Assembly: GCF_004136015.1 (NCBI RefSeq)
Contig: NZ_CP024866.1
Coordinates: 193,089-257,088, forward strand
Reading direction: 5' to 3'
Length of the DNA: 64,000 nucleotides
DNA from: Pseudomonas sp. ACM7
GTDB lineage: Bacteria; Pseudomonadota; Gammaproteobacteria; Pseudomonadales; Pseudomonadaceae
Part shown: positions 1 through 64,000 of the stretch, piece by piece
How the letters are laid out: each line of letters begins with the position of its first letter
How positions within the stretch are numbered: the first letter of the stretch is position 1
Program-made: the position numbers and the translations under genes
Notes under the pieces: model-generated
Seen by the model: only the letters and a program-made list of their open reading frames with translations
What the model was told of the DNA's origin: nothing
Database searches by the model: none

Positions 1-10
1 TGCCGCAGGG

Positions 11-20
11 TTGTATACAA
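11..20. promoter_or_regulatory. Perfect palindrome TTGTATACAA, possible GntR-type operator
   Basis: A 10-bp perfect palindrome lies 75 bp upstream of the first gene. GntR-family regulators often bind GTATAC-centred palindromes. No regulator gene is visible, since the window begins here, so the assignment is inference from the motif alone. Confidence 0.3.
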
Positions 21-95
21 AATACGAGTATCTATAAAGCAATCACTCACCCGCAATGCTAACGTGGCCGCCTCACTCAGGTCGGAGGTGCGGGC

Positions 96-890
96 GTGCT
101 GTTACTCAAACTGCTGGTCATCCCAGGGTTTCTCTTGCTGATTTCCCTGGCCGGTAAACGCTGGGGACCGAGTGTCGCCGGTTGGCTGTCGGGGTTGCCA
201 GTGGTGGTCGGGCCGATTCTGTTCTTTCTCGCCATCGAACAAGGCCAGGTGTTCGCCGCTCAATCGGCGACGGCAGCGCTATCGGCGATGTTCGCCATGA
301 TTGCCTTTTGCGTGACCTACGCTCAGGTTGCACAACGCGCGAAGTGGCCGTGGGCGCTGGTGATTTCGCTGTTGGTCTGGGCCACGGCGGCCGTTGTGCT
401 GTCGTTGATTCCCCCGTCCCTGATGTTCTCGGTGATCGCCGCCGCGACCGCGCTGCTGGCGGCGCCGTATCTGTTTCCCTCGGTACAGCCGATCGTTTCA
501 GGCCCGGCGCCGAAGTCCGACAAATTGCTGTTGCGCATGATTGCCGGCGCCCTGCTCACCCTCGCTGTCACGTTGCTGGCCAGCACCGTTGGTGAACGCT
601 GGAGCGGCCTGCTCGCCGTGTTCCCGGTGCTGGGCAGCGTGATGGCGGTGTTCTCCCAGCAAACCCGCGGGCCAGCATTTACCGCTGCGTTGTTGCGGGC
701 CACCGCTACCGGGATGTATTCGTTCGCCGCGTTTTGCCTGGTGTTGGCCCTGGCCCTGCCAGGCATGGGTTTGAGCGCGTTCGCCCTGGGCGTCGCGGTG
801 TCAGTGGGTATGCTCGGGGTGACCAAACGCTTGCTGGCCAAGCCGGCGAGCCCGGTACCGGACGCTGGACGTACGGCGATCAAACGCTAA
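96..890 (+). CDS. Uncharacterised polytopic inner-membrane protein
   Basis: A 264-residue, very hydrophobic protein with about eight predicted membrane segments spread over its length. The two halves look related: GLSGLPVVVGPILFF near residue 32 and GLLAVFPVLGSVMAVF near residue 170 occupy equivalent places, suggesting an internal duplication. The GTG start is chosen because GGAGGT lies 7 nt upstream. It has no catalytic motif and its function is unknown. It precedes a DMT exporter on the same strand by 58 bp and may be cotranscribed. Confident as a gene and membrane protein, not as to role. Confidence 0.75.
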   Translation: MLLLKLLVIPGFLLLISLAGKRWGPSVAGWLSGLPVVVGPILFFLAIEQGQVFAAQSATAALSAMFAMIAFCVTYAQVAQRAKWPWALVISLLVWATAAVVLSLIPPSLMFSVIAAATALLAAPYLFPSVQPIVSGPAPKSDKLLLRMIAGALLTLAVTLLASTVGERWSGLLAVFPVLGSVMAVFSQQTRGPAFTAALLRATATGMYSFAAFCLVLALALPGMGLSAFALGVAVSVGMLGVTKRLLAKPASPVPDAGRTAIKR

Positions 891-948
891 GCTGCTTGAT
901 GTCATCGGGTCAGGATGGTCGCCCGCTCATCGCGCTGAAGGAACAGAC

Positions 949-1860
949 ATGACTCCGCTTCGAAACAGCCACAGCGCTACGGCCGTCGGCGTGATTGCGA
1001 TTGTGCTCTGGTCCTCCCTGGCATTGCTGACCACCCTCACCGAAGGCATTCCACCGTTTGAACTGCTGACGCTGGGTTTTGGCGCGGCGTTCGCGGCGAG
1101 CCTGGTGATTCTGGGCCGACGCGGGATCGCCGGGTTCACCAGTTGGCGCCAGCCCTGGGCTGTATGGGCGACCGGGTTCGTCGGAATTTTCGTTTATCAC
1201 GCGCTGTACTTTTTCGCACTCAAAGCCGCCCCGGCGGCTGAAGCCAGTTTGATCAACTACCTTTGGCCGCTGTTGCTGGTATTGCTGTCGGCGTTCTCGG
1301 CCGGAGAAAAGCTGCACAAGCGGCAATTACTCGGCGCACTGCTGGGCCTGGCCGGCACGGCCTTCATCATGCAGCAGCGTGCCCCGAATGCTGATGCCGC
1401 GATGCCCATCGCCGGTTATCTCGCGGCGTTCGGTTGTGCGCTGATCTGGTCGGTTTACTCGGTGATCAACCGCCGGTTCAGCGAAGTACCGAGCAGCATC
1501 ATTGGTGGAATTTGCGGCCTGGTCGCCGTGGCCGGACTGGTCTGTCACCTGGTATTCGAAACCACGGTACAGCCCGACTTCAGCCAATGGACCGCGATTG
1601 TCGTCCTCGGGCTTGGACCGGTAGGCCTGGCGTTTTTTGCCTGGGACCACGCCACCAAACACGGCAGTCTGGCGACGCTGGGGGCGCTTTCCTACCTGGC
1701 GCCGTTGATTTCCACGTTGTTGCTGATCACCGTGGGACGCAGCCATGCCAGCCCGATTCTGATCGTCCCGGCGCTGCTGATTATCGCCGGTGCCGTCATC
1801 GCCACGTCGCGATCAGCCGCCAAAGTGCCGACAACACGTTCGATAGTTTCGAACGAGTAA
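949..1860 (+). CDS. EamA/DMT-family transporter, YddG-like
   Basis: A 303-residue protein of ten hydrophobic segments arranged as two EamA repeats (about residues 10-135 and 150-290), the fold of drug/metabolite exporters in the inner membrane. Features such as NYLWPLLLVLLSA in repeat one and the GPVGLAFFAWDHATKHG loop in repeat two resemble YddG, the aromatic amino acid exporter. Substrate is inferred from similarity only. GAAGGA precedes the ATG. The following glutathione transferase starts 84 bp downstream on the same strand. Confidence 0.8.
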   Translation: MTPLRNSHSATAVGVIAIVLWSSLALLTTLTEGIPPFELLTLGFGAAFAASLVILGRRGIAGFTSWRQPWAVWATGFVGIFVYHALYFFALKAAPAAEASLINYLWPLLLVLLSAFSAGEKLHKRQLLGALLGLAGTAFIMQQRAPNADAAMPIAGYLAAFGCALIWSVYSVINRRFSEVPSSIIGGICGLVAVAGLVCHLVFETTVQPDFSQWTAIVVLGLGPVGLAFFAWDHATKHGSLATLGALSYLAPLISTLLLITVGRSHASPILIVPALLIIAGAVIATSRSAAKVPTTRSIVSNE

Positions 1861-1944
1861 AGCAAAAAGCTCGCACGTCATTCGAACGGGTTTACTTCAA
1901 CATCAGCCTCAGTTCAAAACCAACCACTGACTGAGGCCTCCACC

Positions 1945-2619
1945 ATGAAGTTCTTTTTCCACCCTTCGCCCAACCCGATGAAAGTCGCCCTGCTGCTCGA
2001 AGAACTGCAAACGCCCTACGAATTGATCGGCGTCGATACCTTCAAAGGCGAGCAACACCTGCCGGCCTTTTTGGCGATCAACCCGAACGCCAAGGTGCCA
2101 GCCCTGGTCGATGGCGACGCGACTGTCTTCGACTCCCAGGCGATCCTGCTGCACCTGGCGCAAAAACATCAGCGCTTCCTGCCGACCTCCGTGGCCGGGC
2201 AAGCCGAGTTACTGTCCTGGCTGATGTTCATCGCCACCGGCCTGTCGCCATTTTCCGGCCAGGCGGTGCATTTCCTGCACCACGCACCGGAAGACCTGGC
2301 GTATGCGAAAAACCGCTACCTCAAGGAAGTCGAACGCCATTACCGCGTGCTCGATCAGCACCTGGCCGACCATCAGTACCTGGCCGGCGACACCTACAGC
2401 ATCGCCGACATTGCGCTCTGGGGTTGGGCCAATTACGCGCCGTACATCCTCGGCGAGAGCGGTCTGGCCGCGTACCCGAACGTCAAGCGCCTATTCGATG
2501 AAATCAGCGCCCGCCCGGCCGCCCAGCGGGCCCACGGTCTTAAAGAGAAACTGGTGCTGAAGGCGGAGTTCGACGAAGAAACCCGTCGCAACCTCTTCCC
2601 GCAGAACCAGGCGCAGTAA
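1945..2619 (+). CDS. Glutathione S-transferase family protein
   Basis: A 224-residue cytosolic GST. The N-terminal thioredoxin-like domain (1-80) has the NPNAKVPALVDGD turn with the conserved cis-proline and the FDSQAILLHLA segment that binds the gamma-glutamyl part of glutathione. The C-terminal helical domain (90-205) carries YLAGDTYSIADIALWGW, the N-capping box region. It resembles the YfcG/YghU-type bacterial enzymes that handle disulfides or electrophiles, but the substrate cannot be read from sequence. It lies 28 bp upstream of a small monooxygenase, probably in one operon. Confidence 0.85.
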   Translation: MKFFFHPSPNPMKVALLLEELQTPYELIGVDTFKGEQHLPAFLAINPNAKVPALVDGDATVFDSQAILLHLAQKHQRFLPTSVAGQAELLSWLMFIATGLSPFSGQAVHFLHHAPEDLAYAKNRYLKEVERHYRVLDQHLADHQYLAGDTYSIADIALWGWANYAPYILGESGLAAYPNVKRLFDEISARPAAQRAHGLKEKLVLKAEFDEETRRNLFPQNQAQ

Positions 2620-2647
2620 CCCATTCACAGCATTCGAAGGTGATGAA

Positions 2648-2974
2648 ATGAGTGATCAAGTCGCGTTTATCGTTTACCTGCCGGCCAAACCGGAACGTTT
2701 CGCCGAAATGAAAGAACGGCTGCTGGACGTGGTGCACCAGATGTCGGCCGAGCCGGACTTCGTCAACACCTGGGTTCACCAACTCCAGGACGACCCGAAC
2801 ACCTTGGTGCTTTACGAAACCTGGAACTGCAGCAAGAACGACTTCATTACGCGTCACCTGAGCAAGCCGTATCGACAAGCGTATGAACAACTGCTCCCGC
2901 AGTTGCTGGTCAGCGAACGTCGCATTGAGTTTCTGAATGTGATCAAGAGCTATCCGGTGCGACGTGGGGTCTGA
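2648..2974 (+). CDS. ABM-domain monooxygenase, YgiN-like
   Basis: A 108-residue protein with one antibiotic biosynthesis monooxygenase domain, a dimeric ferredoxin-like fold. Typical elements are the first strand VAFIVYLPAKPER, the central helix ERLLDVVHQM and VLYETWNCSKND, where the family has its conserved YE-W. Relatives include the quinol monooxygenase YgiN. A weak GAAGG lies 7 nt before the ATG. The pairing with a GST suggests metabolism or detoxification of quinones or other electrophiles, which is inference from context. Confidence 0.8.
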   Translation: MSDQVAFIVYLPAKPERFAEMKERLLDVVHQMSAEPDFVNTWVHQLQDDPNTLVLYETWNCSKNDFITRHLSKPYRQAYEQLLPQLLVSERRIEFLNVIKSYPVRRGV

Positions 2975-3019
2975 GAGGACGTTCCAGCGTGACCACGAGC
3001 CGCGTGAATGCTGCTAAAC

Positions 3020-3043
3020 AGCGAGGGCGCAAGCGCCCTCGCT
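3020..3043. terminator. GC-rich hairpin between convergent genes
   Basis: AGCGAGGGCGC and GCGCCCTCGCT form a perfect 11-bp stem with a 2-nt gap, 45 bp after the monooxygenase stop and 13 bp beyond the convergent DUF6124 stop. There is no clear T-run on either strand. It probably acts as a transcription stop or 3'-end stabiliser for both genes. Confidence 0.5.
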
Positions 3044-3056
3044 ACCCGCCTGGCTA

Positions 3057-3425
3057 CTACCCAGGCTTGTGGTTATCCAGTACGCGATTGACCGCTAACT
3101 CCCCCAACATGATGACCCGTTGCAGCACCAGCATCGTTTGGCGTCGTGGGCCGTCCGTCAAGCCGGTGAGATCGTTGACTATGGCGCTGGCTGCTGCCAA
3201 CGATTCGCAGGCCTCGACGAGCAACGTTTCGTCATCCACCGCTGCGTCGATGGTGAAAATGGTGCTGGGCTTGCGGGGCGGTATCTGCGTTTTCGACGCC
3301 CCGGGGTCGAGGTAGAAGCTGAGTGCGCGGTCGGCCGCCTCTTTCATTTTCTTGGGGTCAAGATCAAGAAAGGCGTCGTAGGGTAGCGGACCGCTATTCG
3401 GGGGGTTGGGCGTAACTTTGAACAT
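3057..3425 (-). CDS. DUF6124 family protein, copy 1
   Basis: A 122-residue soluble helical protein of a Pseudomonas-restricted family without known function. It opens with MFKVTPNPP, as does the second copy at 50274-50633. Both then have a KK(M/L)-EAA-RAL helix, a short linker, a FTIDAAVDDETLLVE-type segment and a hydrophobic helix ending in N-LD. AAGGAG lies 10 nt before the ATG and can pair with CTCCTT 12 nt further 5' in the leader, hiding the ribosome site. The long structured leader (separate entry) suggests RNA-level regulation. Existence is well supported; function unknown. Confidence 0.8.
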   Translation of the reverse strand: MFKVTPNPPNSGPLPYDAFLDLDPKKMKEAADRALSFYLDPGASKTQIPPRKPSTIFTIDAAVDDETLLVEACESLAAASAIVNDLTGLTDGPRRQTMLVLQRVIMLGELAVNRVLDNHKPG

Positions 3426-3830
3426 AGATGAAAACTCCTTGTTGCAGATTTTAAGGAGCCATCACCCTCGCTACCAAACGAAGGGTGGCGGCCATACGCG
3501 GGTTGGTAGACCGGCTGCAACAGGAAACCCGGCGCTCACAAAGGAGCCCCACGCATGACCACCATAAAAGCAGAGTCCCAAAAAAGAGACGGCATAAGGT
3601 GTTGCCATACGGCTGTTACAAGGCGGGCTACCAAACCCGATCACTGTTTTTCAGTGACAGGGAAACGATATAGCCTGCCCCACAGCCGCACAAGCCAGCG
3701 GATTCTGGCGCACGCGTAGGTAACGACGCAAGGCGTTGTAGCCGTTAGGACGTAACATCGAGTGTCTTTAAACGCGTACGTTAAACGCATGAAAGCGTTC
3801 AAAAAATTGAGGAAGCGTCCGACATTTTTT
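3426..3830 (-). promoter_or_regulatory. Structured 5' leader of DUF6124 copy 1
   Basis: About 400 nt upstream of the DUF6124 gene hold no convincing gene but match the leader at 50634-51070 in layout. On the + strand the motif CTACCAAAC occurs at 3471 and 3628, with its complement TTGGTAG at 3503. Hairpin TCACTG/CAGTGA lies at 3641-3657, and CACCCT/AGGGTG at 3463-3487 encloses the first motif copy. CTCCTT/AAGGAG at 3435-3458 would mask the ribosome site. In copy 2 the same stems exist with different bases, which supports RNA structure. The 5' boundary is set by where the similarity fades, near a T-rich stretch around 3830. Confidence 0.65.
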
Positions 3831-3988
3831 AGGGGTTGGCTGTCGCAAGCGAGAGGTTTAGTGTGGTTGCTCCCATCAGGTAGAGATATGGGGCCACGTG
3901 GTGCTTGGCAGGGTGCACTTCATATTGACACCCACGACAGCGAGCCACATACCGATGAGATTGCTAGGTATTGATCCCGGAGGTCACG

Positions 3989-4180
3989 ATGAGCGCCGAA
4001 CTTTCCCCCATCGTTTCAGAGTTTGAAACCGAAGAGCAGGCCGCCAGCTACGACCGTTGGTTCCGTGCCAAAGTGCAGGCGTCGCTCGATGATCCGCGCC
4101 CGAATGTCCCGCACGATCAGGTAATGGCTGATGTGCGATCCCTTCTCGAAGCCAAGCGCAATAAGCGCGATGCTGGTTGA
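3989..4180 (+). CDS. Antitoxin of a ParE/RelE-type module (stability determinant family)
   Basis: A 63-residue acidic protein starting MSAELSPIVSEFETEEQAASYDRWF, of the family annotated as stability determinant and paired with ParE-type toxins. GGAGG lies 6 nt before the ATG, which decides the start over an upstream in-frame ATT. The stop overlaps the ATG of the toxin reading frame, the usual arrangement for translational coupling. The toxin gene is frameshifted, so this antitoxin is now an orphan. It could still repress its own promoter or counteract related toxins elsewhere. Confidence 0.75.
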   Translation: MSAELSPIVSEFETEEQAASYDRWFRAKVQASLDDPRPNVPHDQVMADVRSLLEAKRNKRDAG

Positions 4181-4438
4181 GGGCGGCCCGAAGCTCGGGC
4201 TGAACTGTGGCAAATAATTGATTATATTGGCGACCGCCACCTTGTTGCGGCGAGTGAACTGTACCAAGCCATCGAGGCTGCTACCTCAGCCCTTCCGCAA
4301 CATCCCTACCTTTATCGATTTGGTCGTGTACCCGGTACGCGGGAAATTGTTGTGCACCCCAATTACCTGGTGGTCTACCGGGTGACGGATCGAATCGAGA
4401 TCGTGACCGTTTTGCATGCCAGGCAGGAGTACCCCTGA
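4170..4438 (+). pseudogene. Frameshifted ParE/RelE-type toxin
   Basis: The start codon at 4170 gives MLVE and then runs into a short wrong frame ending in TAA. One base off, from 4184, the frame reads RPEARAELWQIIDYIGDR and continues to the stop at 4436-4438 with the typical ParE features: RFGRVPGTREIVVHPNYLVV, then YRVTDRIEIVTVLHARQEYP at the end. A single missing base near 4181, where relatives have a Trp codon before RPEAR, accounts for the break. No alternative start codon with a ribosome site is visible in the toxin frame. Confidence 0.75.
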
Positions 4439-4490
4439 CTCGACCAGTCATTTGCATCGGATTTGACCAGCACGCTTCGTGGATATAACC

Positions 4491-4514
4491 GGCAGAGAAC
4501 GGCCAAAAGCAGCC
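4491..4514 (+). repeat. Dispersed intergenic repeat, GGCCAAAAGC family
   Basis: The core GGCAGAGAACGGCC is followed by AAAAGCAGCC. The same core, with small changes, appears between genes at least six more times in this window (near 7144, 9317, 10930, 24811, 51124 and 53859). Confidence 0.55.
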
Positions 4515-4607
4515 GCTGGACAGACTAGTCTAATAGGTAGCGTCGTGGTTAAAACCGACAGTGATGTCGCCAGATAGTAGTTAGCCGTATTAGTTGGAGG
4601 AGTCGCA

Positions 4608-5162
4608 ATGACAAAAATCGATGTGAAATCCCGATTCGAAGCAAAGCTACTTCGTCCGACAAAGCCTGGTAATGATACGTCGTGGGCGTTCGTAGTACTG
4701 CCAAGAGACGCAAGTGAACAGCTTCCGAGGCGAGGAAGGACGACAGTTGAAGGCACAATCAATGGGCACCATTTCCAGGCAACCCTTGAACCGGATGGTC
4801 AGCTGAGCCATTGGCTGCAGGTAAGTAGAGAGTTACGCGAAGCCGCAGGCGCGGTCGTTGGGGATGTCGTTACACTAGAGCTTACCCCTGTGAAGAAGGA
4901 ACCCGAGCCTGACATCCCGGCAGATTTTCAGGAGGCACTGGCAGCCACTCCTGAGGCTCTTGAAGTCTGGAAGAATACGACGACCATCGCACGAGTAGAC
5001 TGGATACACTGGCTTACTTCAGCCAAGCAACTCAAGACGCGCGCAAAACGAATTGGTGATGCCTGCGATATGCTTGCATCCGGCAAGAAGCAGGTTTGCT
5101 GTTTCGACCAGTCCGGCTACTACAGTAAGGCCTTCCGTGCGCCCGAGGCAGAAAATCATTAA
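4608..5162 (+). CDS. YdeI/OmpD-associated family protein with DUF1905 domain
   Basis: A 184-residue soluble protein. The N-terminal DUF1905 domain (about 5-95) is a small beta barrel with WAFVVLPRDASEQLP and VEGTINGHHFQATLEPDG. The C-terminal part (about 105-165) is the bacteriocin-resistance YdeI helical segment, with DIPADFQEALAATPEA and IHWLTSAKQLKTRAKRI. GGAGGAG lies 7 nt upstream of the ATG. Family members are linked to peptide or polymyxin tolerance in enteric bacteria, but the mechanism is unclear and transfer to this protein is inference. Confidence 0.75.
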   Translation: MTKIDVKSRFEAKLLRPTKPGNDTSWAFVVLPRDASEQLPRRGRTTVEGTINGHHFQATLEPDGQLSHWLQVSRELREAAGAVVGDVVTLELTPVKKEPEPDIPADFQEALAATPEALEVWKNTTTIARVDWIHWLTSAKQLKTRAKRIGDACDMLASGKKQVCCFDQSGYYSKAFRAPEAENH

Positions 5163-5209
5163 ATGGAGCGCCTGGAAAACGAGTTGATTCAATGAGCATT
5201 AGAAATGAC

Positions 5210-5230
5210 TGTGTGTGTGTGTGTGTGTGT
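5210..5230. repeat. (TG)n dinucleotide tract
   Basis: About ten uninterrupted TG units lie between the YdeI-like gene and the cytochrome c remnant. Long dinucleotide runs are uncommon in Pseudomonas and prone to slippage. It is outside any coding frame and about 80 bp before the cytochrome start, so it could alter promoter spacing. Confidence 0.8.
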
Positions 5231-5310
5231 ATCGACACGATGTCTGATACCTTTCCCGCGCACCTGATCGCGTTTGATCGACGCTGATCCCATCAAGGAA
5301 GATAAAAACA

Positions 5311-5694
5311 ATGAAAATATTATTCATCGCTTCGCTAGGAATTTTATCGCTAATTCAAACATCACCATCCTTCGCGGATAATGATAATGGGAAGAATCTA
5401 TATTTACAGAGATGTAGCATGTGCCACGGAACAGATCTCAAAGGAACAGGACCATTGGCTAATAAAAGCAATCCTCCTGCACCTGACCTTACAACAACCG
5501 CTTTCAAAAAACGATTAAATGATTATCCGGGCGTTATTGTCTGATCGATAATACTTCGTCCAAACGGGGACTTGATTCCAAAAACTTTGCGAGAGAATGG
5601 TATAAAGCTGTCGCCGTACGCTTGGAGGATTAAGGATCTGCGCGATTTGAATCAATACATGAGTGGTGCAATTACAAAATATGCAAAGCAGTAA
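5311..5694 (+). pseudogene. Monohaem c-type cytochrome interrupted by an in-frame TGA
   Basis: The reading frame begins with a Sec signal peptide (MKILFIASLGILSL to FADN) followed by a haem-binding CSMCH at about residue 34 and KGTGPLANKSNPPAPDLTT. A TGA at 5542-5544 stops translation after 77 residues. The same frame then resumes without any shift, SIILRPNGDLIPKTLRENG and later LRDLNQYMSG, to a TAA at 5692-5694. These distal residues look like the normal end of the protein, and QYM offers the axial methionine. One substitution, such as TCA or TGG to TGA, explains the stop. The truncated product keeps the haem motif but lacks the distal ligand region. Confidence 0.7.
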
Positions 5695-5764
5695 TATTGA
5701 TTGCCCACACACGTACTTATACTGCCCCCTTTGGCGAATGAGCTATTGAAATGGAAGTCATCTC

Positions 5765-6196
5765 ATGTTTGAGCGTAATAAACCGGTTCCAGAATTAATG
5801 ATTACCGACCTGGACAGGAGCCTGGCTTTTTGGGTGTCCTGCCTGGGATTCACAGTGGCTTATCAACGCCCGGAAGATGGATTCGCATACCTGGACCTGG
5901 ATGGTGCCCAAGTCATGCTTGAGCAGGTTGATCCAAAGGCAGGCCAATGGCTGACTGCCCCCTTGAGCAAGCCATTTGGAAGAGGAATCAATCTGCAAAT
6001 TGACGTGAAGGCAGTCGCACCCGTCATCCGGAAACTGGGCGAGATGGGATGTCCACTGTTTCGAGAGTGCAAAGACACTTGGTATCGAGCCGAAAGTGTT
6101 GAAGTGGGCCAGCGCGAATTCATCGTCCAGGATCCCGATGGGTACCTCGTAAGATTGGTCGAGCGTTTGGGCGAACGGCCGGCCTTTTCAATCTGA
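5765..6196 (+). CDS. VOC-family protein, bleomycin-resistance-like
   Basis: A 143-residue protein with paired beta-alpha-beta-beta-beta units of the vicinal oxygen chelate fold. ELMITDLDRSLAFWVSCLGF opens the first unit and REFIVQDPDGYLVRLVE closes the second, as in BLMA/Ble proteins. Such dimers bind bleomycin-type drugs or act as metal-dependent lyases; no clear full metal triad is visible, favouring a binding role. The ATG is preceded only by a weak site. The last 77 bp overlap the 3' end of the convergent hydrolase gene. Confidence 0.8.
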   Translation: MFERNKPVPELMITDLDRSLAFWVSCLGFTVAYQRPEDGFAYLDLDGAQVMLEQVDPKAGQWLTAPLSKPFGRGINLQIDVKAVAPVIRKLGEMGCPLFRECKDTWYRAESVEVGQREFIVQDPDGYLVRLVERLGERPAFSI

Positions 6197-6986
6197 GCTC
6201 AGACGCGGATTCTTCATCCCCGTGCTGCTGGCAGAGGAATTCGCGTATCGCTTCGGCGGTTCGCCTGGCGCTGGTCACCACGAAAAAATGCCCCTCGCCC
6301 TGCAGGACGTACAGTTCGGCACGGCGAATGGTGCGGCGCAGGATGTGCGCGTTGTACAGCCGCACCAGGGTGTCGCGTTCGCCGGTGAGGATCAGCGTGC
6401 GCTGGTGCAGACGGAACAGCCGCAGCAGGCTGGTCCAGCCGACCAAGGCGGCGAGCTGGTAGTAATAGGTTCGCGGGTTGGCCGTGAGCATGCCGTTCAC
6501 CACACCGAAGCGCAGCAGCGTCTGTATCGAATTGCGCGAGCCTTCCTGCTTGCGCAGTTTGGCGCTTTTATTCCTGCCAAAAAAATCCAGTATGTCGGCG
6601 GGCTTCACCAGCATCGCCGGGCCGGCCGAGGTCGCTGCGAGGATGAGCCGGCGCACCATGCTCGGGTAACGCAGGGTGAATTCCTGCGCCAATGCACCGC
6701 CCCAACTCACGCCGAACACATCGACCTGGTCGACTCCCAATTGCTTGAGCATCTCGGCGATCAGGTCGGCATGGCGTGGCAGACGCATCGGCCAGCGCGG
6801 CATTTGCGATTTTCCGACCCCGGGCACGTCCAACGTTATGGTCCTGAAATCCGCCAGTTCATCGCGCAGGGGATCGAAGGTACGGATCAAACCACCCAGG
6901 CCGTTGAGCAACAGCAGCGGTGAGCCTTGGCCGCGGATTGAAACGTTCAACTGCAAGTCTTCAATGGTTAATTTTTGCGTTGTCAT
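6120..6986 (-). CDS. Alpha/beta hydrolase, PhaZ-like
   Basis: A 288-residue serine hydrolase. The nucleophile elbow GVSWGG (Ser94), the preceding LDVPGVGKSQ-PRWPMRLP stretch and the later YYYQLAALVGWTS closely follow the medium-chain PHA depolymerase PhaZ. The acid is probably in LTGERDTLV and the histidine in LQGEGHFFVV. The usual pha genes are absent here, so this may be a paralogue acting on other esters. The C-terminal 40 residues are Arg-rich, lie beyond the fold and overlap the VOC gene, which suggests readthrough past an older stop. GGGGGG lies upstream of the ATG. Confidence 0.75.
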   Translation of the reverse strand: MTTQKLTIEDLQLNVSIRGQGSPLLLLNGLGGLIRTFDPLRDELADFRTITLDVPGVGKSQMPRWPMRLPRHADLIAEMLKQLGVDQVDVFGVSWGGALAQEFTLRYPSMVRRLILAATSAGPAMLVKPADILDFFGRNKSAKLRKQEGSRNSIQTLLRFGVVNGMLTANPRTYYYQLAALVGWTSLLRLFRLHQRTLILTGERDTLVRLYNAHILRRTIRRAELYVLQGEGHFFVVTSARRTAEAIREFLCQQHGDEESASELRLKRPAVRPNARPILRGTHRDPGR

Positions 6987-7061
6987 GGTTTCCCCCCCTT
7001 GGCCTGTTGTTAAGACAGCGTCTGGCGTGCATATGATCCGTGGCCACTTAGACGAGGAAAA

Positions 7062-7226
7062 ATGTTCAACATCACCCGTGATGAAATTAATCAGTTGAAC
7101 GACTTCGATCTGCGAGAGTTAGTGACTGCTGCCCTTCGTGACAGGCAGAAAACGGCCAAAAGCGGTCATTCCTTCAACGACCGTCCCCTCCGGAATGCCA
7201 ACTCGGCACCACACCTAGCGTTGTAA
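7062..7226 (+). pseudogene. N-terminal fragment of an unidentified gene, fused to an intergenic repeat
   Basis: An ATG with a nearby GAGGAAAA site starts MFNITRDEINQLNDFDLRE, which reads like the ordered start of a larger protein. After about 25 codons the frame runs into the GGCAGAAAACGGCC repeat and ends at 7226. The continuation of the protein is not found downstream. This is best taken as a truncated gene in which the repeat marks the break. The parent family is not recognised with certainty. Confidence 0.4.
7144..7167 (+). repeat. Dispersed intergenic repeat, GGCCAAAAGC family
   Basis: GGCAGAAAACGGCC followed by AAAAGCGGTC. It sits at the breakpoint of the truncated frame that begins at 7062. 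Confidence 0.55.
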
Positions 7227-7266
7227 AAAGGTTGGAGTGGAGCGCTAATTACGATGGGTTTAGGCA

Positions 7267-8250
7267 TTAAATGACTATGAGAATCTTGCCTACTACACAG
7301 GACGACTCCATCGCCTCGTGGGCCTCGACGATGTGATTCAAATCAACGCGCATACCCACTGCCGGAATATATGCTCCTGCTGCCAAACAAGCAGTGATGT
7401 CCCTGATCGCATCCTGCTTTTCCGCTTGGGCCACGCTGTAAATAAAGACGAAGCGAAATACACATCCTCGTTTCATCGCGTCAAGCATGGGCACTGACAC
7501 CGCGTCCGTGGATTGCTTAAGAGCATAGGAACTCACCACTGCGCCTTGAGCTGCACATTTCAGATTTGTGCTCAGATTTGCCAGCAGGTCCACATCAACG
7601 ATCCGATCTACACCCTCGCCGCCGGTAGTTCGCAACACAACGTCCGCAGTGTCCTCGTGGTAGCGGTCGATGATCAAGTCTGCGCCTGCGGACAGTGCGA
7701 TTGCCGCTTGCGAGGCGCTTGAAATAGTGGTTGCCACCCAGGCACCGGCCCACTTCGCGAGCAAAATGGCCGCCGTACCGACACTCCCCGCTCCGCCATG
7801 CACCAAGACACGCTTACCCCTGATACTGCCATCCGAGAGCAGACAGCGGTGTGCAGTCAGAGCAGGGATACCCAGTGATGCGCCCACCTCCATGGTAATT
7901 TCATCGGGCAACACGACTGCTTTATGTGCTGGCACTACGACGTATTCGGCGGCCGTGCCATTCGGACTGCCTTGTTGGGTCTCGTAGACCCATACACGCT
8001 CTCCGATCCGCTCCGATGAAACACCCTCACCCACAGCATCGATCATGCCGGCACCATCTTGGTGGGGTATGACACGCGTGTAGGGCATTTGAGCCGAGAA
8101 ACCCATTCGCGCCTTGATATCACTCGGATTCAGTCCCGAGACATGAATACGCACTCGCACCTCATCGAGGCCAGCAGTCAGTTCAGCCACATCGCCTATC
8201 ACCAATACATCGCGAGCACTGCCCTGTTGTTCGTAGTACGCCGCCTTCAT
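7267..8250 (-). CDS. NADPH:quinone reductase-like, zinc-independent MDR oxidoreductase
   Basis: A 327-residue medium-chain dehydrogenase/reductase. The N-terminal GroES-like domain has SGLNPSDIKARMG and IPHQDGAGMIDAVG; it lacks the catalytic zinc cysteines, as quinone oxidoreductases do. The nucleotide-binding domain shows VLVHGGAGSVGTAAILLAKW. The start at 8250 is preferred to an ATG six codons earlier because GGAG lies 9 nt before it. It is divergent from an HxlR regulator, a common arrangement in which the regulator senses electrophiles or quinones and controls the reductase. Confidence 0.85.
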   Translation of the reverse strand: MKAAYYEQQGSARDVLVIGDVAELTAGLDEVRVRIHVSGLNPSDIKARMGFSAQMPYTRVIPHQDGAGMIDAVGEGVSSERIGERVWVYETQQGSPNGTAAEYVVVPAHKAVVLPDEITMEVGASLGIPALTAHRCLLSDGSIRGKRVLVHGGAGSVGTAAILLAKWAGAWVATTISSASQAAIALSAGADLIIDRYHEDTADVVLRTTGGEGVDRIVDVDLLANLSTNLKCAAQGAVVSSYALKQSTDAVSVPMLDAMKRGCVFRFVFIYSVAQAEKQDAIRDITACLAAGAYIPAVGMRVDLNHIVEAHEAMESSCVVGKILIVI

Positions 8251-8355
8251 TCGTGATTCTCCGCCCATGGGCTCAGCAATTTGCTTCGAAGCAACAGAGT
8301 GAAATCATGAAGGCTTTTTTACAAGTAGGCACACACATGGCATATAACTATAAAA

Positions 8356-8363
8356 AGTATACT
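8356..8363. promoter_or_regulatory. AGTATACT palindrome in the divergent HxlR/oxidoreductase promoter
   Basis: A perfect 8-bp palindrome in an AT-rich stretch 15 bp before the HxlR start codon. Its place suits autoregulation by the HxlR protein and control of the divergent oxidoreductase. HxlR-family sites vary, so the link is inference. Confidence 0.35.
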
Positions 8364-8377
8364 AATGAGATTTACCC

Positions 8378-8719
8378 ATGACTCTTAAGCTTGCCAGTGA
8401 TTACCGCTGCGCCGTCGAAATGACCGTAAACATCGCGGGCGGAAAATGGAAACCGCTAATCGTTCATTACCTACTCAGTGGCACCAAACGCTTCGGCGAG
8501 CTTGGCCGCCTCATTGGCGGAGTCACTCAACGCTCGCTGACGTTGCAACTGCGAGAACTTGAATCGACCGGGATCGTCACCCGAAAAGTATTCGCCGAGG
8601 TGCCCCCTCGAGTGGAATACACCCTCACACCTCTCGGGCATTCACTCGCCCCTACCTTGGAGGCCATGAAGGTTTGGGGCGAAATGTATATCGCTCAAAT
8701 GCCGCAAAAGTCTTTGTGA
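8378..8719 (+). CDS. HxlR-family transcriptional regulator
   Basis: A 113-residue winged-helix regulator. The signature CAVEMTVNIAGGKWKPLIVHYL is followed by KRFGELGRLIGGVTQRSLTLQL and the wing PPRVEYTLTPLGHSL. The conserved cysteine near the N-terminus (Cys11) is the redox or electrophile sensor in relatives such as YodB and QorR. It is divergent from a quinone-reductase-like gene, its likely target. Confidence 0.85.
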   Translation: MTLKLASDYRCAVEMTVNIAGGKWKPLIVHYLLSGTKRFGELGRLIGGVTQRSLTLQLRELESTGIVTRKVFAEVPPRVEYTLTPLGHSLAPTLEAMKVWGEMYIAQMPQKSL

Positions 8720-8972
8720 TCGGCGCATTGTCCCATTCCACATCGTCCCTGATTAACGGGGCGGATAGCCATAACGGCAAGCAGGTGACCATTGCCTAGT
8801 AGTGACCGACGTATGTGTCCACCATCCCTAAGCTGTCAGCGCTAGCTAAAGGTTGCGACGTACACATCACTCGACTGAACAAGCTCTGTGCACGGGCGAT
8901 ATTTCGGGGCGAGGTGAACCTCAATAGGCTTTAGAGCGCACCAACTGTCAGCTTTGGGTCGCTGGCGGCCGA

Positions 8973-9188
8973 TCACGCGAATTTGATGACACTGCCCTGG
9001 ATGTCGTCGCGCGCCAATCGCAAGTCATCGGCGTCCTGATTGAGCTGGTGAATCAGGTTGAACAACCGCTGGCGCAATACCTCGTCTTCGAGCAGCTCAG
9101 CTGCGCGCATAACATCCAACGCCGCGACCTCGTTGTTGGTGGCGACGGAGTCGAGCAGTTTGCGCATGCTTCTTGATGGCCGATTCAT
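8973..9188 (-). CDS. Small hypothetical protein, DUF3077-like style
   Basis: A 71-residue soluble protein, MNRPSRSMRKLLDSVATNN with two amphipathic helices (AALDVMRAAELLEDEVLRQR and LFNLIHQLNQDADDLRLARD). The start at 9188 is favoured by GAGGGG 8 nt upstream, over an ATG twelve codons earlier. Family not recognised with certainty; function unknown. The 250 bp between it and the HxlR gene hold nothing identifiable. Confidence 0.5.
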   Translation of the reverse strand: MNRPSRSMRKLLDSVATNNEVAALDVMRAAELLEDEVLRQRLFNLIHQLNQDADDLRLARDDIQGSVIKFA

Positions 9189-9316
9189 CTCTAGCACCCC
9201 TCGGTTTCCGTTGACGCGAATCATACGGCCCGAATGTTTCGCCAGTGTTTCAGTTGCAAGAGTTGGCTTTGCGCCACCGGCCGGCTGAAGACTGGGTCGC
9301 TGCTACCAATGGGACA

Positions 9317-9340
9317 GGCAGGAATCGGCCAAAAGCAGGC
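9317..9340 (+). repeat. Dispersed intergenic repeat, GGCCAAAAGC family
   Basis: GGCAGGAATCGGCC followed by AAAAGCAGGC, between the small hypothetical gene and the Rrf2 regulator. Confidence 0.5.
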
Positions 9341-9397
9341 TTCCGCATATGCGGTTCGGCTAGGTGCTTCTAAATCGCGGCTCTGTAGATCACGGTT

Positions 9398-9826
9398 TTA
9401 CAGACTTTGATAGCGCCGTTCGAAATCACTGGCCAGCTGTTCAAGCGTGACGCTCCCCAAGCGATCTATAAGCAATGCCTGCGCCGCATCAAACGCTTCG
9501 GTTAGCGCAGCATTCACCGCTTGTTCGACCAGGCATTCTGGATGATCAGTCGACAACCCGATGGCGAAAAGCGAGGACGAGCCCAAGGCCTGATGGATGT
9601 TCAACAGAGTCATCTCCGCTAGCGGTTTCGCCAGCGTCCACCCTCCACGGTGACCCTTTTCTGAGCGCACGTAACCCTCTTCCTTGAGCAGCGCCATGGT
9701 CCGCCGGACCACTACGGGGTTGGTACCGAGCATCTGCGCGATGGTATCGGACGTGGCAGGTTTTTCATGGCGAGCCATGTGGATCAGCACGTGCAGCATG
9801 CGGGACAAGCGAGTGTCATTTCTCAT
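9398..9826 (-). CDS. Rrf2-family transcriptional regulator, YwnA-like
   Basis: A 142-residue winged-helix protein. The DNA-binding part includes TSDTIAQMLGTNPVVVRRTMA and KGHRGGWTLAKPLAEMTL. It has only one cysteine (in PECLVEQ), so it cannot hold the three-Cys iron-sulfur cluster of IscR or NsrR and resembles the cluster-free YwnA/CymR branch. It is divergent from a thioredoxin-reductase-like gene with inverted repeats between them, so it probably represses that gene and itself. Confidence 0.85.
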   Translation of the reverse strand: MRNDTRLSRMLHVLIHMARHEKPATSDTIAQMLGTNPVVVRRTMALLKEEGYVRSEKGHRGGWTLAKPLAEMTLLNIHQALGSSSLFAIGLSTDHPECLVEQAVNAALTEAFDAAQALLIDRLGSVTLEQLASDFERRYQSL

Positions 9827-9857
9827 GAATGGCGGATTCCTGAATTACTGGCAGTGA

Positions 9858-9916
9858 GTATCGCTCGATACAGCATAAGTTACGAGACTGTTGACACCTC
9901 AACATCATGTAACTTA
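9858..9916. promoter_or_regulatory. Two inverted repeats in the Rrf2 / TrxR-like divergent promoter
   Basis: GTATCG-CT-CGATAC at 9858-9871 is one palindrome. TAAGTTAC at 9876-9883 and GTAACTTA at 9909-9916 form a second, wider one, with TTGACA at 9891-9896 between the arms as a possible -35 box for the rightward gene. The placement suits repression of both genes by the Rrf2 protein. Confidence 0.5.
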
Positions 9917-9967
9917 CGTTGTATCTAGAGTTCTTCGAGCAGGTCGAAGAACCAGGGAGACTGATCC

Positions 9968-10855
9968 ATGGTTTATGACGTGATCATCGTTGGCGGCAGC
10001 TATTCCGGCATTTCCGCAGGTTTGCAACTGGCACGGGCGCGCCGGAAGGTGTTGGTAATCGATGCAGGTCAACGCCGTAACCGGTTTGCTCACAGCTCAC
10101 ATGGATTTCTTGGGCAGGACGGTCGTAATCCCGGCACGATTGTCAGCGAGGCACGTGTTCAGTTGCTGGCATATCCCACAGTAGAATGGCTTTCGCAACC
10201 CGCCATCCAGGCAAGGGCGGACGTTGGTGGATATGTGATAACAGCCGCGAACGGGGAGCAATTCGCAGCGTGGCATTTGATCCTGGCCACAGGGGTGGTG
10301 GATGAGTTGCCTGAGGTTCCCGGGCTGTCGGAGCGCTGGGGGCAGCGAGTGTTTCATTGTCCGTATTGCCACGGATATGAGTTGGACGGCGAGCCGATTG
10401 GAGTATTGGCGGCGTCACCAATGGCCATCCACCAAGCGCTGATGTTGCCCGACTGGGGCCCCACAACCCTATTCCTCAACGAGATACTCGAGCCTGATGC
10501 CGACCAGGTGGCGAAGCTGGCCAGGCGTGGGGTGGCGGTGGAGCGCGAACCCGTGCTGTCGGTTGTAGGAGAACAAGCCGATGTGACCCTCGCCAGCGGT
10601 CGTGTGATCAAACTTGCAGGGTTGTTCACTCAGCCTCGAACACGCATGGGCAGCCCACTGGCAGCGCAACTGGGGTGCGAGTTTGAAGCCGGACCGACGG
10701 GTGAGTTCATCAAGGTCGATGCGATGCGCCAAACAAGTGTACCCGGCGTATTTGCCTGCGGGGATGCGGCAATAGCCGCCGGTAATGTGGCAATCGCAGT
10801 CGGTGATGGCGCACGCACGGGCGGCGCGGCACACCAATCACTGATCTTTCGCTGA
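9968..10855 (+). CDS. Thioredoxin-reductase-like FAD-dependent oxidoreductase
   Basis: A 295-residue flavoprotein. An N-terminal FAD site (VIIVGGSYSGISAGLQLARA), a redox pair CPYC at residues 131-134 in FHCPYCHGYE, and the C-terminal GVFACGDAA flavin motif are visible. The CPYCHGYE form, rather than CATC, is typical of stand-alone enzymes related to the dithiol oxidases GliT, HlmI and TdpH as well as to thioredoxin reductases. NADPH use is uncertain, since the second Rossmann motif is weak. AGGGAG precedes the ATG. Control by the divergent Rrf2 regulator is likely. Confidence 0.8.
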   Translation: MVYDVIIVGGSYSGISAGLQLARARRKVLVIDAGQRRNRFAHSSHGFLGQDGRNPGTIVSEARVQLLAYPTVEWLSQPAIQARADVGGYVITAANGEQFAAWHLILATGVVDELPEVPGLSERWGQRVFHCPYCHGYELDGEPIGVLAASPMAIHQALMLPDWGPTTLFLNEILEPDADQVAKLARRGVAVEREPVLSVVGEQADVTLASGRVIKLAGLFTQPRTRMGSPLAAQLGCEFEAGPTGEFIKVDAMRQTSVPGVFACGDAAIAAGNVAIAVGDGARTGGAAHQSLIFR

Positions 10856-11240
10856 ATACGAGTAGTAAGCGGACTCAGCGATGAGATCGTGACCGCTTTT
10901 GGTCGATAGCGGTGCCGTACCCAGCTGCATCAATCGGCCAAAAGCCGCCGGTCAGGGTAACTACCAAAAGGGGGCGATTCACTTAGCGCCAAGCTATCGA
11001 GCAACGTCAAACAAGTAACGTCAAAAAACCAGTCATTTAGCGAATTCCTCCCGACTGGAATTTTTTCATGGCGTGAAGTGTAAAGTGCAAAAGGTGTCCT
11101 AGACTACAGGCTTAAATGGTCTGAACTCATGAATTTTTCACCGCTGTAACTACTGGATTTTTATATGAATTCAGACAGTCTTCAGACGTGGCACTGCCTT
11201 TATCGAATGCCCTCTATCGACCCAAGAGCGGGATGCAAAT
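10856..11240. other. Non-coding gap of about 385 bp containing a dispersed repeat
   Basis: A copy of the GGCCAAAAGC repeat family occupies about 10930-10982, here in its long form ending GGGGGCGATTCA. The rest, AT-rich towards the acyltransferase start, presumably carries its promoter; no gene was seen. Confidence 0.55.
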
Positions 11241-12254
11241 ATGAATAGTAGTTCCGTAGAGGGCTCTCGATTCAGCGTACTTGATGGATGGCGCGGCATA
11301 AGCATCTTGCTTGTCTTGGCGTGCCACCTGCTACCACTTGGCCCAAAGCCTTGGCAATTTAATGCCGCCGCAGGCGTTATGGGAATGGCTATATTTTTTA
11401 CGCTCTCGGGTTTCCTGATAACAAATTTTCTGCTCAACAACAGCAGCGTCGTTGATTTTTTAATTCGCAGAATCTTTCGGGTTGTGCCTCTCGCCTGGTT
11501 GTACATGCTCATTGCTTTACCTGTCATGAACAGCACTTCGGATTTCTACATCGCAAACTTTCTGTTCATTGCCAACTGGCCGCCTATGTGGCTTGGCAGT
11601 GTAAACGGCCACCTATGGAGTTTGTGCATGGAGGTCCAGTTCTATTTCGCCATCGCTTTGCTGGTAGTTCTGATGAGAAACAAGTGGGTAGTGCTAATCC
11701 CTTGTCTCTGCATCGCCGTCACAATGTACCGAGTCATGAATGATGTCCATGTCGCAATCAACACTTATTACCGCATTGATGAAATACTTTCTGGATGCAT
11801 ACTTGCACTGATATACAACAATAGACTGGGCAACATCCTTGCCAAACTTCCGACACAAACGGGGATCGCACAAATATTTTTATTCCTCCTGTTTGTCTTG
11901 TCCTGTCATCCCGATGCGGGCTTCATGAACTACTTCCGCCCCTATCTTGCTGCAGCAATGGTGGGGAGCACGTTGCTCAATAGCCGGACACGAGTTGCCC
12001 AGATTCTGAATAATCGCGTTCTATTTTATATCGCCACCATCTCGTACGCGCTCTACGTTGTTCATCCGCTGCTAATACATACTTGGCTGGGTAGCGGAGA
12101 TACCGTCATAAAATATTTGAAGCGCCCTTTGTTGTTCGCCGCCATTTTTCTCACCGCGCATATCTCGACCTTCTATTATGAAAAATGGTGGATTGCTTTT
12201 GGTAAGAGATTTGCCAAGAAAGTAGCTAGCCAATCTGTTACATCGGTCGGTTGA
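11241..12254 (+). CDS. Acyltransferase 3 family protein, OafA/YrhL-like
   Basis: A 337-residue inner-membrane O-acyltransferase with about ten hydrophobic segments. The N-terminal FSVLDGWRGISILLVLACHLLP holds the conserved Arg and the catalytic His, and HLWSLCMEVQFY is the family's second signature. Such enzymes add acetyl or other acyl groups to periplasmic glycans such as O-antigen or exopolysaccharide. Base composition is lower in GC than the neighbours, suggesting acquisition. No glycan cluster surrounds it, so the acceptor is unknown. Confidence 0.85.
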   Translation: MNSSSVEGSRFSVLDGWRGISILLVLACHLLPLGPKPWQFNAAAGVMGMAIFFTLSGFLITNFLLNNSSVVDFLIRRIFRVVPLAWLYMLIALPVMNSTSDFYIANFLFIANWPPMWLGSVNGHLWSLCMEVQFYFAIALLVVLMRNKWVVLIPCLCIAVTMYRVMNDVHVAINTYYRIDEILSGCILALIYNNRLGNILAKLPTQTGIAQIFLFLLFVLSCHPDAGFMNYFRPYLAAAMVGSTLLNSRTRVAQILNNRVLFYIATISYALYVVHPLLIHTWLGSGDTVIKYLKRPLLFAAIFLTAHISTFYYEKWWIAFGKRFAKKVASQSVTSVG

Positions 12255-12271
12255 ATCCTGGCAGGAAGCAC

Positions 12272-13561
12272 TTACTTGTTAAGGCGCATAGCGTCGAAAG
12301 CATCTCGCGCTTCGCATGCGGTATAGGTCATTTGCGCGGCGACCAGACCGGCCAGACCAAAAGTACGGGTCAACCCGAATTTGCGGAAACCGTCGGGAAT
12401 CGGAATGGACTTGGCGATAGCGTCAGCCAGAACCTCGCCCGCCACCGTCGTGGGCGCCATGCCATGACCACCAAAACCAACGGCGTGCCAGACGCCCGCT
12501 TCATCCTGGCCAATCTGGGCCATTTGATGCCGGCCATAGCTCATCAAGCCGCCCCAGGAATATTGGATTTCTACACCTTCCAGCTGAGGATATACGGCTA
12601 AAAGATCTTTTTTGAGCAGACTGGCGATCGCTTCCGGGCTCCGATTGAGCACCGAAATCCGCCCTCCCCATAGAATCCTGCTGTCGCGAAGCGGCCGGTA
12701 GTAATCAAACGCGAACCGCGTGTCGTAGACCGCTGATTCACAGTCAATAACTTCTTTCAAGCGAGCCCCGAGGGGTTCGGTTGCTACGACATAGGTGGCA
12801 ATGGGTAATACAGCACGTTCGACCGGGCGATAGACGCCGCGTGCGTATCCGCCACAGGAAAAGATGACATGCTCGGCATGCACTTCCCCGCCATCGGTTT
12901 GCACAACATATTGCTTTCCACGCTTCTCGATGTTCAGGGCGGATGATTGCTCATGGATACGCACACCGAATTCAGCCACCGTGCGAGCAATGCCGTACAC
13001 GTACTTGAGAGGATGAAAGTGGAAAGCGTTACGCTCCAGCAGGCCGCCGAAATAGCGCTCAGTCTTGAGCATCTCTTTTAACTGGCCTGGCGGTATGTAT
13101 TCCCAATCAACCCCGTAGACGTCACTCATGAGTTTTCGCGGTGTTTCAAGTCTTGACGGGGCGTTGAACCAATTAGCGAGAATCACACCCTTGTCAGCCA
13201 GGTCACAATCGATACCGTATTGTTTGACACGATTACGGATCAACTCAACGGCATCCAACGTTAGCCTGTAAAGGCGTTGCGCCTCTTGAACGCCAAGGGT
13301 GGCGAGAAGGTCAGCGTTTCCCAGGCTGTAGCCTCCGAAGACGAAGCCGCCATTACGACCCGAGGCACCATGACCGAGGCTATGAGACTCCAGAACAACG
13401 ACGTCATTGATACCACGCTCCGCCAACCCGAGTGCGGTCGATAGGCCTGCCAGCCCACCACCGAGGATGCACACTTTAGTATCTACACGACCCGATTGAG
13501 CGGGATAGGTGGTGATGTCGGCCGTGGTTTCATAAAAGGTTTGCTGTGAATTAGTGCTCAT
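12272..13561 (-). CDS. FAD-dependent amine/amino-acid oxidase, gamma-glutamylputrescine oxidase-like
   Basis: A 429-residue DAO-family flavoenzyme. The N-terminal Rossmann motif reads VCILGGGLAGLSTALGLAERG and is followed by SLGHGASGRNGGFVFGGYS, the covalent-FAD-type region of the PuuB/OrdL/PauB group. WGGLMSYGRHQMAQIG and GFGGHGMAPTTVAGEVLAD near the end are typical of the group. Probable role is oxidation of a gamma-glutamyl polyamine or similar amine, releasing aldehyde, ammonia and peroxide. No polyamine genes flank it, so the substrate is inference. Its stop is 17 bp from the convergent acyltransferase. Confidence 0.8.
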   Translation of the reverse strand: MSTNSQQTFYETTADITTYPAQSGRVDTKVCILGGGLAGLSTALGLAERGINDVVVLESHSLGHGASGRNGGFVFGGYSLGNADLLATLGVQEAQRLYRLTLDAVELIRNRVKQYGIDCDLADKGVILANWFNAPSRLETPRKLMSDVYGVDWEYIPPGQLKEMLKTERYFGGLLERNAFHFHPLKYVYGIARTVAEFGVRIHEQSSALNIEKRGKQYVVQTDGGEVHAEHVIFSCGGYARGVYRPVERAVLPIATYVVATEPLGARLKEVIDCESAVYDTRFAFDYYRPLRDSRILWGGRISVLNRSPEAIASLLKKDLLAVYPQLEGVEIQYSWGGLMSYGRHQMAQIGQDEAGVWHAVGFGGHGMAPTTVAGEVLADAIAKSIPIPDGFRKFGLTRTFGLAGLVAAQMTYTACEARDAFDAMRLNK

Positions 13562-13591
13562 AAATTCATGTGGCCTCGACGGCGTTTTTAT

Positions 13592-13790
13592 TCAATCGCC
13601 TAGTTGCAATAGAAAGTCCTGGACGTAGGGCACGACCGACATTCCGGCGTGGGCGGTGTTGGGAACAATGTCTTGTTGAACACGAATGTCATAGGCCTCA
13701 AGGTTGCGTGGTGCACCGATAGAAACGGAGCGTAGACGTTCGGGGTGCAGGTAGTAAAATCGGTTGGCAAATCGTAGTTTGGAGCCTGCC
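13592..13790 (-). pseudogene. C-terminal stump of an alpha/beta hydrolase
   Basis: Reading the minus strand gives an open frame with no start codon ending at the TGA at 13592-13594: SKLRFANRFYYLHPERLRSV, then SIGAPRNLEAYDIRV and finally a PNTAHAG segment that supplies the catalytic His. This is the end of a LpqC/PHB-depolymerase-like esterase from just after the nucleophile elbow. The frame loses its resemblance near 13790, about 60 bp into the promoter side of the Mut7-C gene. It marks a deletion or rearrangement junction. Confidence 0.55.
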
Positions 13791-13847
13791 GGAGAAGATG
13801 TCCGGACTAGACTCGCTCATCCTTGCAGCCCTGCCATACTGTTCAAC

Positions 13848-14588
13848 ATGACCAGAGCAACCTTCCGCTTCTACGAGGAGCTCAACGATTTCCTGCCGGC
13901 CGAACGGCGGCGGCAGTCCTTCACTTGTGAGTGCGCGCGAGCGGCGACGGTCAAGCACATGATCGAGGCGCTCGGGATACCGCACACGGAGGTCGAGCTG
14001 GTGCTGCTCAACGGCGAGTCGGTGGGCTTCGAGCGGGTGATTTTCGACGGTGACCGGCTGGCGGTGTATCCCAAGTTCGAAGCGCTGGACATCAGCCCGC
14101 TGCTCAAGGTTCGTGCGCAACCTTTACGGGTGCTGCGCTTCGTCGCTGATGCGCACCTTGGCGGGCTGGCCAACCTGCTGCGCATGAGCGGCTTCGACAC
14201 CCTCTACGAAAATAGCTTCGAGGATGGCGAGATCGCCGAGATCGCTGCGCAACAAGGACGCATCGTGCTAACCCGTGACCGCGAACTGCTCAAGCGCCGG
14301 ATCATCAGCCACGGCTGTTACGTGCATGCCCTGAAACCTTCGCTGCAGCTGCGCGAATTGTACGAGCGCCTCGACCTGGCGCGTAGCGCGCGGCCATTCA
14401 GTCTGTGCCTTCATTGCAACCTGCCGCTGCACGAGATCAGCCCGGAACTGGCCCGGTCGCAGGTGCCGCCACGCGTAGGCATCCTCTATTCGCACTTCTT
14501 GCGCTGCGACGCCTGCCAGCGGGTTTACTGGGAGGGTTCGCACTGGCGCGGCATGTGTGCACTGCTGGCACCTCTGCTGGACCGATAG
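13848..14588 (+). CDS. Mut7-C RNase domain protein with N-terminal ubiquitin-like domain
   Basis: A 246-residue protein. Residues 1-80 form a ThiS/MoaD-like beta-grasp domain (MTRATFRFYEELNDFLP to LAVYPKFEALD). Residues 95-240 form the Mut7-C PIN-like nuclease: RFVADAHLGGLANLLRMSGFD holds the catalytic Asp, RIVLTRDRELLKR the second acidic site, and CLHCN with CDACQRVYWEGSH builds a zinc ribbon. The start at 13848 is chosen because the family begins there. It probably processes RNA in the cytoplasm. It is the only intact gene between two gene stumps, which suggests it came with a rearranged segment. Confidence 0.85.
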   Translation: MTRATFRFYEELNDFLPAERRRQSFTCECARAATVKHMIEALGIPHTEVELVLLNGESVGFERVIFDGDRLAVYPKFEALDISPLLKVRAQPLRVLRFVADAHLGGLANLLRMSGFDTLYENSFEDGEIAEIAAQQGRIVLTRDRELLKRRIISHGCYVHALKPSLQLRELYERLDLARSARPFSLCLHCNLPLHEISPELARSQVPPRVGILYSHFLRCDACQRVYWEGSHWRGMCALLAPLLDR

Positions 14589-14608
14589 CCGAGCGCATCG
14601 GCCCGCCT

Positions 14609-14763
14609 CTACGACTTGAAGCGCCCCACCAGCCCGTTCAGTTCATTCGAGAGGTGCGAAAGCCGGCCTGAGTCTTCTTGCGCAGAGCTGGCCAGGCTTT
14701 CGACCAGCCGCGCCTCGTCGTAGATCTGCTGGATATGCCGATTGATCTCTTCGGCCACACTAA
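14609..14763 (-). pseudogene. C-terminal stump of a methyl-accepting chemotaxis protein
   Basis: The minus strand encodes SVAEEINRHIQQIYDEARLV followed by ESLASSAQEDSGRLSHLSNE and a tail ending RFKS, the usual last 50 residues of a chemoreceptor signalling domain, with a TAG at 14609-14611. Upstream of about 14763 the similarity stops abruptly. No start or sensor domain remains. Together with the hydrolase stump at 13592 it brackets the Mut7-C gene. Confidence 0.75.
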
Positions 14764-14878
14764 ATAAATCGGTCCCCATTTAATACACCGCCAAAATCCC
14801 AGATTTTAAGGATGGCTTTCCAAACGCCAAAACCACAGTTAATGTAATAACAACTACAAAATAAATAGCGCCAACTAC

Positions 14879-15823
14879 ATGAAAACCTGGCTGACACTGA
14901 TTCTCGCGTTACCCACCGCGAATGCCACCGAGCGCATGCGAGCCTGGCGTGCCCTGAAAGCCTCAGGTGCGGCGGTTCTGCGCGATGGTGCCTATCTGTT
15001 GCCTGATACCGGTGTCTGTCGTGAAGCTCTGGCGTCTGTCGAGCGCGATATCCTTTCTATCAATGGCACTGTTTACATCCTGCCCGTGGTCGATCCGGAG
15101 GGTGAGCGCTTTGTCGAGTTGTTCGACCGTAGCGATGACTACAGCAAGCTACGCGCAGAGATTGAAGAGTGCCGTGGGCAGCTCAAGCCTGAAAACGCAT
15201 TGGTCACCACCAAACAAATTCGCAAGCTGCGCAAAAACTACGATCAGCTCACTCACATCGATTATTTCCCAGGCAAGCCCAAGGAGCAGATGGATTCAGC
15301 CTTGCAGGAGCTTGAGACGGCTGCTAGCAGAGCGTTGTCTGCGGATGAACCCCATAGCCGCGACGAGCCCATAACGGCACTCAACCGTGGTGATTATCAA
15401 AGTCGTGTCTGGGCAACACGTAAGCGTCCGTGGGTTGATCGTCTGGCTTGTGCCTGGTTGATTCGGCGCTTCATTGATCCTCAAGCTCAGATCCTCTGGC
15501 TGAATACTCCACATGACTGTCCGGCAGACGCGCTGGGCTTCGACTTCGATGATGCGACCTTCAGTCATGTCGGCAATCGCGTGACCTTCGAAACCCTGCA
15601 AGCCAGTTTTGAGCTTCAAGAACCCGGCCTGAACCGCATTGCGGCCTTGGTGCACTACCTCGATATCGGCGGTATTCAGCCTTTGGAGGCTGCCGGCATC
15701 GAACGCGTGCTGGCAGGACTGCGCGAAACCATTACCCATGACGACCACTTGCTGGCTGCTGCCAGCGCCATCTTCGACGGCCTGCTCACCGAGTTTGTGA
15801 AAGAGGAACAACCCAATGAGTAA
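14879..15823 (+). CDS. chrB: Chromate resistance protein ChrB
   Basis: A 314-residue protein. The N-terminal ChrB_N domain (about 1-150) starts MKTWLTLILALPTANATERM and includes RAWRALKASGAAVLRDGAYLLP. The C-terminal ChrB domain (about 170-305) has SRVWATRKRPWVDRLACAWL and IRRFIDPQAQILW with FDFDDATFSHVG. In other bacteria ChrB is a chromate-responsive regulator of chrA and may also aid chromate reduction. Its last 8 bp overlap the chrA start, so the two are translationally coupled. The AT-rich 80 bp upstream probably hold the promoter. Confidence 0.9.
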   Translation: MKTWLTLILALPTANATERMRAWRALKASGAAVLRDGAYLLPDTGVCREALASVERDILSINGTVYILPVVDPEGERFVELFDRSDDYSKLRAEIEECRGQLKPENALVTTKQIRKLRKNYDQLTHIDYFPGKPKEQMDSALQELETAASRALSADEPHSRDEPITALNRGDYQSRVWATRKRPWVDRLACAWLIRRFIDPQAQILWLNTPHDCPADALGFDFDDATFSHVGNRVTFETLQASFELQEPGLNRIAALVHYLDIGGIQPLEAAGIERVLAGLRETITHDDHLLAAASAIFDGLLTEFVKEEQPNE

Positions 15824-17174
15824 GGTGCGGGCATCAACGGCTGGAGAGGATCTATCGAGGCCGGAGGCCATCAGCTTGCGTGAAGCATTCTGGTTCTGGT
15901 TGAAGCTCGGCTTCATCAGTTTCGGCGGGCCAGCAGGACAGATTTCGATCATGCACCAGGAACTGGTGGAACGTCGGCGCTGGATCTCCGAACGACGCTT
16001 TCTCCATGCGCTCAACTATTGCATGTTGCTGCCTGGGCCAGAGGCTCAGCAATTGGCGACCTACATCGGCTGGCTGATGCATCGGACCTGGGGCGGAGTG
16101 ATCGCCGGAGTGCTGTTTGTGCTGCCCTCACTGTTCATCCTGATCGCTTTATCGTGGATGTACATCGCGTTCGGCGAAGTGCCTGTGGTGGCCGGCCTCT
16201 TCTATGGGATCAAGCCTGCCGTGACGGCCATCGTGGTGCAGGCGGCACACAGGATCGGCTCTAGGGCGCTGAAGAATAATTGGCTGTGGGCGATAGCAGC
16301 CGCTTCATTTGCCGCGATCTTCGCGTTCAATGTTCCTTTCCCGCTGATCGTATTGGGGGCAGCGTTAATCGGCTATGTCGGAGGGCGTCTGGCGCCTGAG
16401 AAGTTCAGAACCGGGGGCCATAGCGCTGCCAAAAAGTCCTTCGGCCCGGCCTTGATCGATGACGACACCCCGTCCCCGGAACATGCCCGGTTCAGCTGGA
16501 TGAAACTGGCGCTGCTGGCCCTCATCGGCGCAGCGCTGTGGGCGTTGCCGATGGGAATCCTGACCGCGCTTTTTGGCTGGGAAGGTACCTTGACCCAGAT
16601 GGGCTGGTTCTTTACCAAGGCCGCGTTGCTGACTTTTGGCGGGGCCTATGCCGTCCTCCCGTATGTCTATCAAGGTGCGGTCGGTCACTATGGCTGGCTT
16701 ACCCCGACCCAGATGATCGACGGTTTGGCACTGGGAGAAACCACACCAGGGCCGCTGATCATGGTAGTGGCCTTCGTCGGCTTTGTTGGAGCGTACGTCT
16801 CACAAGTGTTCGGCGCCGATCATGTATTTCTGGCCGGCGCTGTCGCAGCCACCCTGGTGACATGGTTCACCTTCCTGCCCTCGTTCCTGTTCATCCTTGC
16901 CGGCGGCCCACTGGTGGAATCGACTCACAACGAACTCAAATTCACCGCACCGCTTACCGCAATCACAGCGGCGGTGGTGGGAGTGATCCTCAATCTGGCA
17001 TGTTTTTTCGGCTATCACGTGCTGTGGCCGCGGGGCTTCAGCGGCAACCTCGACTGGCCTTCTGCGCTGATCGCCATTTTGGCGGCAATTGCCTTGTTCC
17101 GCTTCAAACGGGGCGTCATTCAGGTGCTGATGGCTTGCGCGCTTGTCGGCTTGGCGGTGCATCTGCTGCGCTAG
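15816..17174 (+). CDS. chrA: Chromate efflux transporter ChrA
   Basis: A 452-residue inner-membrane protein of the long, two-domain CHR family. Each half has five to six segments. The N-half signature FWFWLKLGFISFGGPAGQIS and the C-half FFTKAALLTFGGAYAVLPYV are the duplicated FGGP/FGGA motifs of chromate transporters, and GLALGETTPGPLIMVVAFVG is the second conserved box. It expels chromate using the proton motive force. A strong terminator follows 125 bp after the stop. Confidence 0.9.
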   Translation: MSKVRASTAGEDLSRPEAISLREAFWFWLKLGFISFGGPAGQISIMHQELVERRRWISERRFLHALNYCMLLPGPEAQQLATYIGWLMHRTWGGVIAGVLFVLPSLFILIALSWMYIAFGEVPVVAGLFYGIKPAVTAIVVQAAHRIGSRALKNNWLWAIAAASFAAIFAFNVPFPLIVLGAALIGYVGGRLAPEKFRTGGHSAAKKSFGPALIDDDTPSPEHARFSWMKLALLALIGAALWALPMGILTALFGWEGTLTQMGWFFTKAALLTFGGAYAVLPYVYQGAVGHYGWLTPTQMIDGLALGETTPGPLIMVVAFVGFVGAYVSQVFGADHVFLAGAVAATLVTWFTFLPSFLFILAGGPLVESTHNELKFTAPLTAITAAVVGVILNLACFFGYHVLWPRGFSGNLDWPSALIAILAAIALFRFKRGVIQVLMACALVGLAVHLLR

Positions 17175-17298
17175 AAAGCACAGGTGAGGGACGAAGCAAA
17201 ATGCGAGGTGATCCGTTTGGCTTACCTCGGAAATCACTCCTTGTGACTTGTTGGATGTGATCGGCCGACGCTTACGGGTTCAAGCAGCGGAACAAACG

Positions 17299-17328
17299 AA
17301 AACGGGCGCCTTGTCGGGCGCCCGTTTT
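17299..17328. terminator. Bidirectional rho-independent terminator
   Basis: AAAACGGGCGCC and GGCGCCCGTTTT form a perfect 12-bp stem with a 6-nt loop and a T-run on both strands. It separates chrA from the convergent Gly-rich gene and can serve both. Confidence 0.9.
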
Positions 17329-17368
17329 GTTGAGTCTGTTGTACTTCCCTATCAGCCGTTATGGCTGA

Positions 17369-17887
17369 TCAGTGCGATTTTTTCGAAACCGATGTCCCGG
17401 CTTTGCTCAACCCTTTCGTGTTGTGATCGCCTGGCGTTGAGGTCGAGATTGCACTGGCTTTGGCTACGCCGCGAGTGTCTTTGGAATGGGCGATGCCTGA
17501 AGTCGTTGGGCCATGACCGCGATCACTATTGCGTTCACTGCCGTAGTGGTTTCCGCTTTCACCATGGTCGCGAACAGCCTTACCGGCGTGATCGCTGGCC
17601 AGTCCATTGCCGCGGCCGTTACTGTTAGCGCCGCCGGAGTGATCTGAACCACTGTGACCGCCGCCTATACCGCCGCCCTGGCCACCGCCATTACCTCCCC
17701 CATTACCACCGCCATTACCGCCACCACCACCACCACCACCACCACCACCACCACCACCACCACCACCACCACCGTCTTTCGCATAGGCAGAGTTCATGAT
17801 GGACAGGTCAGCAGGGAGTAATGGGGCGGCCGCAAGCATCAGGGCGCAGGACATTACAGCAATGAGACTCTTATTCTTTAAAAGCAT
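17369..17887 (-). CDS. Secreted glycine-rich repetitive protein
   Basis: A 172-residue protein with a Sec signal peptide (MLLKNKSLIAVMSCALMLAA, cleavage probably after SAYA). A run of about 18 consecutive Gly follows, then GGN(G) repeats and a basic Ser/His/Gly tail with NSDRGHGPTTSG and TPGDHNTKGLSKAGTS. It has no catalytic domain and is probably disordered in the periplasm or outside the cell. The Gly run is encoded by a (GGT)n tract prone to slippage, so length should vary between strains. Function unknown. Confidence 0.7.
   Translation of the reverse strand: MLLKNKSLIAVMSCALMLAAAPLLPADLSIMNSAYAKDGGGGGGGGGGGGGGGGGGGNGGGNGGGNGGGQGGGIGGGHSGSDHSGGANSNGRGNGLASDHAGKAVRDHGESGNHYGSERNSDRGHGPTTSGIAHSKDTRGVAKASAISTSTPGDHNTKGLSKAGTSVSKKSH
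17721..17773. repeat. (CCA)n trinucleotide tract inside the Gly-rich gene
   Basis: About 17 uninterrupted CCA units (GGT on the coding strand). Slippage by whole units keeps the frame and changes only the length of the poly-Gly segment. Confidence 0.9.
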
Positions 17888-17980
17888 GATTGCTTCCGTA
17901 AGGTTGGTTGATATCGCGAGTCTTATGACGCATTAAGCCCCAGACAGTTCAAGTCCTGCGACCGACGGATGTTGCCAGCG

Positions 17981-18664
17981 CTAGCGTGCAGCGCTCCGGG
18001 TACCCGCGAACGCACTCGTGCCAAGCCAGCGCCACAAACTTTCCGCATCCTTCACCGCGCCATCTACACGCAGCTCTCGCGACTGCAGAACCTCGCGCGG
18101 TGTGCGGTCGCCCGTCCAAACCTCGGTCAACGCGCGCACGCTGGAGTCCACGACGAGCGTCAGTTCGCGTCCGGGGTCGTCGCGACACAGGTCTGCCACG
18201 CCCTGTTCAACCACGAGCCACCACGCTTGTTCGCCGGGCCGCGCGTCGCGAAATTTGAACTGGATGACCACCGGTCGGGACGGGAACGTTTCGATGCGCA
18301 CGAACCGGCGCACGTCCCACATGAGCAGGCCCGCGTCGAGTTCGTCATCGCGAAGGCGACTGCCGATCCAGCGCGCGCCCCAATGCCCTAGCGCCATGAT
18401 GATGGGGCGCAATTCCTCGCCTGCCTCGGTCAGGCTGTACTCCCAGACTTTACCGGTGGCCGTGCGGCGCACGACGCCGATTTCTTCCAAATGCCGCAGC
18501 CGCTGTGCCAGCAGGTTGGTGGACATTCGGGGCACGCCGCGGTGCAGTTCATTGAAGCGCTTGCTGCCGCACAACAGCTCGCGCACGACCAAAGGTGTCC
18601 AACGCTCGCACAGGGCTTCAGCACCTCGCGCGACCGTGCAGAACTGACCGTAGCTTTCGTCCAT
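17981..18664 (-). CDS. HxlR-family regulator with C-terminal SCP2-like domain
   Basis: A 227-residue regulator. The N-terminal winged helix (about 1-110) begins MDESYGQFCTVARGAEALCE and includes RWTPLVVRELLCGSKRFNEL and the wing TGKVWEYSLTEAGEEL. The C-terminal 110 residues resemble an SCP2/sterol-carrier-like ligand pocket (FKFRDARPGEQAWWLVVEQG), as in larger HxlR proteins. The start at 18664 is chosen by family length. It is divergent from the nitrilase and GFA genes and is likely to regulate them. Confidence 0.8.
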   Translation of the reverse strand: MDESYGQFCTVARGAEALCERWTPLVVRELLCGSKRFNELHRGVPRMSTNLLAQRLRHLEEIGVVRRTATGKVWEYSLTEAGEELRPIIMALGHWGARWIGSRLRDDELDAGLLMWDVRRFVRIETFPSRPVVIQFKFRDARPGEQAWWLVVEQGVADLCRDDPGRELTLVVDSSVRALTEVWTGDRTPREVLQSRELRVDGAVKDAESLWRWLGTSAFAGTRSAAR

Positions 18665-18767
18665 TGCCTTGGCTCCGCAATTACAACGCTTCAGATTCTG
18701 AACTAGCCCCGCCACCTCGCCACGCGCACGCTGAAACCTCGAAAGCTAACCGCCAAAGGAGCACGCC

Positions 18768-19709
18768 ATGACCAAGGTAGCCATCATTCAGCGCCCGCCC
18801 GTGCTGCTCGATCGCAGCGCGACGATCGCCCGGGCCGTGCAATCGGTCGCTGAGGCAGCGGCGGCGGGAGCCTCGCTGATCGTTTTGCCCGAATCGTACA
18901 TTCCCGGTTACCCGTCATGGATCTGGCGGCTGGCGGCGGGAAAGGACGGGGCTGTAATGGGCCAGTTGCACACGCGGCTGCTGGCCAATGCCGTCGATAT
19001 CGCGAACGGTGACCTGAGCGAATTGTGCGAGGCCGCCAGAACTCACGCGGTGACGATCGTGTGCGGCATTGATGAATGCGACCGGCGCAATGGTGGCGGC
19101 ACGCTCTACAACAGCGTAGTCCTTATCGGCACGAACGGCGCAGTGCTCAACCGACACCGCAAGCTGATGCCAACCAATCCCGAGCGCATGGTGCATGGCT
19201 TCGGTGATGCCTGCGGGTTGCGCACGGTCGATACACCCGTCGGCCGCGTGGGCACGCTCATCTGCTGGGAAAACTACATGCCGCTGGCACGCTATTCTCT
19301 GTATGCCCAAGGGGTGGAAATCTACGTCGCCCCCACGTACGACTGTGGCGATGGCTGGATCAGCACGATGCGTCACATTGCGCTCGAAGGCCGCTGTTGG
19401 GTGCTCGGCAGCGGCACCGTGCTGCGCGGCAGTGACATCCCCGACGACTTCCCGGCGCGTGCGCAACTGTTTCCCGATCCGGACGAATGGATCAACGACG
19501 GCGACTCGGTGGTGGTCAGTCCTCAAGGCCGGATCGTGGCCGGTCCATTACACCGAGAGGCAGGCATTCTGTATGCGGACATCGACGTCACACTCGTGGC
19601 GCCAGCGCGGCGGGCGCTCGACGTCACCGGGCACTACGCGCGCCCTGACATTTTCGAACTGCAGGTGCGGCGCACGCCGGCGACTGCGGTGCGCTACATT
19701 GACGAATGA
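18768..19709 (+). CDS. Nitrilase / carbon-nitrogen hydrolase
   Basis: A 313-residue enzyme of branch 1 of the nitrilase superfamily. The catalytic triad is visible as Glu42 (VLPESYIPGYP), Lys132 (RHRKLMPTNPER) and Cys166 (LICWENYMPLARY). It should hydrolyse an organic nitrile to the acid and ammonia in the cytoplasm; the substrate cannot be told. CAAAGGAG lies 8 nt before the ATG. A GFA-type gene follows 42 bp later and an HxlR regulator lies divergently upstream, forming a small inducible module. Confidence 0.9.
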   Translation: MTKVAIIQRPPVLLDRSATIARAVQSVAEAAAAGASLIVLPESYIPGYPSWIWRLAAGKDGAVMGQLHTRLLANAVDIANGDLSELCEAARTHAVTIVCGIDECDRRNGGGTLYNSVVLIGTNGAVLNRHRKLMPTNPERMVHGFGDACGLRTVDTPVGRVGTLICWENYMPLARYSLYAQGVEIYVAPTYDCGDGWISTMRHIALEGRCWVLGSGTVLRGSDIPDDFPARAQLFPDPDEWINDGDSVVVSPQGRIVAGPLHREAGILYADIDVTLVAPARRALDVTGHYARPDIFELQVRRTPATAVRYIDE

Positions 19710-19751
19710 CGTCCGGCGGTATCGCCTGGCAATTGATCAAGGAGTCATGCC

Positions 19752-20186
19752 ATGAGCATTGAACGGTCTTACAAGGGCAGTTGTTTTTGCGGCGCAGTCG
19801 AGTTCACCGTCAGTGGCGAGCCGGCCGCGATGGGCTACTGCCATTGCGAGTCGTGTCGGCATTGGTCAGCAGGACCGGTCAATGCCTTCACGCTGTGGAA
19901 ACCCGAGGCGGTGCAAGTGACTCGGGGGGCTGACAATATCGGCACCTACAACAAGACACCGCAGAGTTTCCGCAAGTGGTGCAAGACTTGCGGCGGGCAC
20001 ATCTTCACTGAACACCCGGGGATGGGGCTGATCGATGTATATGCCGCGGTCATCCCGGATCTCGCGTATTCGCCAGGCGTTCACGTCCACTATCAGGAGA
20101 CCGTGCTGCGCATCAAGGATGGATTGCCCAAGCTGAAGGATGTCCCCAACGAATTAGGGGGATCGGGCATCAGCATGGACGAATAG
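19752..20186 (+). CDS. GFA-family protein (glutathione-dependent formaldehyde-activating-like)
   Basis: A 144-residue zinc protein. Cys ligands appear as CFCG near residue 11, CHCESC near 31 and CKTCGG near 77, the Mss4-like arrangement of GFA proteins. Founding members were thought to condense formaldehyde with glutathione, but most relatives are of unknown function. It is cotranscribed with the nitrilase and may handle an aldehyde released in nitrile breakdown, which is inference. Confidence 0.85.
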   Translation: MSIERSYKGSCFCGAVEFTVSGEPAAMGYCHCESCRHWSAGPVNAFTLWKPEAVQVTRGADNIGTYNKTPQSFRKWCKTCGGHIFTEHPGMGLIDVYAAVIPDLAYSPGVHVHYQETVLRIKDGLPKLKDVPNELGGSGISMDE

Positions 20187-20285
20187 CGCGGGTTACGCCG
20201 GTTGCCACCTGTTCGGCAGCAGTCCGGCAATTTCATAGGCAGCCGCGCCGGAACATCCTTCAAATGGGCATATGGATCATGCCCA

Positions 20286-20756
20286 TTAATCAAAAGCACC
20301 GTTGAGCACTTCGTAGATGAGCCCGGTTGCCAGCGCGACCAATATCAAGTCGGTGCCAACTTGCTGCCATTCATACCCATCATAATTAGGCAGCCTGCCG
20401 ATCAACCGTCCGTCCAGTTTTTTGGCAATCCCCGGTGGAAGCGGCTTGCCTCGCGCGAGGTTCTTTTGGATGCCGGGTGGCAATGCAGGTCCGGGGCTCC
20501 AGTAGTCCCGATACCCGCCAATAATCCCGAGAACGCTGCCGCGGTTGATGCTTGGGCCATTATCCCAATCGCCGCCTCCGGCATTTTTGCCTTTGCCTCC
20601 CTGACCTCCCTGGTTGCCGTGAACCTGGCTGTTTTGCGGATGTCCCTTGCCGTTTCCCTGGCCCTTTCCATTACCAGGATCGGCCAATGCAGTCACTGGA
20701 CCGGAAACCAGCGCAAGGCATGTAATTGCTGCAATCAATGAGCGAGATCTGAGCAT
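20286..20756 (-). CDS. CigR-like, RcnB-type secreted protein
   Basis: A 156-residue protein with a Sec signal peptide (MLRSRSLIAAITCLALVSGP to ALA), then a low-complexity Gly/Asn/Gln/Lys segment (30-70) and a C-terminal RcnB-like motif ALPPGIQKNLARGKPLPPGI with a final hydrophobic stretch DLILVALATGLIYEVL. Pseudomonas relatives are annotated as anti-virulence regulator CigR family. CigR restrains virulence in Salmonella; the role here is unknown. It is probably anchored to or acts at the inner membrane from the periplasm. Confidence 0.75.
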   Translation of the reverse strand: MLRSRSLIAAITCLALVSGPVTALADPGNGKGQGNGKGHPQNSQVHGNQGGQGGKGKNAGGGDWDNGPSINRGSVLGIIGGYRDYWSPGPALPPGIQKNLARGKPLPPGIAKKLDGRLIGRLPNYDGYEWQQVGTDLILVALATGLIYEVLNGAFD

Positions 20757-20896
20757 GAGTCGTTCCTTCAGGGTGGCGGGACATCTCTCTGTAATTTAGA
20801 CGCTATCGGTGATGTGGGTTCCATTTCCTCCCATCGACACCCAAGCCCCACCGCGCGTCACTTCAGCATTACTTGCCTCTATTTCTGACATTGTTT

Positions 20897-20920
20897 CCCG
20901 TGTTCACCGTCGAACACGGG
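20897..20920. other. Inverted repeat upstream of the chemoreceptor
   Basis: CCCGTGTTC and GAACACGGG form a perfect 9-bp stem with a 6-nt loop. It lies between the divergent CigR-like and chemoreceptor genes, with no T-run after it, so it is more likely an operator or a leader hairpin than a terminator. Confidence 0.4.
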
Positions 20921-21024
20921 AGGGGTGATGGCAAACGGCTACGCTCTTCACGGTTTCTCATGTATGCCCCGACATGCCGAAATGACCTGCTTTATTCCGG
21001 CTCAATTACGTGGAGTAAAAGTGA

Positions 21025-22521
21025 ATGCCTTTGCCCCCTCGTTTTCTTGACCACTACCGCAAAGCCGACCGAATCATGCTGGGCCTGATCTGGCTGATGT
21101 TCCTCTTCGCGTTGGGTCTGGCTTACTGGCACGACACGTTTATTCAGGCGTTTTTGGTGGGTGGCGGTACGAGTCTGCTGCTGACGGTGCTTTATCGCGC
21201 AATGGGCGGCACGCGGTTGATGCGGTGTTGCCTGGGCATTGGTTTGATGGTCATGGCCGCGTTGCATATCAATCAGGCCGAGGGCGTCATTGAATCCCAC
21301 TTTGGTATTTTCGCGTTGCTGGCGGTACTGACTTTTTATCGCGACTGGCTACCGATTCTGGTCGCCGCTGCCACGATCGCCGTTCATCACGTGGTCTTCC
21401 ATGCACTGCAACACCAAGGTTTTCCGGTCTACGTCATGGCGCATCACGGTGGGTGGACGATGGTGTTCGTTCACGCCTTCTATGTGGTCATGGAGACGGT
21501 CGCTCTGCTCTATCTGGCCGTGCACAGTCAAGCCGAAGCGGTGGAGAGCCAGGACATGCTGGACAAGATGCTCGCAGCCACGTCCCAGCTCGCCGTCGAT
21601 GCTGGCAAGGGAGACAAGGCCACGGTGCATGTATCGCTCGCGGATCGTTTCGACCAATTCCTGATGCAGATTACCGCCCTGGTTGACGGGGTTGTTCGCG
21701 ACTCTCACGGCCTGGGTGAGCTGGGCCAGGAGCTTGCCAAGGCGAGCAACACGCTAGAGAAAGGGGCGAAGCATCAGCTGACGGAAATTGCCCAGATGAC
21801 GGGTTCGATGCAGCGGATCGGCGATGCGATGGGGCATATAGCCGTTCACGTCGAGCATGCCGTTGAACATGCCGGCCAGGCCAGCGTGCAAATCACCCGA
21901 GGACAGGAAAGTGTGAACCGCGCGCAGCAGGAAATCACTCAGTTGGCGTTTCGCCTGAAAGGCACGCACTCAACCGTGCAGGTTCTGGCGGGACAGGCGG
22001 AGCAAATCGGTACCGTCCTGGAGGTCATCAGCAGTATTGCTGAACAAACCAACCTGCTGGCCCTCAACGCCGCCATCGAGGCCGCTCGCGCCGGCGAGCA
22101 AGGCCGAGGTTTTGCCGTTGTGGCCGATGAAGTACGCAGCCTGGCGCAGCGCACCGCCCTCTCCACGAAGGAAATCAGGACGATCATCGAGGCCTTGCAG
22201 CAAGGCAGCCGCAAAGCCGTCGAGGCCATGCATGACAGCCGTGAAGGCGTGGAGCGCTGTGTCGAAGACAGTCAGCTGGCGGCCGCGGTGTTGCAGGCGG
22301 TGGGCAGCGACATCTCCCATATCGATGAACTCAATGGGCGCATTGTCACCACCACCCGCGAACAAACCACGGCAAGCCGCGAAGTGGTCGGGCGCTTGCA
22401 GTCTGTGCAGAGCATCGCGCAAAACACCGCAGACGATGTCGAAACCCGTGCCCTGAGCAGCCAGCGCTTGCCCCCCATCGCGGTTCGCCTGGATGCACCG
22501 GGCCGCACGTTTCATCAGTAA
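21025..22521 (+). CDS. Methyl-accepting chemotaxis protein with multi-span membrane sensor
   Basis: A 498-residue chemoreceptor. Residues 20-175 hold about six membrane segments without a periplasmic ligand domain ([40 protein letters not shown]), an architecture suggesting sensing within the membrane. Several His lie at segment ends and could bind metal or haem. There is no clear HAMP domain. The signalling tip [20 protein letters not shown], then [15 protein letters not shown], is canonical. The protein ends without a CheR/CheB-binding pentapeptide. Ligand unknown. Confidence 0.85.
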
Positions 22522-23055
22522 GGCTCAATGCTGAGTAACCGTTGGCGCCACGGCATCTGCATCAACGGTTGTTTCCTGTGGCACCGCCTCTGTCATCACC
22601 GCTTAGAAAATGTCCCACACAGTGCATTTCCCTCATAACCATGAAAGATAGGTCCCAGGGTCATCAGAGGGACCGATCGCAAGGCTGTCAGGACACAAAG
22701 ATGTTCACTGAGCCAGTTCGGGCAGAAAGCCCCACTCCGAGTCAGAGATATCTGGCGCTCTTAAATTTGTCCATCGACAGTAATCTACGTGCCTGCGACC
22801 AGGCTGCGTGTGCGGGAGATAGCTAGCGGGACGTGTAACGAATTAAGTCACGGATGTTTACCTACAGCGCAGATCCTTATACGATGAAGTCCGTATATAC
22901 TGCTCTCCATCAGGTCCGGGTAAGCTATGGTTATTACGTACAACAAAGCGGCTTAACAAATTGTGCTTTACAGTCACGCAAAATTTTGCGCAGACAAATA
23001 AGCGAAAGCTGCACATGCAATAAAATTACATGCAATATCAATGGGCGCCCGAACA
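22522..23055. other. Gap of about 530 bp without a recognisable gene
   Basis: Short open frames here lack ribosome sites and family features. The sequence becomes AT-rich from about 22850 and probably contains the promoter of the glycosyltransferase gene. Nothing else was recognised. Confidence 0.6.
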
Positions 23056-23865
23056 ATGAACAACACTAGTTACCTGGCTGACAGTTCCAAAAACTTCAGC
23101 ATAGTTATAGTCAATTACAAAACACCAGAAATCACCAAGATATGCTTAGACTTATTGCACCAGCATGTGGGCAGCCTTAGCGTCCCAATATGGGTAGTTG
23201 ATAACTATTCCGCCGATGAAAGCACTGAGTATTTACGAACTCTTGACTGGATCAATTTAATCGAGCGATCTGTTTCCGAACCAGAGCCTGGGCATATCGC
23301 GCATGGCAAAGCACTTGATCTGGTTTTGGAGCGAGTTGAAACTGATTATTTATTTCTAATGCACACCGATACATTTGTTTTTGATAAAAATGTTTTTCCG
23401 ATGATGCTGAATAAATGCTTGAAAAACCAAAAAACCGTAGCCGTCGGTTGTGTTGAGCAAATAAATCGCGGCACTACCAGAACACTTTGGCGCTTTAGCT
23501 CACGCCTGTTCCAACATCATTTCAGACGTATGAAAATCTCCATGGGATTACGTTCCAGAGAACCGAGACCGTACAGAGAAGTCTACTTGAAGAGCTTCTG
23601 CACATTGTGGAACTGCAAACTTATCAAACAGCACAACATGCATTTTTCGATGGATGATCGCGTGCCTGGCTACACCCTCCAAGACCGCATGACCGAGCTT
23701 GGCTATGTCGTTGAAATGTTATCGCCGCGTAAAATTTTCAGCTATCTGGATCACATCCAGGCTGGCACTGTCGCAGCGGCTGGCGGCTATGAAAAGACTC
23801 ATAGACGAACCAAAATGTACAACAATATCCTTAAGCGCCTGAAGAAAGACGACAGCAAAAGCTAA
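23056..23865 (+). CDS. Family 2 glycosyltransferase
   Basis: A 269-residue GT-A enzyme. FSIVIVNYKTPEITKICLDL is the nucleotide-sugar-binding start, VVDNYSADES the second strand, and MHTDTFVF the metal-binding D-D site. A C-terminal part of about 120 residues is basic and may meet the acceptor. ATG at 23056 is preferred to a start five codons earlier. GC content is low, as for the next gene, which suggests a horizontally acquired pair. It lacks membrane segments, so it acts in the cytoplasm or at the membrane surface. Confidence 0.8.
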   Translation: MNNTSYLADSSKNFSIVIVNYKTPEITKICLDLLHQHVGSLSVPIWVVDNYSADESTEYLRTLDWINLIERSVSEPEPGHIAHGKALDLVLERVETDYLFLMHTDTFVFDKNVFPMMLNKCLKNQKTVAVGCVEQINRGTTRTLWRFSSRLFQHHFRRMKISMGLRSREPRPYREVYLKSFCTLWNCKLIKQHNMHFSMDDRVPGYTLQDRMTELGYVVEMLSPRKIFSYLDHIQAGTVAAAGGYEKTHRRTKMYNNILKRLKKDDSKS

Positions 23866-23948
23866 GCTACGAAGAGACGCAACGAGCAGGGCACTGGACT
23901 CTGCTTCAAGTCACCCACAAGTCTTTATATTTAGTTATTGGAGCGGTA

Positions 23949-24752
23949 ATGGCACCCATCACTCAAGCACTACCTATGACCCTCTCCCCGGAGCTTGATT
24001 TCGACCAGAACGCCGCCAGCGCCTTGGGTTCCTCATTGACCAGTCGCTATATTCAGGCCACGCCATTTCCGCACATTGTCATCGATAATTTCCTGGATGA
24101 AGAGCTGATTGCGAGTATCTGCTCGCACTTCCCAATCGAGCCAACCAACAACGAAACGCTCTATGAGCGCGGCTATAAAGGCCAACTAAAACGTCAAATC
24201 AGTCCCAACGAATGCCCCCCCTTTTTGAAGACTGTTTTCAACGCCTTTAACTCGGCCCCCATGTTGCAATTTCTTGAAAAGCTCACAGGCATCGAAGGTC
24301 TGATACCCGACCCCTACTTTGCTGGTGGCGGTCTGCATGAAACGAAAAGTGGTGGTTTCCTGGGGGTGCACTCGGACTTCAGGCTCAACAAAAAGCTTAA
24401 TGTTGAGCGCAGACTGAATATCATCATTTATCTGAATGAAGACTGGCGAGAGGAGTACGGCGGTAACCTTGAACTTTGGGATGTCGACATGAAAACCTGT
24501 CTTAAAAAAGTTCTGCCCATTTACAATCGATGTGTCATTTTCAACACTGACAAAGACAGCAATCATGGGCATCCAGAGCCTTTAACAACGCCAGAGCACG
24601 TCACGCGCAGATCTATAGCGCTTTATTACTACACCGCAGGGACCATGGTGATCGATCCCGCACAAAGAAACAAAACCCACTACAAGCCAAGGCCCAAAGA
24701 TCGTTTCAGTCTAAAGTACTACATGGGCAAACTAATCAAGAAGAAAAACTAA
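23949..24752 (+). CDS. 2-oxoglutarate/Fe(II)-dependent oxygenase, prolyl-4-hydroxylase type
   Basis: A 267-residue oxygenase. The HxD pair is in GFLGVHSDFRLN, the distal His in DSNHGHPEPLTTP and the 2OG-binding Arg in HVTRRSIALYYYT, in the order of the P4Hc family. LNIIIYLNEDWREEYGGNLE is the typical central strand. GGAG lies 8 nt before the ATG. It follows the glycosyltransferase by 83 bp. The two may jointly modify a cell-surface glycan or glycopeptide, but the substrate is unknown. The AT-richer composition matches the upstream gene. Confidence 0.85.
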   Translation: MAPITQALPMTLSPELDFDQNAASALGSSLTSRYIQATPFPHIVIDNFLDEELIASICSHFPIEPTNNETLYERGYKGQLKRQISPNECPPFLKTVFNAFNSAPMLQFLEKLTGIEGLIPDPYFAGGGLHETKSGGFLGVHSDFRLNKKLNVERRLNIIIYLNEDWREEYGGNLELWDVDMKTCLKKVLPIYNRCVIFNTDKDSNHGHPEPLTTPEHVTRRSIALYYYTAGTMVIDPAQRNKTHYKPRPKDRFSLKYYMGKLIKKKN

Positions 24753-24810
24753 ACTACGAAACACCCGCTGAAAGATTTAGCCAGTCTGTTGCATCGACCG
24801 GTTGAATCCA

Positions 24811-24826
24811 CAGCCAAAAGCAGCCA
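24811..24826 (+). repeat. Short copy of the GGCCAAAAGC repeat family
   Basis: CAGCCAAAAGCAGCC just upstream of the GNAT gene. A degenerate, short copy. Confidence 0.35.
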
Positions 24827-24901
24827 TTGCGCAACGACAAGGTGTTTCTTCCCTCGACATGCTTATGGGACGATAAAGTTTCGCCATCGTTAAGGAAGAT
24901 C

Positions 24902-25387
24902 ATGGACATTCGATTGACGGAAGCCAAAGACTGGATGTTTTTGAAGCAAGTCCGTCTCGCTGCGCTTTTGGACACGCCGACAGCGTTTGGTGTGAGTTAC
25001 CAAACTGCCGCGAATTACAGTGACGAGCAGTGGAAAGAACGCGCCTCATCAGCGGCCGGACCGGAATTCTGGTTGGCCATCAAGGACGATAAACCGGTGG
25101 GGATGATCGGTGCGGGAGTCAGCCAAGCGAATCGCTATAACCTGATCGGAATGTGGGTTGAACCCGCTGCACGTGGTTCTGGTGTGGCAGCTCAGCTTGT
25201 TGAGGCGGTGAAATCTCGCGCGATCGGCAAAGGGCATGATCGCGTTTTTCTGGATGTCTCCCCGGACAATGCAAGAGCCTCGAACTTCTATCTAAAGCAG
25301 GGTTTCTCTTTCATCGATGAATGGGAACCTTTGGTCAGTCATCCGCATATCACGGTTCAGACCATGCTTTGGACTGTACGGACCTGA
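24902..25387 (+). CDS. GNAT-family N-acetyltransferase
   Basis: A 161-residue acetyltransferase with the usual order: MDIRLTEAKDWMFLKQVRLA, then the acetyl-CoA site MWVEPAARGSGVAAQLVEAV and the motif B segment VSPDNARASNFYLKQGF. The start is at 24902, with AAGGAAG 5 nt upstream; a longer frame has no good ribosome site. The N-terminal arm TPTAFGVSY resembles acetyltransferases acting on small amines or amino acids. The substrate is unknown. It converges on the next gene. Confidence 0.85.
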   Translation: MDIRLTEAKDWMFLKQVRLAALLDTPTAFGVSYQTAANYSDEQWKERASSAAGPEFWLAIKDDKPVGMIGAGVSQANRYNLIGMWVEPAARGSGVAAQLVEAVKSRAIGKGHDRVFLDVSPDNARASNFYLKQGFSFIDEWEPLVSHPHITVQTMLWTVRT

Positions 25388-25432
25388 CCAACGGGCGGAT
25401 CTGGGCCGTCAGTACCGACCCCAAATGGCCTC

Positions 25433-25741
25433 TCAGCACGCCCACGTTTGCCCGAGTGTCTCCAGACCGGCCTTTTTCAGATCCTGTGCGCTCATCACAA
25501 TACGGAATTTGCAGCTGGCGTTGAAGTTGAGAAAAAAGGGCTCCGCCAATGCGGGGATGTCGGAGGGGTCTTGTACGTCGACCACAAAAATCCCACCACG
25601 CATGCCATCTTGCTCGGTAAAGTACGCCGCCTCCGGTTTGATGCTGTTCAGGATGCGCTCAATAACCTCGCCCACTTTCCCGGCTTTGACAAGGGAGTTG
25701 AAGGGTTCATTAGGGCACTCGACCATCAGTAACATCTTCAT
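25433..25741 (-). CDS. Small ferredoxin-fold protein of unknown function
   Basis: A 102-residue soluble protein starting MKMLLMVECPNEPFNSLVKA with a repeated beta-alpha-beta pattern (GGIFVVDVQDPSDIPALAEP, FRIVMSAQDLKKAG). The pattern suggests a dimeric alpha/beta-barrel of the muconolactone-isomerase or YciI style. No catalytic residue can be singled out. GAGGATTG precedes the ATG. It stands alone between the GNAT gene and the ABC operon. Confidence 0.6.
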   Translation of the reverse strand: MKMLLMVECPNEPFNSLVKAGKVGEVIERILNSIKPEAAYFTEQDGMRGGIFVVDVQDPSDIPALAEPFFLNFNASCKFRIVMSAQDLKKAGLETLGQTWAC

Positions 25742-25982
25742 CAGTCAATCCTCTGTTCAACTTGCAACCCTGTAGTGTCATCAAGAATAGCGAAGCGTGA
25801 GCCAACCCTCATGCAGGGTTACGGGCGGTCATGAAACATGGCGATTCCGGGCAGCTAAAAGCGCTAACCCAAGGATCATCCTGGCCGGATCAACTTCAGG
25901 CTTTTCACACTAACGATGGGGCCAAAAGTGGTCAATTTCACTCCATTTCGTCTACCCTCACTTAATGCACCGGAGAATTTTC

Positions 25983-26834
25983 ATGCTCAACCGTACCCTG
26001 GCATTGGCTGTCGGCTTGACGCTGTCTTTTTGCACCCTGTTGGCGCAGGCCGCCGACACCCTGAAAGTCAGCGCGATTCCCGATGAAGCCCCGACCGAAC
26101 TGCTGCGCAAGTTCAAGCCGCTTGGTGCCTATCTGGAACAGCAATTGGGCATGAAGGTCGAGTTCGTACCCGTGAGCGACTATCCGGCCGTGGTCGAGGC
26201 GCTGGCCACTGACCGGATCGATATGGCCTGGCTGGGCGGCTTCACGTTCGTGCAGGCCCGCCTGAAAACCGGCAATGCCATTCCGCTGGTACAGCGTGAA
26301 CAGGACGCCCAGTTCACCAGTAAATTCATCACCGCCGACCCAGCCGTCAAATCCCTCGCCGACCTCAAGGGCAAGACCTTTGCCTTCGGCTCGGTGTCCT
26401 CCACGTCAGGCAGTCTCATGCCGCGCTATTTTATGCTGAAGGATGGCATCAAACCGGAAACGTACTTCAGTCGCGTGGGCTATTCCGGCGCCCATGACGC
26501 CACTGTCGCCTGGGTCCAGGCCGGCAAGGTAGACGCCGGGGTACTGAACGCCAGCGTGTGGGAAAAACTGGTCGCCGCCGGCAAGGTCGACACCACCAAG
26601 GTCAGAGTGTTTGCGACCACCCCGGCCTACTACGACTACAACTGGACGGTACGCGGGACCCTCGACCCGGCGTTGGCAGCCAAGATAAAGGCAGCCTTTC
26701 TGGCTCTCGATCCGGCGAAGCCGAAGGACAAGGAGATTCTGGATTTGCAGGCCGCCAGCCGATTCATCGAAACCAAACCCGAGAACTACAAGGGCATCGA
26801 GGAAGCCGCACGCGCCGCCGAACTGCTCAAATGA
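25983..26834 (+). CDS. PhnD-like periplasmic substrate-binding protein, putative selenate ABC transporter
   Basis: A 283-residue secreted binding protein. After a signal peptide ([20 protein letters not shown] to AQA) come [18 protein letters not shown] and [18 protein letters not shown], then the hinge [18 protein letters not shown]. This layout fits the TIGR04553 type, which is linked to selenate because its genes often sit beside selenium genes; none is present here. The start at 25983 is chosen for GGAG 8 nt upstream. The stop overlaps the ATPase ATG by 4 bp. Confidence 0.8.
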
Positions 26835-27628
26835 CGTTGCATCTGACCCAGGTCAGCCTTACCCACGCCAACGGCGTCCAAGCGCTGCGTGGTGTGGACC
26901 TGCACATCGGTGCCAGCGAACAGGTCGCCATCATCGGTCCGTCCGGCGCGGGCAAGTCGAGCCTGCTCAACCTGCTGGCCACCGCCCTGCGACCGGACAA
27001 CGGTGAGCTGCAGGTGCTCGGCGCGCGCGCCTGGCAGCTGTCTGCCCGTCAGCGTCAGCGTCTGCGCGCGCGCATCGGCCTGATCCATCAAGCGCCCCCG
27101 CTGCCACCGCGCCAGCGCGTGGTCACCGCGGTTCTGGCTGGAAAGCTGGGGCAGTGGGGTCTGGGCAAAAGTCTGCTGAACTTGCTGCATCCGGTGGATA
27201 TTCCGGGCGCACGCGCGGCATTGGCCAGGCTGGACCTCAGCGACAAGTTGTTCGCGCAATGTCAGCAACTGTCCGGTGGACAGCTACAGCGCGTGGGCAT
27301 TGCCCGCGTGTTGTATCAAGCGCCCGAGGTGTTGCTGGCCGATGAGCCGGTATCGGCCATGGATCCGGTGTTGGCCGAGCACACGCTGTCGGTGCTCTGC
27401 CGCCATGCCCGGCAGCACAACGTCACACTGGTCGCCAGCCTGCATGCGGTGGAGCTGGCCCTGGCGCACTTTTCGCGGATCATCGGCTTGCGTGACGGAC
27501 AGATCCTGTTCGACCTTGCGGCCAGCGAAGTCGACCGCGAGCTGCTCGACAAGCTCTACGCCAACGAACAACTGCAATCTCCACCGATTGCTCCGGCGCC
27601 CTTGAGTGTGCAGATTCCCCGATGCTGA
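26831..27628 (+). CDS. PhnC-like ABC transporter ATP-binding protein
   Basis: A 265-residue ATPase. Walker A is GPSGAGKSS (residues 37-45), the signature is [15 protein letters not shown], Walker B is [13 protein letters not shown] and the switch His is in [12 protein letters not shown]. It powers import by the two downstream permeases. It starts at the ATGA overlap with the binding-protein stop, and its end overlaps the first permease by 7 bp, so the four genes form one tightly coupled operon. Confidence 0.9.
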
Positions 27629-28449
27629 CCCGTGATACCCGAGATCCGGCCACCCGACCCCGCCTGCTGCTCACCTTGCTGGCCCTTGCCTTGCTGTGGC
27701 CGGGCATCCATTTCAGCGAGCTGGACCTCAGTGTGCTGGTGGCGAGTGACAGTCAGAGCGAGATGGGCCGGTTTGTCTCAGCCTTCTGGCCACCGGCCCA
27801 TGGCGAGGAATTCATTGAGCTGTTAGTGCAAGCCACCTTGCAGACCCTGGCCATCGCCACGGCCGGCATGGCCCTGGCGTTGCTGTTGGCCGTCCCCGCC
27901 AGCCTGCTGGCCAGTCGGGCTCTATCGCTGTCTGCCGCCTCCCGTGCCGGCCACCCGGGCTATTGGGGTCAACTGCTGCGTTGGCCGGTACGCGGCTTAC
28001 TGATCTTCCTGCGCAGCGTGCCGGAAATCGTCTGGGCGCTTTTGTTCGTGCGCGCCGTCGGCCTCGGTCCGACGGCCGGGGTGCTGGCCATCGCCATTAC
28101 CTACAGCGGCATGTTGGGCAAGGTCTACGCGGAAATTTTCGAGTCGGTCGATCAGCGCCCGGCCCACGCGCTGCTGCAAGCTGGCAGCGGTCGGCTGGCA
28201 GCCTTTTTCTACGGGATCCTGCCCAATGTCGCTGCGGAGCTGCTGTCGTACACGGTGTACCGCTGGGAATGCGCAATCCGCGCCTCGGTGGTGATGGGCT
28301 TCGTCGGTGCGGGCGGTCTGGGCCAGCAAATGGATTTGTCGCTGCGCATGTTCGCCGGCGGTGAAGTGGCCAGTTTGTTACTAACGTTTCTCGTCCTGGT
28401 ACTGCTCGCCGATCAACTCAGCCGTCTGCTGCGCTGGAGGCTGGCATGA
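27622..28449 (+). CDS. PhnE-like ABC transporter permease 1
   Basis: A 275-residue membrane protein with about six segments. The cytoplasmic EAA-type loop is [20 protein letters not shown], and the family motif [20 protein letters not shown] precedes it. [20 protein letters not shown] is the usual end region. It pairs with permease 2, and both are alike, as in PhnE-type importers with two permease chains. It overlaps the next gene by ATGA. Confidence 0.9.
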
Positions 28450-29213
28450 ATCGCCTGATCAACCTGGTGCTGCTCCTGTGTATCGGCGCAGCGGTGGTCG
28501 CCTCGTTCATCTACCTGGGCATCGACCTCGGCGAGCTCGGTGGCAGCGGTAACCTGAAGCAGATGGGCGCTTATGCGCAGCGTTTTCTCAGCCCGGACCT
28601 GAGCGCGGGCCATCTACAAGCCATCGGCCACGGCGCCCTGGAAACCATCGCCATGTCCGCCCTTGGCACCCTGCTCGCGGCGGTACTCGGTCTGCTGTTG
28701 GCATTGCCCGCGGCGGGACGCTTCGGCTGGCCTTTGCAGAGCGCTTCGCGTCTGGTGCTCAACGCTTTGCGCGCGGTTCCGGAACTGGTGTGGGCTGCGC
28801 TGATGGTCCTGGCCGCCGGGCTCGGCCCCAATGCCGGCACCCTGGCCTTGGCCTTGCACACCACCGGCGTGCTCGGCCGGCTGTTCGCCGAAGCGCTGGA
28901 AAACACCCCACCCGAACCGGCCGAAGCCATCCGCTTGCAGGGCGGCAATGCCATATGGGCGTTCTGTTACGGATCACTGCCCAACCTGGTGCCACAGCTA
29001 CTGGCCTACATCCTGTACCGCTGGGAAAACAATATCCGCATGGCCAGTGTGCTCGGCTTCGTCGGCGCCGGTGGTTTGGGGCAAATGCTCTATGTCAGCC
29101 TCAGCCTGTTCCAGGAAGCTCAAGCCAGCACGGTTATTCTGGCGATGCTGTTGCTGGTATTTGCCGTCGATACTTTGAGCAGCTGGAGCCGTCAACGCTG
29201 GGTCAAGGCCTGA
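28446..29213 (+). CDS. PhnE-like ABC transporter permease 2
   Basis: A 255-residue permease with the same order of motifs as permease 1: LVLNALRAVPELVWAALMVL, the EAA-type loop EALENTPPEPAEAIRLQGGN, and [20 protein letters not shown]. The two share clear similarity and probably form a heterodimer in the inner membrane. Downstream, the stop is followed within 30 bp by gene debris, so the operon may once have been longer. Confidence 0.9.
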   Translation: MNRLINLVLLLCIGAAVVASFIYLGIDLGELGGSGNLKQMGAYAQRFLSPDLSAGHLQAIGHGALETIAMSALGTLLAAVLGLLLALPAAGRFGWPLQSASRLVLNALRAVPELVWAALMVLAAGLGPNAGTLALALHTTGVLGRLFAEALENTPPEPAEAIRLQGGNAIWAFCYGSLPNLVPQLLAYILYRWENNIRMASVLGFVGAGGLGQMLYVSLSLFQEAQASTVILAMLLLVFAVDTLSSWSRQRWVKA

Positions 29214-29239
29214 CTCATATTTATCGTCGCCTGATGAAG

Positions 29240-29345
29240 TCATTTCGCGGTGGCAGTCTTGAACTTGGTCCAGGTGCGCATGCGCGCCCGCATATCGGGC
29301 TGGGGAATGTCTTTGCCAGGGATCAGCCGTGCATAACCGTAGCCT
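29240..29345 (-). pseudogene. C-terminal stump, possibly of a periplasmic solute-binding protein
   Basis: On the minus strand an open frame without a start reads YGYARLIPGKDIPQPDMRA followed by RMRTWTKFKTATAK and a TGA at 29240-29242. The RTWTKFKTA ending resembles the C-termini of polyamine-type extracellular binding proteins. It stops near 29345, where the LysR remnant begins on the other strand. Family assignment is weak, but the ordered, charged frame looks like real coding sequence. Confidence 0.4.
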
Positions 29346-29873
29346 TGAGGCATACCTTGAACAACCCTTGTTCTTTCGCAGTGGACGCAGCGTCAGCCTG
29401 ACCGATGCCGGTCACGACCTGCTCAGCACCACCCAAGCGTTGCTGCAACAACTGGCCGTCGGCATTCGCCGCCTTGGGCAGTACCAGAAACCCAACCAAC
29501 TGGTCCTCAACACCACCCCGGCACACCACGCGAACAGCGCACAACCCTTCACGGCGAGCGGGAAATGGATTGGAGTCACTGGGCGGTGGAGGCTGGCATC
29601 GATGTCGGCCAGAAAGATCAGGGGCTGAATTTCTCCGACCCCGGCCTGCTGCTGGACGCCGCGTGCGCGGGGCTCGGTATCGCCCTGGTCAGCCAGTTAT
29701 TGAGTCGGCAGGCGCGCGCCCAAGGATTGTTGCAACCCTTGGTTGAGCAAACCATTCGCGGCCCGAACTGGGCCATGCTGACCCATCGTGACAGTGAGAA
29801 CAATGCGCTGGCGCGAAGCTTCAGTGAGTGGCTGCTGGGTAACCTGGAAGCGGCAGACCCGATGACTGAGTGA
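29329..29873 (+). pseudogene. Internally deleted and frameshifted LysR-type regulator, GcvA-like
   Basis: The first frame (from 29329) reads SLEAYLEQPLFFRSGRSVSL and TDAGHDLLSTTQALLQQLAV, the end of a LysR HTH domain and its linker helix. A second frame (from 29565) reads DWSHWAVEAGIDVGQKDQGL and then LLLDAACAGLGIALVSQ, the end of the effector domain, to the TGA at 29874. The helix-turn-helix start and most of the effector domain are missing and the frames differ. The gene cannot make a working regulator. Confidence 0.75.
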
Positions 29874-30166
29874 AGCCCTCACCCCACGGTTCGCGCAGCG
29901 CGTACTTTCGCGTATCGCGAGAGTCCGATCTTGATGCCAACCAGGATGGGGGCGGCGACTACCATCGTTGCGCGTCTCCAACCTGAAGGACTGGCTGCCC
30001 ATCCAACGGCCCAAGGATCTTGTGCTGACGGCTATCGGAGACTCCATTTTTGTTCGCGTAGATACCGAGCAACTGGCAGCCGTCGCTCATAGTCGGTAGG
30101 TTGCCTCCACCCAAGCACCACCCATTGGCGGTTTGGCAGGACCCGCCAGAGTTCACCATCAAGTGA

Positions 30167-30391
30167 GGTTCAAATGGACAGCCACCGGGGCTGGAAATCG
30201 AGGAGGCCGCCTATAACGAATTCTTCGGCCTTTGGAACCAGGGAATGTTCGAGAAGCAGCGCCTGGGTCAAGCCTTCTATAACTATTTCCGCCTGCATCG
30301 CCTCACCGACCAAGCGTCCTTGTTTGGCCTCTATGAGGCTGACGGGGAGAAAGCGTTGGTCACGATTTCACGCCTGTTTCAGATCAAGTAG
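30167..30391 (+). pseudogene. Partial hypothetical protein frame
   Basis: An open frame of 74 residues, without a start near its beginning, has ordered charged and aromatic content: EIEEAAYNEFFGLWNQGMFE, RLGQAFYNYFRLHRLTDQ and LYEADGEKALVTISRLFQIK, ending in TAG. An internal ATG at 30245 could start a 48-residue product. It resembles small conserved Pseudomonas proteins with a similar RLGQAFYN-F core but is probably the 3' part of one, 25 bp from the MITE. Confidence 0.45.
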
Positions 30392-30416
30392 CCTCTCTTT
30401 CTTAAAGGCTGGAATC

Positions 30417-30602
30417 GGCCGATTCTGTTGAAAAAGTCGGCCATGGTTTCCGCGGCAGAAAAGTATGCGTCCGAGATTGAAATCTTTACTCTCGGCAGAG
30501 GCATCGGGACTCAGATTTCACGTAGCAGCGTGCAAAAAAGGCGTTTTCACCAGGCAATGATCAGGTCGTTTGGGCGGACCGACTTTTTCGACAGAATCGG
30601 CC
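30417..30602. mobile_element. MITE with 24-bp terminal inverted repeats, 186 bp
   Basis: The left end begins GGCCGATTCTG, then TTGAAAAAGTCGG (30417-30440). The right end CCGACTTTTTCG, then ACAGAATCGGCC (30579-30602), is its complement with one mismatch. The interior has no gene. A nearly identical end lies at 33640-33663 beside the IS1182-family transposase remnant, so this looks like a non-autonomous derivative of that element. No clear target duplication was found. It lies 35 bp from the end of a truncated LysE gene. Confidence 0.7.
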
Positions 30603-30636
30603 ATCAGCGGTCACTGGTTGCGTCTCAAATCCGCCA

Positions 30637-31092
30637 TCAGCAAACGTCCACCCAACCCGCACAACCCGTCATGACGCCTGCTGACGTTCTATTCAGGCGC
30701 TTCATTGCCTTCGGTGACTGGATGGCCCGCTTGATTCGCGACGCGGTAACGAGGTAAGTCAATTGGACGGTGAGTTCGATCACAATGCCGAGCGCGGTAA
30801 TGAAGATGACTTCTGGATAGGACAGAGCCGTCAGATCAAATGCATGGGGCAACACCGTGCCGAAAAATACGACGGCTTTTGGATTACTCAGAGTCAGCAC
30901 GGCTGCGGCGAGAAGGCCCGCGCCTGCTGAGCGCTTTGGAGGTGCCTGCATTTGTTCGGTGTTCTTTGACCATAAGTTCCAGGCGATGAACAGGATAAAG
31001 GCAACGCCGAGCCATTTCACCGCGATGAAGACCGACTCGAACTGCTGGGTCAGTGCGGCAAGTCCGAGGGTGGCGACCAGCAGCCCAGGCAA
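30637..31092 (-). pseudogene. N-terminally truncated LysE/RhtB amino-acid exporter
   Basis: The 151-residue frame matches a LysE/RhtB transporter from its second membrane segment onward: FIAVKWLGVAFILFIAWNLW, LSNPKAVVFFGTVLP and IELTVQLTYLVTASRIKRAI, ending MKRLNRTSAGVMTG. The usual start, with the conserved TPGP motif and about 55 residues, is absent; upstream sequence in frame meets a stop and then the DUF3616 gene end. The product would lack an essential part of the fold. Confidence 0.75.
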
Positions 31093-31129
31093 ACTGATCT
31101 ACAGGCCGCGTTGATGTCGATGTGCGTGG

Positions 31130-32218
31130 CTAATCCAGGATGAACAGGTCCCCTTCCACATCCGTATCGCCGTGTTTACGACTCTCCGCCGCAGAGTCGT
31201 AGACGATCAGCAGAGCCTCCCCAGGCTGCTCGCCCGATTGGAACAGACACATGCCCTCAGCGTGATCGTTGCCTTGCCCGAAAGGCACCTCCAGCACCTT
31301 CTCCAATTGATCGGTGAAGACCACGCGTTCCTCGTCGGACGCGAAACCGCCGCGCCAGCGGAAGACCGTTACCGGACCGTCCTGCTCCATGGTGGGGCCC
31401 GCCAGGATCAGCAGATCGTCACCGCGGGTGCACAGGTCACGCAAGCCCAGGCCATTGAGCGCGAAGAAGTGCTTACGGTAGCGGCGCCCATCCGGACCGA
31501 TCTTCTTCAGCACCAGCGTGTCAGACGAGGCGTCGTTCAACTCGGGTTCGATCTCCAACAACACGGCCCAGCCGCGTAGAACCGGTCCACGCAGCCCCAG
31601 CAGAAGGCGCGAGCCGATCACCACCAACCCTTCGATATCGAAGCCGTTGTCCTTACCCGGGATACGCAGGAAGTCGCGTAGCTGAGGATCTTCAGCAATC
31701 GCCGCGGTCAGGTCGTTACCGACTTCGTTGCCCTGCAACTGCGCCGCCGTACGTCCATCGGCATCCACTTTCCTGGCGAGTACATAGCTGTCGTTCTGCA
31801 CCACAGGGATGCGGGCCAGCAGAAAGCGATTGCCGTCCGCCTCTACCGTCGACAGGCGCTTGATATTCTTCTGTGCAGAAGTGCCGGTCTCGGCCTTCTT
31901 GCGCTTCAGGCTATGGGAGCCCACCACCCAGAGGTAACCACTGTCATGGACATAGGCCAAGCCCTCGATATCGATCTCGGCGTCTTGTTTCGGTAGGGGC
32001 AAATCCAGATATTCCAGGAGTGGAAATGATTGGTGCTCGTCGCACCTTACGCCGCCGCCGGGCGTAGCATTCTGGATTTTCAGGCGTTCCAGGCTCGTGG
32101 TTTCGTCGTTCGCCACCCAGAGTGTGTCGTCAATCTGCTGAGCGACCGAAAGGCCATCGCGCAACGACGCAAACGCCGGATCAAAGCTCAACAGCGCAAA
32201 ATTGCTTCGGTCGCTCAT
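31130..32218 (-). CDS. DUF3616 domain-containing protein
   Basis: A 362-residue soluble protein of all-beta character. IDIEGLAYVHDSGYLWVVGS, FDIEGLVVIGSRLLLGLRGP and NDHAEGMCLF recur at regular spacing, as in beta-propeller folds where each EG marks a blade, which is the DUF3616 pattern. It has no signal peptide, so it is probably cytoplasmic. Function is unknown. GGAGACC precedes the ATG. The truncated LysE gene lies directly downstream. Confidence 0.8.
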   Translation of the reverse strand: MSDRSNFALLSFDPAFASLRDGLSVAQQIDDTLWVANDETTSLERLKIQNATPGGGVRCDEHQSFPLLEYLDLPLPKQDAEIDIEGLAYVHDSGYLWVVGSHSLKRKKAETGTSAQKNIKRLSTVEADGNRFLLARIPVVQNDSYVLARKVDADGRTAAQLQGNEVGNDLTAAIAEDPQLRDFLRIPGKDNGFDIEGLVVIGSRLLLGLRGPVLRGWAVLLEIEPELNDASSDTLVLKKIGPDGRRYRKHFFALNGLGLRDLCTRGDDLLILAGPTMEQDGPVTVFRWRGGFASDEERVVFTDQLEKVLEVPFGQGNDHAEGMCLFQSGEQPGEALLIVYDSAAESRKHGDTDVEGDLFILD

Positions 32219-32565
32219 GAGCGGTCTCCTGTCTTTATGGCGCGGCGCGCCGGTTATTCAGAACCAGATTCTGCGCGTGTTCTTCGTCCAGTGCATGCAC
32301 TCGTCCTGGCCGACCGGTCCACCGCTGATGGTTTGGTTCCTTCGCTTCCGCAAGCCAACCCACAATAGTTCCGTCAACTTCCAAAATAGCCGACTAACGG
32401 TTACGCCCGTGGGCACAAAGCCTGCAATAACTCCATCGACGAACATTTGACGTCAATCTACCGCCATACGAATTTCCTAATCAGCAGACCCAACTGACAC
32501 AGCTCAATAGCGCAGGTTCGAGCGCAACTGTGGCCGCAACATTCTCCGCATACAGGATTCTTGAC
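32219..32565. other. Gap of about 345 bp between divergent DUF3616 and PL7 genes
   Basis: Probably the divergent promoter region. No convincing gene, repeat or operator was recognised. Confidence 0.5.
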
Positions 32566-33234
32566 ATGATCGACCTCGCCACCTGGAATTTAAGCATCCC
32601 TGAAGGCAGCCCACCGGCCACCATAGAAACGCCTCGACTGGCGCAAGGGTTCAAGGACCAGTATTTCAGTTCTGAAGCCGCTACCCTTTCCTTCTGGGCA
32701 CCTGTGACCGGTTCCAGGACGGCCAACGCTATTTACCCGCGTAGCGAGTTGCGGGAAACCTATAGCGATGGAACGCTGCGCAACTGGCAGTATTCAGCGG
32801 CGGATAACACCCTGCGCGCGAGTCTGGCCGTCAATCAGGTTCCGAGCACCGGCAAGATCGTGATTGGCCAGATTCACAACAAGGACAGCAACAGCCCCAT
32901 GGTGAAGCTGGAGTACCAGTACAAAACGTCGACTTCGACGGGAAACATTGTCGCCAAGGTGCGCATGCGTCCCGACGATGAAGAAGGCCAGGTCATTACC
33001 ATTGCGACGGGTGTGCCGCTCAACCGCGACTTTTCCTACCAGATCCACCTCAGCCCGAAGGGCGCGCTGGGCATCAGCGCAGCAGGATACAACTGGAGAA
33101 CCACCATCGACCCGAGCTGGAAGACCAAACCACTGTATTTCAAAGCCGGTGCGTATGTGCAGGACAACACCGGCTATCCCAGCGAGGGTGGAAAAGTGAC
33201 GTTCAGGATGCTGGAGATCCATCACAAAATTTAG
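32566..33234 (+). CDS. Polysaccharide lyase family 7, alginate lyase
   Basis: A 222-residue single-domain PL7 lyase with the three diagnostic boxes: RSELRE near residue 65, QIHNK near 105 and YFKAGAYVQ near 195. They supply the catalytic Arg, Gln/His and Tyr for beta-elimination of alginate. The start MIDLATWNLSIPEG is chosen at 32566, with AGGA 8 nt upstream, over a GTG twelve codons before. There is no signal peptide, as in several Pseudomonas PL7 enzymes, so export would need another route or the enzyme acts on internal oligomers. Confidence 0.85.
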   Translation: MIDLATWNLSIPEGSPPATIETPRLAQGFKDQYFSSEAATLSFWAPVTGSRTANAIYPRSELRETYSDGTLRNWQYSAADNTLRASLAVNQVPSTGKIVIGQIHNKDSNSPMVKLEYQYKTSTSTGNIVAKVRMRPDDEEGQVITIATGVPLNRDFSYQIHLSPKGALGISAAGYNWRTTIDPSWKTKPLYFKAGAYVQDNTGYPSEGGKVTFRMLEIHHKI

Positions 33235-33639
33235 TCGCTTCATTGGGTCACTACCGTCGGCACGCCGATCCGAAGGGTGAAGACTTTAGTGGATTTCCTC
33301 GTCGATCGGCTACCAAGTGGCTAGCTGTCAGTGAACTCAACCGCGCAGGCCGCAGATGCCCTCGAAGCCTTTCAAAACCATTGCGTGCGCATCCAGTGGG
33401 ATACGCTGCTATCGCAGGCGGGTGTCGAAGGTGGCGGCACGCATCCTTACATGGTGCCATCACGTTCACTATCGCAAAAAAGGCGAGCGGGACGAGGAAT
33501 GCATCAGATTGGTGGCGGAGGCTTCCCAGTGAAGAGTTATCCTGAATTATGAACGCTCTTTCCTGCGCCCGGTGCTGGATTGAGTTAACTAACCTTAAGG
33601 GGGCCGGTCGATTGCACCATTTCGCGATGGGCAGCTATC
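33235..33639. other. Gap of about 400 bp before the IS end
   Basis: A stretch of mixed reading frames without starts or ribosome sites. It looks like decayed sequence, but no parent gene was recognised. Confidence 0.4.
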
Positions 33640-34410
33640 GGCCGATTGTGTTGAAAAAGTCGGTTTTTCAGGAAACGCGACACTGAACTTGGCCTTCAAC
33701 AGAGAACCTATTCACCACTGTTAAGTGGCTTTTCGGTCCTTCGTTGATCGTTGCTGCTTTGTCAGTGGGTTGATTTGAGGTTTTTTGATGAAGCAGGCGC
33801 ACCTATCCCGTGGCGGGTGGCCCTTGAGATGTAAGTTTGGCCAATCGACGCAGGTTCTGTACCGCTGCCGCCAGTGTGAACTCATCGGTCGCGCCACTCA
33901 TGCCACGTAGTCGCAAGCGATCCAGTTTCAAGATGCGCTTGAGGTGGGCAAACAACATTTCGACCTTCTTGCGTTGGTGACGAGAGCGCACGTATTCCGG
34001 CGTCGCCGCGATTCCACGAGCCACCTCTCGAGCCGCTTCATGAATGCTGCGATCGATCTTGCGAAACGCAGTGTTCGGGCAGCACTTGGCTTTCATCGGG
34101 CATGTCGCGCAGTCGGTCTGCCGGGATCGGAAGATGATGGTGTTGGCTTTGGTGACGTGCGAACGCTCATTCTTGAAGGCTCGCCATTCGCTGCGCAATG
34201 CATTGCCGGCTGGGCAGCGGTATTCCTCAGTCTCCTCATTCCAGTGGAAATCGTTGCTCGAGAAACTGTCGTTCTTGCGCTCGGTTTTGTCCCATACCGG
34301 CACATGCGGCTCGATGTCTTTTTCCTCCACCATCCAGGCCAGCATCGGCGCTGTACCGTAGGCTGTATCGCCGATGAGGCGCTCCGGCTTGATGTCGAAC
34401 TGCGCTTCGA
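33640..34410 (-). mobile_element. IS1182-family remnant, 3' half
   Basis: The terminal repeat GGCCGATTGTG, then TTGAAAAAGTCGG (33640-33663) is the transposase-distal end. The transposase C-terminal half lies at 33803 to about 34405: KPERLIGDTAYGTAPML, the cysteine cluster CATCPMKAKCCPNTA and the catalytic Glu in RHQRKKVEMLFAHLKRIL. The 5' half of the element, including its other end, is absent; the sequence passes straight into an AraC regulator gene, so a deletion followed insertion. The element cannot move by itself. Confidence 0.8.
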
Positions 34411-34630
34411 CACGATGCCGGCTTGGGCGCGGCAAAAAAATCAGACTGGGTTGGGTAAGCAGCAAGTCCTTGCGATCAAGCCCCTGCAACGTGACGGTGC
34501 CTGCCTGCAGCAGGTGAATATGCCCGCGCGGGTCAGCGCCATCGTATGACGCCATTCCGCACAGCTTGCCGCAGTAAAACAGGTTTGCGCGCACGCCGAA
34601 CTGCGACAACAACGTAGACAATCGGTCCAT
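33803..34630 (-). pseudogene. Chimeric frame: AraC-type sensor domain joined to transposase C-terminus
   Basis: From the ATG at 34630 (GGAG 7 nt upstream) the first 75 residues, MDRLSTLLSQFGVRANLFYC to LIFLPRPSRHRVEAQ, are the cupin-type N-terminal domain of an AraC regulator (AraC_binding_2/cupin_6 group). At about 34405 the frame turns, without a stop, into IS1182-family transposase from DIKPERLIGDTAYG to the end. The regulator's DNA-binding half is gone. The hybrid could be made as a protein, but it has neither a working regulator nor a complete transposase. It follows the TPR gene stop by 25 bp, in the same direction. Confidence 0.75.
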
Positions 34631-34655
34631 AGGCAATCTCCGGCGCTTTCGGGCA

Positions 34656-36329
34656 TCACTGGCAGCCCCCCGCCCCAACACGGCAAAAACACGAGGCCTT
34701 AATCTCCACATCCGCCCGGGCCATGGCCAGATCAAGGCGCGTCTGGGCGGCAGCAGCTTCGGCATCCAGCCCCAGTCGTCTCAGGCATTCCACATAGCCG
34801 TGCAGGCTCCACACATTGTCCAGATGCCAGGACGCACGGCTGAGGGTGTTGTCCAGTCCCAGATCGGCTCGATAGGCCTGCAACGCTTCTTCTACCCTGC
34901 CCTGCTCCAAAAGCAACGCGCCCAACGCATGCCGGACCGGTTGCATCCAGCCCCATGGCTCGTCGTAAGGCAGGTTGTCGTCCAGTGACAGCGCCTGGCG
35001 CAAGTGGGCGAAGGCGTCGTCGTAATTGCCTTTACGGTACTCGATTTCCCCGCGCAGCATGCCTGCGGCAACCGCCAGAATGTCGGTGCATTTATTGTTG
35101 AAAAGGTAGCGTGTGTCCGGCACTCGGGTCCAGGCTTCGAGGAGTAGTCGCTGTTCGGCTTCTGCGGCGGCGATATACTCGGTGGCCGCATGCGCCACGC
35201 CTCTGGCGTAATGCAGCATCGCCGTGGTCACGCAGTACAGCGCCTGGTCGTTCGGCAGCGGGGTGGCGAGGATGTCCTGCCATTTGCCGAAGCGTATCTG
35301 CACGTGGACCTTCATCGACACGAAGCCTTCCAGCCAGTCGGCCATGGGCGGTTGCTCCACGCGCAGCAGTTCTTCCCTGATGGTCGACATCAGTTGATCG
35401 GCGGCTTCCAGGGCCGGTTGGTATTGCCCGAGGAACATCGCCGAATAGAGTTTGAAGTGGTAGTTGTGGCATCGATACAAGGTGTAGAAGTTGAGCGGCC
35501 CTTCCTGTTCCAGGTATTTGCTGTCGGCCAGAATCGCCCGGCTATTGGTGACCATGGCCCCACGGTAGTCACCGCAGAGCACGTCGATGTGCGACGGCAT
35601 ATGGCGCAAATGTCCCGCATCCGGCACCAGGTCACGCAGGACATCGCCGGCTCGCAACGCCCGCTCCGGGTAGGGCGACATTTCCAGGGTGTGGACGTAC
35701 ATGTGCAGCACGCCGGGGTGCGGCGCATCGCCGTGCTGCGCCATCCGCCGTAGCGCCCGTTCCAGCACGTCTACCGTTTCAAGCGTGTCGGCGCCCGGCG
35801 CCGGTTTACCGGTTTTCAGATCCCACAATTGCCAGGGTGTGCGGTCGATCAACGCTTCGGCAAACAGCGCAACGACATCGGGATCTTCGGGAAAGGCTTT
35901 GTAGACATCGCGCATGGACGCCGCATAGGCATCGTTCCAGGCGAAGAGTTGGTCGAGGCTGGAGGCCTGATCGGCCTGGTAGCGTTGCTCCAGCGCCCGG
36001 ATCAGCGCCTGTTCCACCGGTGTTGCGCCGTCGATATGTCCCAGCGCGGTTTGCGTCGCCAGTCGGGCCTGGGCCACGGCCTCTTTCAACTCCTGTTCGA
36101 TGAAGGCATCCCAACGCTTGTTGTAGTTGGGGCCCGAAGCGTAGGCGATGCCCCAGTAGGCCATCGCGCAATCGCGGTCGTGTTCGATCGCCTTTTGGAA
36201 ACAGCGTATGGATTCGTCGTGGTTGTAGCCGTAGCACCATACCAAGCCACGATCGAACCAGCGCTGGGCCTGGGACGAGTGGGTCGTCACCGGGCGGCTG
36301 TAGGTGCCCAAATCGTAATAGTCGTGCAT
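34656..36329 (-). CDS. Tetratricopeptide repeat protein
   Basis: A 557-residue soluble protein. It begins MHDYYDLGTYSRPVTTHSSQ; the start at 36329 has AGAGG 8 nt upstream and is preferred to a frame extending another 104 codons that has no family-like content. TPR-like helices occur near the N-terminus (FDRGLVWCYGYNHDESIRCF) and C-terminus (GEIEYRKGNYDDAFAHLRQA, HALGALLLEQGRVEEALQAY). HxxxH pairs such as HMPSHIDV suggest possible metal binding. The role is unknown; TPR proteins usually bind partners. The remnant AraC gene lies immediately downstream and may have been its regulator. Confidence 0.75.
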   Translation of the reverse strand: MHDYYDLGTYSRPVTTHSSQAQRWFDRGLVWCYGYNHDESIRCFQKAIEHDRDCAMAYWGIAYASGPNYNKRWDAFIEQELKEAVAQARLATQTALGHIDGATPVEQALIRALEQRYQADQASSLDQLFAWNDAYAASMRDVYKAFPEDPDVVALFAEALIDRTPWQLWDLKTGKPAPGADTLETVDVLERALRRMAQHGDAPHPGVLHMYVHTLEMSPYPERALRAGDVLRDLVPDAGHLRHMPSHIDVLCGDYRGAMVTNSRAILADSKYLEQEGPLNFYTLYRCHNYHFKLYSAMFLGQYQPALEAADQLMSTIREELLRVEQPPMADWLEGFVSMKVHVQIRFGKWQDILATPLPNDQALYCVTTAMLHYARGVAHAATEYIAAAEAEQRLLLEAWTRVPDTRYLFNNKCTDILAVAAGMLRGEIEYRKGNYDDAFAHLRQALSLDDNLPYDEPWGWMQPVRHALGALLLEQGRVEEALQAYRADLGLDNTLSRASWHLDNVWSLHGYVECLRRLGLDAEAAAAQTRLDLAMARADVEIKASCFCRVGAGGCQ

Positions 36330-36470
36330 CGATTTATCCTCTCGACCAGAGCAGGGAACCTCGCAGGAAATCTTTGCGGACCTGGAGAGCCTCGACAGTT
36401 CAAGAGGTCCAGCATACCCCTGCGGTTCTGGCTGAGCGGCAGAGCCGACGACAGGAGGATCATTGCCGGC

Positions 36471-36524
36471 GTCGATAGTCACCATCAACTCAATGAAGTT
36501 CTCATAAAAAATCCGCGGCGTAAC
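36471..36524 (+). promoter_or_regulatory. Shared promoter element, copy A
   Basis: The stretch matches 37454-37508 at roughly 46 of 54 positions. It contains GATAG-TCA-CCATC (36474-36486), an imperfect inverted repeat that is perfect in copy B, then TGAAGTTCTC and AATCCGC. It ends about 43 bp before the start of the 42-residue secreted peptide. The likeness outside coding sequence suggests a common operator and promoter. Confidence 0.6.
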
Positions 36525-36566
36525 ATCAGCGCCATACCCAACAACTACACCCCGGAGCACACCATC

Positions 36567-36695
36567 ATGAAACGCCAAATCCTCCTCAGCATCGCTTTCT
36601 CGGTTTTTGCAGTTAACGCTTTCGCCGCTACCTCTGCTCACCCGGTTGTCGCTGAAGGCGGCTCGGATCGTCTGATCGAAAACCGCGCTGCATAA
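36567..36695 (+). CDS. Small secreted peptide, VAEGGSDRLIE motif
   Basis: A 42-residue product: a signal peptide (MKRQILLSIAFSVFAVNAFA, cleavage after the second Ala of FAA) and a 20-residue mature part with VVAEGGSDRLIENRA. Pseudomonads encode related small exported proteins in which VAEGGSDRLIE occurs one or more times; their role is not established. CGGAG lies 11 nt before the ATG. A strong terminator starts 27 bp after the stop, giving a short single-gene transcript under the shared element at 36471. Confidence 0.7.
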   Translation: MKRQILLSIAFSVFAVNAFAATSAHPVVAEGGSDRLIENRAA

Positions 36696-36721
36696 ATGAA
36701 TGGCTTTACCGAAGCACTCAA

Positions 36722-36755
36722 CGAAAAGCCCGGCCTGACAAGCCGGGCTTTTTCG
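36722..36755 (+). terminator. Rho-independent terminator
   Basis: AAAAGCCCGGC and GCCGGGCTTTT form an 11-bp stem with a 7-nt loop, followed by a T-run. It ends the transcript of the small secreted peptide. Confidence 0.9.
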
Positions 36756-36847
36756 TGCACAAAATAAATCGATCCCTGCTTAATGCCTCCGCCGCACCTG
36801 TGATACATAACACTTGATTGTGAGTCCCGTACCCATGAGGTTTGCCC

Positions 36848-37420
36848 ATGCTCCACTCCCCACGCTTACCGCAACTGTTGACCTGCGCCGTCCTCGGTTT
36901 ACTCGCCTGCAGCGCGCAGGCCGGTGCGCCCTCCCCGGCACCCGATAGCTTGCAACCGCTGCTGATGACGTTGAACGAACGCCTGAGCATTGCTGATCTT
37001 GTGGCGCTGACTAAGTGGGACAGTGGCAAACCGATCCAGGACAGTGCCCGGGAAGCGCAAGTCATCGCCAACGCCAGGAAGCTGGCCGTTGACCGCAAAC
37101 TGGACCCGGATGAAGTAGCCGAATTGATCGCCGCACAGATTGAAGCCAACAAGCTGGTGCAGTACGGACTGGTGGCCCAATGGCGAGCGGCTGGCAAGGC
37201 GCCTGACACGCCGCGGCCAGACCTCGCCAATCAAATCCGGCCACAGCTCGATGAGCTGCAAAACCGTTTGTTACAGCAATACGCCGCCTTCGCGCCCTAT
37301 CGCAATGACCCGCAATGCGCGAACTGGCTAGCCAAAGAACGATCCAGCCTAATCAAGGACGGTCTGCATGGTCAGGCACTGATACGCGCCACCGGGGAAC
37401 TGTGCATCGCAGATCGATGA
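36848..37420 (+). CDS. Secreted AroQ-type chorismate mutase
   Basis: A 190-residue helical protein of the gamma (periplasmic) AroQ class. A signal peptide (LLTCAVLGLLACSAQA) is followed by LNERLSIADLVALTKWDSGK and PIQDSAREAQVIANA, which hold the active-site Arg, Lys and Glu, then LDPDEVAELIAAQIEANKLV. It converts chorismate to prephenate outside the cytoplasm; why pseudomonads export this enzyme is not clear. The ATG at 36848 is preferred to a TTG two codons earlier because AGG lies 7 nt upstream. Confidence 0.85.
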   Translation: MLHSPRLPQLLTCAVLGLLACSAQAGAPSPAPDSLQPLLMTLNERLSIADLVALTKWDSGKPIQDSAREAQVIANARKLAVDRKLDPDEVAELIAAQIEANKLVQYGLVAQWRAAGKAPDTPRPDLANQIRPQLDELQNRLLQQYAAFAPYRNDPQCANWLAKERSSLIKDGLHGQALIRATGELCIADR

Positions 37421-37453
37421 CAGGGTAAATCACGTTCTAGCATCCCTGCTTGC

Positions 37454-37508
37454 GTCAATGGTCACCATTAACGCACTGAAGTTCTCTTAAGAAATCCGCA
37501 GCCGTGAA
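37454..37508 (+). promoter_or_regulatory. Shared promoter element, copy B
   Basis: Contains the perfect inverted repeat AATGG-TCA-CCATT (37457-37469) and continues ACTGAAGTTCTC and AATCCGCAGCCGTGAAC, aligned with 36471-36524. It lies 57 bp before the NTF2-like gene. Confidence 0.6.
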
Positions 37509-37565
37509 CCATTGCATGAGCAACACCGAAGCGTTTGCCAACCAACAAAAATACAGGAGTTGAAA

Positions 37566-37994
37566 ATGTCTGAACTGAAACTGCATCCCAAAGCCGCAGA
37601 ATCCCTGAACCAGTGGCACGACATGATCAGCAAGGGTGACTTGAGCGCCTTGCCCGGTTTGTTGGACCCACAGGCGATATTCCGCTCCCCGATGGCTCAC
37701 ACGCCTTACCCGGGTGCGGCCGTGGTATCGATGATTCTCAACACGGTCATCGAGGTATTTGAGGATTTTGTCTACCGCCGGGAACTGTCGACCGCAGACG
37801 GGTTGAGCGTCGTCCTGGAGTTCAGCGCCAACGTCGGCGGGAAAGCGTTAAAGGGCATCGACATGATCCGGTTCAACGAACAAGGAAAAATCGTTGAGTT
37901 TGAGGTGATGGTTCGTCCCTTGAGTGGCCTGCAAGCCTTGGGCGAGCAAATGGGACAACGCCTTGGCGCTTACCTGGCGGCCAGCAAAGCCTGA
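37566..37994 (+). CDS. NTF2/SnoaL-like protein
   Basis: A 142-residue protein of the nuclear transport factor 2 fold: HPKAAESLNQWHDMISKGDL gives the first helices, LLDPQAIFRSPMAHTPYPG the pocket entry, and KGIDMIRFNEQGKIVEFEVM the final strands. The family includes small isomerases, hydrolases and binding proteins; no catalytic residues are certain here. AGGAG lies 7 nt before the ATG. It shares its upstream element with the secreted peptide gene. A GCATCGCC/GGCGATGC hairpin follows at about 38002. Confidence 0.75.
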   Translation: MSELKLHPKAAESLNQWHDMISKGDLSALPGLLDPQAIFRSPMAHTPYPGAAVVSMILNTVIEVFEDFVYRRELSTADGLSVVLEFSANVGGKALKGIDMIRFNEQGKIVEFEVMVRPLSGLQALGEQMGQRLGAYLAASKA

Positions 37995-38175
37995 AGACGT
38001 TGCATCGCCTTGGGCGATGCCTCTGCTCCCGGCTTGGTGTTAAATAGAGCGCGTAAAGCAGCGCAACGAGAACACCGATGAATACCCATTTTGAGATTAG
38101 TGATGTCCCTGAGCCCAACATTCAGCGCGATGGAAATATTCATCGCGTCGCCCATCAGCAGACGGTGGTAACAGC

Positions 38176-39891
38176 ATGATCGAGGTCACCGAAGTTTCCA
38201 TTGCCGAACTGCGTGCTGCGCTCGAGTCAGGCCGAACCACTGCGGTTGAACTGGTCCAGGCCTATCTCGACAGGATCGATGCCTACGACGGACCCGACAC
38301 GCCCACCGCCCTCAACGCGGTGGTGGTTCGAAACACCGAGGCACTGAACGAAGCGCAGGCGTCCGATGCCCGTCGGGCCAAGGGCGAGACGCTGGGTCCG
38401 CTCGATGGCATTCCCTATACGGCCAAGGACAGTTACCTGGTGAAAGGGCTCACTGCCGCCTCCGGCAGTCCCGCCTTCGCGAACCTGATTGCTTATCGCG
38501 ATGCATTCACGATCGAACGGCTTCGCGCTGCTGGCGCGATCTGCCTGGGCAAGACCAATATGCCGCCGATGGCAAACGGCGGCATGCAGCGAGGGGTCTA
38601 CGGCCGCGCGGAGAGCCCGTACAACGCTGACTATCTCACCGCCCCCTTCGCCTCGGGTTCATCGAACGGCGCCGGTACGGCAACTGCCGCCAGCTTCGCG
38701 GCATTCGGCCTCGCGGAAGAAACCTGGTCGAGCGGACGCGGTCCTGCATCAAACAATGGTTTGTGTGCCTATACGCCTTCGCGCGGGGTGATCTCGGTGC
38801 GCGGCAACTGGCCGTTGACGCCGACGATGGACGTTGTCGTGCCGTTTGCCAGAACGATGGCCGACCTGCTCGAAGTGCTCGACGTGGTGGTGGCGAATGA
38901 TCCCGACACCCGTGGCGATCTGTGGCGGATGCAACCCTGGGTGCCGATTCCGAGTGTCGCTTCGGTGCGTCCCGCTTCCTATGCCGAGTTGGCCGTGAAG
39001 TCCGATGCACTGGCAGGAAAGCGCTTTGGTATTCCGCGCATGTACATCAACGCGGATCCGGATGCCGGCACGAGCGATGCGCCTGGCATCGGTGGTCCGA
39101 CGGGGCAGCGAATCATCACCCGCCCTTCCGTGATCGGGCTCTGGGAAGAGGCTCGCAAAGCACTCGAAGCCGCTGGCGCAGAAGTGATCGAAGTCGATTT
39201 CCCGCTGGTCTCCAATTGCGAAGGTGATCGCCCGGGTGCGCCGACGGTGTTTACGCGGGGCCTGGTGTCCAAAGAGTTCCTGCATCACGAATTGTGGGAC
39301 CTGTCGGCCTGGGCCTTCGATGATTTTCTGCGGGCCAATGGCGATCCCAAGTTGAACCGCCTGGCCGATGTCGACGGACCGCTGATATTCCCTCACGACC
39401 CGGGCACGCTCCCCAACCGGGAGGACGACCTTGCCGCAGGCATGGACGAGTACGTGAAGATGGCCGCGCGCGGCATCACACCATGGGACCAGATCACCAC
39501 CGTTCCTGACGGACTGCGCGGACTTGAACAAACGCGTCGAATCGATCTTGAGGACTGGATGGATCGGCTGGGGCTCGATGCGGTGCTATTCCCGACGGTT
39601 GCCGACGTGGGTCCGGCGAATGCCGATGTCGATCCGAAGTCTGCGGATATCGCGTGGAGCAACGGCATCTGGGTCGCCAACGGCAACCTCGCCATCCGGC
39701 ACCTGGGCGTTCCCACGGTCACTGTACCGATGGGCGTCGTGCCGGACATCGGCATGCCCGTCGGGCTGACATTCGCCGGTCGTGCCTATGACGATTCGAC
39801 GCTACTGCGCCTGGCTTCGGCGTTCGAATCGATCGGGACAAAACGATTGATTCCGCCTCGAACCCCACCCTTGCCGGTTGGCAAACACTAG
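38176..39891 (+). CDS. Amidase signature family enzyme
   Basis: A 571-residue amidase. The Ser-cisSer-Lys triad is placed as Lys in GIPYTAKDSYLV (about residue 83), cis-Ser in FASGSSNGAGTATAASFAAF (about 160) and the nucleophile Ser in SSGRGPASNNGL (about 185), though the motif departs from the usual GGSSGG. LGVPTVTVPMGVVPDIGMPV is the typical end. It should hydrolyse a C-N bond of an amide or imide. GGTGGTAACAGC precedes the ATG, a weak site. It stands alone as a transcription unit. Confidence 0.85.
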   Translation: MIEVTEVSIAELRAALESGRTTAVELVQAYLDRIDAYDGPDTPTALNAVVVRNTEALNEAQASDARRAKGETLGPLDGIPYTAKDSYLVKGLTAASGSPAFANLIAYRDAFTIERLRAAGAICLGKTNMPPMANGGMQRGVYGRAESPYNADYLTAPFASGSSNGAGTATAASFAAFGLAEETWSSGRGPASNNGLCAYTPSRGVISVRGNWPLTPTMDVVVPFARTMADLLEVLDVVVANDPDTRGDLWRMQPWVPIPSVASVRPASYAELAVKSDALAGKRFGIPRMYINADPDAGTSDAPGIGGPTGQRIITRPSVIGLWEEARKALEAAGAEVIEVDFPLVSNCEGDRPGAPTVFTRGLVSKEFLHHELWDLSAWAFDDFLRANGDPKLNRLADVDGPLIFPHDPGTLPNREDDLAAGMDEYVKMAARGITPWDQITTVPDGLRGLEQTRRIDLEDWMDRLGLDAVLFPTVADVGPANADVDPKSADIAWSNGIWVANGNLAIRHLGVPTVTVPMGVVPDIGMPVGLTFAGRAYDDSTLLRLASAFESIGTKRLIPPRTPPLPVGKH

Positions 39892-39955
39892 AAAGGGCGG
39901 GATTGGGGCTTTACACGCTCCGATCCCGTCCACTGGTTGACCGTCGCCCCGGAAT

Positions 39956-41017
39956 TCAGCGCCAACGTCGACGGAAGAGCATCAACGAGAGTTTTTCGGC
40001 AAAACGCGACGGCCATTCCATGGCACGCCTGGTGGAGATCTTGCGGGCGATGTCCACAAAGGGTGTGACGATCAGGCTATAGAGCGTCAGGTAACGGTCA
40101 TGATCCTGTTTGCCGGTGCCGAACTGAATAGGCTCGGGCGTCGAGTGCGTGACGTAGAGCGTCCCGAACATCCAGTCCCAGAGTGACAGGTTGATACCGA
40201 AATTCTTGTTGAAGTGTCGGGGCGCGTCACTGTGGTGAATCTGGTGCTGCGCCGGGCTGTTCAGTACATGCTCGACCACGGGGCCGAATGAAAACCAGAC
40301 ATGGCTGTGACGCAAATTGGCCGCCAAGGCATTGAGGATCAAGACCATGTAGGTCACGCCGAACAAGGTGTACCGGCTGATCTCCCCGCCACAGGCGTAC
40401 CAGAAGACACCGGCGAAAGCGCCGAGGCAGACGGTGTCAGTCAGTTTTTCGACGATTTTTTCCACAAAGTGAATCCGGCTCGCCGTCGCCGGCACCAGGA
40501 CGGGCGCGGAATGATGGACTTTGTGGAACGCCCATAGATGCCGGGAATGAAAGGCGCGATGGGCCCAGTAATGGATAAAGTCTTGCACCAGAAACACGCC
40601 CAGCCCGTAGAGCAAGGAAAGTGAGAGGTTCTCCCCCACCTGCACGCGCGCGCCCCAAAGATTGTTGAAAAACGAAATGTAGTCACCGGAGCGCAGGACG
40701 TACGGATCGACCAGGCCAACAATGGGCAGCACCAGCGCGACCTTCAGGATGGCCCGCACGAAGTAGTACCGGTAATCCAGCAACGCCGAGGGATGAAAAT
40801 GAACCCGGTGCCCGCCGATGAACTGCCAGAAAGAACGTGCGTCGGTCAGTCCACGATATTTTCTGAATCGGTACAGGCTATAGGCGATGCTGTAGGACAA
40901 GCAGAGAAACACGACGCTGAAGCGGCCGTTCAGATCGAAAATGCCAAGAAACTCGTCTGCAACAGGCTCGATCACCCACTTGATCAGGTAGTCATACAGA
41001 AGCGCGAAAACATCCAT
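39956..41017 (-). CDS. Sterol desaturase / fatty acid hydroxylase family protein
   Basis: A 353-residue inner-membrane di-iron oxygenase. The eight-histidine motif is visible as HYWAHRAFHSRHLWAFHKVH (with one more His following) and HQIHHSDAPRHFNKN. About five membrane segments lie around these. The conserved DWMFGTLY follows the last His box. Such enzymes hydroxylate or desaturate lipids; the substrate is not known. GGGGAG precedes the ATG at 41017. No lipid-synthesis genes adjoin it. Confidence 0.85.
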   Translation of the reverse strand: MDVFALLYDYLIKWVIEPVADEFLGIFDLNGRFSVVFLCLSYSIAYSLYRFRKYRGLTDARSFWQFIGGHRVHFHPSALLDYRYYFVRAILKVALVLPIVGLVDPYVLRSGDYISFFNNLWGARVQVGENLSLSLLYGLGVFLVQDFIHYWAHRAFHSRHLWAFHKVHHSAPVLVPATASRIHFVEKIVEKLTDTVCLGAFAGVFWYACGGEISRYTLFGVTYMVLILNALAANLRHSHVWFSFGPVVEHVLNSPAQHQIHHSDAPRHFNKNFGINLSLWDWMFGTLYVTHSTPEPIQFGTGKQDHDRYLTLYSLIVTPFVDIARKISTRRAMEWPSRFAEKLSLMLFRRRWR

Positions 41018-41113
41018 TAACGGCTCCCCTCCGTCAAAAGGGGGGATTGTAATTCAGATCGTAACCACCGGGTGTTCCGAGCCGAGCGAATACCTTTCGA
41101 AAATCACAAAGCC

Positions 41114-41503
41114 CTATTGCGGCTGAAACGTCTGAAGGTACGCCAACAGGTTGTCGATCTTTTCCGGGTCGCTGAGCCCCCAGAAAATCATGCGGGTGCC
41201 AGGTACCACTTTTTTTGGAGCTTCGAGGTACGCGGTCAGCGTTTCGCGGTTCCAGACAATGCCGGCTGATTTCATCGCATCGGAATATTGATAATCCGTG
41301 GTGCTGCCCGAAGGGCGTCCAAAAATACCATTGAGCTGCGGCCCGAATGAACCGCGCGCCGACTCCCCGACCTGATGGCAGCCGCCGCATATCCGCTTGA
41401 ACAGTGTCGCACCCGCTTCAGCATCGCCGGCCGCTTGAGCTTGCGCGCTGAATAATCCTGCATTGAGCACCAGGGCGAAGGTGAGTACGGCGGTTTTCTG
41501 CAT
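41114..41503 (-). CDS. Class I c-type cytochrome, c2-like
   Basis: A 129-residue periplasmic cytochrome. A signal peptide (MQKTAVLTFALVLNAGLFSA to QAQA) precedes the haem site CGGCH, and the axial Met is in VPGTRMIFWGLSDPEKIDNL. FGPQLNGIFGRPSGS is the usual loop of the c2/cytochrome c-550 group. The start at 41503 is chosen because GAGCAG and the signal peptide follow from it. Its stop-to-start arrangement with the GlxA regulator gene just upstream (41542) suggests cotranscription. Confidence 0.85.
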   Translation of the reverse strand: MQKTAVLTFALVLNAGLFSAQAQAAGDAEAGATLFKRICGGCHQVGESARGSFGPQLNGIFGRPSGSTTDYQYSDAMKSAGIVWNRETLTAYLEAPKKVVPGTRMIFWGLSDPEKIDNLLAYLQTFQPQ

Positions 41504-41541
41504 GTTCTGCTCCCAATCATCTGTGGCTTGGCGCCAGTGAA

Positions 41542-42507
41542 TCAACTCGCACCCGCTTGAAACTTCTTCCTGTACGCCGCCGGCAGCAAACCCACTCGCT
41601 GGCGGAACAGTCTACGGAACGAATTACCGTCTTCGTAGCCTACGGCGTAAGTGATGCTGTCGAGTGTCATGCGGGTGGATTCAAGAAGCTGTTTTGCCTT
41701 CTCCAGACGCATGGTTTGCAGGTAGGTAATGGGCGTGTAACCGGTGGCTTCCTTGAAACGCCGTTTGAAGTTCCTGACACCGAACCCGAATCGCTGAGCG
41801 ACGTCATCGATCAACAGCGGCTGATCGAAGCGCTCCTCTAGCCAGTGTTGAACCTGCAGGATGTCGCCATCCCCATGGTTCTTCGGCAATGACCACATGA
41901 CATACACCGATTGCTCGCTGCGCACAGCGTCGACCAGCAAGTATTTGCTGCACTTTTGCGCCAGTTCCAGTGAAGCGAACCGGCGCACGAGGTGCAGCAA
42001 AAGATCCATGGCGGCACTCGCGCCCCCGCACGTGATCACGCGATTGTCCTCACAGAGGATCTGCGACTCCTCCAGACAGACCTCGGCATACCGACGACGA
42101 AAGAAGTCTGCAAAGGCCCAGTGCGTGGTAGCACGAACGCCATCCAGCAGGCCCGTTTCGGCCAGCATGAATGCCGCCGTGCACATTGAAGCCAGCACGG
42201 CCCCCTGCGCATGCTGTTGACGCAGCCATGGCCCATAGGCTGAAAAGGCCGGCAAGGCATCCTTCAAGGTGAAGAGGAATCCGGGGATCAGCACCAGATC
42301 GGTTCGCGGGATCTCGACGGTGGACCGGTCCACGCGCAGTGTCTGCCCTCCCCACGCGGCGACATCACCACCATCAAGCGAGGCGATGACCACGTCAAAA
42401 GGCGCGCCGGCCGTGTCGGCGAACAGGTTGGCGGCGCTGAGCACTTCCAGGGCCATCGTGGCGCTGGCGGCTGAACATTGATCCGCCAGTAAAAGCGTGA
42501 TGTGCAT
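41542..42507 (-). CDS. GlxA-family AraC-type transcriptional regulator
   Basis: A 321-residue regulator. Residues 1-170 form a DJ-1/PfpI-like domain with a cysteine at the nucleophile-elbow position in AVLASMCTAAFMLAETGLL. Residues 215-315 form the AraC DNA-binding domain: IDDVAQRFGFGVRNFKRRFK and LDSITYAVGYEDGNSFRRLF. Relatives regulate catabolism of quaternary amines and other nitrogen compounds. It is divergent from a thioesterase gene, which may be its target. Confidence 0.85.
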   Translation of the reverse strand: MHITLLLADQCSAASATMALEVLSAANLFADTAGAPFDVVIASLDGGDVAAWGGQTLRVDRSTVEIPRTDLVLIPGFLFTLKDALPAFSAYGPWLRQQHAQGAVLASMCTAAFMLAETGLLDGVRATTHWAFADFFRRRYAEVCLEESQILCEDNRVITCGGASAAMDLLLHLVRRFASLELAQKCSKYLLVDAVRSEQSVYVMWSLPKNHGDGDILQVQHWLEERFDQPLLIDDVAQRFGFGVRNFKRRFKEATGYTPITYLQTMRLEKAKQLLESTRMTLDSITYAVGYEDGNSFRRLFRQRVGLLPAAYRKKFQAGAS

Positions 42508-42611
42508 AAATGATCCAATTGCGCTTTTCGCATGAAAAAAGTCATTTGCGCACCTACCTTACCCAATCCTTCCTCCCTAAAGTGCACGCGTCACTCAATC
42601 ATCGCGTACTT

Positions 42612-43181
42612 ATGAATCTCTGGTTCCGACTTTTCCTCATGCTGTTCCGTTGTCCGTGGCGCAAGCCGGTTGACGCCTTGGCCACCACCGTCGTCCACAT
42701 GCGCGTCTGGCCGCTTGATCTCGACCTCAACCGACACGTGACCAATGGCCGGTATTTCACCCTGGCTGATATAGGACGCATGGACTACGTGTTGCGCAGC
42801 GGTGCATTCCGGGTGGCGCTGCGCAATAAGGCCGTGCCTATCGTTGGCGACACCTGGGGCAAGTTTCGGCGTGAACTGAAGCTGTTTGAAGCGTTCGAGA
42901 TTCACACCAGGATGCTGGGCTGGGACAACAAGTGGAGCTTTATGGAGCACCGCTTCGTGAGCAAGGGACGCGTGGTCGGTGTCCTGGTGATGCGGGGTCT
43001 GTTCCGCTCTGCCAAAGGCACCGTTCCACCTGGCGAGTACGCCCGGGAACTGGGCTTGGCTGAACAGTCGCCGTCGATGCCGACGTGGCTGACAGACTGG
43101 TCGCAAAGCTGCAATGACATGAGCCGTGAGCTTCGAGAGGAAGAGGGTCAGCCTGCCCGGCGCCCGCAGACCGTCGAATAA
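42612..43181 (+). CDS. Hot-dog fold acyl-CoA thioesterase
   Basis: A 189-residue protein with a 4HBT-like domain: DLDLNRHVTNGRYFTLADIG holds the catalytic-site Asn/His region and is followed by FEIHTRMLGWDNKWSFMEHR and SKGRVVGVLVMRGLF. It resembles the THEM6/Al-like group. It probably cleaves acyl-CoA or acyl-ACP thioesters. The ATG at 42612 is chosen because the family starts there. The N-terminal hydrophobic LWFRLFLMLF may attach it to the membrane. Confidence 0.8.
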   Translation: MNLWFRLFLMLFRCPWRKPVDALATTVVHMRVWPLDLDLNRHVTNGRYFTLADIGRMDYVLRSGAFRVALRNKAVPIVGDTWGKFRRELKLFEAFEIHTRMLGWDNKWSFMEHRFVSKGRVVGVLVMRGLFRSAKGTVPPGEYARELGLAEQSPSMPTWLTDWSQSCNDMSRELREEEGQPARRPQTVE

Positions 43182-43276
43182 ATTCGGCGCTCCCGCTATC
43201 CGCTGACAGCCTCAAGCGCACACTCTATCCTGTGCACCCCGAATCTACGCTTGCCACGATTTCACCGGAGACATCA

Positions 43277-43585
43277 GTGCCGCCCCTGACCGCCCGCGAG
43301 GTTTACCAGCAATTGCGCGACGCCGCGCTGGAAGTTCGGCTTCTGAAGAGCCTCGACGAACAACCCGAGCCCGGCCAGGTACAAGTCGATATCGAGGGCT
43401 GGCGTCTGACCCTCGACTTCGATGGCAATCGCCTTCGTCACTGCCAACGTTGCCAAGGCCCGGACGGCCGCGAGGGCGTGTTCGACAGTTGGCAACGTTA
43501 CGGCACGGACCCGGTCAGTTTGCTCAGCACCTGGGAGTTGGCGCAGATAGAGCGTTTGCTGACTGAACTCAAAAACGCGGTTTGA
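43277..43585 (+). CDS. Uncharacterised small protein
   Basis: A 102-residue protein: LTAREVYQQLRDAALEVRLL (helix), then VQVDIEGWRLTLDFDGNRLR and CQRCQGPDGREGVFDSWQRY with a CxxC, and a helical end. A GTG at 43277 with GGAG 7 nt upstream is preferred to a GTG at 43232. It may bind metal through the CxxC but no family is claimed. Its 3' end overlaps gudD by 17 bp, tail to tail. Confidence 0.6.
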   Translation: MPPLTAREVYQQLRDAALEVRLLKSLDEQPEPGQVQVDIEGWRLTLDFDGNRLRHCQRCQGPDGREGVFDSWQRYGTDPVSLLSTWELAQIERLLTELKNAV

Positions 43586-44843
43586 CCGCCTTCCACTCCG
43601 GCTTGTAACGCTGCATCTGTTTCACGTCATCGCGCTGACGAATGCCGCAAGTCAGGTACTGGTCATGCAGCTTGCCCAATTGATCGTGATCCAGCTCCAG
43701 GCCCAATCCGGGTGCGCGGGTGATCTTCACGCAGCCATCGACGATGGGTATTTTGCCGCCCTTGATCACCTCTTCATCCGGTTCCTGCCACGGGTAATGC
43801 GTATCGCAGGCGTAATCCAGATTGGGCACCGCGGCGGCGACATGGGCCATCGCCATCAGGCTGATGCCCAAATGGGAGTTGGAATGCATCGATACGCCAA
43901 GGCCAAAGGTGTCGCACATTTTCGCCAGCGCCTGGGTGTCGCGCAGGCCGCCCCAGTAGTGGTGGTCGGCGAGGACGATCTGCACGCTGTTCAAAGCAAT
44001 ACTGCGGCGGAACTCATCGAAGTCGGTGACCACCATGTTGGTCGCCAGCGGCAGGCCGGTGCGCTTGTGCAGTTCGGACATGCCGTCGAGGCCCGGCGTC
44101 GGGTCTTCGTAATATTCCAGGTCATCGCCCAACAGTTCGGCCATGCGGATCGAAGTTTCCAGCGACCAGTTGCCGTTCGGGTCGATGCGCAACGGGTAAC
44201 CGGGGAAAGCCTTTTTCAGCGCCTTGATGCACGACACTTCGTGCTCCGATGGCAGCGTGCCGGCCTTGAGCTTGATGCTCTTGAAACCGTTGGCCTCGAT
44301 CATGCGCCGGGCCTGGGCGACGATTTGTTCTTCGTTCAGGGCTTCGCCCCAACTGTCGGGTTTGTAGGGTGAGTCGACATGCTGGGCGTACTTGAAGAAC
44401 AAGTAGGCGCTGAACGGAATCTCGTCGCGAATCGCCCCGCCCAGCAAATCCACCAACGGCACGTTCAACGAGTGTGCCTGCAAATCCAGGAACGCCACTT
44501 CGAACGCCGAATACGCATTGCTCACCGCTTTGCTGGCGTGGGAGCCCGGCGCCAGTTCCGCACCGGCAATGCTTGCCGGTTTGTTCGCTGCCACTGTGGC
44601 CTGCACGATGCGGCGCAGCTGATTGAGGTTGAACGGATCGAGGCCGATCAGCTGGTCTTGCAGTTGTTGCTGGATTAGCAGCGCCGGGGCGTCGCCGTAG
44701 CTCTCACCCAGGCCAATGTAGCCGTTGTCGCTTTCAATCTCGATGATTGAGCGCAGCGCAAAAGGTTCATGGATACCACTGGCGTTGAGCAGCGGCGGAT
44801 CACGAAAGGCGATTGGGGTGACGGTGACTCGTTTGATTTTCAA
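43569..44843 (-). CDS. gudD: D-glucarate dehydratase-like enolase-superfamily enzyme
   Basis: A 424-residue enzyme of the mandelate racemase/glucarate dehydratase group. The catalytic KxK is in FKSIKLKAGTLPSEHE, metal ligands in LRIDPNGNWS and YYEDPTPGLDG, and the His-Asp dyad around SMHSNSHLGISLM. It removes water from D-glucarate to give 5-keto-4-deoxyglucarate. The start is TTG, overlapping the stop of the transporter gene (TTGA), with GGGAG 8 nt upstream, so the two are translationally coupled. An identity as another sugar-acid dehydratase of the same group cannot be excluded. Confidence 0.8.
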   Translation of the reverse strand: MKIKRVTVTPIAFRDPPLLNASGIHEPFALRSIIEIESDNGYIGLGESYGDAPALLIQQQLQDQLIGLDPFNLNQLRRIVQATVAANKPASIAGAELAPGSHASKAVSNAYSAFEVAFLDLQAHSLNVPLVDLLGGAIRDEIPFSAYLFFKYAQHVDSPYKPDSWGEALNEEQIVAQARRMIEANGFKSIKLKAGTLPSEHEVSCIKALKKAFPGYPLRIDPNGNWSLETSIRMAELLGDDLEYYEDPTPGLDGMSELHKRTGLPLATNMVVTDFDEFRRSIALNSVQIVLADHHYWGGLRDTQALAKMCDTFGLGVSMHSNSHLGISLMAMAHVAAAVPNLDYACDTHYPWQEPDEEVIKGGKIPIVDGCVKITRAPGLGLELDHDQLGKLHDQYLTCGIRQRDDVKQMQRYKPEWKAVKPRF

Positions 44844-46255
44844 GAAGCGGCTCCCTTTGGATCAGGTTTCAAAGCTGGGTGACTTATAGATTTTTGTGGT
44901 GCCGCGTCGGCGGCAGGTTTGCCGGTCAGCAAGTGGCGTGCATCGCCCCGAGCTGCCGTGCGGGCGAAGAAGATCACCACCGCCGCAACCAGTGACGTGG
45001 CCGCCAAACCGTAGAGGCCGCCTTCGATGGAGCCGGTTTTTTGCTCCAGGAAACCGAACGCCGTCGGGGCGACGAAACCGCCGAGGTTGCCGATGGAGTT
45101 GATCAAGGCGATCACCGCGGCGGCGATGCGAGCGTCCAGATAGCCTTGCGGAATCGGCCAGAACAATGCCGAGGCGGCCTTGAAACCAATGGCGGCAAAA
45201 CAGATGGCGACGAAGGCGAAGATCGGCCCGCCGGTGGTGGACATGAACATGCCGAACGCGGCGATCACCAGGGTCAAGGCCACCCAGGCTTGCTGGTGTT
45301 TCCATTTGCTGGCCATGGCGGCGAAGCCATACATCGCGATGATCGAAATGATCCACGGAATCGAGTTGAACAGGCCCACCTGGAAGTCGCCGAGGTTGCC
45401 CATTTTCTTGATCATGCTCGGCAGCCAGAACGTGACGCCGTAGATGGTCAGGGCGATGGAAAAGTAGATGAAGCAGAACAGCGCGATCTGCTTGTCGGCC
45501 AGCAGCTTGAACATCGACGGCTTGACGGTCTGTGTGGCTTCGCGGGCCTGTTGTTCCAGCACGATGGCATCAACCAGTGCGTCCTTTTCTTCGGCGCTCA
45601 GCCATTTCGCCTCGCGCGGATGGGATTGCAGCCAGAACCACACAAATCCACAGAGCACGATCGAGGCAAAGCCTTCGATCAGGAACATCCACTGCCAGCC
45701 ATGCAGGCTGAAACCACTGACATTCAACAGCGCGCCGGAGACGGGACCGGAGATCACCGAGGCAATGGCCGAACCGCTGAGGAAAATCGCCATGGCCTTG
45801 CCGCGTTCAGTCGACGGCAGCCATTGGGTGAAGTAGTAAATGATGCCGGGAAAGAAGCCCGCTTCGGCTGCACCGAGGACAAAACGCAGTACATAGAAGC
45901 TGGTTTCGCCGCGCACAAACGCCATGGCCATCGCCGCCGCGCCCCAGGTGAACATGATCCGCGTCAGCCAGGCGCGAGCGCCGTAGCGTTGCAACAGCAT
46001 GTTGGAGGGGACTTCGAAGATCGCGTAACCGATAAAGAACAACCCGGCGCCCAGGCCGTAGGCTGCTGCGCCGATACCGAGGTCGGTTTCCATGTGGCTG
46101 CGCACGAAGCCGATATTGACGCGGTCGATGTAGTTGACGATGAACATCACCACAAACAGCGGCAGCACATGGCGCTTGACCTTGGCCGCTGCGCGGGCGA
46201 GCACGTTCGGGTCCGGCGGACTCTGGAGGGTATTCAAGGGGCGACTCCCGTTCAT
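44840..46255 (-). CDS. gudP: MFS transporter, GudP/glucarate type
   Basis: A 471-residue inner-membrane permease of the anion:cation symporter group with 12 segments. NYIDRVNIGFVRSHMETDLG and the loop GARAWLTRIMFTWGAAAMAM are typical, as are AEAGFFPGIIYYFTQWLPST and GYLDARIAAAVIALINSIGN. It likely imports D-glucarate or a related aldarate with protons. The start at 46255 is the best ATG, although its ribosome site is weak; a GTG twelve codons earlier is possible. It is coupled to gudD and divergent from a LysR gene. Confidence 0.8.
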   Translation of the reverse strand: MNGSRPLNTLQSPPDPNVLARAAAKVKRHVLPLFVVMFIVNYIDRVNIGFVRSHMETDLGIGAAAYGLGAGLFFIGYAIFEVPSNMLLQRYGARAWLTRIMFTWGAAAMAMAFVRGETSFYVLRFVLGAAEAGFFPGIIYYFTQWLPSTERGKAMAIFLSGSAIASVISGPVSGALLNVSGFSLHGWQWMFLIEGFASIVLCGFVWFWLQSHPREAKWLSAEEKDALVDAIVLEQQAREATQTVKPSMFKLLADKQIALFCFIYFSIALTIYGVTFWLPSMIKKMGNLGDFQVGLFNSIPWIISIIAMYGFAAMASKWKHQQAWVALTLVIAAFGMFMSTTGGPIFAFVAICFAAIGFKAASALFWPIPQGYLDARIAAAVIALINSIGNLGGFVAPTAFGFLEQKTGSIEGGLYGLAATSLVAAVVIFFARTAARGDARHLLTGKPAADAAPQKSISHPALKPDPKGAAS

Positions 46256-46322
46256 TGTTTTTTTAGGGACGAGCCGATCATGGACGCGCACATTGATCCC
46301 GTCTAATCTAACTTGGCATTCG

Positions 46323-46345
46323 ATTGATACCGGATTTAGATCAAT
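46323..46345. promoter_or_regulatory. LysR-type operator overlapping the regulator start codon
   Basis: ATTGAT and ATCAAT separated by 11 bp form a perfect dyad with the T-N11-A spacing of LysR sites. The right arm reaches into the ATG of the LysR gene at 46344. It could give autorepression and activation of the divergent gudP-gudD operon. Confidence 0.5.
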
Positions 46346-47246
46346 GTTCGAACTGACTCAACTGCGCTGTTTCACAACGGTGGCGACCGAACTGAATTTC
46401 CGCCGTGCCGCCGAACGGTTGAACATGACTCAACCGCCCCTCAGTCGACAGATTCAACTGCTGGAACATCACCTGGGTGTCGAGCTGTTCACCCGCACCA
46501 CCCGCAGCGTCGCCCTGACCGCCGCCGGCCGCGCCTTCTTCATCGAAGCGCAGAACCTGCTGGAGCGCGCCCAGCAAGCCGCCGTTACCGCTCGCCGTTT
46601 TGCCGAGGGCGACATCGGCTCGGTCAACATCAGTTTCGTCGGCAGCGCGGTGTATGAATTCCTGCCCAAAGTCATCGCCGAAGCACGGCTCAAACAGCCG
46701 CATGTGAAAATCGACCTGACGGAGATGAACACCTACCAGCAGCATGAAGCCCTGCGTGCCCGTCGTATCGACTTGGGCATTGTTCGCGCGCCTTTGCTGG
46801 AGCCGGGGTACGCCACCGAATGCCTGGTGCGTGAACCGTTTGTATTGGCGGTGCCGAGCAGTCATCGGCTGGCGAGCGCAGAAACCGTGTCGGTCAAAGA
46901 CCTCAATGCGCAACCGTTCCTGATGTACTCCCACGCCGCCTACCCGCCGTTCAACGAACTGCTGACCGGCATGCTCCGCTCTGCCCGCGTCGCCCCGGAA
47001 TACGTGCAATGGCTCGGTTCATCCTTGACCATTCTGGCCTTGGTCAACGCCGGAATGGGCCTGGCCCTGGTGCCGCGCTGCGCCACCAGCGTGGTGTTCA
47101 AGAACGTGGTGTTTCGCGATATCGATTTGGGCGAAGGTGTGCAGAGCGAGCTGCATTTGATCTGGCGCGAGAACAATGACAACCCGGCATTTGCGATGTT
47201 GCTGGATGGCATTCGAAGGGCTGTGCGGGAGGGATGGGGCGTTTGA
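46344..47246 (+). CDS. LysR-type regulator of the glucarate genes
   Basis: A 300-residue LysR protein. The helix-turn-helix is ELNFRRAAERLNMTQPPLSR with QIQLLEHHLGVELFTRTT. The effector domain starts at about residue 90 (VNISFVGSAVYEFLPKVI) and ends GLALVPRCATSVVFKNVV. The start at 46344 is set by family alignment. Its placement opposite gudP-gudD suggests that it senses glucarate or a pathway product. Downstream lies a 256-bp gap without features. Confidence 0.85.
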   Translation: MFELTQLRCFTTVATELNFRRAAERLNMTQPPLSRQIQLLEHHLGVELFTRTTRSVALTAAGRAFFIEAQNLLERAQQAAVTARRFAEGDIGSVNISFVGSAVYEFLPKVIAEARLKQPHVKIDLTEMNTYQQHEALRARRIDLGIVRAPLLEPGYATECLVREPFVLAVPSSHRLASAETVSVKDLNAQPFLMYSHAAYPPFNELLTGMLRSARVAPEYVQWLGSSLTILALVNAGMGLALVPRCATSVVFKNVVFRDIDLGEGVQSELHLIWRENNDNPAFAMLLDGIRRAVREGWGV

Positions 47247-47502
47247 GCCTGTCGTTACCTGGCGTTTCTTTGGGGTCATCGACCACTTTGCCTCTGACGA
47301 CGAACCCGGCCCTTGCGCAGTGGTCCAAACATCTGATGGCGTCGCGACTGATCAAAGGCCTTGGGCCTGGTTCATTCAAAAGCGACGTTTTGCAATTCAC
47401 ACACATCAGGGTGCGCCGGATAACGTTCAGTAGGTTCGGATCCTGTCTGGTGCAGGCGCTGACTGCTGCTCCCATCCCCTGCTCCCTTACCGGAGTACGA
47501 AA

Positions 47503-48063
47503 ATGACTCAGTCAATGCGCTTCTTCCTATCGATCTTCCTCGCGACAGCCTCATTGGCATCAGCGAGCCTCCTGAACACTGCAGGTGCGGCAACCGCCGA
47601 GGACCTGAATGCCGACTCCAAGCAAGCGTTGCAAACGCTTTACAAGTCCACACCCTTTGCCAAAACCATTTCGCAGAATGCCAAAGCGGTGCTGGTCTTC
47701 CCGAAAATCATCAAGGCCGGCCTTGTGTTTGGTGGCAGCTATGGCGAAGGCGTGCTGATGAAGGGCTCGAAAGTGGATAGTTACTACAACTCCGTAACGG
47801 GGTCATGGGGGCTGCAGGCAGGCGCCCAATCGTACGGTTATGCGGTGTTCCTGATGACTGACAAAGCCGTGAATTATGTTCGTGAAACCAAGGGCTGGGA
47901 AGTCGGCGTGGGGCCAACCGTTGTCGTGGTTGACGCAGGCGTCGCGAAGAATCTGTCGAGTTCGACACTCAAGGACGATGCCTACGCGTTCATATTCGAC
48001 CAGCAAGGGTTAATGGCCGGGGTCAGCATCGAGGGAACGAAGATTTCCCTGATCAAGCGCTGA
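47503..48063 (+). CDS. SYLF-domain lipid-binding protein, Ysc84-like
   Basis: A 186-residue exported protein. A signal peptide (MTQSMRFFLSIFLATASLAS to AGA) is followed by the SYLF domain, with VLVFPKIIKAGLVFGGSYGE and SYGYAVFLMTDKAVNYV, ending in AGVSIEGTKISLIKR. SYLF domains bind phosphoinositides in eukaryotes and probably anionic lipids in bacteria. GGAG lies 8 nt before the ATG. It precedes a cardiolipin-synthase-like gene, consistent with membrane-lipid context. Confidence 0.85.
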   Translation: MTQSMRFFLSIFLATASLASASLLNTAGAATAEDLNADSKQALQTLYKSTPFAKTISQNAKAVLVFPKIIKAGLVFGGSYGEGVLMKGSKVDSYYNSVTGSWGLQAGAQSYGYAVFLMTDKAVNYVRETKGWEVGVGPTVVVVDAGVAKNLSSSTLKDDAYAFIFDQQGLMAGVSIEGTKISLIKR

Positions 48064-48225
48064 AAGCCTGCCCTTCAAGGGGTCTGTCTTTTGAGGCGTG
48101 CCGCGTGGGTGCCCCCTCTACCAAGGCGTCTTGTGTACCAGGCAAGACGCCCCTTTGGGACAGGATGCACGGCGAAATTCTTGAATTGTTGAGCGCTATC
48201 ACCGTCCTCGCCAAGAGGGGGCCTA

Positions 48226-49632
48226 ATGAATCTTCTAACCCGATGTAAGGGTGCATGTATTGCTCTGGTGCTATGCGTGGTTGTGCTCCTGACATTTGTG
48301 ATTGGCTCCAGTGCTTTGCCTAGGATAGTGCCGGACATGGCTCGCGCTCCCTCTGCGCCAGTGCAACTCGACGGAATACACGGACCTCTGTCAGCCGAGC
48401 ACAGCAAAGCCATTCTCGACCGACTTAAGTCCACCGGCGCAGAAACCAACATCTTCGATGCGCACCTCGCAATCGAAGAATCAGTCGCCGGTAGCCCGCT
48501 AACGGAAGGAAACAAGGTCGACTTGCTGCAGGACGGTCCCACCACCTACCAGTCGATGATCAAAGCCATTGAAGCTGCGCGCGACCACATCAACATGGAG
48601 ACCTACATCCTCGACGACGATGAAGTCGGCCAGCGTTTCGCCGCCGCACTGATCGCTCAGCAACACAAAGGCGTACAGGTCAATCTGATCCGTGACAGCG
48701 TCGGAACCCTTGGAACACCCTCAGCGTTTTTCTCTCGATTGACCGAAGCGGGCATCAAAGTGCTGGAGTACCACCCCATCAATCCGGTGACGGCCAAAGC
48801 GGGCTGGGACGTGAACCAGCGCGACCACCGAAAGCTGCTGATAGTGGACGGCCGGATTGCCTTTCTCGGCGGGATCAACATCAGCAGTGTCTATTCAGGG
48901 GGCTCGTTCAGCACTCACTCGAAGACTCGCCCAACGGGTGATTTGCCCTGGCGCGATACCGACTTGCGCATCGAGGGACCCGTGGTTGCAGACCTGCAGA
49001 AGCTGTTCATCGGAACCTGGACTGCCCAGAAAGGTGAACCACTCGCGCCTCGCCACTACTTTCCGCCACAGGAGCGCAAAGGCACCGAGGTGATTCGCGC
49101 CATCGGCAGCTCGCCAGATGAGCCGTTCAGCCTGATCTATGCCACGCTGATTTCGGCGCTGCATAGCGCGCAGACCGAGATATGGCTGACCAACGCCTAC
49201 TTCGTGCCCGACCCGCAGTTGCTGGCGGCACTCAAGGAGGCGGCAGCACGTGGCGTAGACGTCAAGCTGGTGTTGCCCAGTAGCACCGATTCGTGGCTGG
49301 TGTTCCATGCCGGACGCGCCTACTACAGCGAGCTGCTGGAGGCCAACGTCAAGCTTTACGAACGCCGTGATGCGCTACTCCACGTCAAGACTGCCGCAAT
49401 CGATGGCGTGTGGTCGAGTGTCGGCTCCACCAACCTCGACTGGCGCAGCTTCGTGCACAACGATGAAGTCAACGCCGTTGTGCTGGGCACCGGATTTGGA
49501 AAAAAGATGCAGGCGGCATTCATGGCTGATCTGGCCAAGTCGAACGAAATCAAGCTGGAAACGTGGCAGCGCCGCTCGCTCGCAGTAAGAGCCAAGGAGC
49601 AGATGGCGCGACTTTGGGAATACTGGCTTTAA
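48226..49632 (+). CDS. Phospholipase-D-type cardiolipin synthase
   Basis: A 468-residue enzyme with an N-terminal membrane anchor (ACIALVLCVVVLLTFVIGSS) and two PLD half-domains. The first HKD motif is in QRDHRKLLIVDGRIAFLGG, the second in LHVKTAAIDGVWSSVGSTN, each with the expected His, Lys and Asp. SMIKAIEAARDHINMETYIL starts the first domain. It joins two phosphatidylglycerols, or PG and another phospholipid, into cardiolipin at the inner membrane. It resembles ClsB/ClsC more than ClsA in its short anchor. The start GAGGGGGCCTA-ATG has a good ribosome site. Confidence 0.85.
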   Translation: MNLLTRCKGACIALVLCVVVLLTFVIGSSALPRIVPDMARAPSAPVQLDGIHGPLSAEHSKAILDRLKSTGAETNIFDAHLAIEESVAGSPLTEGNKVDLLQDGPTTYQSMIKAIEAARDHINMETYILDDDEVGQRFAAALIAQQHKGVQVNLIRDSVGTLGTPSAFFSRLTEAGIKVLEYHPINPVTAKAGWDVNQRDHRKLLIVDGRIAFLGGINISSVYSGGSFSTHSKTRPTGDLPWRDTDLRIEGPVVADLQKLFIGTWTAQKGEPLAPRHYFPPQERKGTEVIRAIGSSPDEPFSLIYATLISALHSAQTEIWLTNAYFVPDPQLLAALKEAAARGVDVKLVLPSSTDSWLVFHAGRAYYSELLEANVKLYERRDALLHVKTAAIDGVWSSVGSTNLDWRSFVHNDEVNAVVLGTGFGKKMQAAFMADLAKSNEIKLETWQRRSLAVRAKEQMARLWEYWL

Positions 49633-49743
49633 GTCGAGTGGCGCGGGAACTGTGCTGCCTAATGGAAGTGGGAGCAAAGGTGCACTACCTTATATTTGTA
49701 CACCCTCGCGTCGCAATCCAATTCAGGTTGAGAGGTGGAATTC

Positions 49744-49818
49744 ATGAACAACATCATCTACATCGTCGGGGTAGTTGTGATTGTCGTGGTTATCCTGTCG
49801 TTTCTCGGGTTTACATAG
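49744..49818 (+). CDS. Small membrane peptide, 24 residues
   Basis: MNNIIYIVGVVVIVVVILSF followed by LGFT: one hydrophobic segment with a short polar start. AGAGGTGG lies 6 nt before the ATG. Similar very small single-span proteins of the form MNNIIYIVG--VI---ILSFLG are widespread in proteobacteria and usually missed in annotation. It may bind a larger membrane partner; the preceding cardiolipin synthase, 111 bp upstream, is a candidate. Confidence 0.65.
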   Translation: MNNIIYIVGVVVIVVVILSFLGFT

Positions 49819-49898
49819 AATCGAAGACCGTCTCGCATTGGCAAGGCTGCACCCCGTATCGCGAGGCACAGCCTGGTCGCGCCTGACCTATTTGGCCT

Positions 49899-50072
49899 TT
49901 AGAAACTCCACAGGTTCGCCGCCATGCCCGCCAATATGATTTGCGACACACCGTACTTGCGCAGCTGCAGCGCCAGGTCATTGGTTTCCGGGCCGTAAAC
50001 CTTGTGCGGTGAAGCAATGATGGTTTTGCCGTCGAAGATGTAGGGCTTGTACTCGGGCATGAAGTCGCCGCA
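49899..50072 (-). pseudogene. Fragment of an isochorismatase-like cysteine hydrolase
   Basis: The minus-strand frame reads DFMPEYKPYIFDGKTIIASP, then HKVYGPETNDLALQLRKYGV and SQIILAGMAANLWSF before a stop. This is the middle of an isochorismatase-type hydrolase. The catalytic Cys normally follows ANL within two residues (ANLC), and here is replaced by Trp and a premature end. The 5' part is replaced by REP sequence at about 50075. It is a dead fragment. Confidence 0.7.
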
Positions 50073-50074
50073 AT

Positions 50075-50215
50075 ACCTGTGGGAGCGAGCTTGCTCGCGA
50101 TGAACGATGACGCGGCATCCCAGGCCTGACACAAAAACCAATCACCGGTCAGCAACGGCAACCGAGAAACCTGTGGCGAGGGAGCGGGCTTCCGTCGGGC
50201 CGCGCAGCGGCCCCC
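50075..50215. repeat. Two REP elements
   Basis: CCTGTGGGAGCGAGCTTGCT with CGCGATG (about 50075-50102) and CCTGTGGCGAGGGAGCGGGC followed by CCGCGCAGCGG (about 50169-50215) are fluorescens-group REP sequences. They are in direct orientation about 94 bp apart. They replaced the start of the isochorismatase-like gene. Confidence 0.75.
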
Positions 50216-50273
50216 CAAAGGGGACAACTGCCCAACCCAACGTCAGTTACCCACTCACCACAGCAGACCGCAC

Positions 50274-50633
50274 TTACGCAGGTGGCTCAATTTTATCCAG
50301 CAATCGGTTTGCCGTGATTTCAGCCACCATGACGCTGTTGGAAATGCCCAACAGGGAATAGCGCGAGCCACCATCCAAGCGGTCCACCAACTCGTGGACC
50401 ATCACATCAATCGCGGCCAGGGTTTCGACCAGAAAAACCGCCAGGGTTTCGGTCGTGGCCTCTGGGTCCACGTAAAACAGGGTGCTGCGTGTTCGCGGGG
50501 TGGCTTTGATGTCGGCAATCGACGGGAAGTGGTAATTGAGAGCCCGCTCGGCGGCTTCGTTGAGTTTTTTTGAATCGGGTTCGTACGGGGAGACCGGATC
50601 GGTGTCCGGTGGGTTGGGTGTGACCTTGAACAT
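50274..50633 (-). CDS. DUF6124 family protein, copy 2
   Basis: A 119-residue relative of the gene at 3057-3425. Both start MFKVTPNPP; here DSKKLNEAAERALNYHF and TLFYVDPEATTETLAVFLVE follow, with NSVMVAEITANRLLDKI at the end matching VIMLGELAVNRVLDN in copy 1. GAGG lies 8 nt before the ATG. It has the same kind of long structured leader. Function unknown; presence of two copies with matched leaders suggests a regulatory or stress role tied to the RNA, which is inference. Confidence 0.8.
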   Translation of the reverse strand: MFKVTPNPPDTDPVSPYEPDSKKLNEAAERALNYHFPSIADIKATPRTRSTLFYVDPEATTETLAVFLVETLAAIDVMVHELVDRLDGGSRYSLLGISNSVMVAEITANRLLDKIEPPA

Positions 50634-51070
50634 GGTAAATCCTCGTTTACTGGTGGAGCTGCCACGTTCGTTTCCAAGCGAAGGGGTGGCAGCTGTACGC
50701 AGGTTGGAAAACCAGGGTAAACGAGCCCGGCAGACCTATAAGGTCTCCCGCGCACAGCCGCCATAACGGAATGCACATAGTGCGAAAAAGTACGTTATGA
50801 AGAGGTGCCTTCGTGTCGTTTACCCGTCGAGTTTCCAAGCCCGACCGCTGAATTATCAGCGACACGGAAACGATAGAACCAAGGCTCACGTCACACAAGC
50901 CGGCGGATTCTGGCGCAGCCGTAGGCAACGGCGCAAGGTTTTGTAGCTTTCAGGACGTAACCTTGATGGCGCTTAAACAAACACCCTGTGGAGATGTTTA
51001 ATAATCTGACGCACGCTTCTTGCGCGAGGTGAAACCTTGAGAAAATCATGGACGCATCCTACACATTTTT
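50634..51070 (-). promoter_or_regulatory. Structured 5' leader of DUF6124 copy 2
   Basis: Equivalent of 3426-3830. On the + strand the motif TTTCCAA occurs at 50671 and 50832, with its complement TTGGAAA at 50704. AGCTGCCAC/GTGGCAGCT (50657-50694) is a perfect 9-bp stem around the first motif copy. CGCTGA/TCAGCG with loop ATTA is at 50846-50861. The block GGCGGATTCTGGCGCA near 50900 and GGACGTAAC near 50953 are the best conserved primary-sequence parts. The 5' end is taken near the T-run CATTTTTTA at about 51062-51070, as in copy 1. Confidence 0.65.
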
Positions 51071-51123
51071 TAAGTCTAAGCGTCGCAGGTGTAGTGGGTA
51101 GTGTGAACTCTTGAATCAGTCTG

Positions 51124-51176
51124 ATTCCGGCCAAAAGGAGTCAGTCGGATGTGTCTACGAAACTAGGGGCGATTCA
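51124..51176 (+). repeat. Dispersed intergenic repeat, long form
   Basis: TCCGGCCAAAAGGAGTCAGT, then ATGTGTCTACGAAACTAGGG and GCGATTCA. The second part is shared with the copies at 53859-53914 (ATGTGTCTACGAATCAAGG) and 10930-10982 (GGGGGCGATTCA). Confidence 0.6.
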
Positions 51177-51338
51177 CCACGACCCGGTATCGTTTATAGA
51201 AAGCAACTGACACGGAACACGGAAGGTTTTCAGCAAGACTTTTGGGATTTGTCTTGCAGCCATTGTTTGAGCTTCCCGATAAAGTCAGACTACCCCAGCC
51301 CCAAGCTGGAACTCCTCGCAACGACTCAAGGACGATAC

Positions 51339-52475
51339 ATGATTTCTTCTGCACGACTGGGTGACAAGCATGTCTGCCCTTTGCCCGGCCATGGCACCAC
51401 CCCGATTGCCTCCGCCAGTGGCGACGTAAATATCAACTTTATGGGCTCCGCACGTGTTGGCGATACATGTGGTTGTGGCACCGTAATCACCACAGGGTTT
51501 CCATCGATTCAAGTGAATGGCCGTCCTATGGCCCACCTTGGCAGTCCTACCAGCCATGGCGGAACCATCATCACCGGGTCAGGCGATGTAGGTGGCGGGT
51601 TTGTCATGGGCGATGCTGGCGGTGCAACCATCATCAACTTCATGGCACTGGGAGCTTTCCGCCCAGATGGCACCGTGGACGATGAAAAGATGGCGACCTT
51701 GCTCGCTGATCCAAATTTGAAAGAGAAGGCTCTGGCGGCGAATGCCTTGGTAGATCCGCAAGCCAGCACCGAAAAACCCGAAGCGAAGACAGAGCCGGAA
51801 GCACCTACTACGTGCAAAGACCCTGACATGATGGAGCAACTGGCCGATTACATCGCCGATGAGATGAACCGCAATATCAAAGACCCAGCAGTCTTGGAAA
51901 TGAAAGAACTAAACAGCTTCGATCCTGAGGCGGAAACCAAGAAATTTATGGAGCTTCCGCTCTACCTGCGCCTAGGGCAAGACCCCCAGTTTTACAACAT
52001 GGAACTTGGAAAAAAGGCGATGGCTTTCGCCATCTGGACGAAACAGGTGGGTCAGGGTCAGGATTGGGATCACAAGCCCAAATTGGCCAAACTGTTTGGT
52101 GTACCTTGGCACAAACAAGGGGCGTATGACTTCTACTACGACATCTGGTCGAACATCCATTATGGGTATGTCGGCTTAGCCGGTGGACTCTCTGACAGCG
52201 TGCAATTGGACGGCGCTGGAGTTGAGCAAATAGGCTCAGACAGTTGGCGCTTCCTCAAAGACCCTAAGAGGTTTGATGGCCCACGAAGGACGGAAGGCGT
52301 CGAAGGGATGCGAGCATGGGACGATGCTCCTGATAGGGTGTCGATTATCCTCGGAATGGAACTCTACAAGGAGTATCCGAACGGCGGTGTCACTGCACAA
52401 ATCATCATGGACAAGGTGTTGGCAGTGCCAATTGCTGACTGGGGTACAGGGGTTCAAAAACATGCCTGCAAGTGA
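51339..52475 (+). CDS. PAAR-domain effector with polymorphic toxin type 44 domain
   Basis: A 378-residue protein. Residues 1-95 form a PAAR domain (ARLGDKHVCPLPGHGTTPIA, ARVGDTCGCG, INGRP-like VNGRPMAHLGSPTSHGG), the tip that caps the type VI secretion spike. A linker rich in Glu/Pro/Lys follows (140-165). The C-terminal domain (about 170-375) has WDHKPKLAKLFG and the type 44 toxin signature SNIHYGYVGLAGGL with DGAGVEQ. The start at 51339 has AAGGA 7 nt upstream. It is likely to be delivered into rival cells; the activity of this toxin type is not well defined. Confidence 0.8.
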   Translation: MISSARLGDKHVCPLPGHGTTPIASASGDVNINFMGSARVGDTCGCGTVITTGFPSIQVNGRPMAHLGSPTSHGGTIITGSGDVGGGFVMGDAGGATIINFMALGAFRPDGTVDDEKMATLLADPNLKEKALAANALVDPQASTEKPEAKTEPEAPTTCKDPDMMEQLADYIADEMNRNIKDPAVLEMKELNSFDPEAETKKFMELPLYLRLGQDPQFYNMELGKKAMAFAIWTKQVGQGQDWDHKPKLAKLFGVPWHKQGAYDFYYDIWSNIHYGYVGLAGGLSDSVQLDGAGVEQIGSDSWRFLKDPKRFDGPRRTEGVEGMRAWDDAPDRVSIILGMELYKEYPNGGVTAQIIMDKVLAVPIADWGTGVQKHACK

Positions 52476-52854
52476 AAAGCGACCACGACATATTGGGCGG
52501 TGGATAGGGCTGTTTCTCATTGGTGCTGTGGTGTGCTGGTACGTAGCTATACCGCGAGTTGTCGTTTTCTACTCAAAAGACGGCACCAAGAAAATTAGTT
52601 ACGTCCTGAACACACAGCACACAATCGTTCGCGGTGAACTGCTGCCCGGAAAGACCACGGGTGATGTAGGACATATCTTTCCTGACGATGAGTTCTTCAT
52701 GCGTCTCGACTGGTGGAATGCGAAGGGCCTGAACCGTTGCGTCAGCATTACGCCCCAATGGCCGACAACGGAAATTCATATTGACCGTAACGGCGAGATT
52801 GACACCAGTGAAGGCAGTGGCACTGATGGAGAGCGATTGAAAGTTTGTAAGTAG
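52462..52854 (+). CDS. Probable membrane-anchored immunity protein
   Basis: A 130-residue protein with one N-terminal membrane segment (GRWIGLFLIGAVVCWYVAIP) and a soluble part outside the cytoplasm, including VLNTQHTIVRGELLPGKTTG and a Cys near NRCVSITPQ. It overlaps the toxin 3' end by 14 bp, the usual toxin-immunity spacing. Periplasmic orientation would suit a toxin that acts in the periplasm or envelope. Family not recognised; assignment rests on position and topology. Confidence 0.65.
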   Translation: MPASEKRPRHIGRWIGLFLIGAVVCWYVAIPRVVVFYSKDGTKKISYVLNTQHTIVRGELLPGKTTGDVGHIFPDDEFFMRLDWWNAKGLNRCVSITPQWPTTEIHIDRNGEIDTSEGSGTDGERLKVCK

Positions 52855-52881
52855 GATTTAGCCAAGCCATAGGGGGCATAA

Positions 52882-53238
52882 ATGTCCATAACAAATCCAC
52901 GTGTGATCGATTTCTGGGCAATTCCCAAGCGAGAGCTACACGACCTGGTGCTCGTTATCACTGACCACCTTGAATGGGGTGGTAAAGCTGAACAAGGCGA
53001 ACACTTGCTCTTGCTGCAAGAGAAAATCAACACGTACATCGCCTTCATCGAAAGCGGTGAGATTTACACCGAAATTCCCGGTGCACTGGGTAAACATCCC
53101 ATCATTCGTGTTCTTGGCCTGTATGAGTTACCAGAGCAAGCAGAGCTCTTCATTGGCCGTGTCACAGAGACTCTAGAAGAAGTGGGCATCGGTTTTGAAT
53201 TCGAGCTTAAAGCGGACGAAGCAATACGTAATATGTGA
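52882..53238 (+). CDS. Small immunity-associated protein, DUF6572-like
   Basis: A 118-residue soluble protein beginning MSITNPRVIDFWAIPKRE, with VLVITDHLEWGGKAEQGEHL, LLLQEKINTYIAFIESGEIY and a final alpha/beta pattern. This resembles the DUF6572 group often found beside polymorphic toxins; the name is tentative. It starts 27 bp after the immunity gene, with GGGGG 8 nt upstream, and so is probably in the same operon. It may be a second immunity protein or a spare against related toxins. Confidence 0.65.
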   Translation: MSITNPRVIDFWAIPKRELHDLVLVITDHLEWGGKAEQGEHLLLLQEKINTYIAFIESGEIYTEIPGALGKHPIIRVLGLYELPEQAELFIGRVTETLEEVGIGFEFELKADEAIRNM

Positions 53239-53313
53239 TCACGCCAATGTCTTTGTCTGAACGTTTTCGGCTTCGCAGAGATTCAAGGAACAGCAAGCGA
53301 ATTGGGAGATGAA

Positions 53314-53790
53314 ATGGAGCTTCGTACTGAGTTAACGCCGCCTGCACTTGATGAATCCATGGTTGTTCGACTAACGAAACTCGCTGAAGAAATTGATTGC
53401 GGACATCCTGAGCAGACGCTGAGCCAGTTGTCGGAATTCAACCGAGAGGCGATGACAGAGCTTGGGTTCATCGACTTTCAGGGTATTTATGGCGGCCAAG
53501 GCCATGAGGCTTGGGTTCGCAAGATCTTAGCAGCACCGTTTGAGCGGCCAGTAGCAGATGTAACGAGGGGTGAACTTATAGAGCTGGCTCGAAGGGTAAT
53601 GGAGAGCGATGGGGCTGAACAAGACATCGATTTTTGGCTGAACATGCTGGCAATCAATATACCCAGTGAACGCATCTCCGATTTGATTTTCTGGCCAGGC
53701 GAATGCTTCAACGATGTCAGTTACTCGCAGAGATTATCGCCAGAGCAGGTGATAGAAATCGCGTTGAATGACAGAGATGTTTTGCTATAG
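53314..53790 (+). CDS. Uncharacterised protein in the toxin/immunity operon
   Basis: A 158-residue acidic, soluble, mainly helical protein: LDESMVVRLTKLAEEIDCGH, QLSEFNREAMTELGFIDFQG and VTRGELIELARRVMESDGAE, ending PEQVIEIALNDRDVLL. GGGAG lies 8 nt before the ATG at 53314, which decides the start over a TTG four codons earlier. Its size, acidity and place after the toxin genes suggest another immunity protein. No family was recognised. Confidence 0.6.
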   Translation: MELRTELTPPALDESMVVRLTKLAEEIDCGHPEQTLSQLSEFNREAMTELGFIDFQGIYGGQGHEAWVRKILAAPFERPVADVTRGELIELARRVMESDGAEQDIDFWLNMLAINIPSERISDLIFWPGECFNDVSYSQRLSPEQVIEIALNDRDVLL

Positions 53791-53832
53791 CTGAATCGGC
53801 CCTGGTTTTGTAGTCGCTGGGTGACAGCTCTT

Positions 53833-53870
53833 GGCCGTTTTCTGTCCGTCGCGAGAGGCAGAAAACGGCC
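53833..53870. terminator. Long inverted repeat between convergent genes
   Basis: GGCCGTTTTCTG and CAGAAAACGGCC form a perfect 12-bp stem with a 14-nt gap. The right arm is the core of the dispersed GGCCAAAAGC repeat, so this is an inverted pair of repeat cores that may act as a transcription stop between the toxin operon and the convergent OLD-like gene. Confidence 0.5.
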
Positions 53871-53914
53871 AGAAGCGGCCTCTCGAATGTGTCTACGAAT
53901 CAAGGTACTATTCA
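53859..53914 (+). repeat. Dispersed intergenic repeat, long form
   Basis: CAGAAAACGGCCAGAAGCGG, then ATGTGTCTACGAATCAAGG and TATTCA. Related to the copy at 51124-51176, so the toxin operon is flanked by two copies in the same orientation. Confidence 0.6.
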
Positions 53915-55798
53915 GTTTGTATCAGGTCTAACCCTGGAATTTAGCGACTCAAGTAATTCTACAAGATCGTTTAGTGTGCTTGCTGATATGGCTGCTCGAT
54001 TAACTTCTGTTTTTGCACAAGCTTCGGATAGATACCAGCCTATTTGCTTTTTTGACGGGGCGGTGGAAATATCGTAGTGCTTCTTAACTAAGTCGATCGT
54101 GCTTGAATCAAGTAATCCCTCTAAAGCCATCCCCGTAAACTTGTCATTAATTTCAGACAAGGTGAATACTGTTGTCGTCGGGAGAAACCAACCTTCCTTA
54201 TATCGTGCAGACTCTTTCTTTCCTGCCGAGTCATCGTCAAGCAGAATCATAAAATGCTCTCCGCGGCCCATCATAAGGCTGATTAGAGGGCCACTAGCGC
54301 CTGAGCCTACGCCGGGTAAGATTCGGAAATGCAGATTGATTTTGCTAATTTTTTGCGCAATGGTCAAAGCATAATAATCTGATATACCTTCAACCAAGAT
54401 AAAGGGGGGCGAGCCAATAAGTTCCGGCACCACATAATCGAGGCTTTCAATAACTGGCTGGAAATAGCTAGATCTAGAGGGGTAATTCGAAAGAAATTCT
54501 TTGTATTTTGTAGCTTTAATGTTGGTTGGATTAGAAACAAACTCGAAGCTATCTCCGTCATCTGGGTTTAGCGCGGTATTTTCGACTATATAGGCCCCTC
54601 CCAGCCATCGCGGATTTATCATATGATGGCTGTGTGTTGAATATATTATTTTAGTCCCATTGGTGGCGATCTTTTCAAAGCTTTTTAATAATTCAGCTTG
54701 TGCTTTTGCGTGGAGATTTGCAGCAGGCTCATCGAATATTAATATTGAAGGCTTGTTGCTCTCGCCCTTGAAGGTAGTAAATAAAAGAAAAGAAAAAAAC
54801 CAACGAAAGCCTAGCGAGCGCTCACTGATTTCGTAGTCGTATTCGCCATCCGACACCATGAAAGAGGCATAAGGAATATTGCCTTTGCTAGTATCAATAT
54901 TCCATGTTATTGATATCTGCTTGGCCGAGGAATCCTTGGAGAACACCCGCCTCCACCCTCCGATAACCTCCTTCGTGACTGAATTAGAAACCTTCTTGAA
55001 TACGGCATCTATTAAAGACTTTTCGGCACTTGTTACAAACTTGGCAAGCCAGTTGGGATCAGGATTCCTGTTTGCGTAAGCGCTGATTCTAAGGGTGACA
55101 TGTTTTTCAAGATCCAACCCATCGTCTATCCCCTCCATTATAGACTGAAAGATTGAACGATAATGCCGATTTGTTGTGCTTTCACCATCATGTTCTTGTA
55201 GGTAAATTTTATTTGGGATATCAACTAGAAAGGTCGGAAAATACTCCAGACTAGGTAGTTCTTTATTAAGGAGATCCATAGTGTCACTCCAAAAAACCCC
55301 TGTTTCACTTTCTGGCACGCACTCTATGTATTCAGAATCACCTTTTTCACGCACCCAGAGATCGGCATCCCAAATGTGAGAACTGGTTTTTAGGATGCTA
55401 TCTTCAAAAGTTAATTCTTTGATTAGGCTAAATGGTGTGGATAGACGATTTTTATCAATGTCGAGTTTTTTACTTTTTGCGAACTCGCAAACTTTCCTAA
55501 TATCAGATTCATTTAGCTCGACTACAGCTTCTATTTCAATGCTTCCGGTGAATGCTGAGCGTCTATTTATTGGGATAATTTCATTTGTATTGTTTTTTGC
55601 TCGACTCCCCTTGAAGAGGCTGGAGACTAATTTGTCGCTACTTACAAAATGAGACAAAGCTTCCAATATGGTTGTTTTACCACTTTCATTTAAGCCAATA
55701 AGCGTTATGATTGGATTGTTTGTTCTATCATCTAGAGATATAGAGGTTTGCTCGATACCTTTATAATTTCGAATTGTAAATTTTTTAATTTCTGGCAT
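53912..55798 (-). CDS. OLD-family-like ATPase with C-terminal TOPRIM nuclease domain
   Basis: A 628-residue protein. The ABC-type ATPase part has Walker A GLNESGKTT (about residue 36), Walker B SILIFDEPAANLHAKAQ (about 400) and the H-loop in STHSHHMINP. The TOPRIM part (about 490-600) has the Glu in FILVEGISDYYALT and the DxD in MILLDDDSAGKKES. This order defines OLD nucleases, several of which are phage-defence effectors. GC is clearly lower than the neighbourhood. The frame stays open 92 codons upstream (to 56074) and includes Cys/His pairs, so an N-terminal zinc-binding extension is possible; 55798 has only a weak AAAGAG site. Confidence 0.75.
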   Translation of the reverse strand: MPEIKKFTIRNYKGIEQTSISLDDRTNNPIITLIGLNESGKTTILEALSHFVSSDKLVSSLFKGSRAKNNTNEIIPINRRSAFTGSIEIEAVVELNESDIRKVCEFAKSKKLDIDKNRLSTPFSLIKELTFEDSILKTSSHIWDADLWVREKGDSEYIECVPESETGVFWSDTMDLLNKELPSLEYFPTFLVDIPNKIYLQEHDGESTTNRHYRSIFQSIMEGIDDGLDLEKHVTLRISAYANRNPDPNWLAKFVTSAEKSLIDAVFKKVSNSVTKEVIGGWRRVFSKDSSAKQISITWNIDTSKGNIPYASFMVSDGEYDYEISERSLGFRWFFSFLLFTTFKGESNKPSILIFDEPAANLHAKAQAELLKSFEKIATNGTKIIYSTHSHHMINPRWLGGAYIVENTALNPDDGDSFEFVSNPTNIKATKYKEFLSNYPSRSSYFQPVIESLDYVVPELIGSPPFILVEGISDYYALTIAQKISKINLHFRILPGVGSGASGPLISLMMGRGEHFMILLDDDSAGKKESARYKEGWFLPTTTVFTLSEINDKFTGMALEGLLDSSTIDLVKKHYDISTAPSKKQIGWYLSEACAKTEVNRAAISASTLNDLVELLESLNSRVRPDTN

Positions 55799-56074
55799 AA
55801 AAATCTCTTTGGGATCCCGTGTGCTGGCGGTGCATTTAGGGCAATGAGTGCCATCGCTTCCTAGCCTGCCGAACAATTTCATTAATTTCTTTGAGGAGCG
55901 TTGCTCTAATGTTCGAAAAGCGTTTTTCTCAATATGCGCAACAAAATGATGGCATAATGCCTTGTTTGTGCAGTTTCGTCTCGTAATTTTCTCGCGCTTT
56001 ACTATGCTTTGCCGGCAGGACCGTCGGCTCATTTGATTTCTGTCTTCTCCGCTTAAAAGGGATGACGCTCGCAT

Positions 56075-56543
56075 GGCCTATTTCCGGCCGATTTCTGCCC
56101 GTGCTGACCGGCAACTATTAGGCCGACTCGTGCCCTCCATCACGGCCCGCTTCGGGTCAACAGCCGTCCATTGTAACCAGCAGTAATCGCCCAGTTTCCA
56201 CCACTGAAACCAATGGCTCTCCCCGTTAGCTATAGCTCAGACCAAGACCAGACCCGAAGGCTTTACACTGTCGTCTTAGAAGGCACAAGCAACGGTACAC
56301 TGCGTGTCGCGGGTCACGGTTGAGCAAAGAACACGACGTAAATGCTTTATAAAGCCAGCCTGCCGCATTGCGCAGCACTGGCTCCCCTCATCATCACTTC
56401 CCATCTCATCTCGCTCATCAAAACCATCACACCCGCCGCGAATCTCGCCTGGCACTCCCACCCAAACCCTTTAAACCCGATTAAAAGCCCCAAGCCACTT
56501 TCAAGCCCACGCTCTGCTCATTACTCCAGTGCAGTGCTCAACC
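56075..56543. other. Gap of about 470 bp between the OLD-like gene and the prophage scar
   Basis: No gene or RNA was recognised. Composition shifts from AT-rich to GC-rich near 56100, marking the edge of the acquired island. Confidence 0.5.
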
Positions 56544-57361
56544 ATGAAACCCCTCCACATCTTCAAACCCACACCGCCATGTGCGGCGCCAGCTTCAACT
56601 TCACCGAATCCGACCTAACCGCCACTGTCGCCGCCTACAACCCATCGATCCACGAAGCCCCCATGGTCATCGGCCACCCCCAGCACGACGCCCCGGCCGC
56701 CGGCTGGGTCAAATCCTTATCCGCCACCCCCCAAGGCCTGATCGCCGAACCCCAACAAGTCGACGCCACCTTCGCCGAGCAAAGCGCCAAAGGCAGCTAC
56801 AAAAAAATCTCCACCTCCTTCTACCACCCAGACGCCGCCAACAACCCCGTGCCCGGCGTTTACTACCTGCGCCACGTCGGGTTCCTCGGCGCCCAACCGC
56901 CATCAGTAAAAGGCCTACGCCCCATCGAACTCGCTGACGACGAACAAGGCGTCATCGAATTCAGCGACCACGGCCACTACCTCAGCGCCGACCTCTGGCG
57001 CCGCTTCCGCGAATGGCTCATCAGCCAATTCAACAAAGACACCGCCGACCAGGTCGCCCCGTCGTGGGCCATCGACAGCCTCGCCGACACCGCCCGCCAA
57101 CCAGAACAGCCCATGGCCACATTCACCCAACCCAAAGACCTGGGCGACTTGCTGCAGGTCGAAGTTAGCCCCGGCTGGCCCCGCTCCAAGGCCACGCCGC
57201 TGGCCGGCACCGACAACTCGCTGGGCCAGATGCAGGCCAAAGTCGCCGGTAAATACCGCTTCAACCACCCACGCGGTGCCGTCCTGTTGGCCTACGGCAA
57301 GTCAACCTTTGGCGTCTCGGAAAGCACCGATGCAGCGTACGTGCAGCCAACCCAGCGATAA
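56544..57361 (+). pseudogene. Prophage scar: head protease fused to a Gp37-like fragment
   Basis: The start region MKPLHIFKP (56544) is one frame off from the body, which reads TAMCGASFNFTESDLTATVA, APMVIGHPQHDAPAAGWVKS and YYLRHVGFLGAQPPSVKGLR, the phage Mu-type capsid protease/scaffold. From about 57135 the frame continues in a different protein, LGDLLQVEVSPGWP and YRFNHPRGAVLLAYGKSTFG, resembling the Gp37-type tail protein family. Head genes that normally lie between are missing. A frameshift at the start and an in-frame deletion leave a hybrid of two distant prophage genes. Confidence 0.65.
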
Positions 57362-57469
57362 AAAATAAACCCTGTGAGTAGGGGTCTGCAGCGTCCTGCC
57401 GATAACGACAAAGCGTCGCGCTCGATTGCCGGCGTTTTACGGACCAGAAAGCATTAGCCGGGACTTTAC

Positions 57470-58330
57470 ATGCGACACCTCAGACACCTTACTTCCCCTC
57501 TGAATCAGCAAAAGATTGCTGACGTCACCTTCCATTTCGATCCGTCTGATCAGAACGAACTGGTGACTGTGCTTCAGCGTTTTTTTGCCGAGCCGGATCA
57601 ACATGCGTTGCTGGATATTCCCGAGGAAACCCGCCGCGTGTTCCTGCTCGAAGGTGAACGAAAATGGGTGTTGAAACACAACCGCCTGACCCACTGGAAA
57701 AAGCAGCTGCAGAATTTCCTCGGCCTCAAGCGTGTGTTCGGACTGCATGACCTGACCAACGAATTCATCAATCTGTCCGTTGTGTCTGCCAAGTCAGAGT
57801 CGTCGCCCAGAGTGGCTGCATTCGGCCATGTCGGGCGCTTTCCGTTTCTCAAGGAAGAGTATTTGCTGGTCAGTTTTTTCGACAACCATTGCAGCGTCGA
57901 TGATCGACTGATCGCCCAGCCCGAACAGGCGCAAACGCTGCTGTTGGACATTTTCCAACTGTTTGGGCAGACGCTGGTCGAGGGGTTTGTTCACATGGAC
58001 CCACACCCCAAGAACATCCTGATTGGCCCCGATGGCAGGCTGCGCCTGATCGATTTCGAATGCTGCGCGCATTCGGTGCTGGATCACGACTTCAGCCTGG
58101 GTTTTCTGCTGGGTTACTTCTATCGCTACTGGTTCAACACGTTCATATCGGTTGAACACTACAACGCGTGCTGTGAACGCTACCTGAAGCATCAGCACCC
58201 GCAATTGAACCGTGAGGTTTTCCAGGCGGTGTATGAGCGCTTTCGGGACCGTGATGTTTCCCGGAGCACGCGTTACCGCATCCTCACCTGCCCCAAGGCC
58301 CAAGCTGCATTCCTGCACGAGTTGATGTAA
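57470..58330 (+). CDS. Lipopolysaccharide-kinase-like protein
   Basis: A 286-residue protein of the protein-kinase-like fold in the Kdo/WaaP kinase group. The ATP-lysine is probably in GERKWVLKHNRLTHWKK, the catalytic loop is VHMDPHPKNILIGPDGRLRL and the metal-binding Asp is in LIDFECCAH. It likely phosphorylates a heptose or other LPS core sugar at the cytoplasmic face of the inner membrane. No LPS cluster is adjacent, so the substrate is uncertain. The ATG has GGGA 7 nt upstream. Confidence 0.75.
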   Translation: MRHLRHLTSPLNQQKIADVTFHFDPSDQNELVTVLQRFFAEPDQHALLDIPEETRRVFLLEGERKWVLKHNRLTHWKKQLQNFLGLKRVFGLHDLTNEFINLSVVSAKSESSPRVAAFGHVGRFPFLKEEYLLVSFFDNHCSVDDRLIAQPEQAQTLLLDIFQLFGQTLVEGFVHMDPHPKNILIGPDGRLRLIDFECCAHSVLDHDFSLGFLLGYFYRYWFNTFISVEHYNACCERYLKHQHPQLNREVFQAVYERFRDRDVSRSTRYRILTCPKAQAAFLHELM

Positions 58331-58345
58331 CCGGTAGCGGTTGGC

Positions 58346-58804
58346 TCAGCCTTGCTTCAAGTCGAGGCAGTAGGTGTAGTAACCCGTATCGCGCACATAG
58401 CCCAAGGATTCATACAACCGTTGCGCGCCGACATTGTCCGTGGATGTTTCCAGCACCATGCCTTTGGCGCCGGTCAACAATGCGAAGGCTCGCGCGGTGT
58501 TCATCAGCAACGTGCCGACCCCTTGCCCTCGCGCGGCGGGTGTTGTGAAGAGGTCGCCGAGCAGCCAGGTGCGGTGCGCGTCGATGGAAGAGAACGTCGG
58601 GAACAACTGGACGAAACCCAGCGCCTCGCCGTTGGGGGCCTGGGCGAAGAAGATCGCGGATTCGTCCCGGGCAATGCGCTCGGCGATGAACTCGCGAGAC
58701 TGCGGCAGGTTCGACGGCTGGCCGTAGAAGCCTCGATAGGCGTCGAACAGGCTGGCGATTTTATCGATGTGGGATGCGTCGGCGCGCTGGGCCTGGATGT
58801 CCAT
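58346..58804 (-). CDS. GNAT-family N-acetyltransferase
   Basis: A 152-residue acetyltransferase: MDIQAQRADASHIDKIASLF, the acetyl-CoA loop LFTTPAARGQGVGTLLMNTA and ETSTDNVGAQRLYESLGYVR. AAGGAG lies 9 nt before the ATG at 58804. It converges on the kinase-like gene with a 15-bp gap. The substrate is unknown; the group contains enzymes for small amines. Confidence 0.85.
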   Translation of the reverse strand: MDIQAQRADASHIDKIASLFDAYRGFYGQPSNLPQSREFIAERIARDESAIFFAQAPNGEALGFVQLFPTFSSIDAHRTWLLGDLFTTPAARGQGVGTLLMNTARAFALLTGAKGMVLETSTDNVGAQRLYESLGYVRDTGYYTYCLDLKQG

Positions 58805-58859
58805 GTTGATCGTCTCCTTACGGATTGATTTGATGAGCGGAAAAAGGGAAATGTAGATC

Positions 58860-58932
58860 AAAAGATCGCAGCCTGCGGCAGCTCCTACAAGGGACGGCGT
58901 ACACCTGTAGCTGCCGCAGGCAGCGATCTTTT
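58860..58932. repeat. REP-type large inverted repeat
   Basis: AAAAGATCGC to GCGATCTTTT at the ends and CCTGCGGCAGC / GCTGCCGCAGG inside form a long imperfect dyad of the Pseudomonas REP type. It lies between the GNAT gene and the NCS1 permease stop and may end the permease transcript. Confidence 0.8.
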
Positions 58933-58948
58933 GGGGTTCACCCAATCC

Positions 58949-60361
58949 TTAAGGCCTTTCAGCTCCGCTCAGGGCCACCGCCGGCATTGATGTCCTGGCC
59001 AGGCCGTAATAAAGAATCCCCGGGACCACCAGACCAACGATCCAGGAAATATCGACACCGCCGAGCTGCGCGACCATCGGCCCGGAGTAGAAGTGCGTAT
59101 CGACGAAGGGCAACTGGATCAATACACCCACGACATACACGCTGATCCCGCGCGTGTTCCAGCGGCCATAGCGACCCGCCGGGTCGGACAATGCCGGGAT
59201 GTCATAGCGCTCTTTGTTGATGAAGTAGTAATCCACCAGATTGATCGCGCTCCACGGTGTGAAGAAGGTCAGCAAAAACAGGATGAAGTACTTGAAGGTG
59301 TTGAGAAACGAGTACTGCCCCAGCAGTGCGAGCGTGGTGGACGCCGCGACAATCAACAACACAAACACCATCCGCTGGCGGGCGGAAATCTCCAGACGAC
59401 TGCGAAAACCACTGATGATGGTGGCCACGCACATGAAGCTGCCATAAGCGTTGAGCGTGGACACCGTGACCTTGCCGAACACCACGCTCAAGTACAGCAG
59501 GGACGCCATCACACCGGTACTGCCCAACCCGACGATGGTCGCCACCTCGTGACCGCGGAAGTTCGCACCGGCCAACGCCGCGGCGAACACCCCCAGCACC
59601 ATGGACGCCTGGGCACCCAGCACTGTTCCAAGACCGACGGCAGCGAACGTCTTCCACGACGAGGTCTTGCTCGGCAGGTAGCGTGAATAGTCAGCCACAT
59701 AAGGGCCAAAGGCGATCTGCCAGGACGCGGATAACGACACCGCCAGCAGGAAAGTACTCCAGCCGAAGTGACGGTTTTCCAGCAACTGGCCGATATCGTT
59801 GAGGGTCATCAACCGGGTAAACAGATAGACGAAGGCGATGATGCCCAGCACGCTGGCCACCCGGCCGACCAGGTGGATGACCCGGTAACCGAAGATCGTC
59901 AGAAACGCGATGCACGAGGCAAAAATCAGAATGCCCGCGCTGTCGCTGACATGGATCAACTGGGCAATGGCCTGCCCCGAGAGTACCGCGCCGGTGGCGC
60001 TGAAACCGAGGTACATCAGGCACACCAGCACAATCGGGATGGCCGCCCCATAGACCCCGAACTGCACACGACTGGAGATCATCTGCGGCAACCCAAGCTT
60101 CGGTCCTTGCGCCGCGTGCAGGGCAACCACTGCACCGCCGAGCACCTGGCCGATCAGCAAGCCGATTAGCGACCAGAACACATCGCCGCCCAGCACCACG
60201 GCCAGGGCGCCGGTGACGATCGCCGTGATTTGCAGGTTGGCGCCGAGCCACAGGGAGAACTGGCTGTAGAGGCTGCCATGCCGCTCGGCCTCGGGAATGT
60301 AATCGATCGATCGTGTCTCGATCAGGGGACTTCGCTGCTGACTATCGCTGACCTTGGTCAT
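58949..60361 (-). CDS. NCS1-family nucleobase/cytosine-purine permease
   Basis: A 470-residue membrane protein with about 12 segments. RSIDYIPEAERHGSLYSQFS, then LWLGANLQITAIVTGALAVV is the NCS1 opening. SASWQIAFGPYVADYSRYLP and FTPWSAINLVDYYFINKERY are conserved in the family. It imports a nucleobase, hydantoin or similar compound with protons or sodium. The start at 60361 is preferred to a frame 31 codons longer. It is in the same direction as the TorF porin and two amidohydrolase genes and may be the inner-membrane uptake step for their substrate. Confidence 0.85.
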   Translation of the reverse strand: MTKVSDSQQRSPLIETRSIDYIPEAERHGSLYSQFSLWLGANLQITAIVTGALAVVLGGDVFWSLIGLLIGQVLGGAVVALHAAQGPKLGLPQMISSRVQFGVYGAAIPIVLVCLMYLGFSATGAVLSGQAIAQLIHVSDSAGILIFASCIAFLTIFGYRVIHLVGRVASVLGIIAFVYLFTRLMTLNDIGQLLENRHFGWSTFLLAVSLSASWQIAFGPYVADYSRYLPSKTSSWKTFAAVGLGTVLGAQASMVLGVFAAALAGANFRGHEVATIVGLGSTGVMASLLYLSVVFGKVTVSTLNAYGSFMCVATIISGFRSRLEISARQRMVFVLLIVAASTTLALLGQYSFLNTFKYFILFLLTFFTPWSAINLVDYYFINKERYDIPALSDPAGRYGRWNTRGISVYVVGVLIQLPFVDTHFYSGPMVAQLGGVDISWIVGLVVPGILYYGLARTSMPAVALSGAERP

Positions 60362-60411
60362 TACGGTGTTTTCCTTTGAGGCGCTTGTTTTTATGGTGCG
60401 AACTCGAACGC

Positions 60412-61152
60412 TTAGAACGCCTTGCTGGCACTGGCAACCACAGTGGCGGTGCACAGATCACCATAGCCGTACCAGCTCGTGCATTCGCTTTTCGACAGGT
60501 CGGTATCAATGTAGCTAAGGCCCCAGGTCACGCCCACGAAGTCACGGGTCAACTTGGCTTCCCACTCGCTGTAGGCATCACGGCTTTCGCCGCTGGCGGA
60601 CCAGAAAGCCGGGTCTTTGACATCGTTTCGACCCACGCGCAGGTCCAGGCCGATCTCGGCCGGCAATTCGATTTTGTAGCTGAGGTAGGTGTAAAGGGTG
60701 TCCTGGTCCTCGCCAAAGAAGTTCGGCGTATCGTTTGAGTAGTAAGCGCCAAGCTTCACGCCATAAACGTCAAGGACGGCGTAGACCTCACTCAGGTTGA
60801 ATTGGCCCTCTTTTGGATAGTCGTACTTGATGTACCCCAGATCGAGGCTGATGGCCTCGGTCGCCTGCCAGTAGTATCCCGCGTAATACTCAAGTTCCTG
60901 CCGCGTCTTGAACTCGCCGCCGAAATCGACATTCGAGGTCCAGGCACCAACGTACAGGCCGCTGCTGTGCATCAGCGTGGCGCCGGCCTGAGCCGCCGGA
61001 TCACCCAGGGTTTGCGAAATGCCACGGGTGCGGTAGTCGCTGAAAACTCCCAGGGTCATGTCCAGGCTGAACTCATCGTTGAGTGTCAGTGCCTGGGTGG
61101 TCAGGGGTGCCAATACAAGCGTGGCAAGGGTCAATACTGAGCGCGCGTTCAT
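60412..61152 (-). CDS. TorF-family putative outer-membrane porin
   Basis: A 246-residue beta-barrel protein with a signal peptide (MNARSVLTLATLVLAPLTTQ, cleavage after ALT). FSLDMTLGVFSDYRTRGISQ is the family start and regular aromatic-ended strands follow, such as WQATEAISLDLGYIKYDYPK and YAVLDVYGVKLGAYYSND. The C-terminal residue is Phe, as for BAM-inserted proteins. It probably lets a small solute across the outer membrane and pairs with the NCS1 permease. Confidence 0.85.
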   Translation of the reverse strand: MNARSVLTLATLVLAPLTTQALTLNDEFSLDMTLGVFSDYRTRGISQTLGDPAAQAGATLMHSSGLYVGAWTSNVDFGGEFKTRQELEYYAGYYWQATEAISLDLGYIKYDYPKEGQFNLSEVYAVLDVYGVKLGAYYSNDTPNFFGEDQDTLYTYLSYKIELPAEIGLDLRVGRNDVKDPAFWSASGESRDAYSEWEAKLTRDFVGVTWGLSYIDTDLSKSECTSWYGYGDLCTATVVASASKAF

Positions 61153-61262
61153 ACAAGTCTCTTATTGTTATGGAGGTGCGGGTTGTTTCAGGCATGGCGA
61201 TGCCGAGCCCCTCGTCGGACGAGGAGCCGGGCGTCTTTTGCGTGGTGCGGGTGAACGGAGGG

Positions 61263-63005
61263 TCAGGACGCGGGCGCGTACACCTCTTTGCCGGCGAAGA
61301 AGGTCTTCAGGACCTTGGTGTCGAACAGTTCGTCATCGCTGACCTTGAAGACATCGCGGTCGAGGATGATCAGATCGGCCTGTTTGCCGGGTGTCAGCGA
61401 ACCAATCTGCTGTTCAAGGCGCAGGGCCTTGGCGGCATTGAGCGTGTAGGCGTAGAACATGGTCTGGCGATCGATGCTTTCCTTGGCATTCAACACGCCC
61501 AGCGGCCCTTTGCGCGTGCTGGCCTGAGCGATGGCATTCCATGGATTGGGGCTGGATACCGGCCAGTCACTGCCACCGGCAATGACCGCACCGGCGTTAT
61601 GCAGGGACCTGGCGGGATACTGATAACCGTAAGCAAACGCGCTGATATAGGGTTTGACGAGCTCGACGGTGTAACTCTCGCCGGTGGCCCACAGCAATTG
61701 CATGGAGGCGATCACGCCAAGTTGCTTGAAGCGCGCAAACTCTTTCGGGTTGACCAGTTGCAGGTGGCTGATGCTATGAGCCACGGGTGTCGGGTTGAGT
61801 TTGCGCGCGTAGGCAAAACCATTGAGTGATTCACGCACAGCACGGTCGCCAACCGCGTGCATGTGCACGATCCAGTCGCGCTTCTCCGCTGCCACGACCA
61901 ACTCACCGAAGTGCGCGGGATCGATCAGCAGTTGACCGCTTTTATGGCTGTTCTTGAAGGGAACGATGACCGCTGCCGTCTGCCCCGGAAACTCGAGAAC
62001 GCCGTCAGCGAATACCTTGATGCCAGGAAAACTCAGGTTGGGTACGCCCTCAAATTTCTTCATGACCTTGGCCAACACTTCCAGGTCGGCCGGTCGGCTT
62101 TTTGGGTTGGTCAACAGCAGCGCGGCGACGTGGGCATTGAGTTCGCCCTTCTCTGCCAGTTCGCGGTAAAGCGGCAGCACGCCGTAACTCTGCTCGGTTG
62201 CCTTGAAGTCGAACAGCGAATCGCCACTGCCGGCATTCGCCGCGGCGTCCATCCAGGCGGTGACGCCGTATTGATTGTTGACCCTTACTGCCTCGCGGGC
62301 GGCTTTCAACATAACCTCGTCGCTGGGCGCGGGGATCTGGCTGCGTACCAGGTCCCAGCGAGACTCGGCAAAATAACCATTGGGGGTGAAAGCCGCGTCG
62401 TGCCCCACATAGCTACGATCCTGTTCCGACAGGCCTTTTACCAGTGTCGCGTCGATTTTCAGACGCTTGAGCATGGCGTTGTTGGCCCAGCCGGTGTGCC
62501 CGTCGATCCCGCTGAGGACCACCGGTTGATCCACCCAGCGTCCCTGATTGAAGCGCTCCCCCAACTCACGGCTCTTGCCCCAATAGGCCGAACTGACCCC
62601 GGCGATGCTGATCACGCCACCGGCCCGCGCAATACCCGCCTGATCCTGTTCGATAATCCACTGTTCAAGCTCCGCCAACGGCTTGACTTCATCCAGCAGG
62701 TTGGCCCCCATGCTGTCGAAGGCCGCAACCACCGGGTGACTGTGGGTATCAATCATTCCCGGCATCAGCACCTTGCCCGCCAGATCGATCCGTTGCGTGC
62801 GGGTGTCGGTCAGGGCGTTGATTTCGGCATTACTGCCCACTTTGAGAATCTTGCCGTCTTGCACGGCCACTGCCTGGACCAATCCCTGACCGGGTTCGGC
62901 GGTGAAGACCTTGCCGTTGAACAACACAAGGTCAGCGGCGGCCATGGCTTGCACCGAAGAAAAGGCCAGGGCTGCGGCCAACAGGTTTGGAATAAATCGC
63001 TGCAT
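61263..63005 (-). CDS. Exported YtcJ-like amidohydrolase
   Basis: A 580-residue metal-dependent hydrolase with a signal peptide (MQRFIPNLLAAALAFSSVQA to MAA). GKVLMPGMIDTHSHPVVAAF has the first metal-binding HxH, VHMHAVGDRAVRESLNGFAY a later His, and ASSGSDWPVSS-like AGGSDWPVSSPNPW the final Asp. Members act on N-acyl, formamide or cyclic amide compounds, often outside the cytoplasm. It is highly similar in layout to the next gene, suggesting duplication. Confidence 0.85.
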   Translation of the reverse strand: MQRFIPNLLAAALAFSSVQAMAAADLVLFNGKVFTAEPGQGLVQAVAVQDGKILKVGSNAEINALTDTRTQRIDLAGKVLMPGMIDTHSHPVVAAFDSMGANLLDEVKPLAELEQWIIEQDQAGIARAGGVISIAGVSSAYWGKSRELGERFNQGRWVDQPVVLSGIDGHTGWANNAMLKRLKIDATLVKGLSEQDRSYVGHDAAFTPNGYFAESRWDLVRSQIPAPSDEVMLKAAREAVRVNNQYGVTAWMDAAANAGSGDSLFDFKATEQSYGVLPLYRELAEKGELNAHVAALLLTNPKSRPADLEVLAKVMKKFEGVPNLSFPGIKVFADGVLEFPGQTAAVIVPFKNSHKSGQLLIDPAHFGELVVAAEKRDWIVHMHAVGDRAVRESLNGFAYARKLNPTPVAHSISHLQLVNPKEFARFKQLGVIASMQLLWATGESYTVELVKPYISAFAYGYQYPARSLHNAGAVIAGGSDWPVSSPNPWNAIAQASTRKGPLGVLNAKESIDRQTMFYAYTLNAAKALRLEQQIGSLTPGKQADLIILDRDVFKVSDDELFDTKVLKTFFAGKEVYAPAS

Positions 63006-63023
63006 CGGAACACTCTCTTGTTT

Positions 63024-64000
63024 TTATTGGGCAGGACGGGAGGCTGATGCCTGGGACAACGCCTTCGGATCAAGGCCAACGAACGGCGCCTTGGCCCACA
63101 CGACCTGGCCGCCCACTACCGTCAGCAGCACGTTATTTCGAGCCAACTCCTCCTCGGGGACCTGCATGAAGTTCTTGTCCAGTACGATCAAGTCGGCGAA
63201 CTTGCCGACCTCGACCGAACCGACGACAGCGTCCAGTTTCAGCTGCTCGGCAGCGTTCATGGTGATGGTGCGCAGCACTTCAGTGCGCGACAGCGCCGGG
63301 TCGGCATTCAGCCTCCCTGCATACTTGGGGCCGTAGCTGTGCGGGTTCAGTGGATCACCTGAGCGGGTGACACCGATCTTCAGCGCCAGGAACTCGTCGA
63401 GCGGGTCAACCGGCCAGTCACTGCCATACGCCACACGGCCGCCAGCACGAGCGATGCTGCCGGAGGGCTCCATGCGGGCAAAACGCGCAGGCCCCAGATG
63501 TTCGTTGGTACCGTCAACCGTAGACGGTGCCTGCTGGGCCCACTGGAAGGACATGTTGGCGGTCACGTCGAGCGCCTTGAAGCGCGCATAGTCGGCAGGG
63601 TCCACCGACTCGTTGTGAGTAATGGCTGGGCGGAAGCCATTGCCAGGCAGTTGCTGGCGCACGTATTCGATACCGTTCAGTGAGTCACGCACCGCGCGGT
63701 CTCCGGTGGCGTGAAGGTGCGGATCGAGGCCGGCCTGAACGGCCTTCAGCAGCAGCGGGTTGAGCACTTGTGGCGGGAAGTAAAGCTCGCCGGTGTTCTT
63801 GCCGGGTGTCCACTTCGGCGCCTTATCGGTGCCGGCATTGCGCAGGTACGGCGTCAACATTGCACCCGTGTCCGCCGGCGCGTTGATGATACCGTCCATG
63901 AACAATTTGACGTGACGCATGCTCACGCCCGGCGCCGGTTTCGCTTCGCCCTGGTCGTAGGTAGTGGCCATTACCTTGGCCTCGGCGATGGTTTTGTCCG
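63024..64000 (-). CDS. YtcJ-like amidohydrolase, partial (5' end outside the window)
   Basis: At least 325 residues of the C-terminal part are present; the frame remains open to the window edge (KTIAEAKVMATTYDQGEAKP), so the gene starts beyond 64000. The motif HLHATGDRAVRDSLNGIEYV and AYGSDWPVDPLDEFLALKIG match the equivalents in the gene at 61263, as does the end VPEEELARNNVLLTVVGGQV. It lies 18 bp upstream of that gene and is in the same operon. The two are diverged paralogues. Confidence 0.85.
   Translation of the reverse strand, partial: DKTIAEAKVMATTYDQGEAKPAPGVSMRHVKLFMDGIINAPADTGAMLTPYLRNAGTDKAPKWTPGKNTGELYFPPQVLNPLLLKAVQAGLDPHLHATGDRAVRDSLNGIEYVRQQLPGNGFRPAITHNESVDPADYARFKALDVTANMSFQWAQQAPSTVDGTNEHLGPARFARMEPSGSIARAGGRVAYGSDWPVDPLDEFLALKIGVTRSGDPLNPHSYGPKYAGRLNADPALSRTEVLRTITMNAAEQLKLDAVVGSVEVGKFADLIVLDKNFMQVPEEELARNNVLLTVVGGQVVWAKAPFVGLDPKALSQASASRPAQ

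Follow-up and report, generated by a model that had tools for sequence, protein, structure and literature searches.

Phage-type C4 antisense RNAs lie in the leaders of DUF6124 genes of Pseudomonas and probably act on the genes behind them

The stretch of Pseudomonas DNA analysed here (64,000 nucleotides, the window) carries two DUF6124 genes on its minus strand, one of 122 aa at 3057..3425 (copy 1, in the ORF listing; PF19619, 61.8 bits, E 5.8e-17) and one of 119 aa at 50274..50633 (copy 2; PF19619, 59.6 bits). An Rfam scan of the whole window placed C4 (RF01695) on the same strand in both leaders, at 3481..3569 with 74.2 bits and at 50682..50768 with 69.6 bits (gathering cut-off 45), and only C4 and P10 scored above their Rfam cut-offs across the entire 64 kb. 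Both DUF6124 leaders are the known phage-type antisense RNA C4. A permissive scan of positions 3000-4000 detected a c4-a1b1 element (RF03163) directly upstream of the copy 1 C4, at 3620..3671 on the minus strand, with 45.5 bits, slightly below the gathering cut-off of 46.7; its counterpart in copy 2, also on the minus strand, lies at 50824..50876 (genome 243912-243964) and scores 43.9 bits, below the same cut-off. In the same permissive scan, isrK (RF01394) reached 34.1 bits in copy 1, below its cut-off of 50.

We name the elements of the leaders throughout after phage P1, in which the CTACCAA/TTGGTAG motif is the 'a' element. The functional strand is the minus strand, and the copy 1 RNA therefore runs from a1 (3634..3628) through a' (3509..3503) and a2 (3477..3471) to the start codon (3425..3423). 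On that strand, a' of C4 reads CTACCAA in copy 1 (3503..3509) and TTTCCAA in copy 2 (50704..50710); the a2 targets read TTGGTAG (3471..3477) and TTGGAAA (50671..50677), as do the a1 targets (TTGGTAG at 3628..3634, within a hairpin loop, and TTGGAAA at 50832..50838). All six were placed from the sequence and the covariation register, and a1 of copy 1 from the permissive Rfam scan as well. A perfect-run search located b' in the loop of C4 hairpin 2 in copy 1 (TGTTGCAG, minus strand, 3515..3522) and at 50717..50725 of the minus strand in copy 2 (CTCGTTTAC). Its target b2 overlaps the Shine-Dalgarno sequence in both copies and is a perfect complement of b' over 8 bases in copy 1 (CTGCAACA, 3440..3447, minus strand, locus L019) and over 9 bases in copy 2 (GTAAACGAG, 50642..50650, minus strand, locus L023); the copy 1 Shine-Dalgarno, AAGGAG, was read from the sequence at 3436..3441 (minus strand). 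The a'/a2 runs are 7 bases long in both copies. Upstream, b1 of copy 2 (GGGTAAACGA, 50816..50825, minus strand) is a 10-base perfect complement of b'. The putative b1 of copy 1 (3612..3621, minus strand) is imperfect, requires G-U pairs and was placed by eye from the sequence, because the perfect-run search picked a different 6-mer there.

A preliminary description of this DNA had proposed a switching RNA from the forward strand, on which CTACCAA stands at 3471-3477 and 3628-3634 with TTGGTAG at 3503-3509, and from the concerted change of all three in copy 2 (TTTCCAA at 50671-50677 and 50832-50838, TTGGAAA at 50704-50710). These motifs can be read directly from the sequence, and so can a further hairpin that it listed (TCACTG 3641-3646/CAGTGA 3652-3657 in copy 1 versus CGCTGA 50846-50851/TCAGCG 50856-50861 in copy 2) and a hairpin over the ribosome site of copy 1 (CTCCTT 3436-3441/AAGGAG 3454-3459). 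It overlooked the complementarity of b', in the hairpin 2 loop, to the ribosome-binding site b2. Its structured RNA, its alternative pairing and its genuine covariation all stand. The idea of a new or ligand-type switch is not supported; the comparison with Rfam that it had suggested returned C4 above the cut-off in both leaders. A novel riboswitch was rejected on this match, and no known riboswitch family scored above its cut-off in the window.

The host genome (6.6 Mb, one contig) holds 30 C4 matches, 29 of them above the cut-off, together with 25 c4-a1b1 (RF03163) matches, seven above the cut-off; an a1b1 match is missing at five of the 30 C4 loci. Across the 30 paralogs the C4 fold is paired in 94.4% of 810 cells, with two-sided changes in 15 of 27 pairs; 0 of 500 shuffles were equally good, and slid structures were paired to at most 44.9%. 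Its three helices are paired in 95.9%, 98.7% and 85.3% of their cells and show two-sided changes in 8, 5 and 2 pairs. No protein-coding frame is conserved through C4: the coding explanation was rejected because the 30 copies, 84-93 nt long, vary in length by steps that are not multiples of three. A covariance model built from these paralogs detects the C4 of phage P1 itself, at 51.1 bits.

For pairing outside the fold, all 7-column registers with six columns filled in most rows were scanned, in blocks aligned separately and with pairing ignored, over the 25 of 30 loci with a c4-a1b1 match (all except L005, L011, L013, L015 and L025). Between C4 and the upstream block, a' x a1 came top of 4836 registers (95.4% paired, covariation score 0.915), and sliding it by 1-3 columns left at most 45.4% paired and a score of at most 0.166. 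Between C4 and the downstream block, a' x a2 came top of 2139 registers (94.1%, 0.905; never above 50.7% and 0.171 after a shift of 1-3 columns). The three-way covariation of a', a1 and a2 is far beyond chance; the concerted change first seen in two copies is borne out strongly by the 25 loci and by the paired fold of the 30 paralogs.

Because b' and b2 keep no single register, their fit was measured as the longest perfect run. In the 30 host loci this run averaged 7.10 for own versus 4.25 for non-own combinations of b'/b2, 6.93 versus 3.87 for a'/a2, 6.90 versus 4.89 for b'/b1 and 7.13 versus 4.80 for a'/a1; for all four contrasts 0 of 20000 permutations, in which shared ancestry is ignored, reached the observed value. 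The same b'/b2 contrast was found in named records (7.39 versus 4.19; 74 distinct loci after four duplicates of 78 were dropped; 0 of 5000 permutations) and in a second genome (7.27 versus 4.40; best 30 of 43 loci; 0 of 20000 permutations). In 30/30 host loci b2 overlaps positions -16 to -5, a result that is partly built in because the search covered the last 30 bases only. At five of the 30 loci, L003, L007, L008, L011 and L029, b' and b2 fit weakly, with runs of 4-5, and L008 has lost a2 as well (run of 3). The start codon of L015 was placed one base off in the perfect-run, own-target and RNAduplex comparisons of the host genome.

C4 occurs in 138 of 149 sampled Pseudomonas genomes, scored among the best 27 candidates per genome, and a hand-copied tally gives a median of 13 per genome (zeros included), with at least 10 in 91 genomes and at least 27 in 33. 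DUF6124 was found in 118 of the same 149. The second genome contains 43 C4 matches, 42 of them above the cut-off. In a sample of the class (best 15 candidates per genome), 18 of 274 genomes carry C4, the host included, and the other 17 have 1-6 each; in a sample of the order (best 17), 36 of 244 do, the richest outside the genus being a genome of the same family with 14. Within those samples, large numbers of C4 are therefore a feature of the genus and a close relative. Fifteen of the 20 DUF6124 genes of the host genome lie, by position, behind a C4; for the other five, a search of both strands found no convincing C4, and low matches (at most 20.7 bits) in two only. Among named loci, C4 precedes the DUF6124 start by 43-60 nt in 78 of 79, a biased sample because the search was seeded with one C4-linked DUF6124 and the best 80 matches were taken. 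Some loci have further C4 matches, six in all, that precede the main C4 by a few hundred bases (L095 1186-1271 and 1285-1364, L099 1341-1416, L118 1330-1421, L062 1342-1433 and L081 1514-1602), with 34-55 bits except for L081 (80.4 bits); these are perhaps tandem or decaying modules.

In all 30 host loci a start codon lies 46-59 nt behind C4, and in 27 it opens an ORF of 82-173 codons. At L003 and L009 (2326 kb and 1505 kb of the host genome) it opens an ORF of 28 or 34 codons whose stop overlaps the start of a DUF3077-type gene (ATGA), which suggests that C4 blocks a short leader ORF to which the main gene is translationally coupled; the arrangement is like the coupling described for P1 icd-ant and for isrK orf45-anrP. 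L001 (5656 kb) is closely related to copy 1; the frame opened by its start behind b2 ends after 22 codons, out of register with the remainder of DUF6124, and this copy may be broken. Pfam placed one of seven other C4-controlled proteins in DUF3077 (2.9e-34) and two in Bro-N (2.8e-11 and 7.2e-10), and gave no convincing family for the other four. The Bro-N domain was present in both loci tested, L005 and L024, and L030 is similar by eye; one Bro-N protein matched phage anti-repressor families in PHROGs (2.1e-11). The Bro-N ORF under C4 at L024 (1637-2026) starts MIKVTPNPPE, compared with MFKVTPNPP in DUF6124, which suggests that ORFs have been swapped behind a common leader and start.

The C4-controlled small ORFs resemble each other by eye. 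A common origin of DUF6124 and DUF3077 found no support, the hhalign probability being 2.2 against a single DUF3077 sequence. The structure model of DUF6124 is a helical hairpin (mean pLDDT 73.4, pTM 0.45) that found no fold match in the PDB at E <= 0.001, and its sequence had no match among PDB sequences. Against mobility by phage or plasmid, the plasmid records contain no DUF6124 and the phage records a single one, which lies at the extreme end of its record. A DUF3077 query found nothing in phage records; several IMG/VR contigs, of which some may extend into host DNA, do carry DUF3077-like ORFs behind C4.

Upstream of the modules, a conserved 24-nt block lies 15 nt from a1b1 on the minus strand, at 3687..3710 in copy 1 (genome 196775-196798) and 50892..50915 in copy 2 (genome 243980-244003), each with 1 mismatch. 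The genome contains 11 such sites, each preceding a C4-DUF6124 locus (11 of the 15 loci of this kind), and none at its DUF3077 and Bro-N C4 loci; the reversed pattern has 0 sites. The block is possibly an operator or part of a promoter. No sigma-70 consensus promoter was found at the expected place, and the single match in copy 1 (3477..3448) falls inside the leader. A relative, G002, lacks the copy 1 module: its flanks match window positions 1900-2964 (86%) and 3935-4434 (74%) and stand some 200 bases apart, which suggests that the module is gained or lost as a unit. The right flank (3796-3870) was considered as a repeated insertion target and rejected, its one other partial match in the genome at E <1 (28 bases, E 2.3e-4) lying upstream of L001. 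Two small ORFs that adjoin the copy 1 leader (3989-4438, plus strand) are toxin-antitoxin-like by eye (ParD/RelE type) and are kept in one relative with the C4 module and in one without it. Beside copy 2, the P10 Pseudomonas sRNA match (44.1 bits; 51356-51427, plus strand) falls within the early part of an ORF, 51111-52475, judged PAAR-like by eye.

When a and b runs were summed, the own target of a C4 was strictly the best in 25 of the 30 host loci and tied for best in 27; in the second genome, among the best-scoring 30 of 43 C4 matches, the figures were 23 and 24. Runs of a >= 7 together with b >= 6 were found in 22/30 own pairs (eight loci fall short) versus 1/870 non-own pairs in the host, and in 21/30 versus 8/870 in the second genome (best 30 of 43). 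RNAduplex energy was a weaker discriminator than perfect-run length: its means differ strongly, and it ranked the own target first in 5/30 loci for b'/b2, 0/30 for a'/a2 and 19/30 for C4 x a1b1. Among C4-controlled ORF pairs at least 60% identical, compared within one genome (limited to ORFs that start with ATG and are 60 aa or longer, the pairs not being independent), own beat cross in both directions in 12/16 pairs in the host and 45/50 in the second genome. Thus L014 and L028, whose proteins are 95% identical, score 15 and 13 on their own targets and 9 and 9 crosswise; L196 and L208 (91%) score 16 and 13 versus 6 and 7, and L199 and L200 (90%) 17 and 17 versus 7 and 10. Counter-examples are L202 and L206 (95%), where cross reaches 12 versus 11 for own, and pairs involving L008, with its lost sites. 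From their different a/b codes, the roughly 30 host modules look mostly insulated from one another.

We consider it highly probable that each leader is a chromosomal module of the phage P1 c4 type, ordered a1b1 - C4(a',b') - a2 - b2/SD - small ORF, in which C4 would repress and a1b1 relieve, and that the roughly 30 modules are mostly insulated. The leader would be transcribed as one unit and C4 cleaved out of it by RNase P, as in P1 and isrK. The C4 from the leader would then pair a' with a2 and b' with b2, and the b'/b2 duplex would mask the Shine-Dalgarno sequence and switch off translation of the downstream DUF6124 gene. The 5' a1b1, which repeats the same two target sequences, would compete for C4, either within one molecule or as an RNA of its own, and so free the ribosome site. 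Sequence comparison shows that C4 keeps its fold, that a' covaries with both a1 and a2, that b' is complementary to b2 where the ribosome binds, and that most C4 copies prefer their own gene. That the leader is one transcript, that C4 is cleaved from it, that C4 represses and that a1b1 relieves we infer by analogy, the last two because of the precedents in P1, A. baumannii, B. cenocepacia and Salmonella IsrK. Counting against this reading are the loci with a weak b'/b2 fit, the eight that fall short of the run thresholds, the RNAduplex ranking, the five DUF6124 genes that have no convincing C4, the a1b1 scores below the cut-off and the loci lacking an a1b1 match, the missing sigma-70 promoter and the frame of L001. 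An energy criterion for terminators upstream of C4 picked out 4 of the 30 loci, neither copy 1 nor copy 2 among them, and an isrK-type terminated sRNA as a general rule was rejected on this count. With a terminator consensus, the spacer of copy 1 yielded two weak sites, compared with a mean of 0.7 (sd 0.9) in shuffles, and that of copy 2 none.

Minimum-energy folds pair a1b1 with the C4 arm in the copy 1 leader and keep the C4 fold intact in the copy 2 leader, predictions that are in line with two competing states. They also suit a switch that works in cis only, in which the C4 part of the leader is either folded on itself or paired with a1b1 or a2b2 of the same molecule, on a cue from transcription speed, a protein or a ligand, and yields no free C4. 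We regard such a switch as unlikely. Citron and Schuster reportedly described the P1 repressor in 1992 as a free C4 RNA of 77 bases. The C4 studied here keeps the three-stem fold of phage P1, in whose record the repressor is likewise a free 77-base RNA (AF234172), and a study of A. baumannii C4-like RNAs found their C4 segment to be more abundant and apparently processed (PMC5320573). On the side of the cis-only switch there is further the readthrough mRNA of Gifsy-1 isrK, held in an inactive cis structure (PMC4825925).

A second alternative keeps C4 free and changes its targets: the dozens of chromosomal C4s would act chiefly in trans, on genes that incoming phages regulate by C4, as a P1-like immunity. 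The immunity logic of P1/P7 would favour it, phage-type C4 loci do exist among viral contigs, and Weiss et al. proposed it as one option for A. baumannii (PMC5320573). Nine such loci (L163, L168, L169, L171, L173, L174, L176, L180 and L181), in which the next frame often begins M-T-A-L-I-P-S-K/R-I-R, were compared with the 30 chromosomal C4s; they come from 9 of 28 contigs, a small set picked by eye and not from this host, and the viral scan sees one C4 subtype because it used one exact pattern. Each phage C4 matches the a2 and b2 of its own locus, with runs of 7-9 for a and 8-9 for b. At eight of the nine loci no chromosomal C4 reaches a >= 7 and b >= 6, and at none does one match as well as the phage's own C4; the exception, L168, is fitted by chromosomal L013 with a 7 and b 6, a run of 6 being easier to reach by chance here because the b2 stretch is about twice as long as in the chromosomal own-target test. 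With one fit in nine, and that worse than the phage's own, an anti-phage repertoire was rejected as the main role and seems improbable to us; what the chromosomal C4s do fit are the ORFs behind them. Least probable, in our estimate, is that the modules are decaying prophage remnants without present function. C4 is phage-derived, a2 or b2 fits are lost in some copies (L008, L029), the reading frame of L001 is broken, and a relative lacks the copy 1 module between the same flanks, all of which decay would explain; against it, the triple covariation and the complementarity are kept while the codes change, a long ORF of 82-173 codons stands directly in the C4 slot of 27 of the 30 loci, and C4 is present in 138 of the 149 genus genomes, which together point to selection.

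The self-specific repression module is our preferred reading. Its broader form, which we hold with evenly balanced confidence, is that Pseudomonas chromosomes may have turned a phage immunity switch into dozens of mutually insulated C4-mRNA pairs in each cell. Every C4 would silence the small protein of its own module, and selection would replace the a/b code, in some pairs more quickly than the protein sequence changes, so that paralogs escape cross-silencing. The sequence itself names a likely target for most C4 copies, gene by gene, and PMC5320573 leaves the C4s of A. baumannii without targets. If our reading is true, the modules would show how one cell separates some 30 similar antisense regulators, offer naturally occurring insulated RNA regulators and place DUF6124 and its small companions in a regulatory setting. 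In the literature searched, with most subscription journals and supplements outside it, we found no report of cis self-targeting C4 with locus-specific codes; nor was DUF6124 mentioned by name in the literature searched, most subscription journals again lying outside.

The closest known system is C4 of phages P1 and P7 (RF01695 with RF03163), which is alike in fold, in the order a1-b1-C4-a2-b2-ORF and in the position of b2 over the ribosome site. In the P1 record (AF234172), a1 (48255-61) and b1 (48269-76), both putative, are followed by C4 (48343-48419), a2 (48423-29), b2 (48452-59) and icd (48470), and the repression of icd-ant translation is ascribed to C4 binding at a2 and b2. Here, by contrast, C4 is chromosomal, has about 30 copies with different codes, and in 11 of 15 C4-DUF6124 modules shares the 24-nt upstream block. 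The place of icd-ant in P1 is taken in the host by solitary DUF6124/DUF3077-type ORFs or by short Bro-N proteins; the window copies would control DUF6124 only, with no antirepressor as in a P1-type immI operon (c4-icd-ant).

The upstream element also resembles the 5' element of isrK of Salmonella Gifsy-1 (RF01394; 34.1 bits for copy 1 against a cut-off of 50), from which the modules differ in this low score and in the terminators, found by the energy criterion at 4 of 30 loci and in neither window copy. A short 5' IsrK RNA of Salmonella activates translation of its own readthrough mRNA 139-fold (PMC4825925, Table 1B), and C4 and isrK share one transcription unit in B. cenocepacia (PMC4603805). 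The CI RNA of phage P4, with seqA/seqC, is likened here by description: it too is an antisense RNA processed from a leader with complementary sites on both sides (PMC4825925), but acts through premature transcription termination.

Rfam and Weinberg et al. 2010 (PMC2864571) place C4 and c4-a1b1 in Proteobacteria and phages, and this range includes Pseudomonadales (PMC5320573). In the latter paper, Weiss et al. 2016 described 21 C4-like sRNAs, to those authors' best knowledge the first large group in one genome, whose full-length forms appear to be processed, mostly at a GGW motif that is the RNase P site of P1 C4. The Group 1 C4-like sRNAs of A. baumannii are thus like the present ones in being many (21) per chromosome with a variable target loop. 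That study assigns them no targets and considers phage or other host transcripts, whereas most C4s here fit the adjacent ORF and their own 5' a1b1. C4 RNAs, and C4 in many copies in A. baumannii, are already known; in Pseudomonas, as the sequences support well, C4 appears in a chromosomal, multiplied and largely self-specific form.
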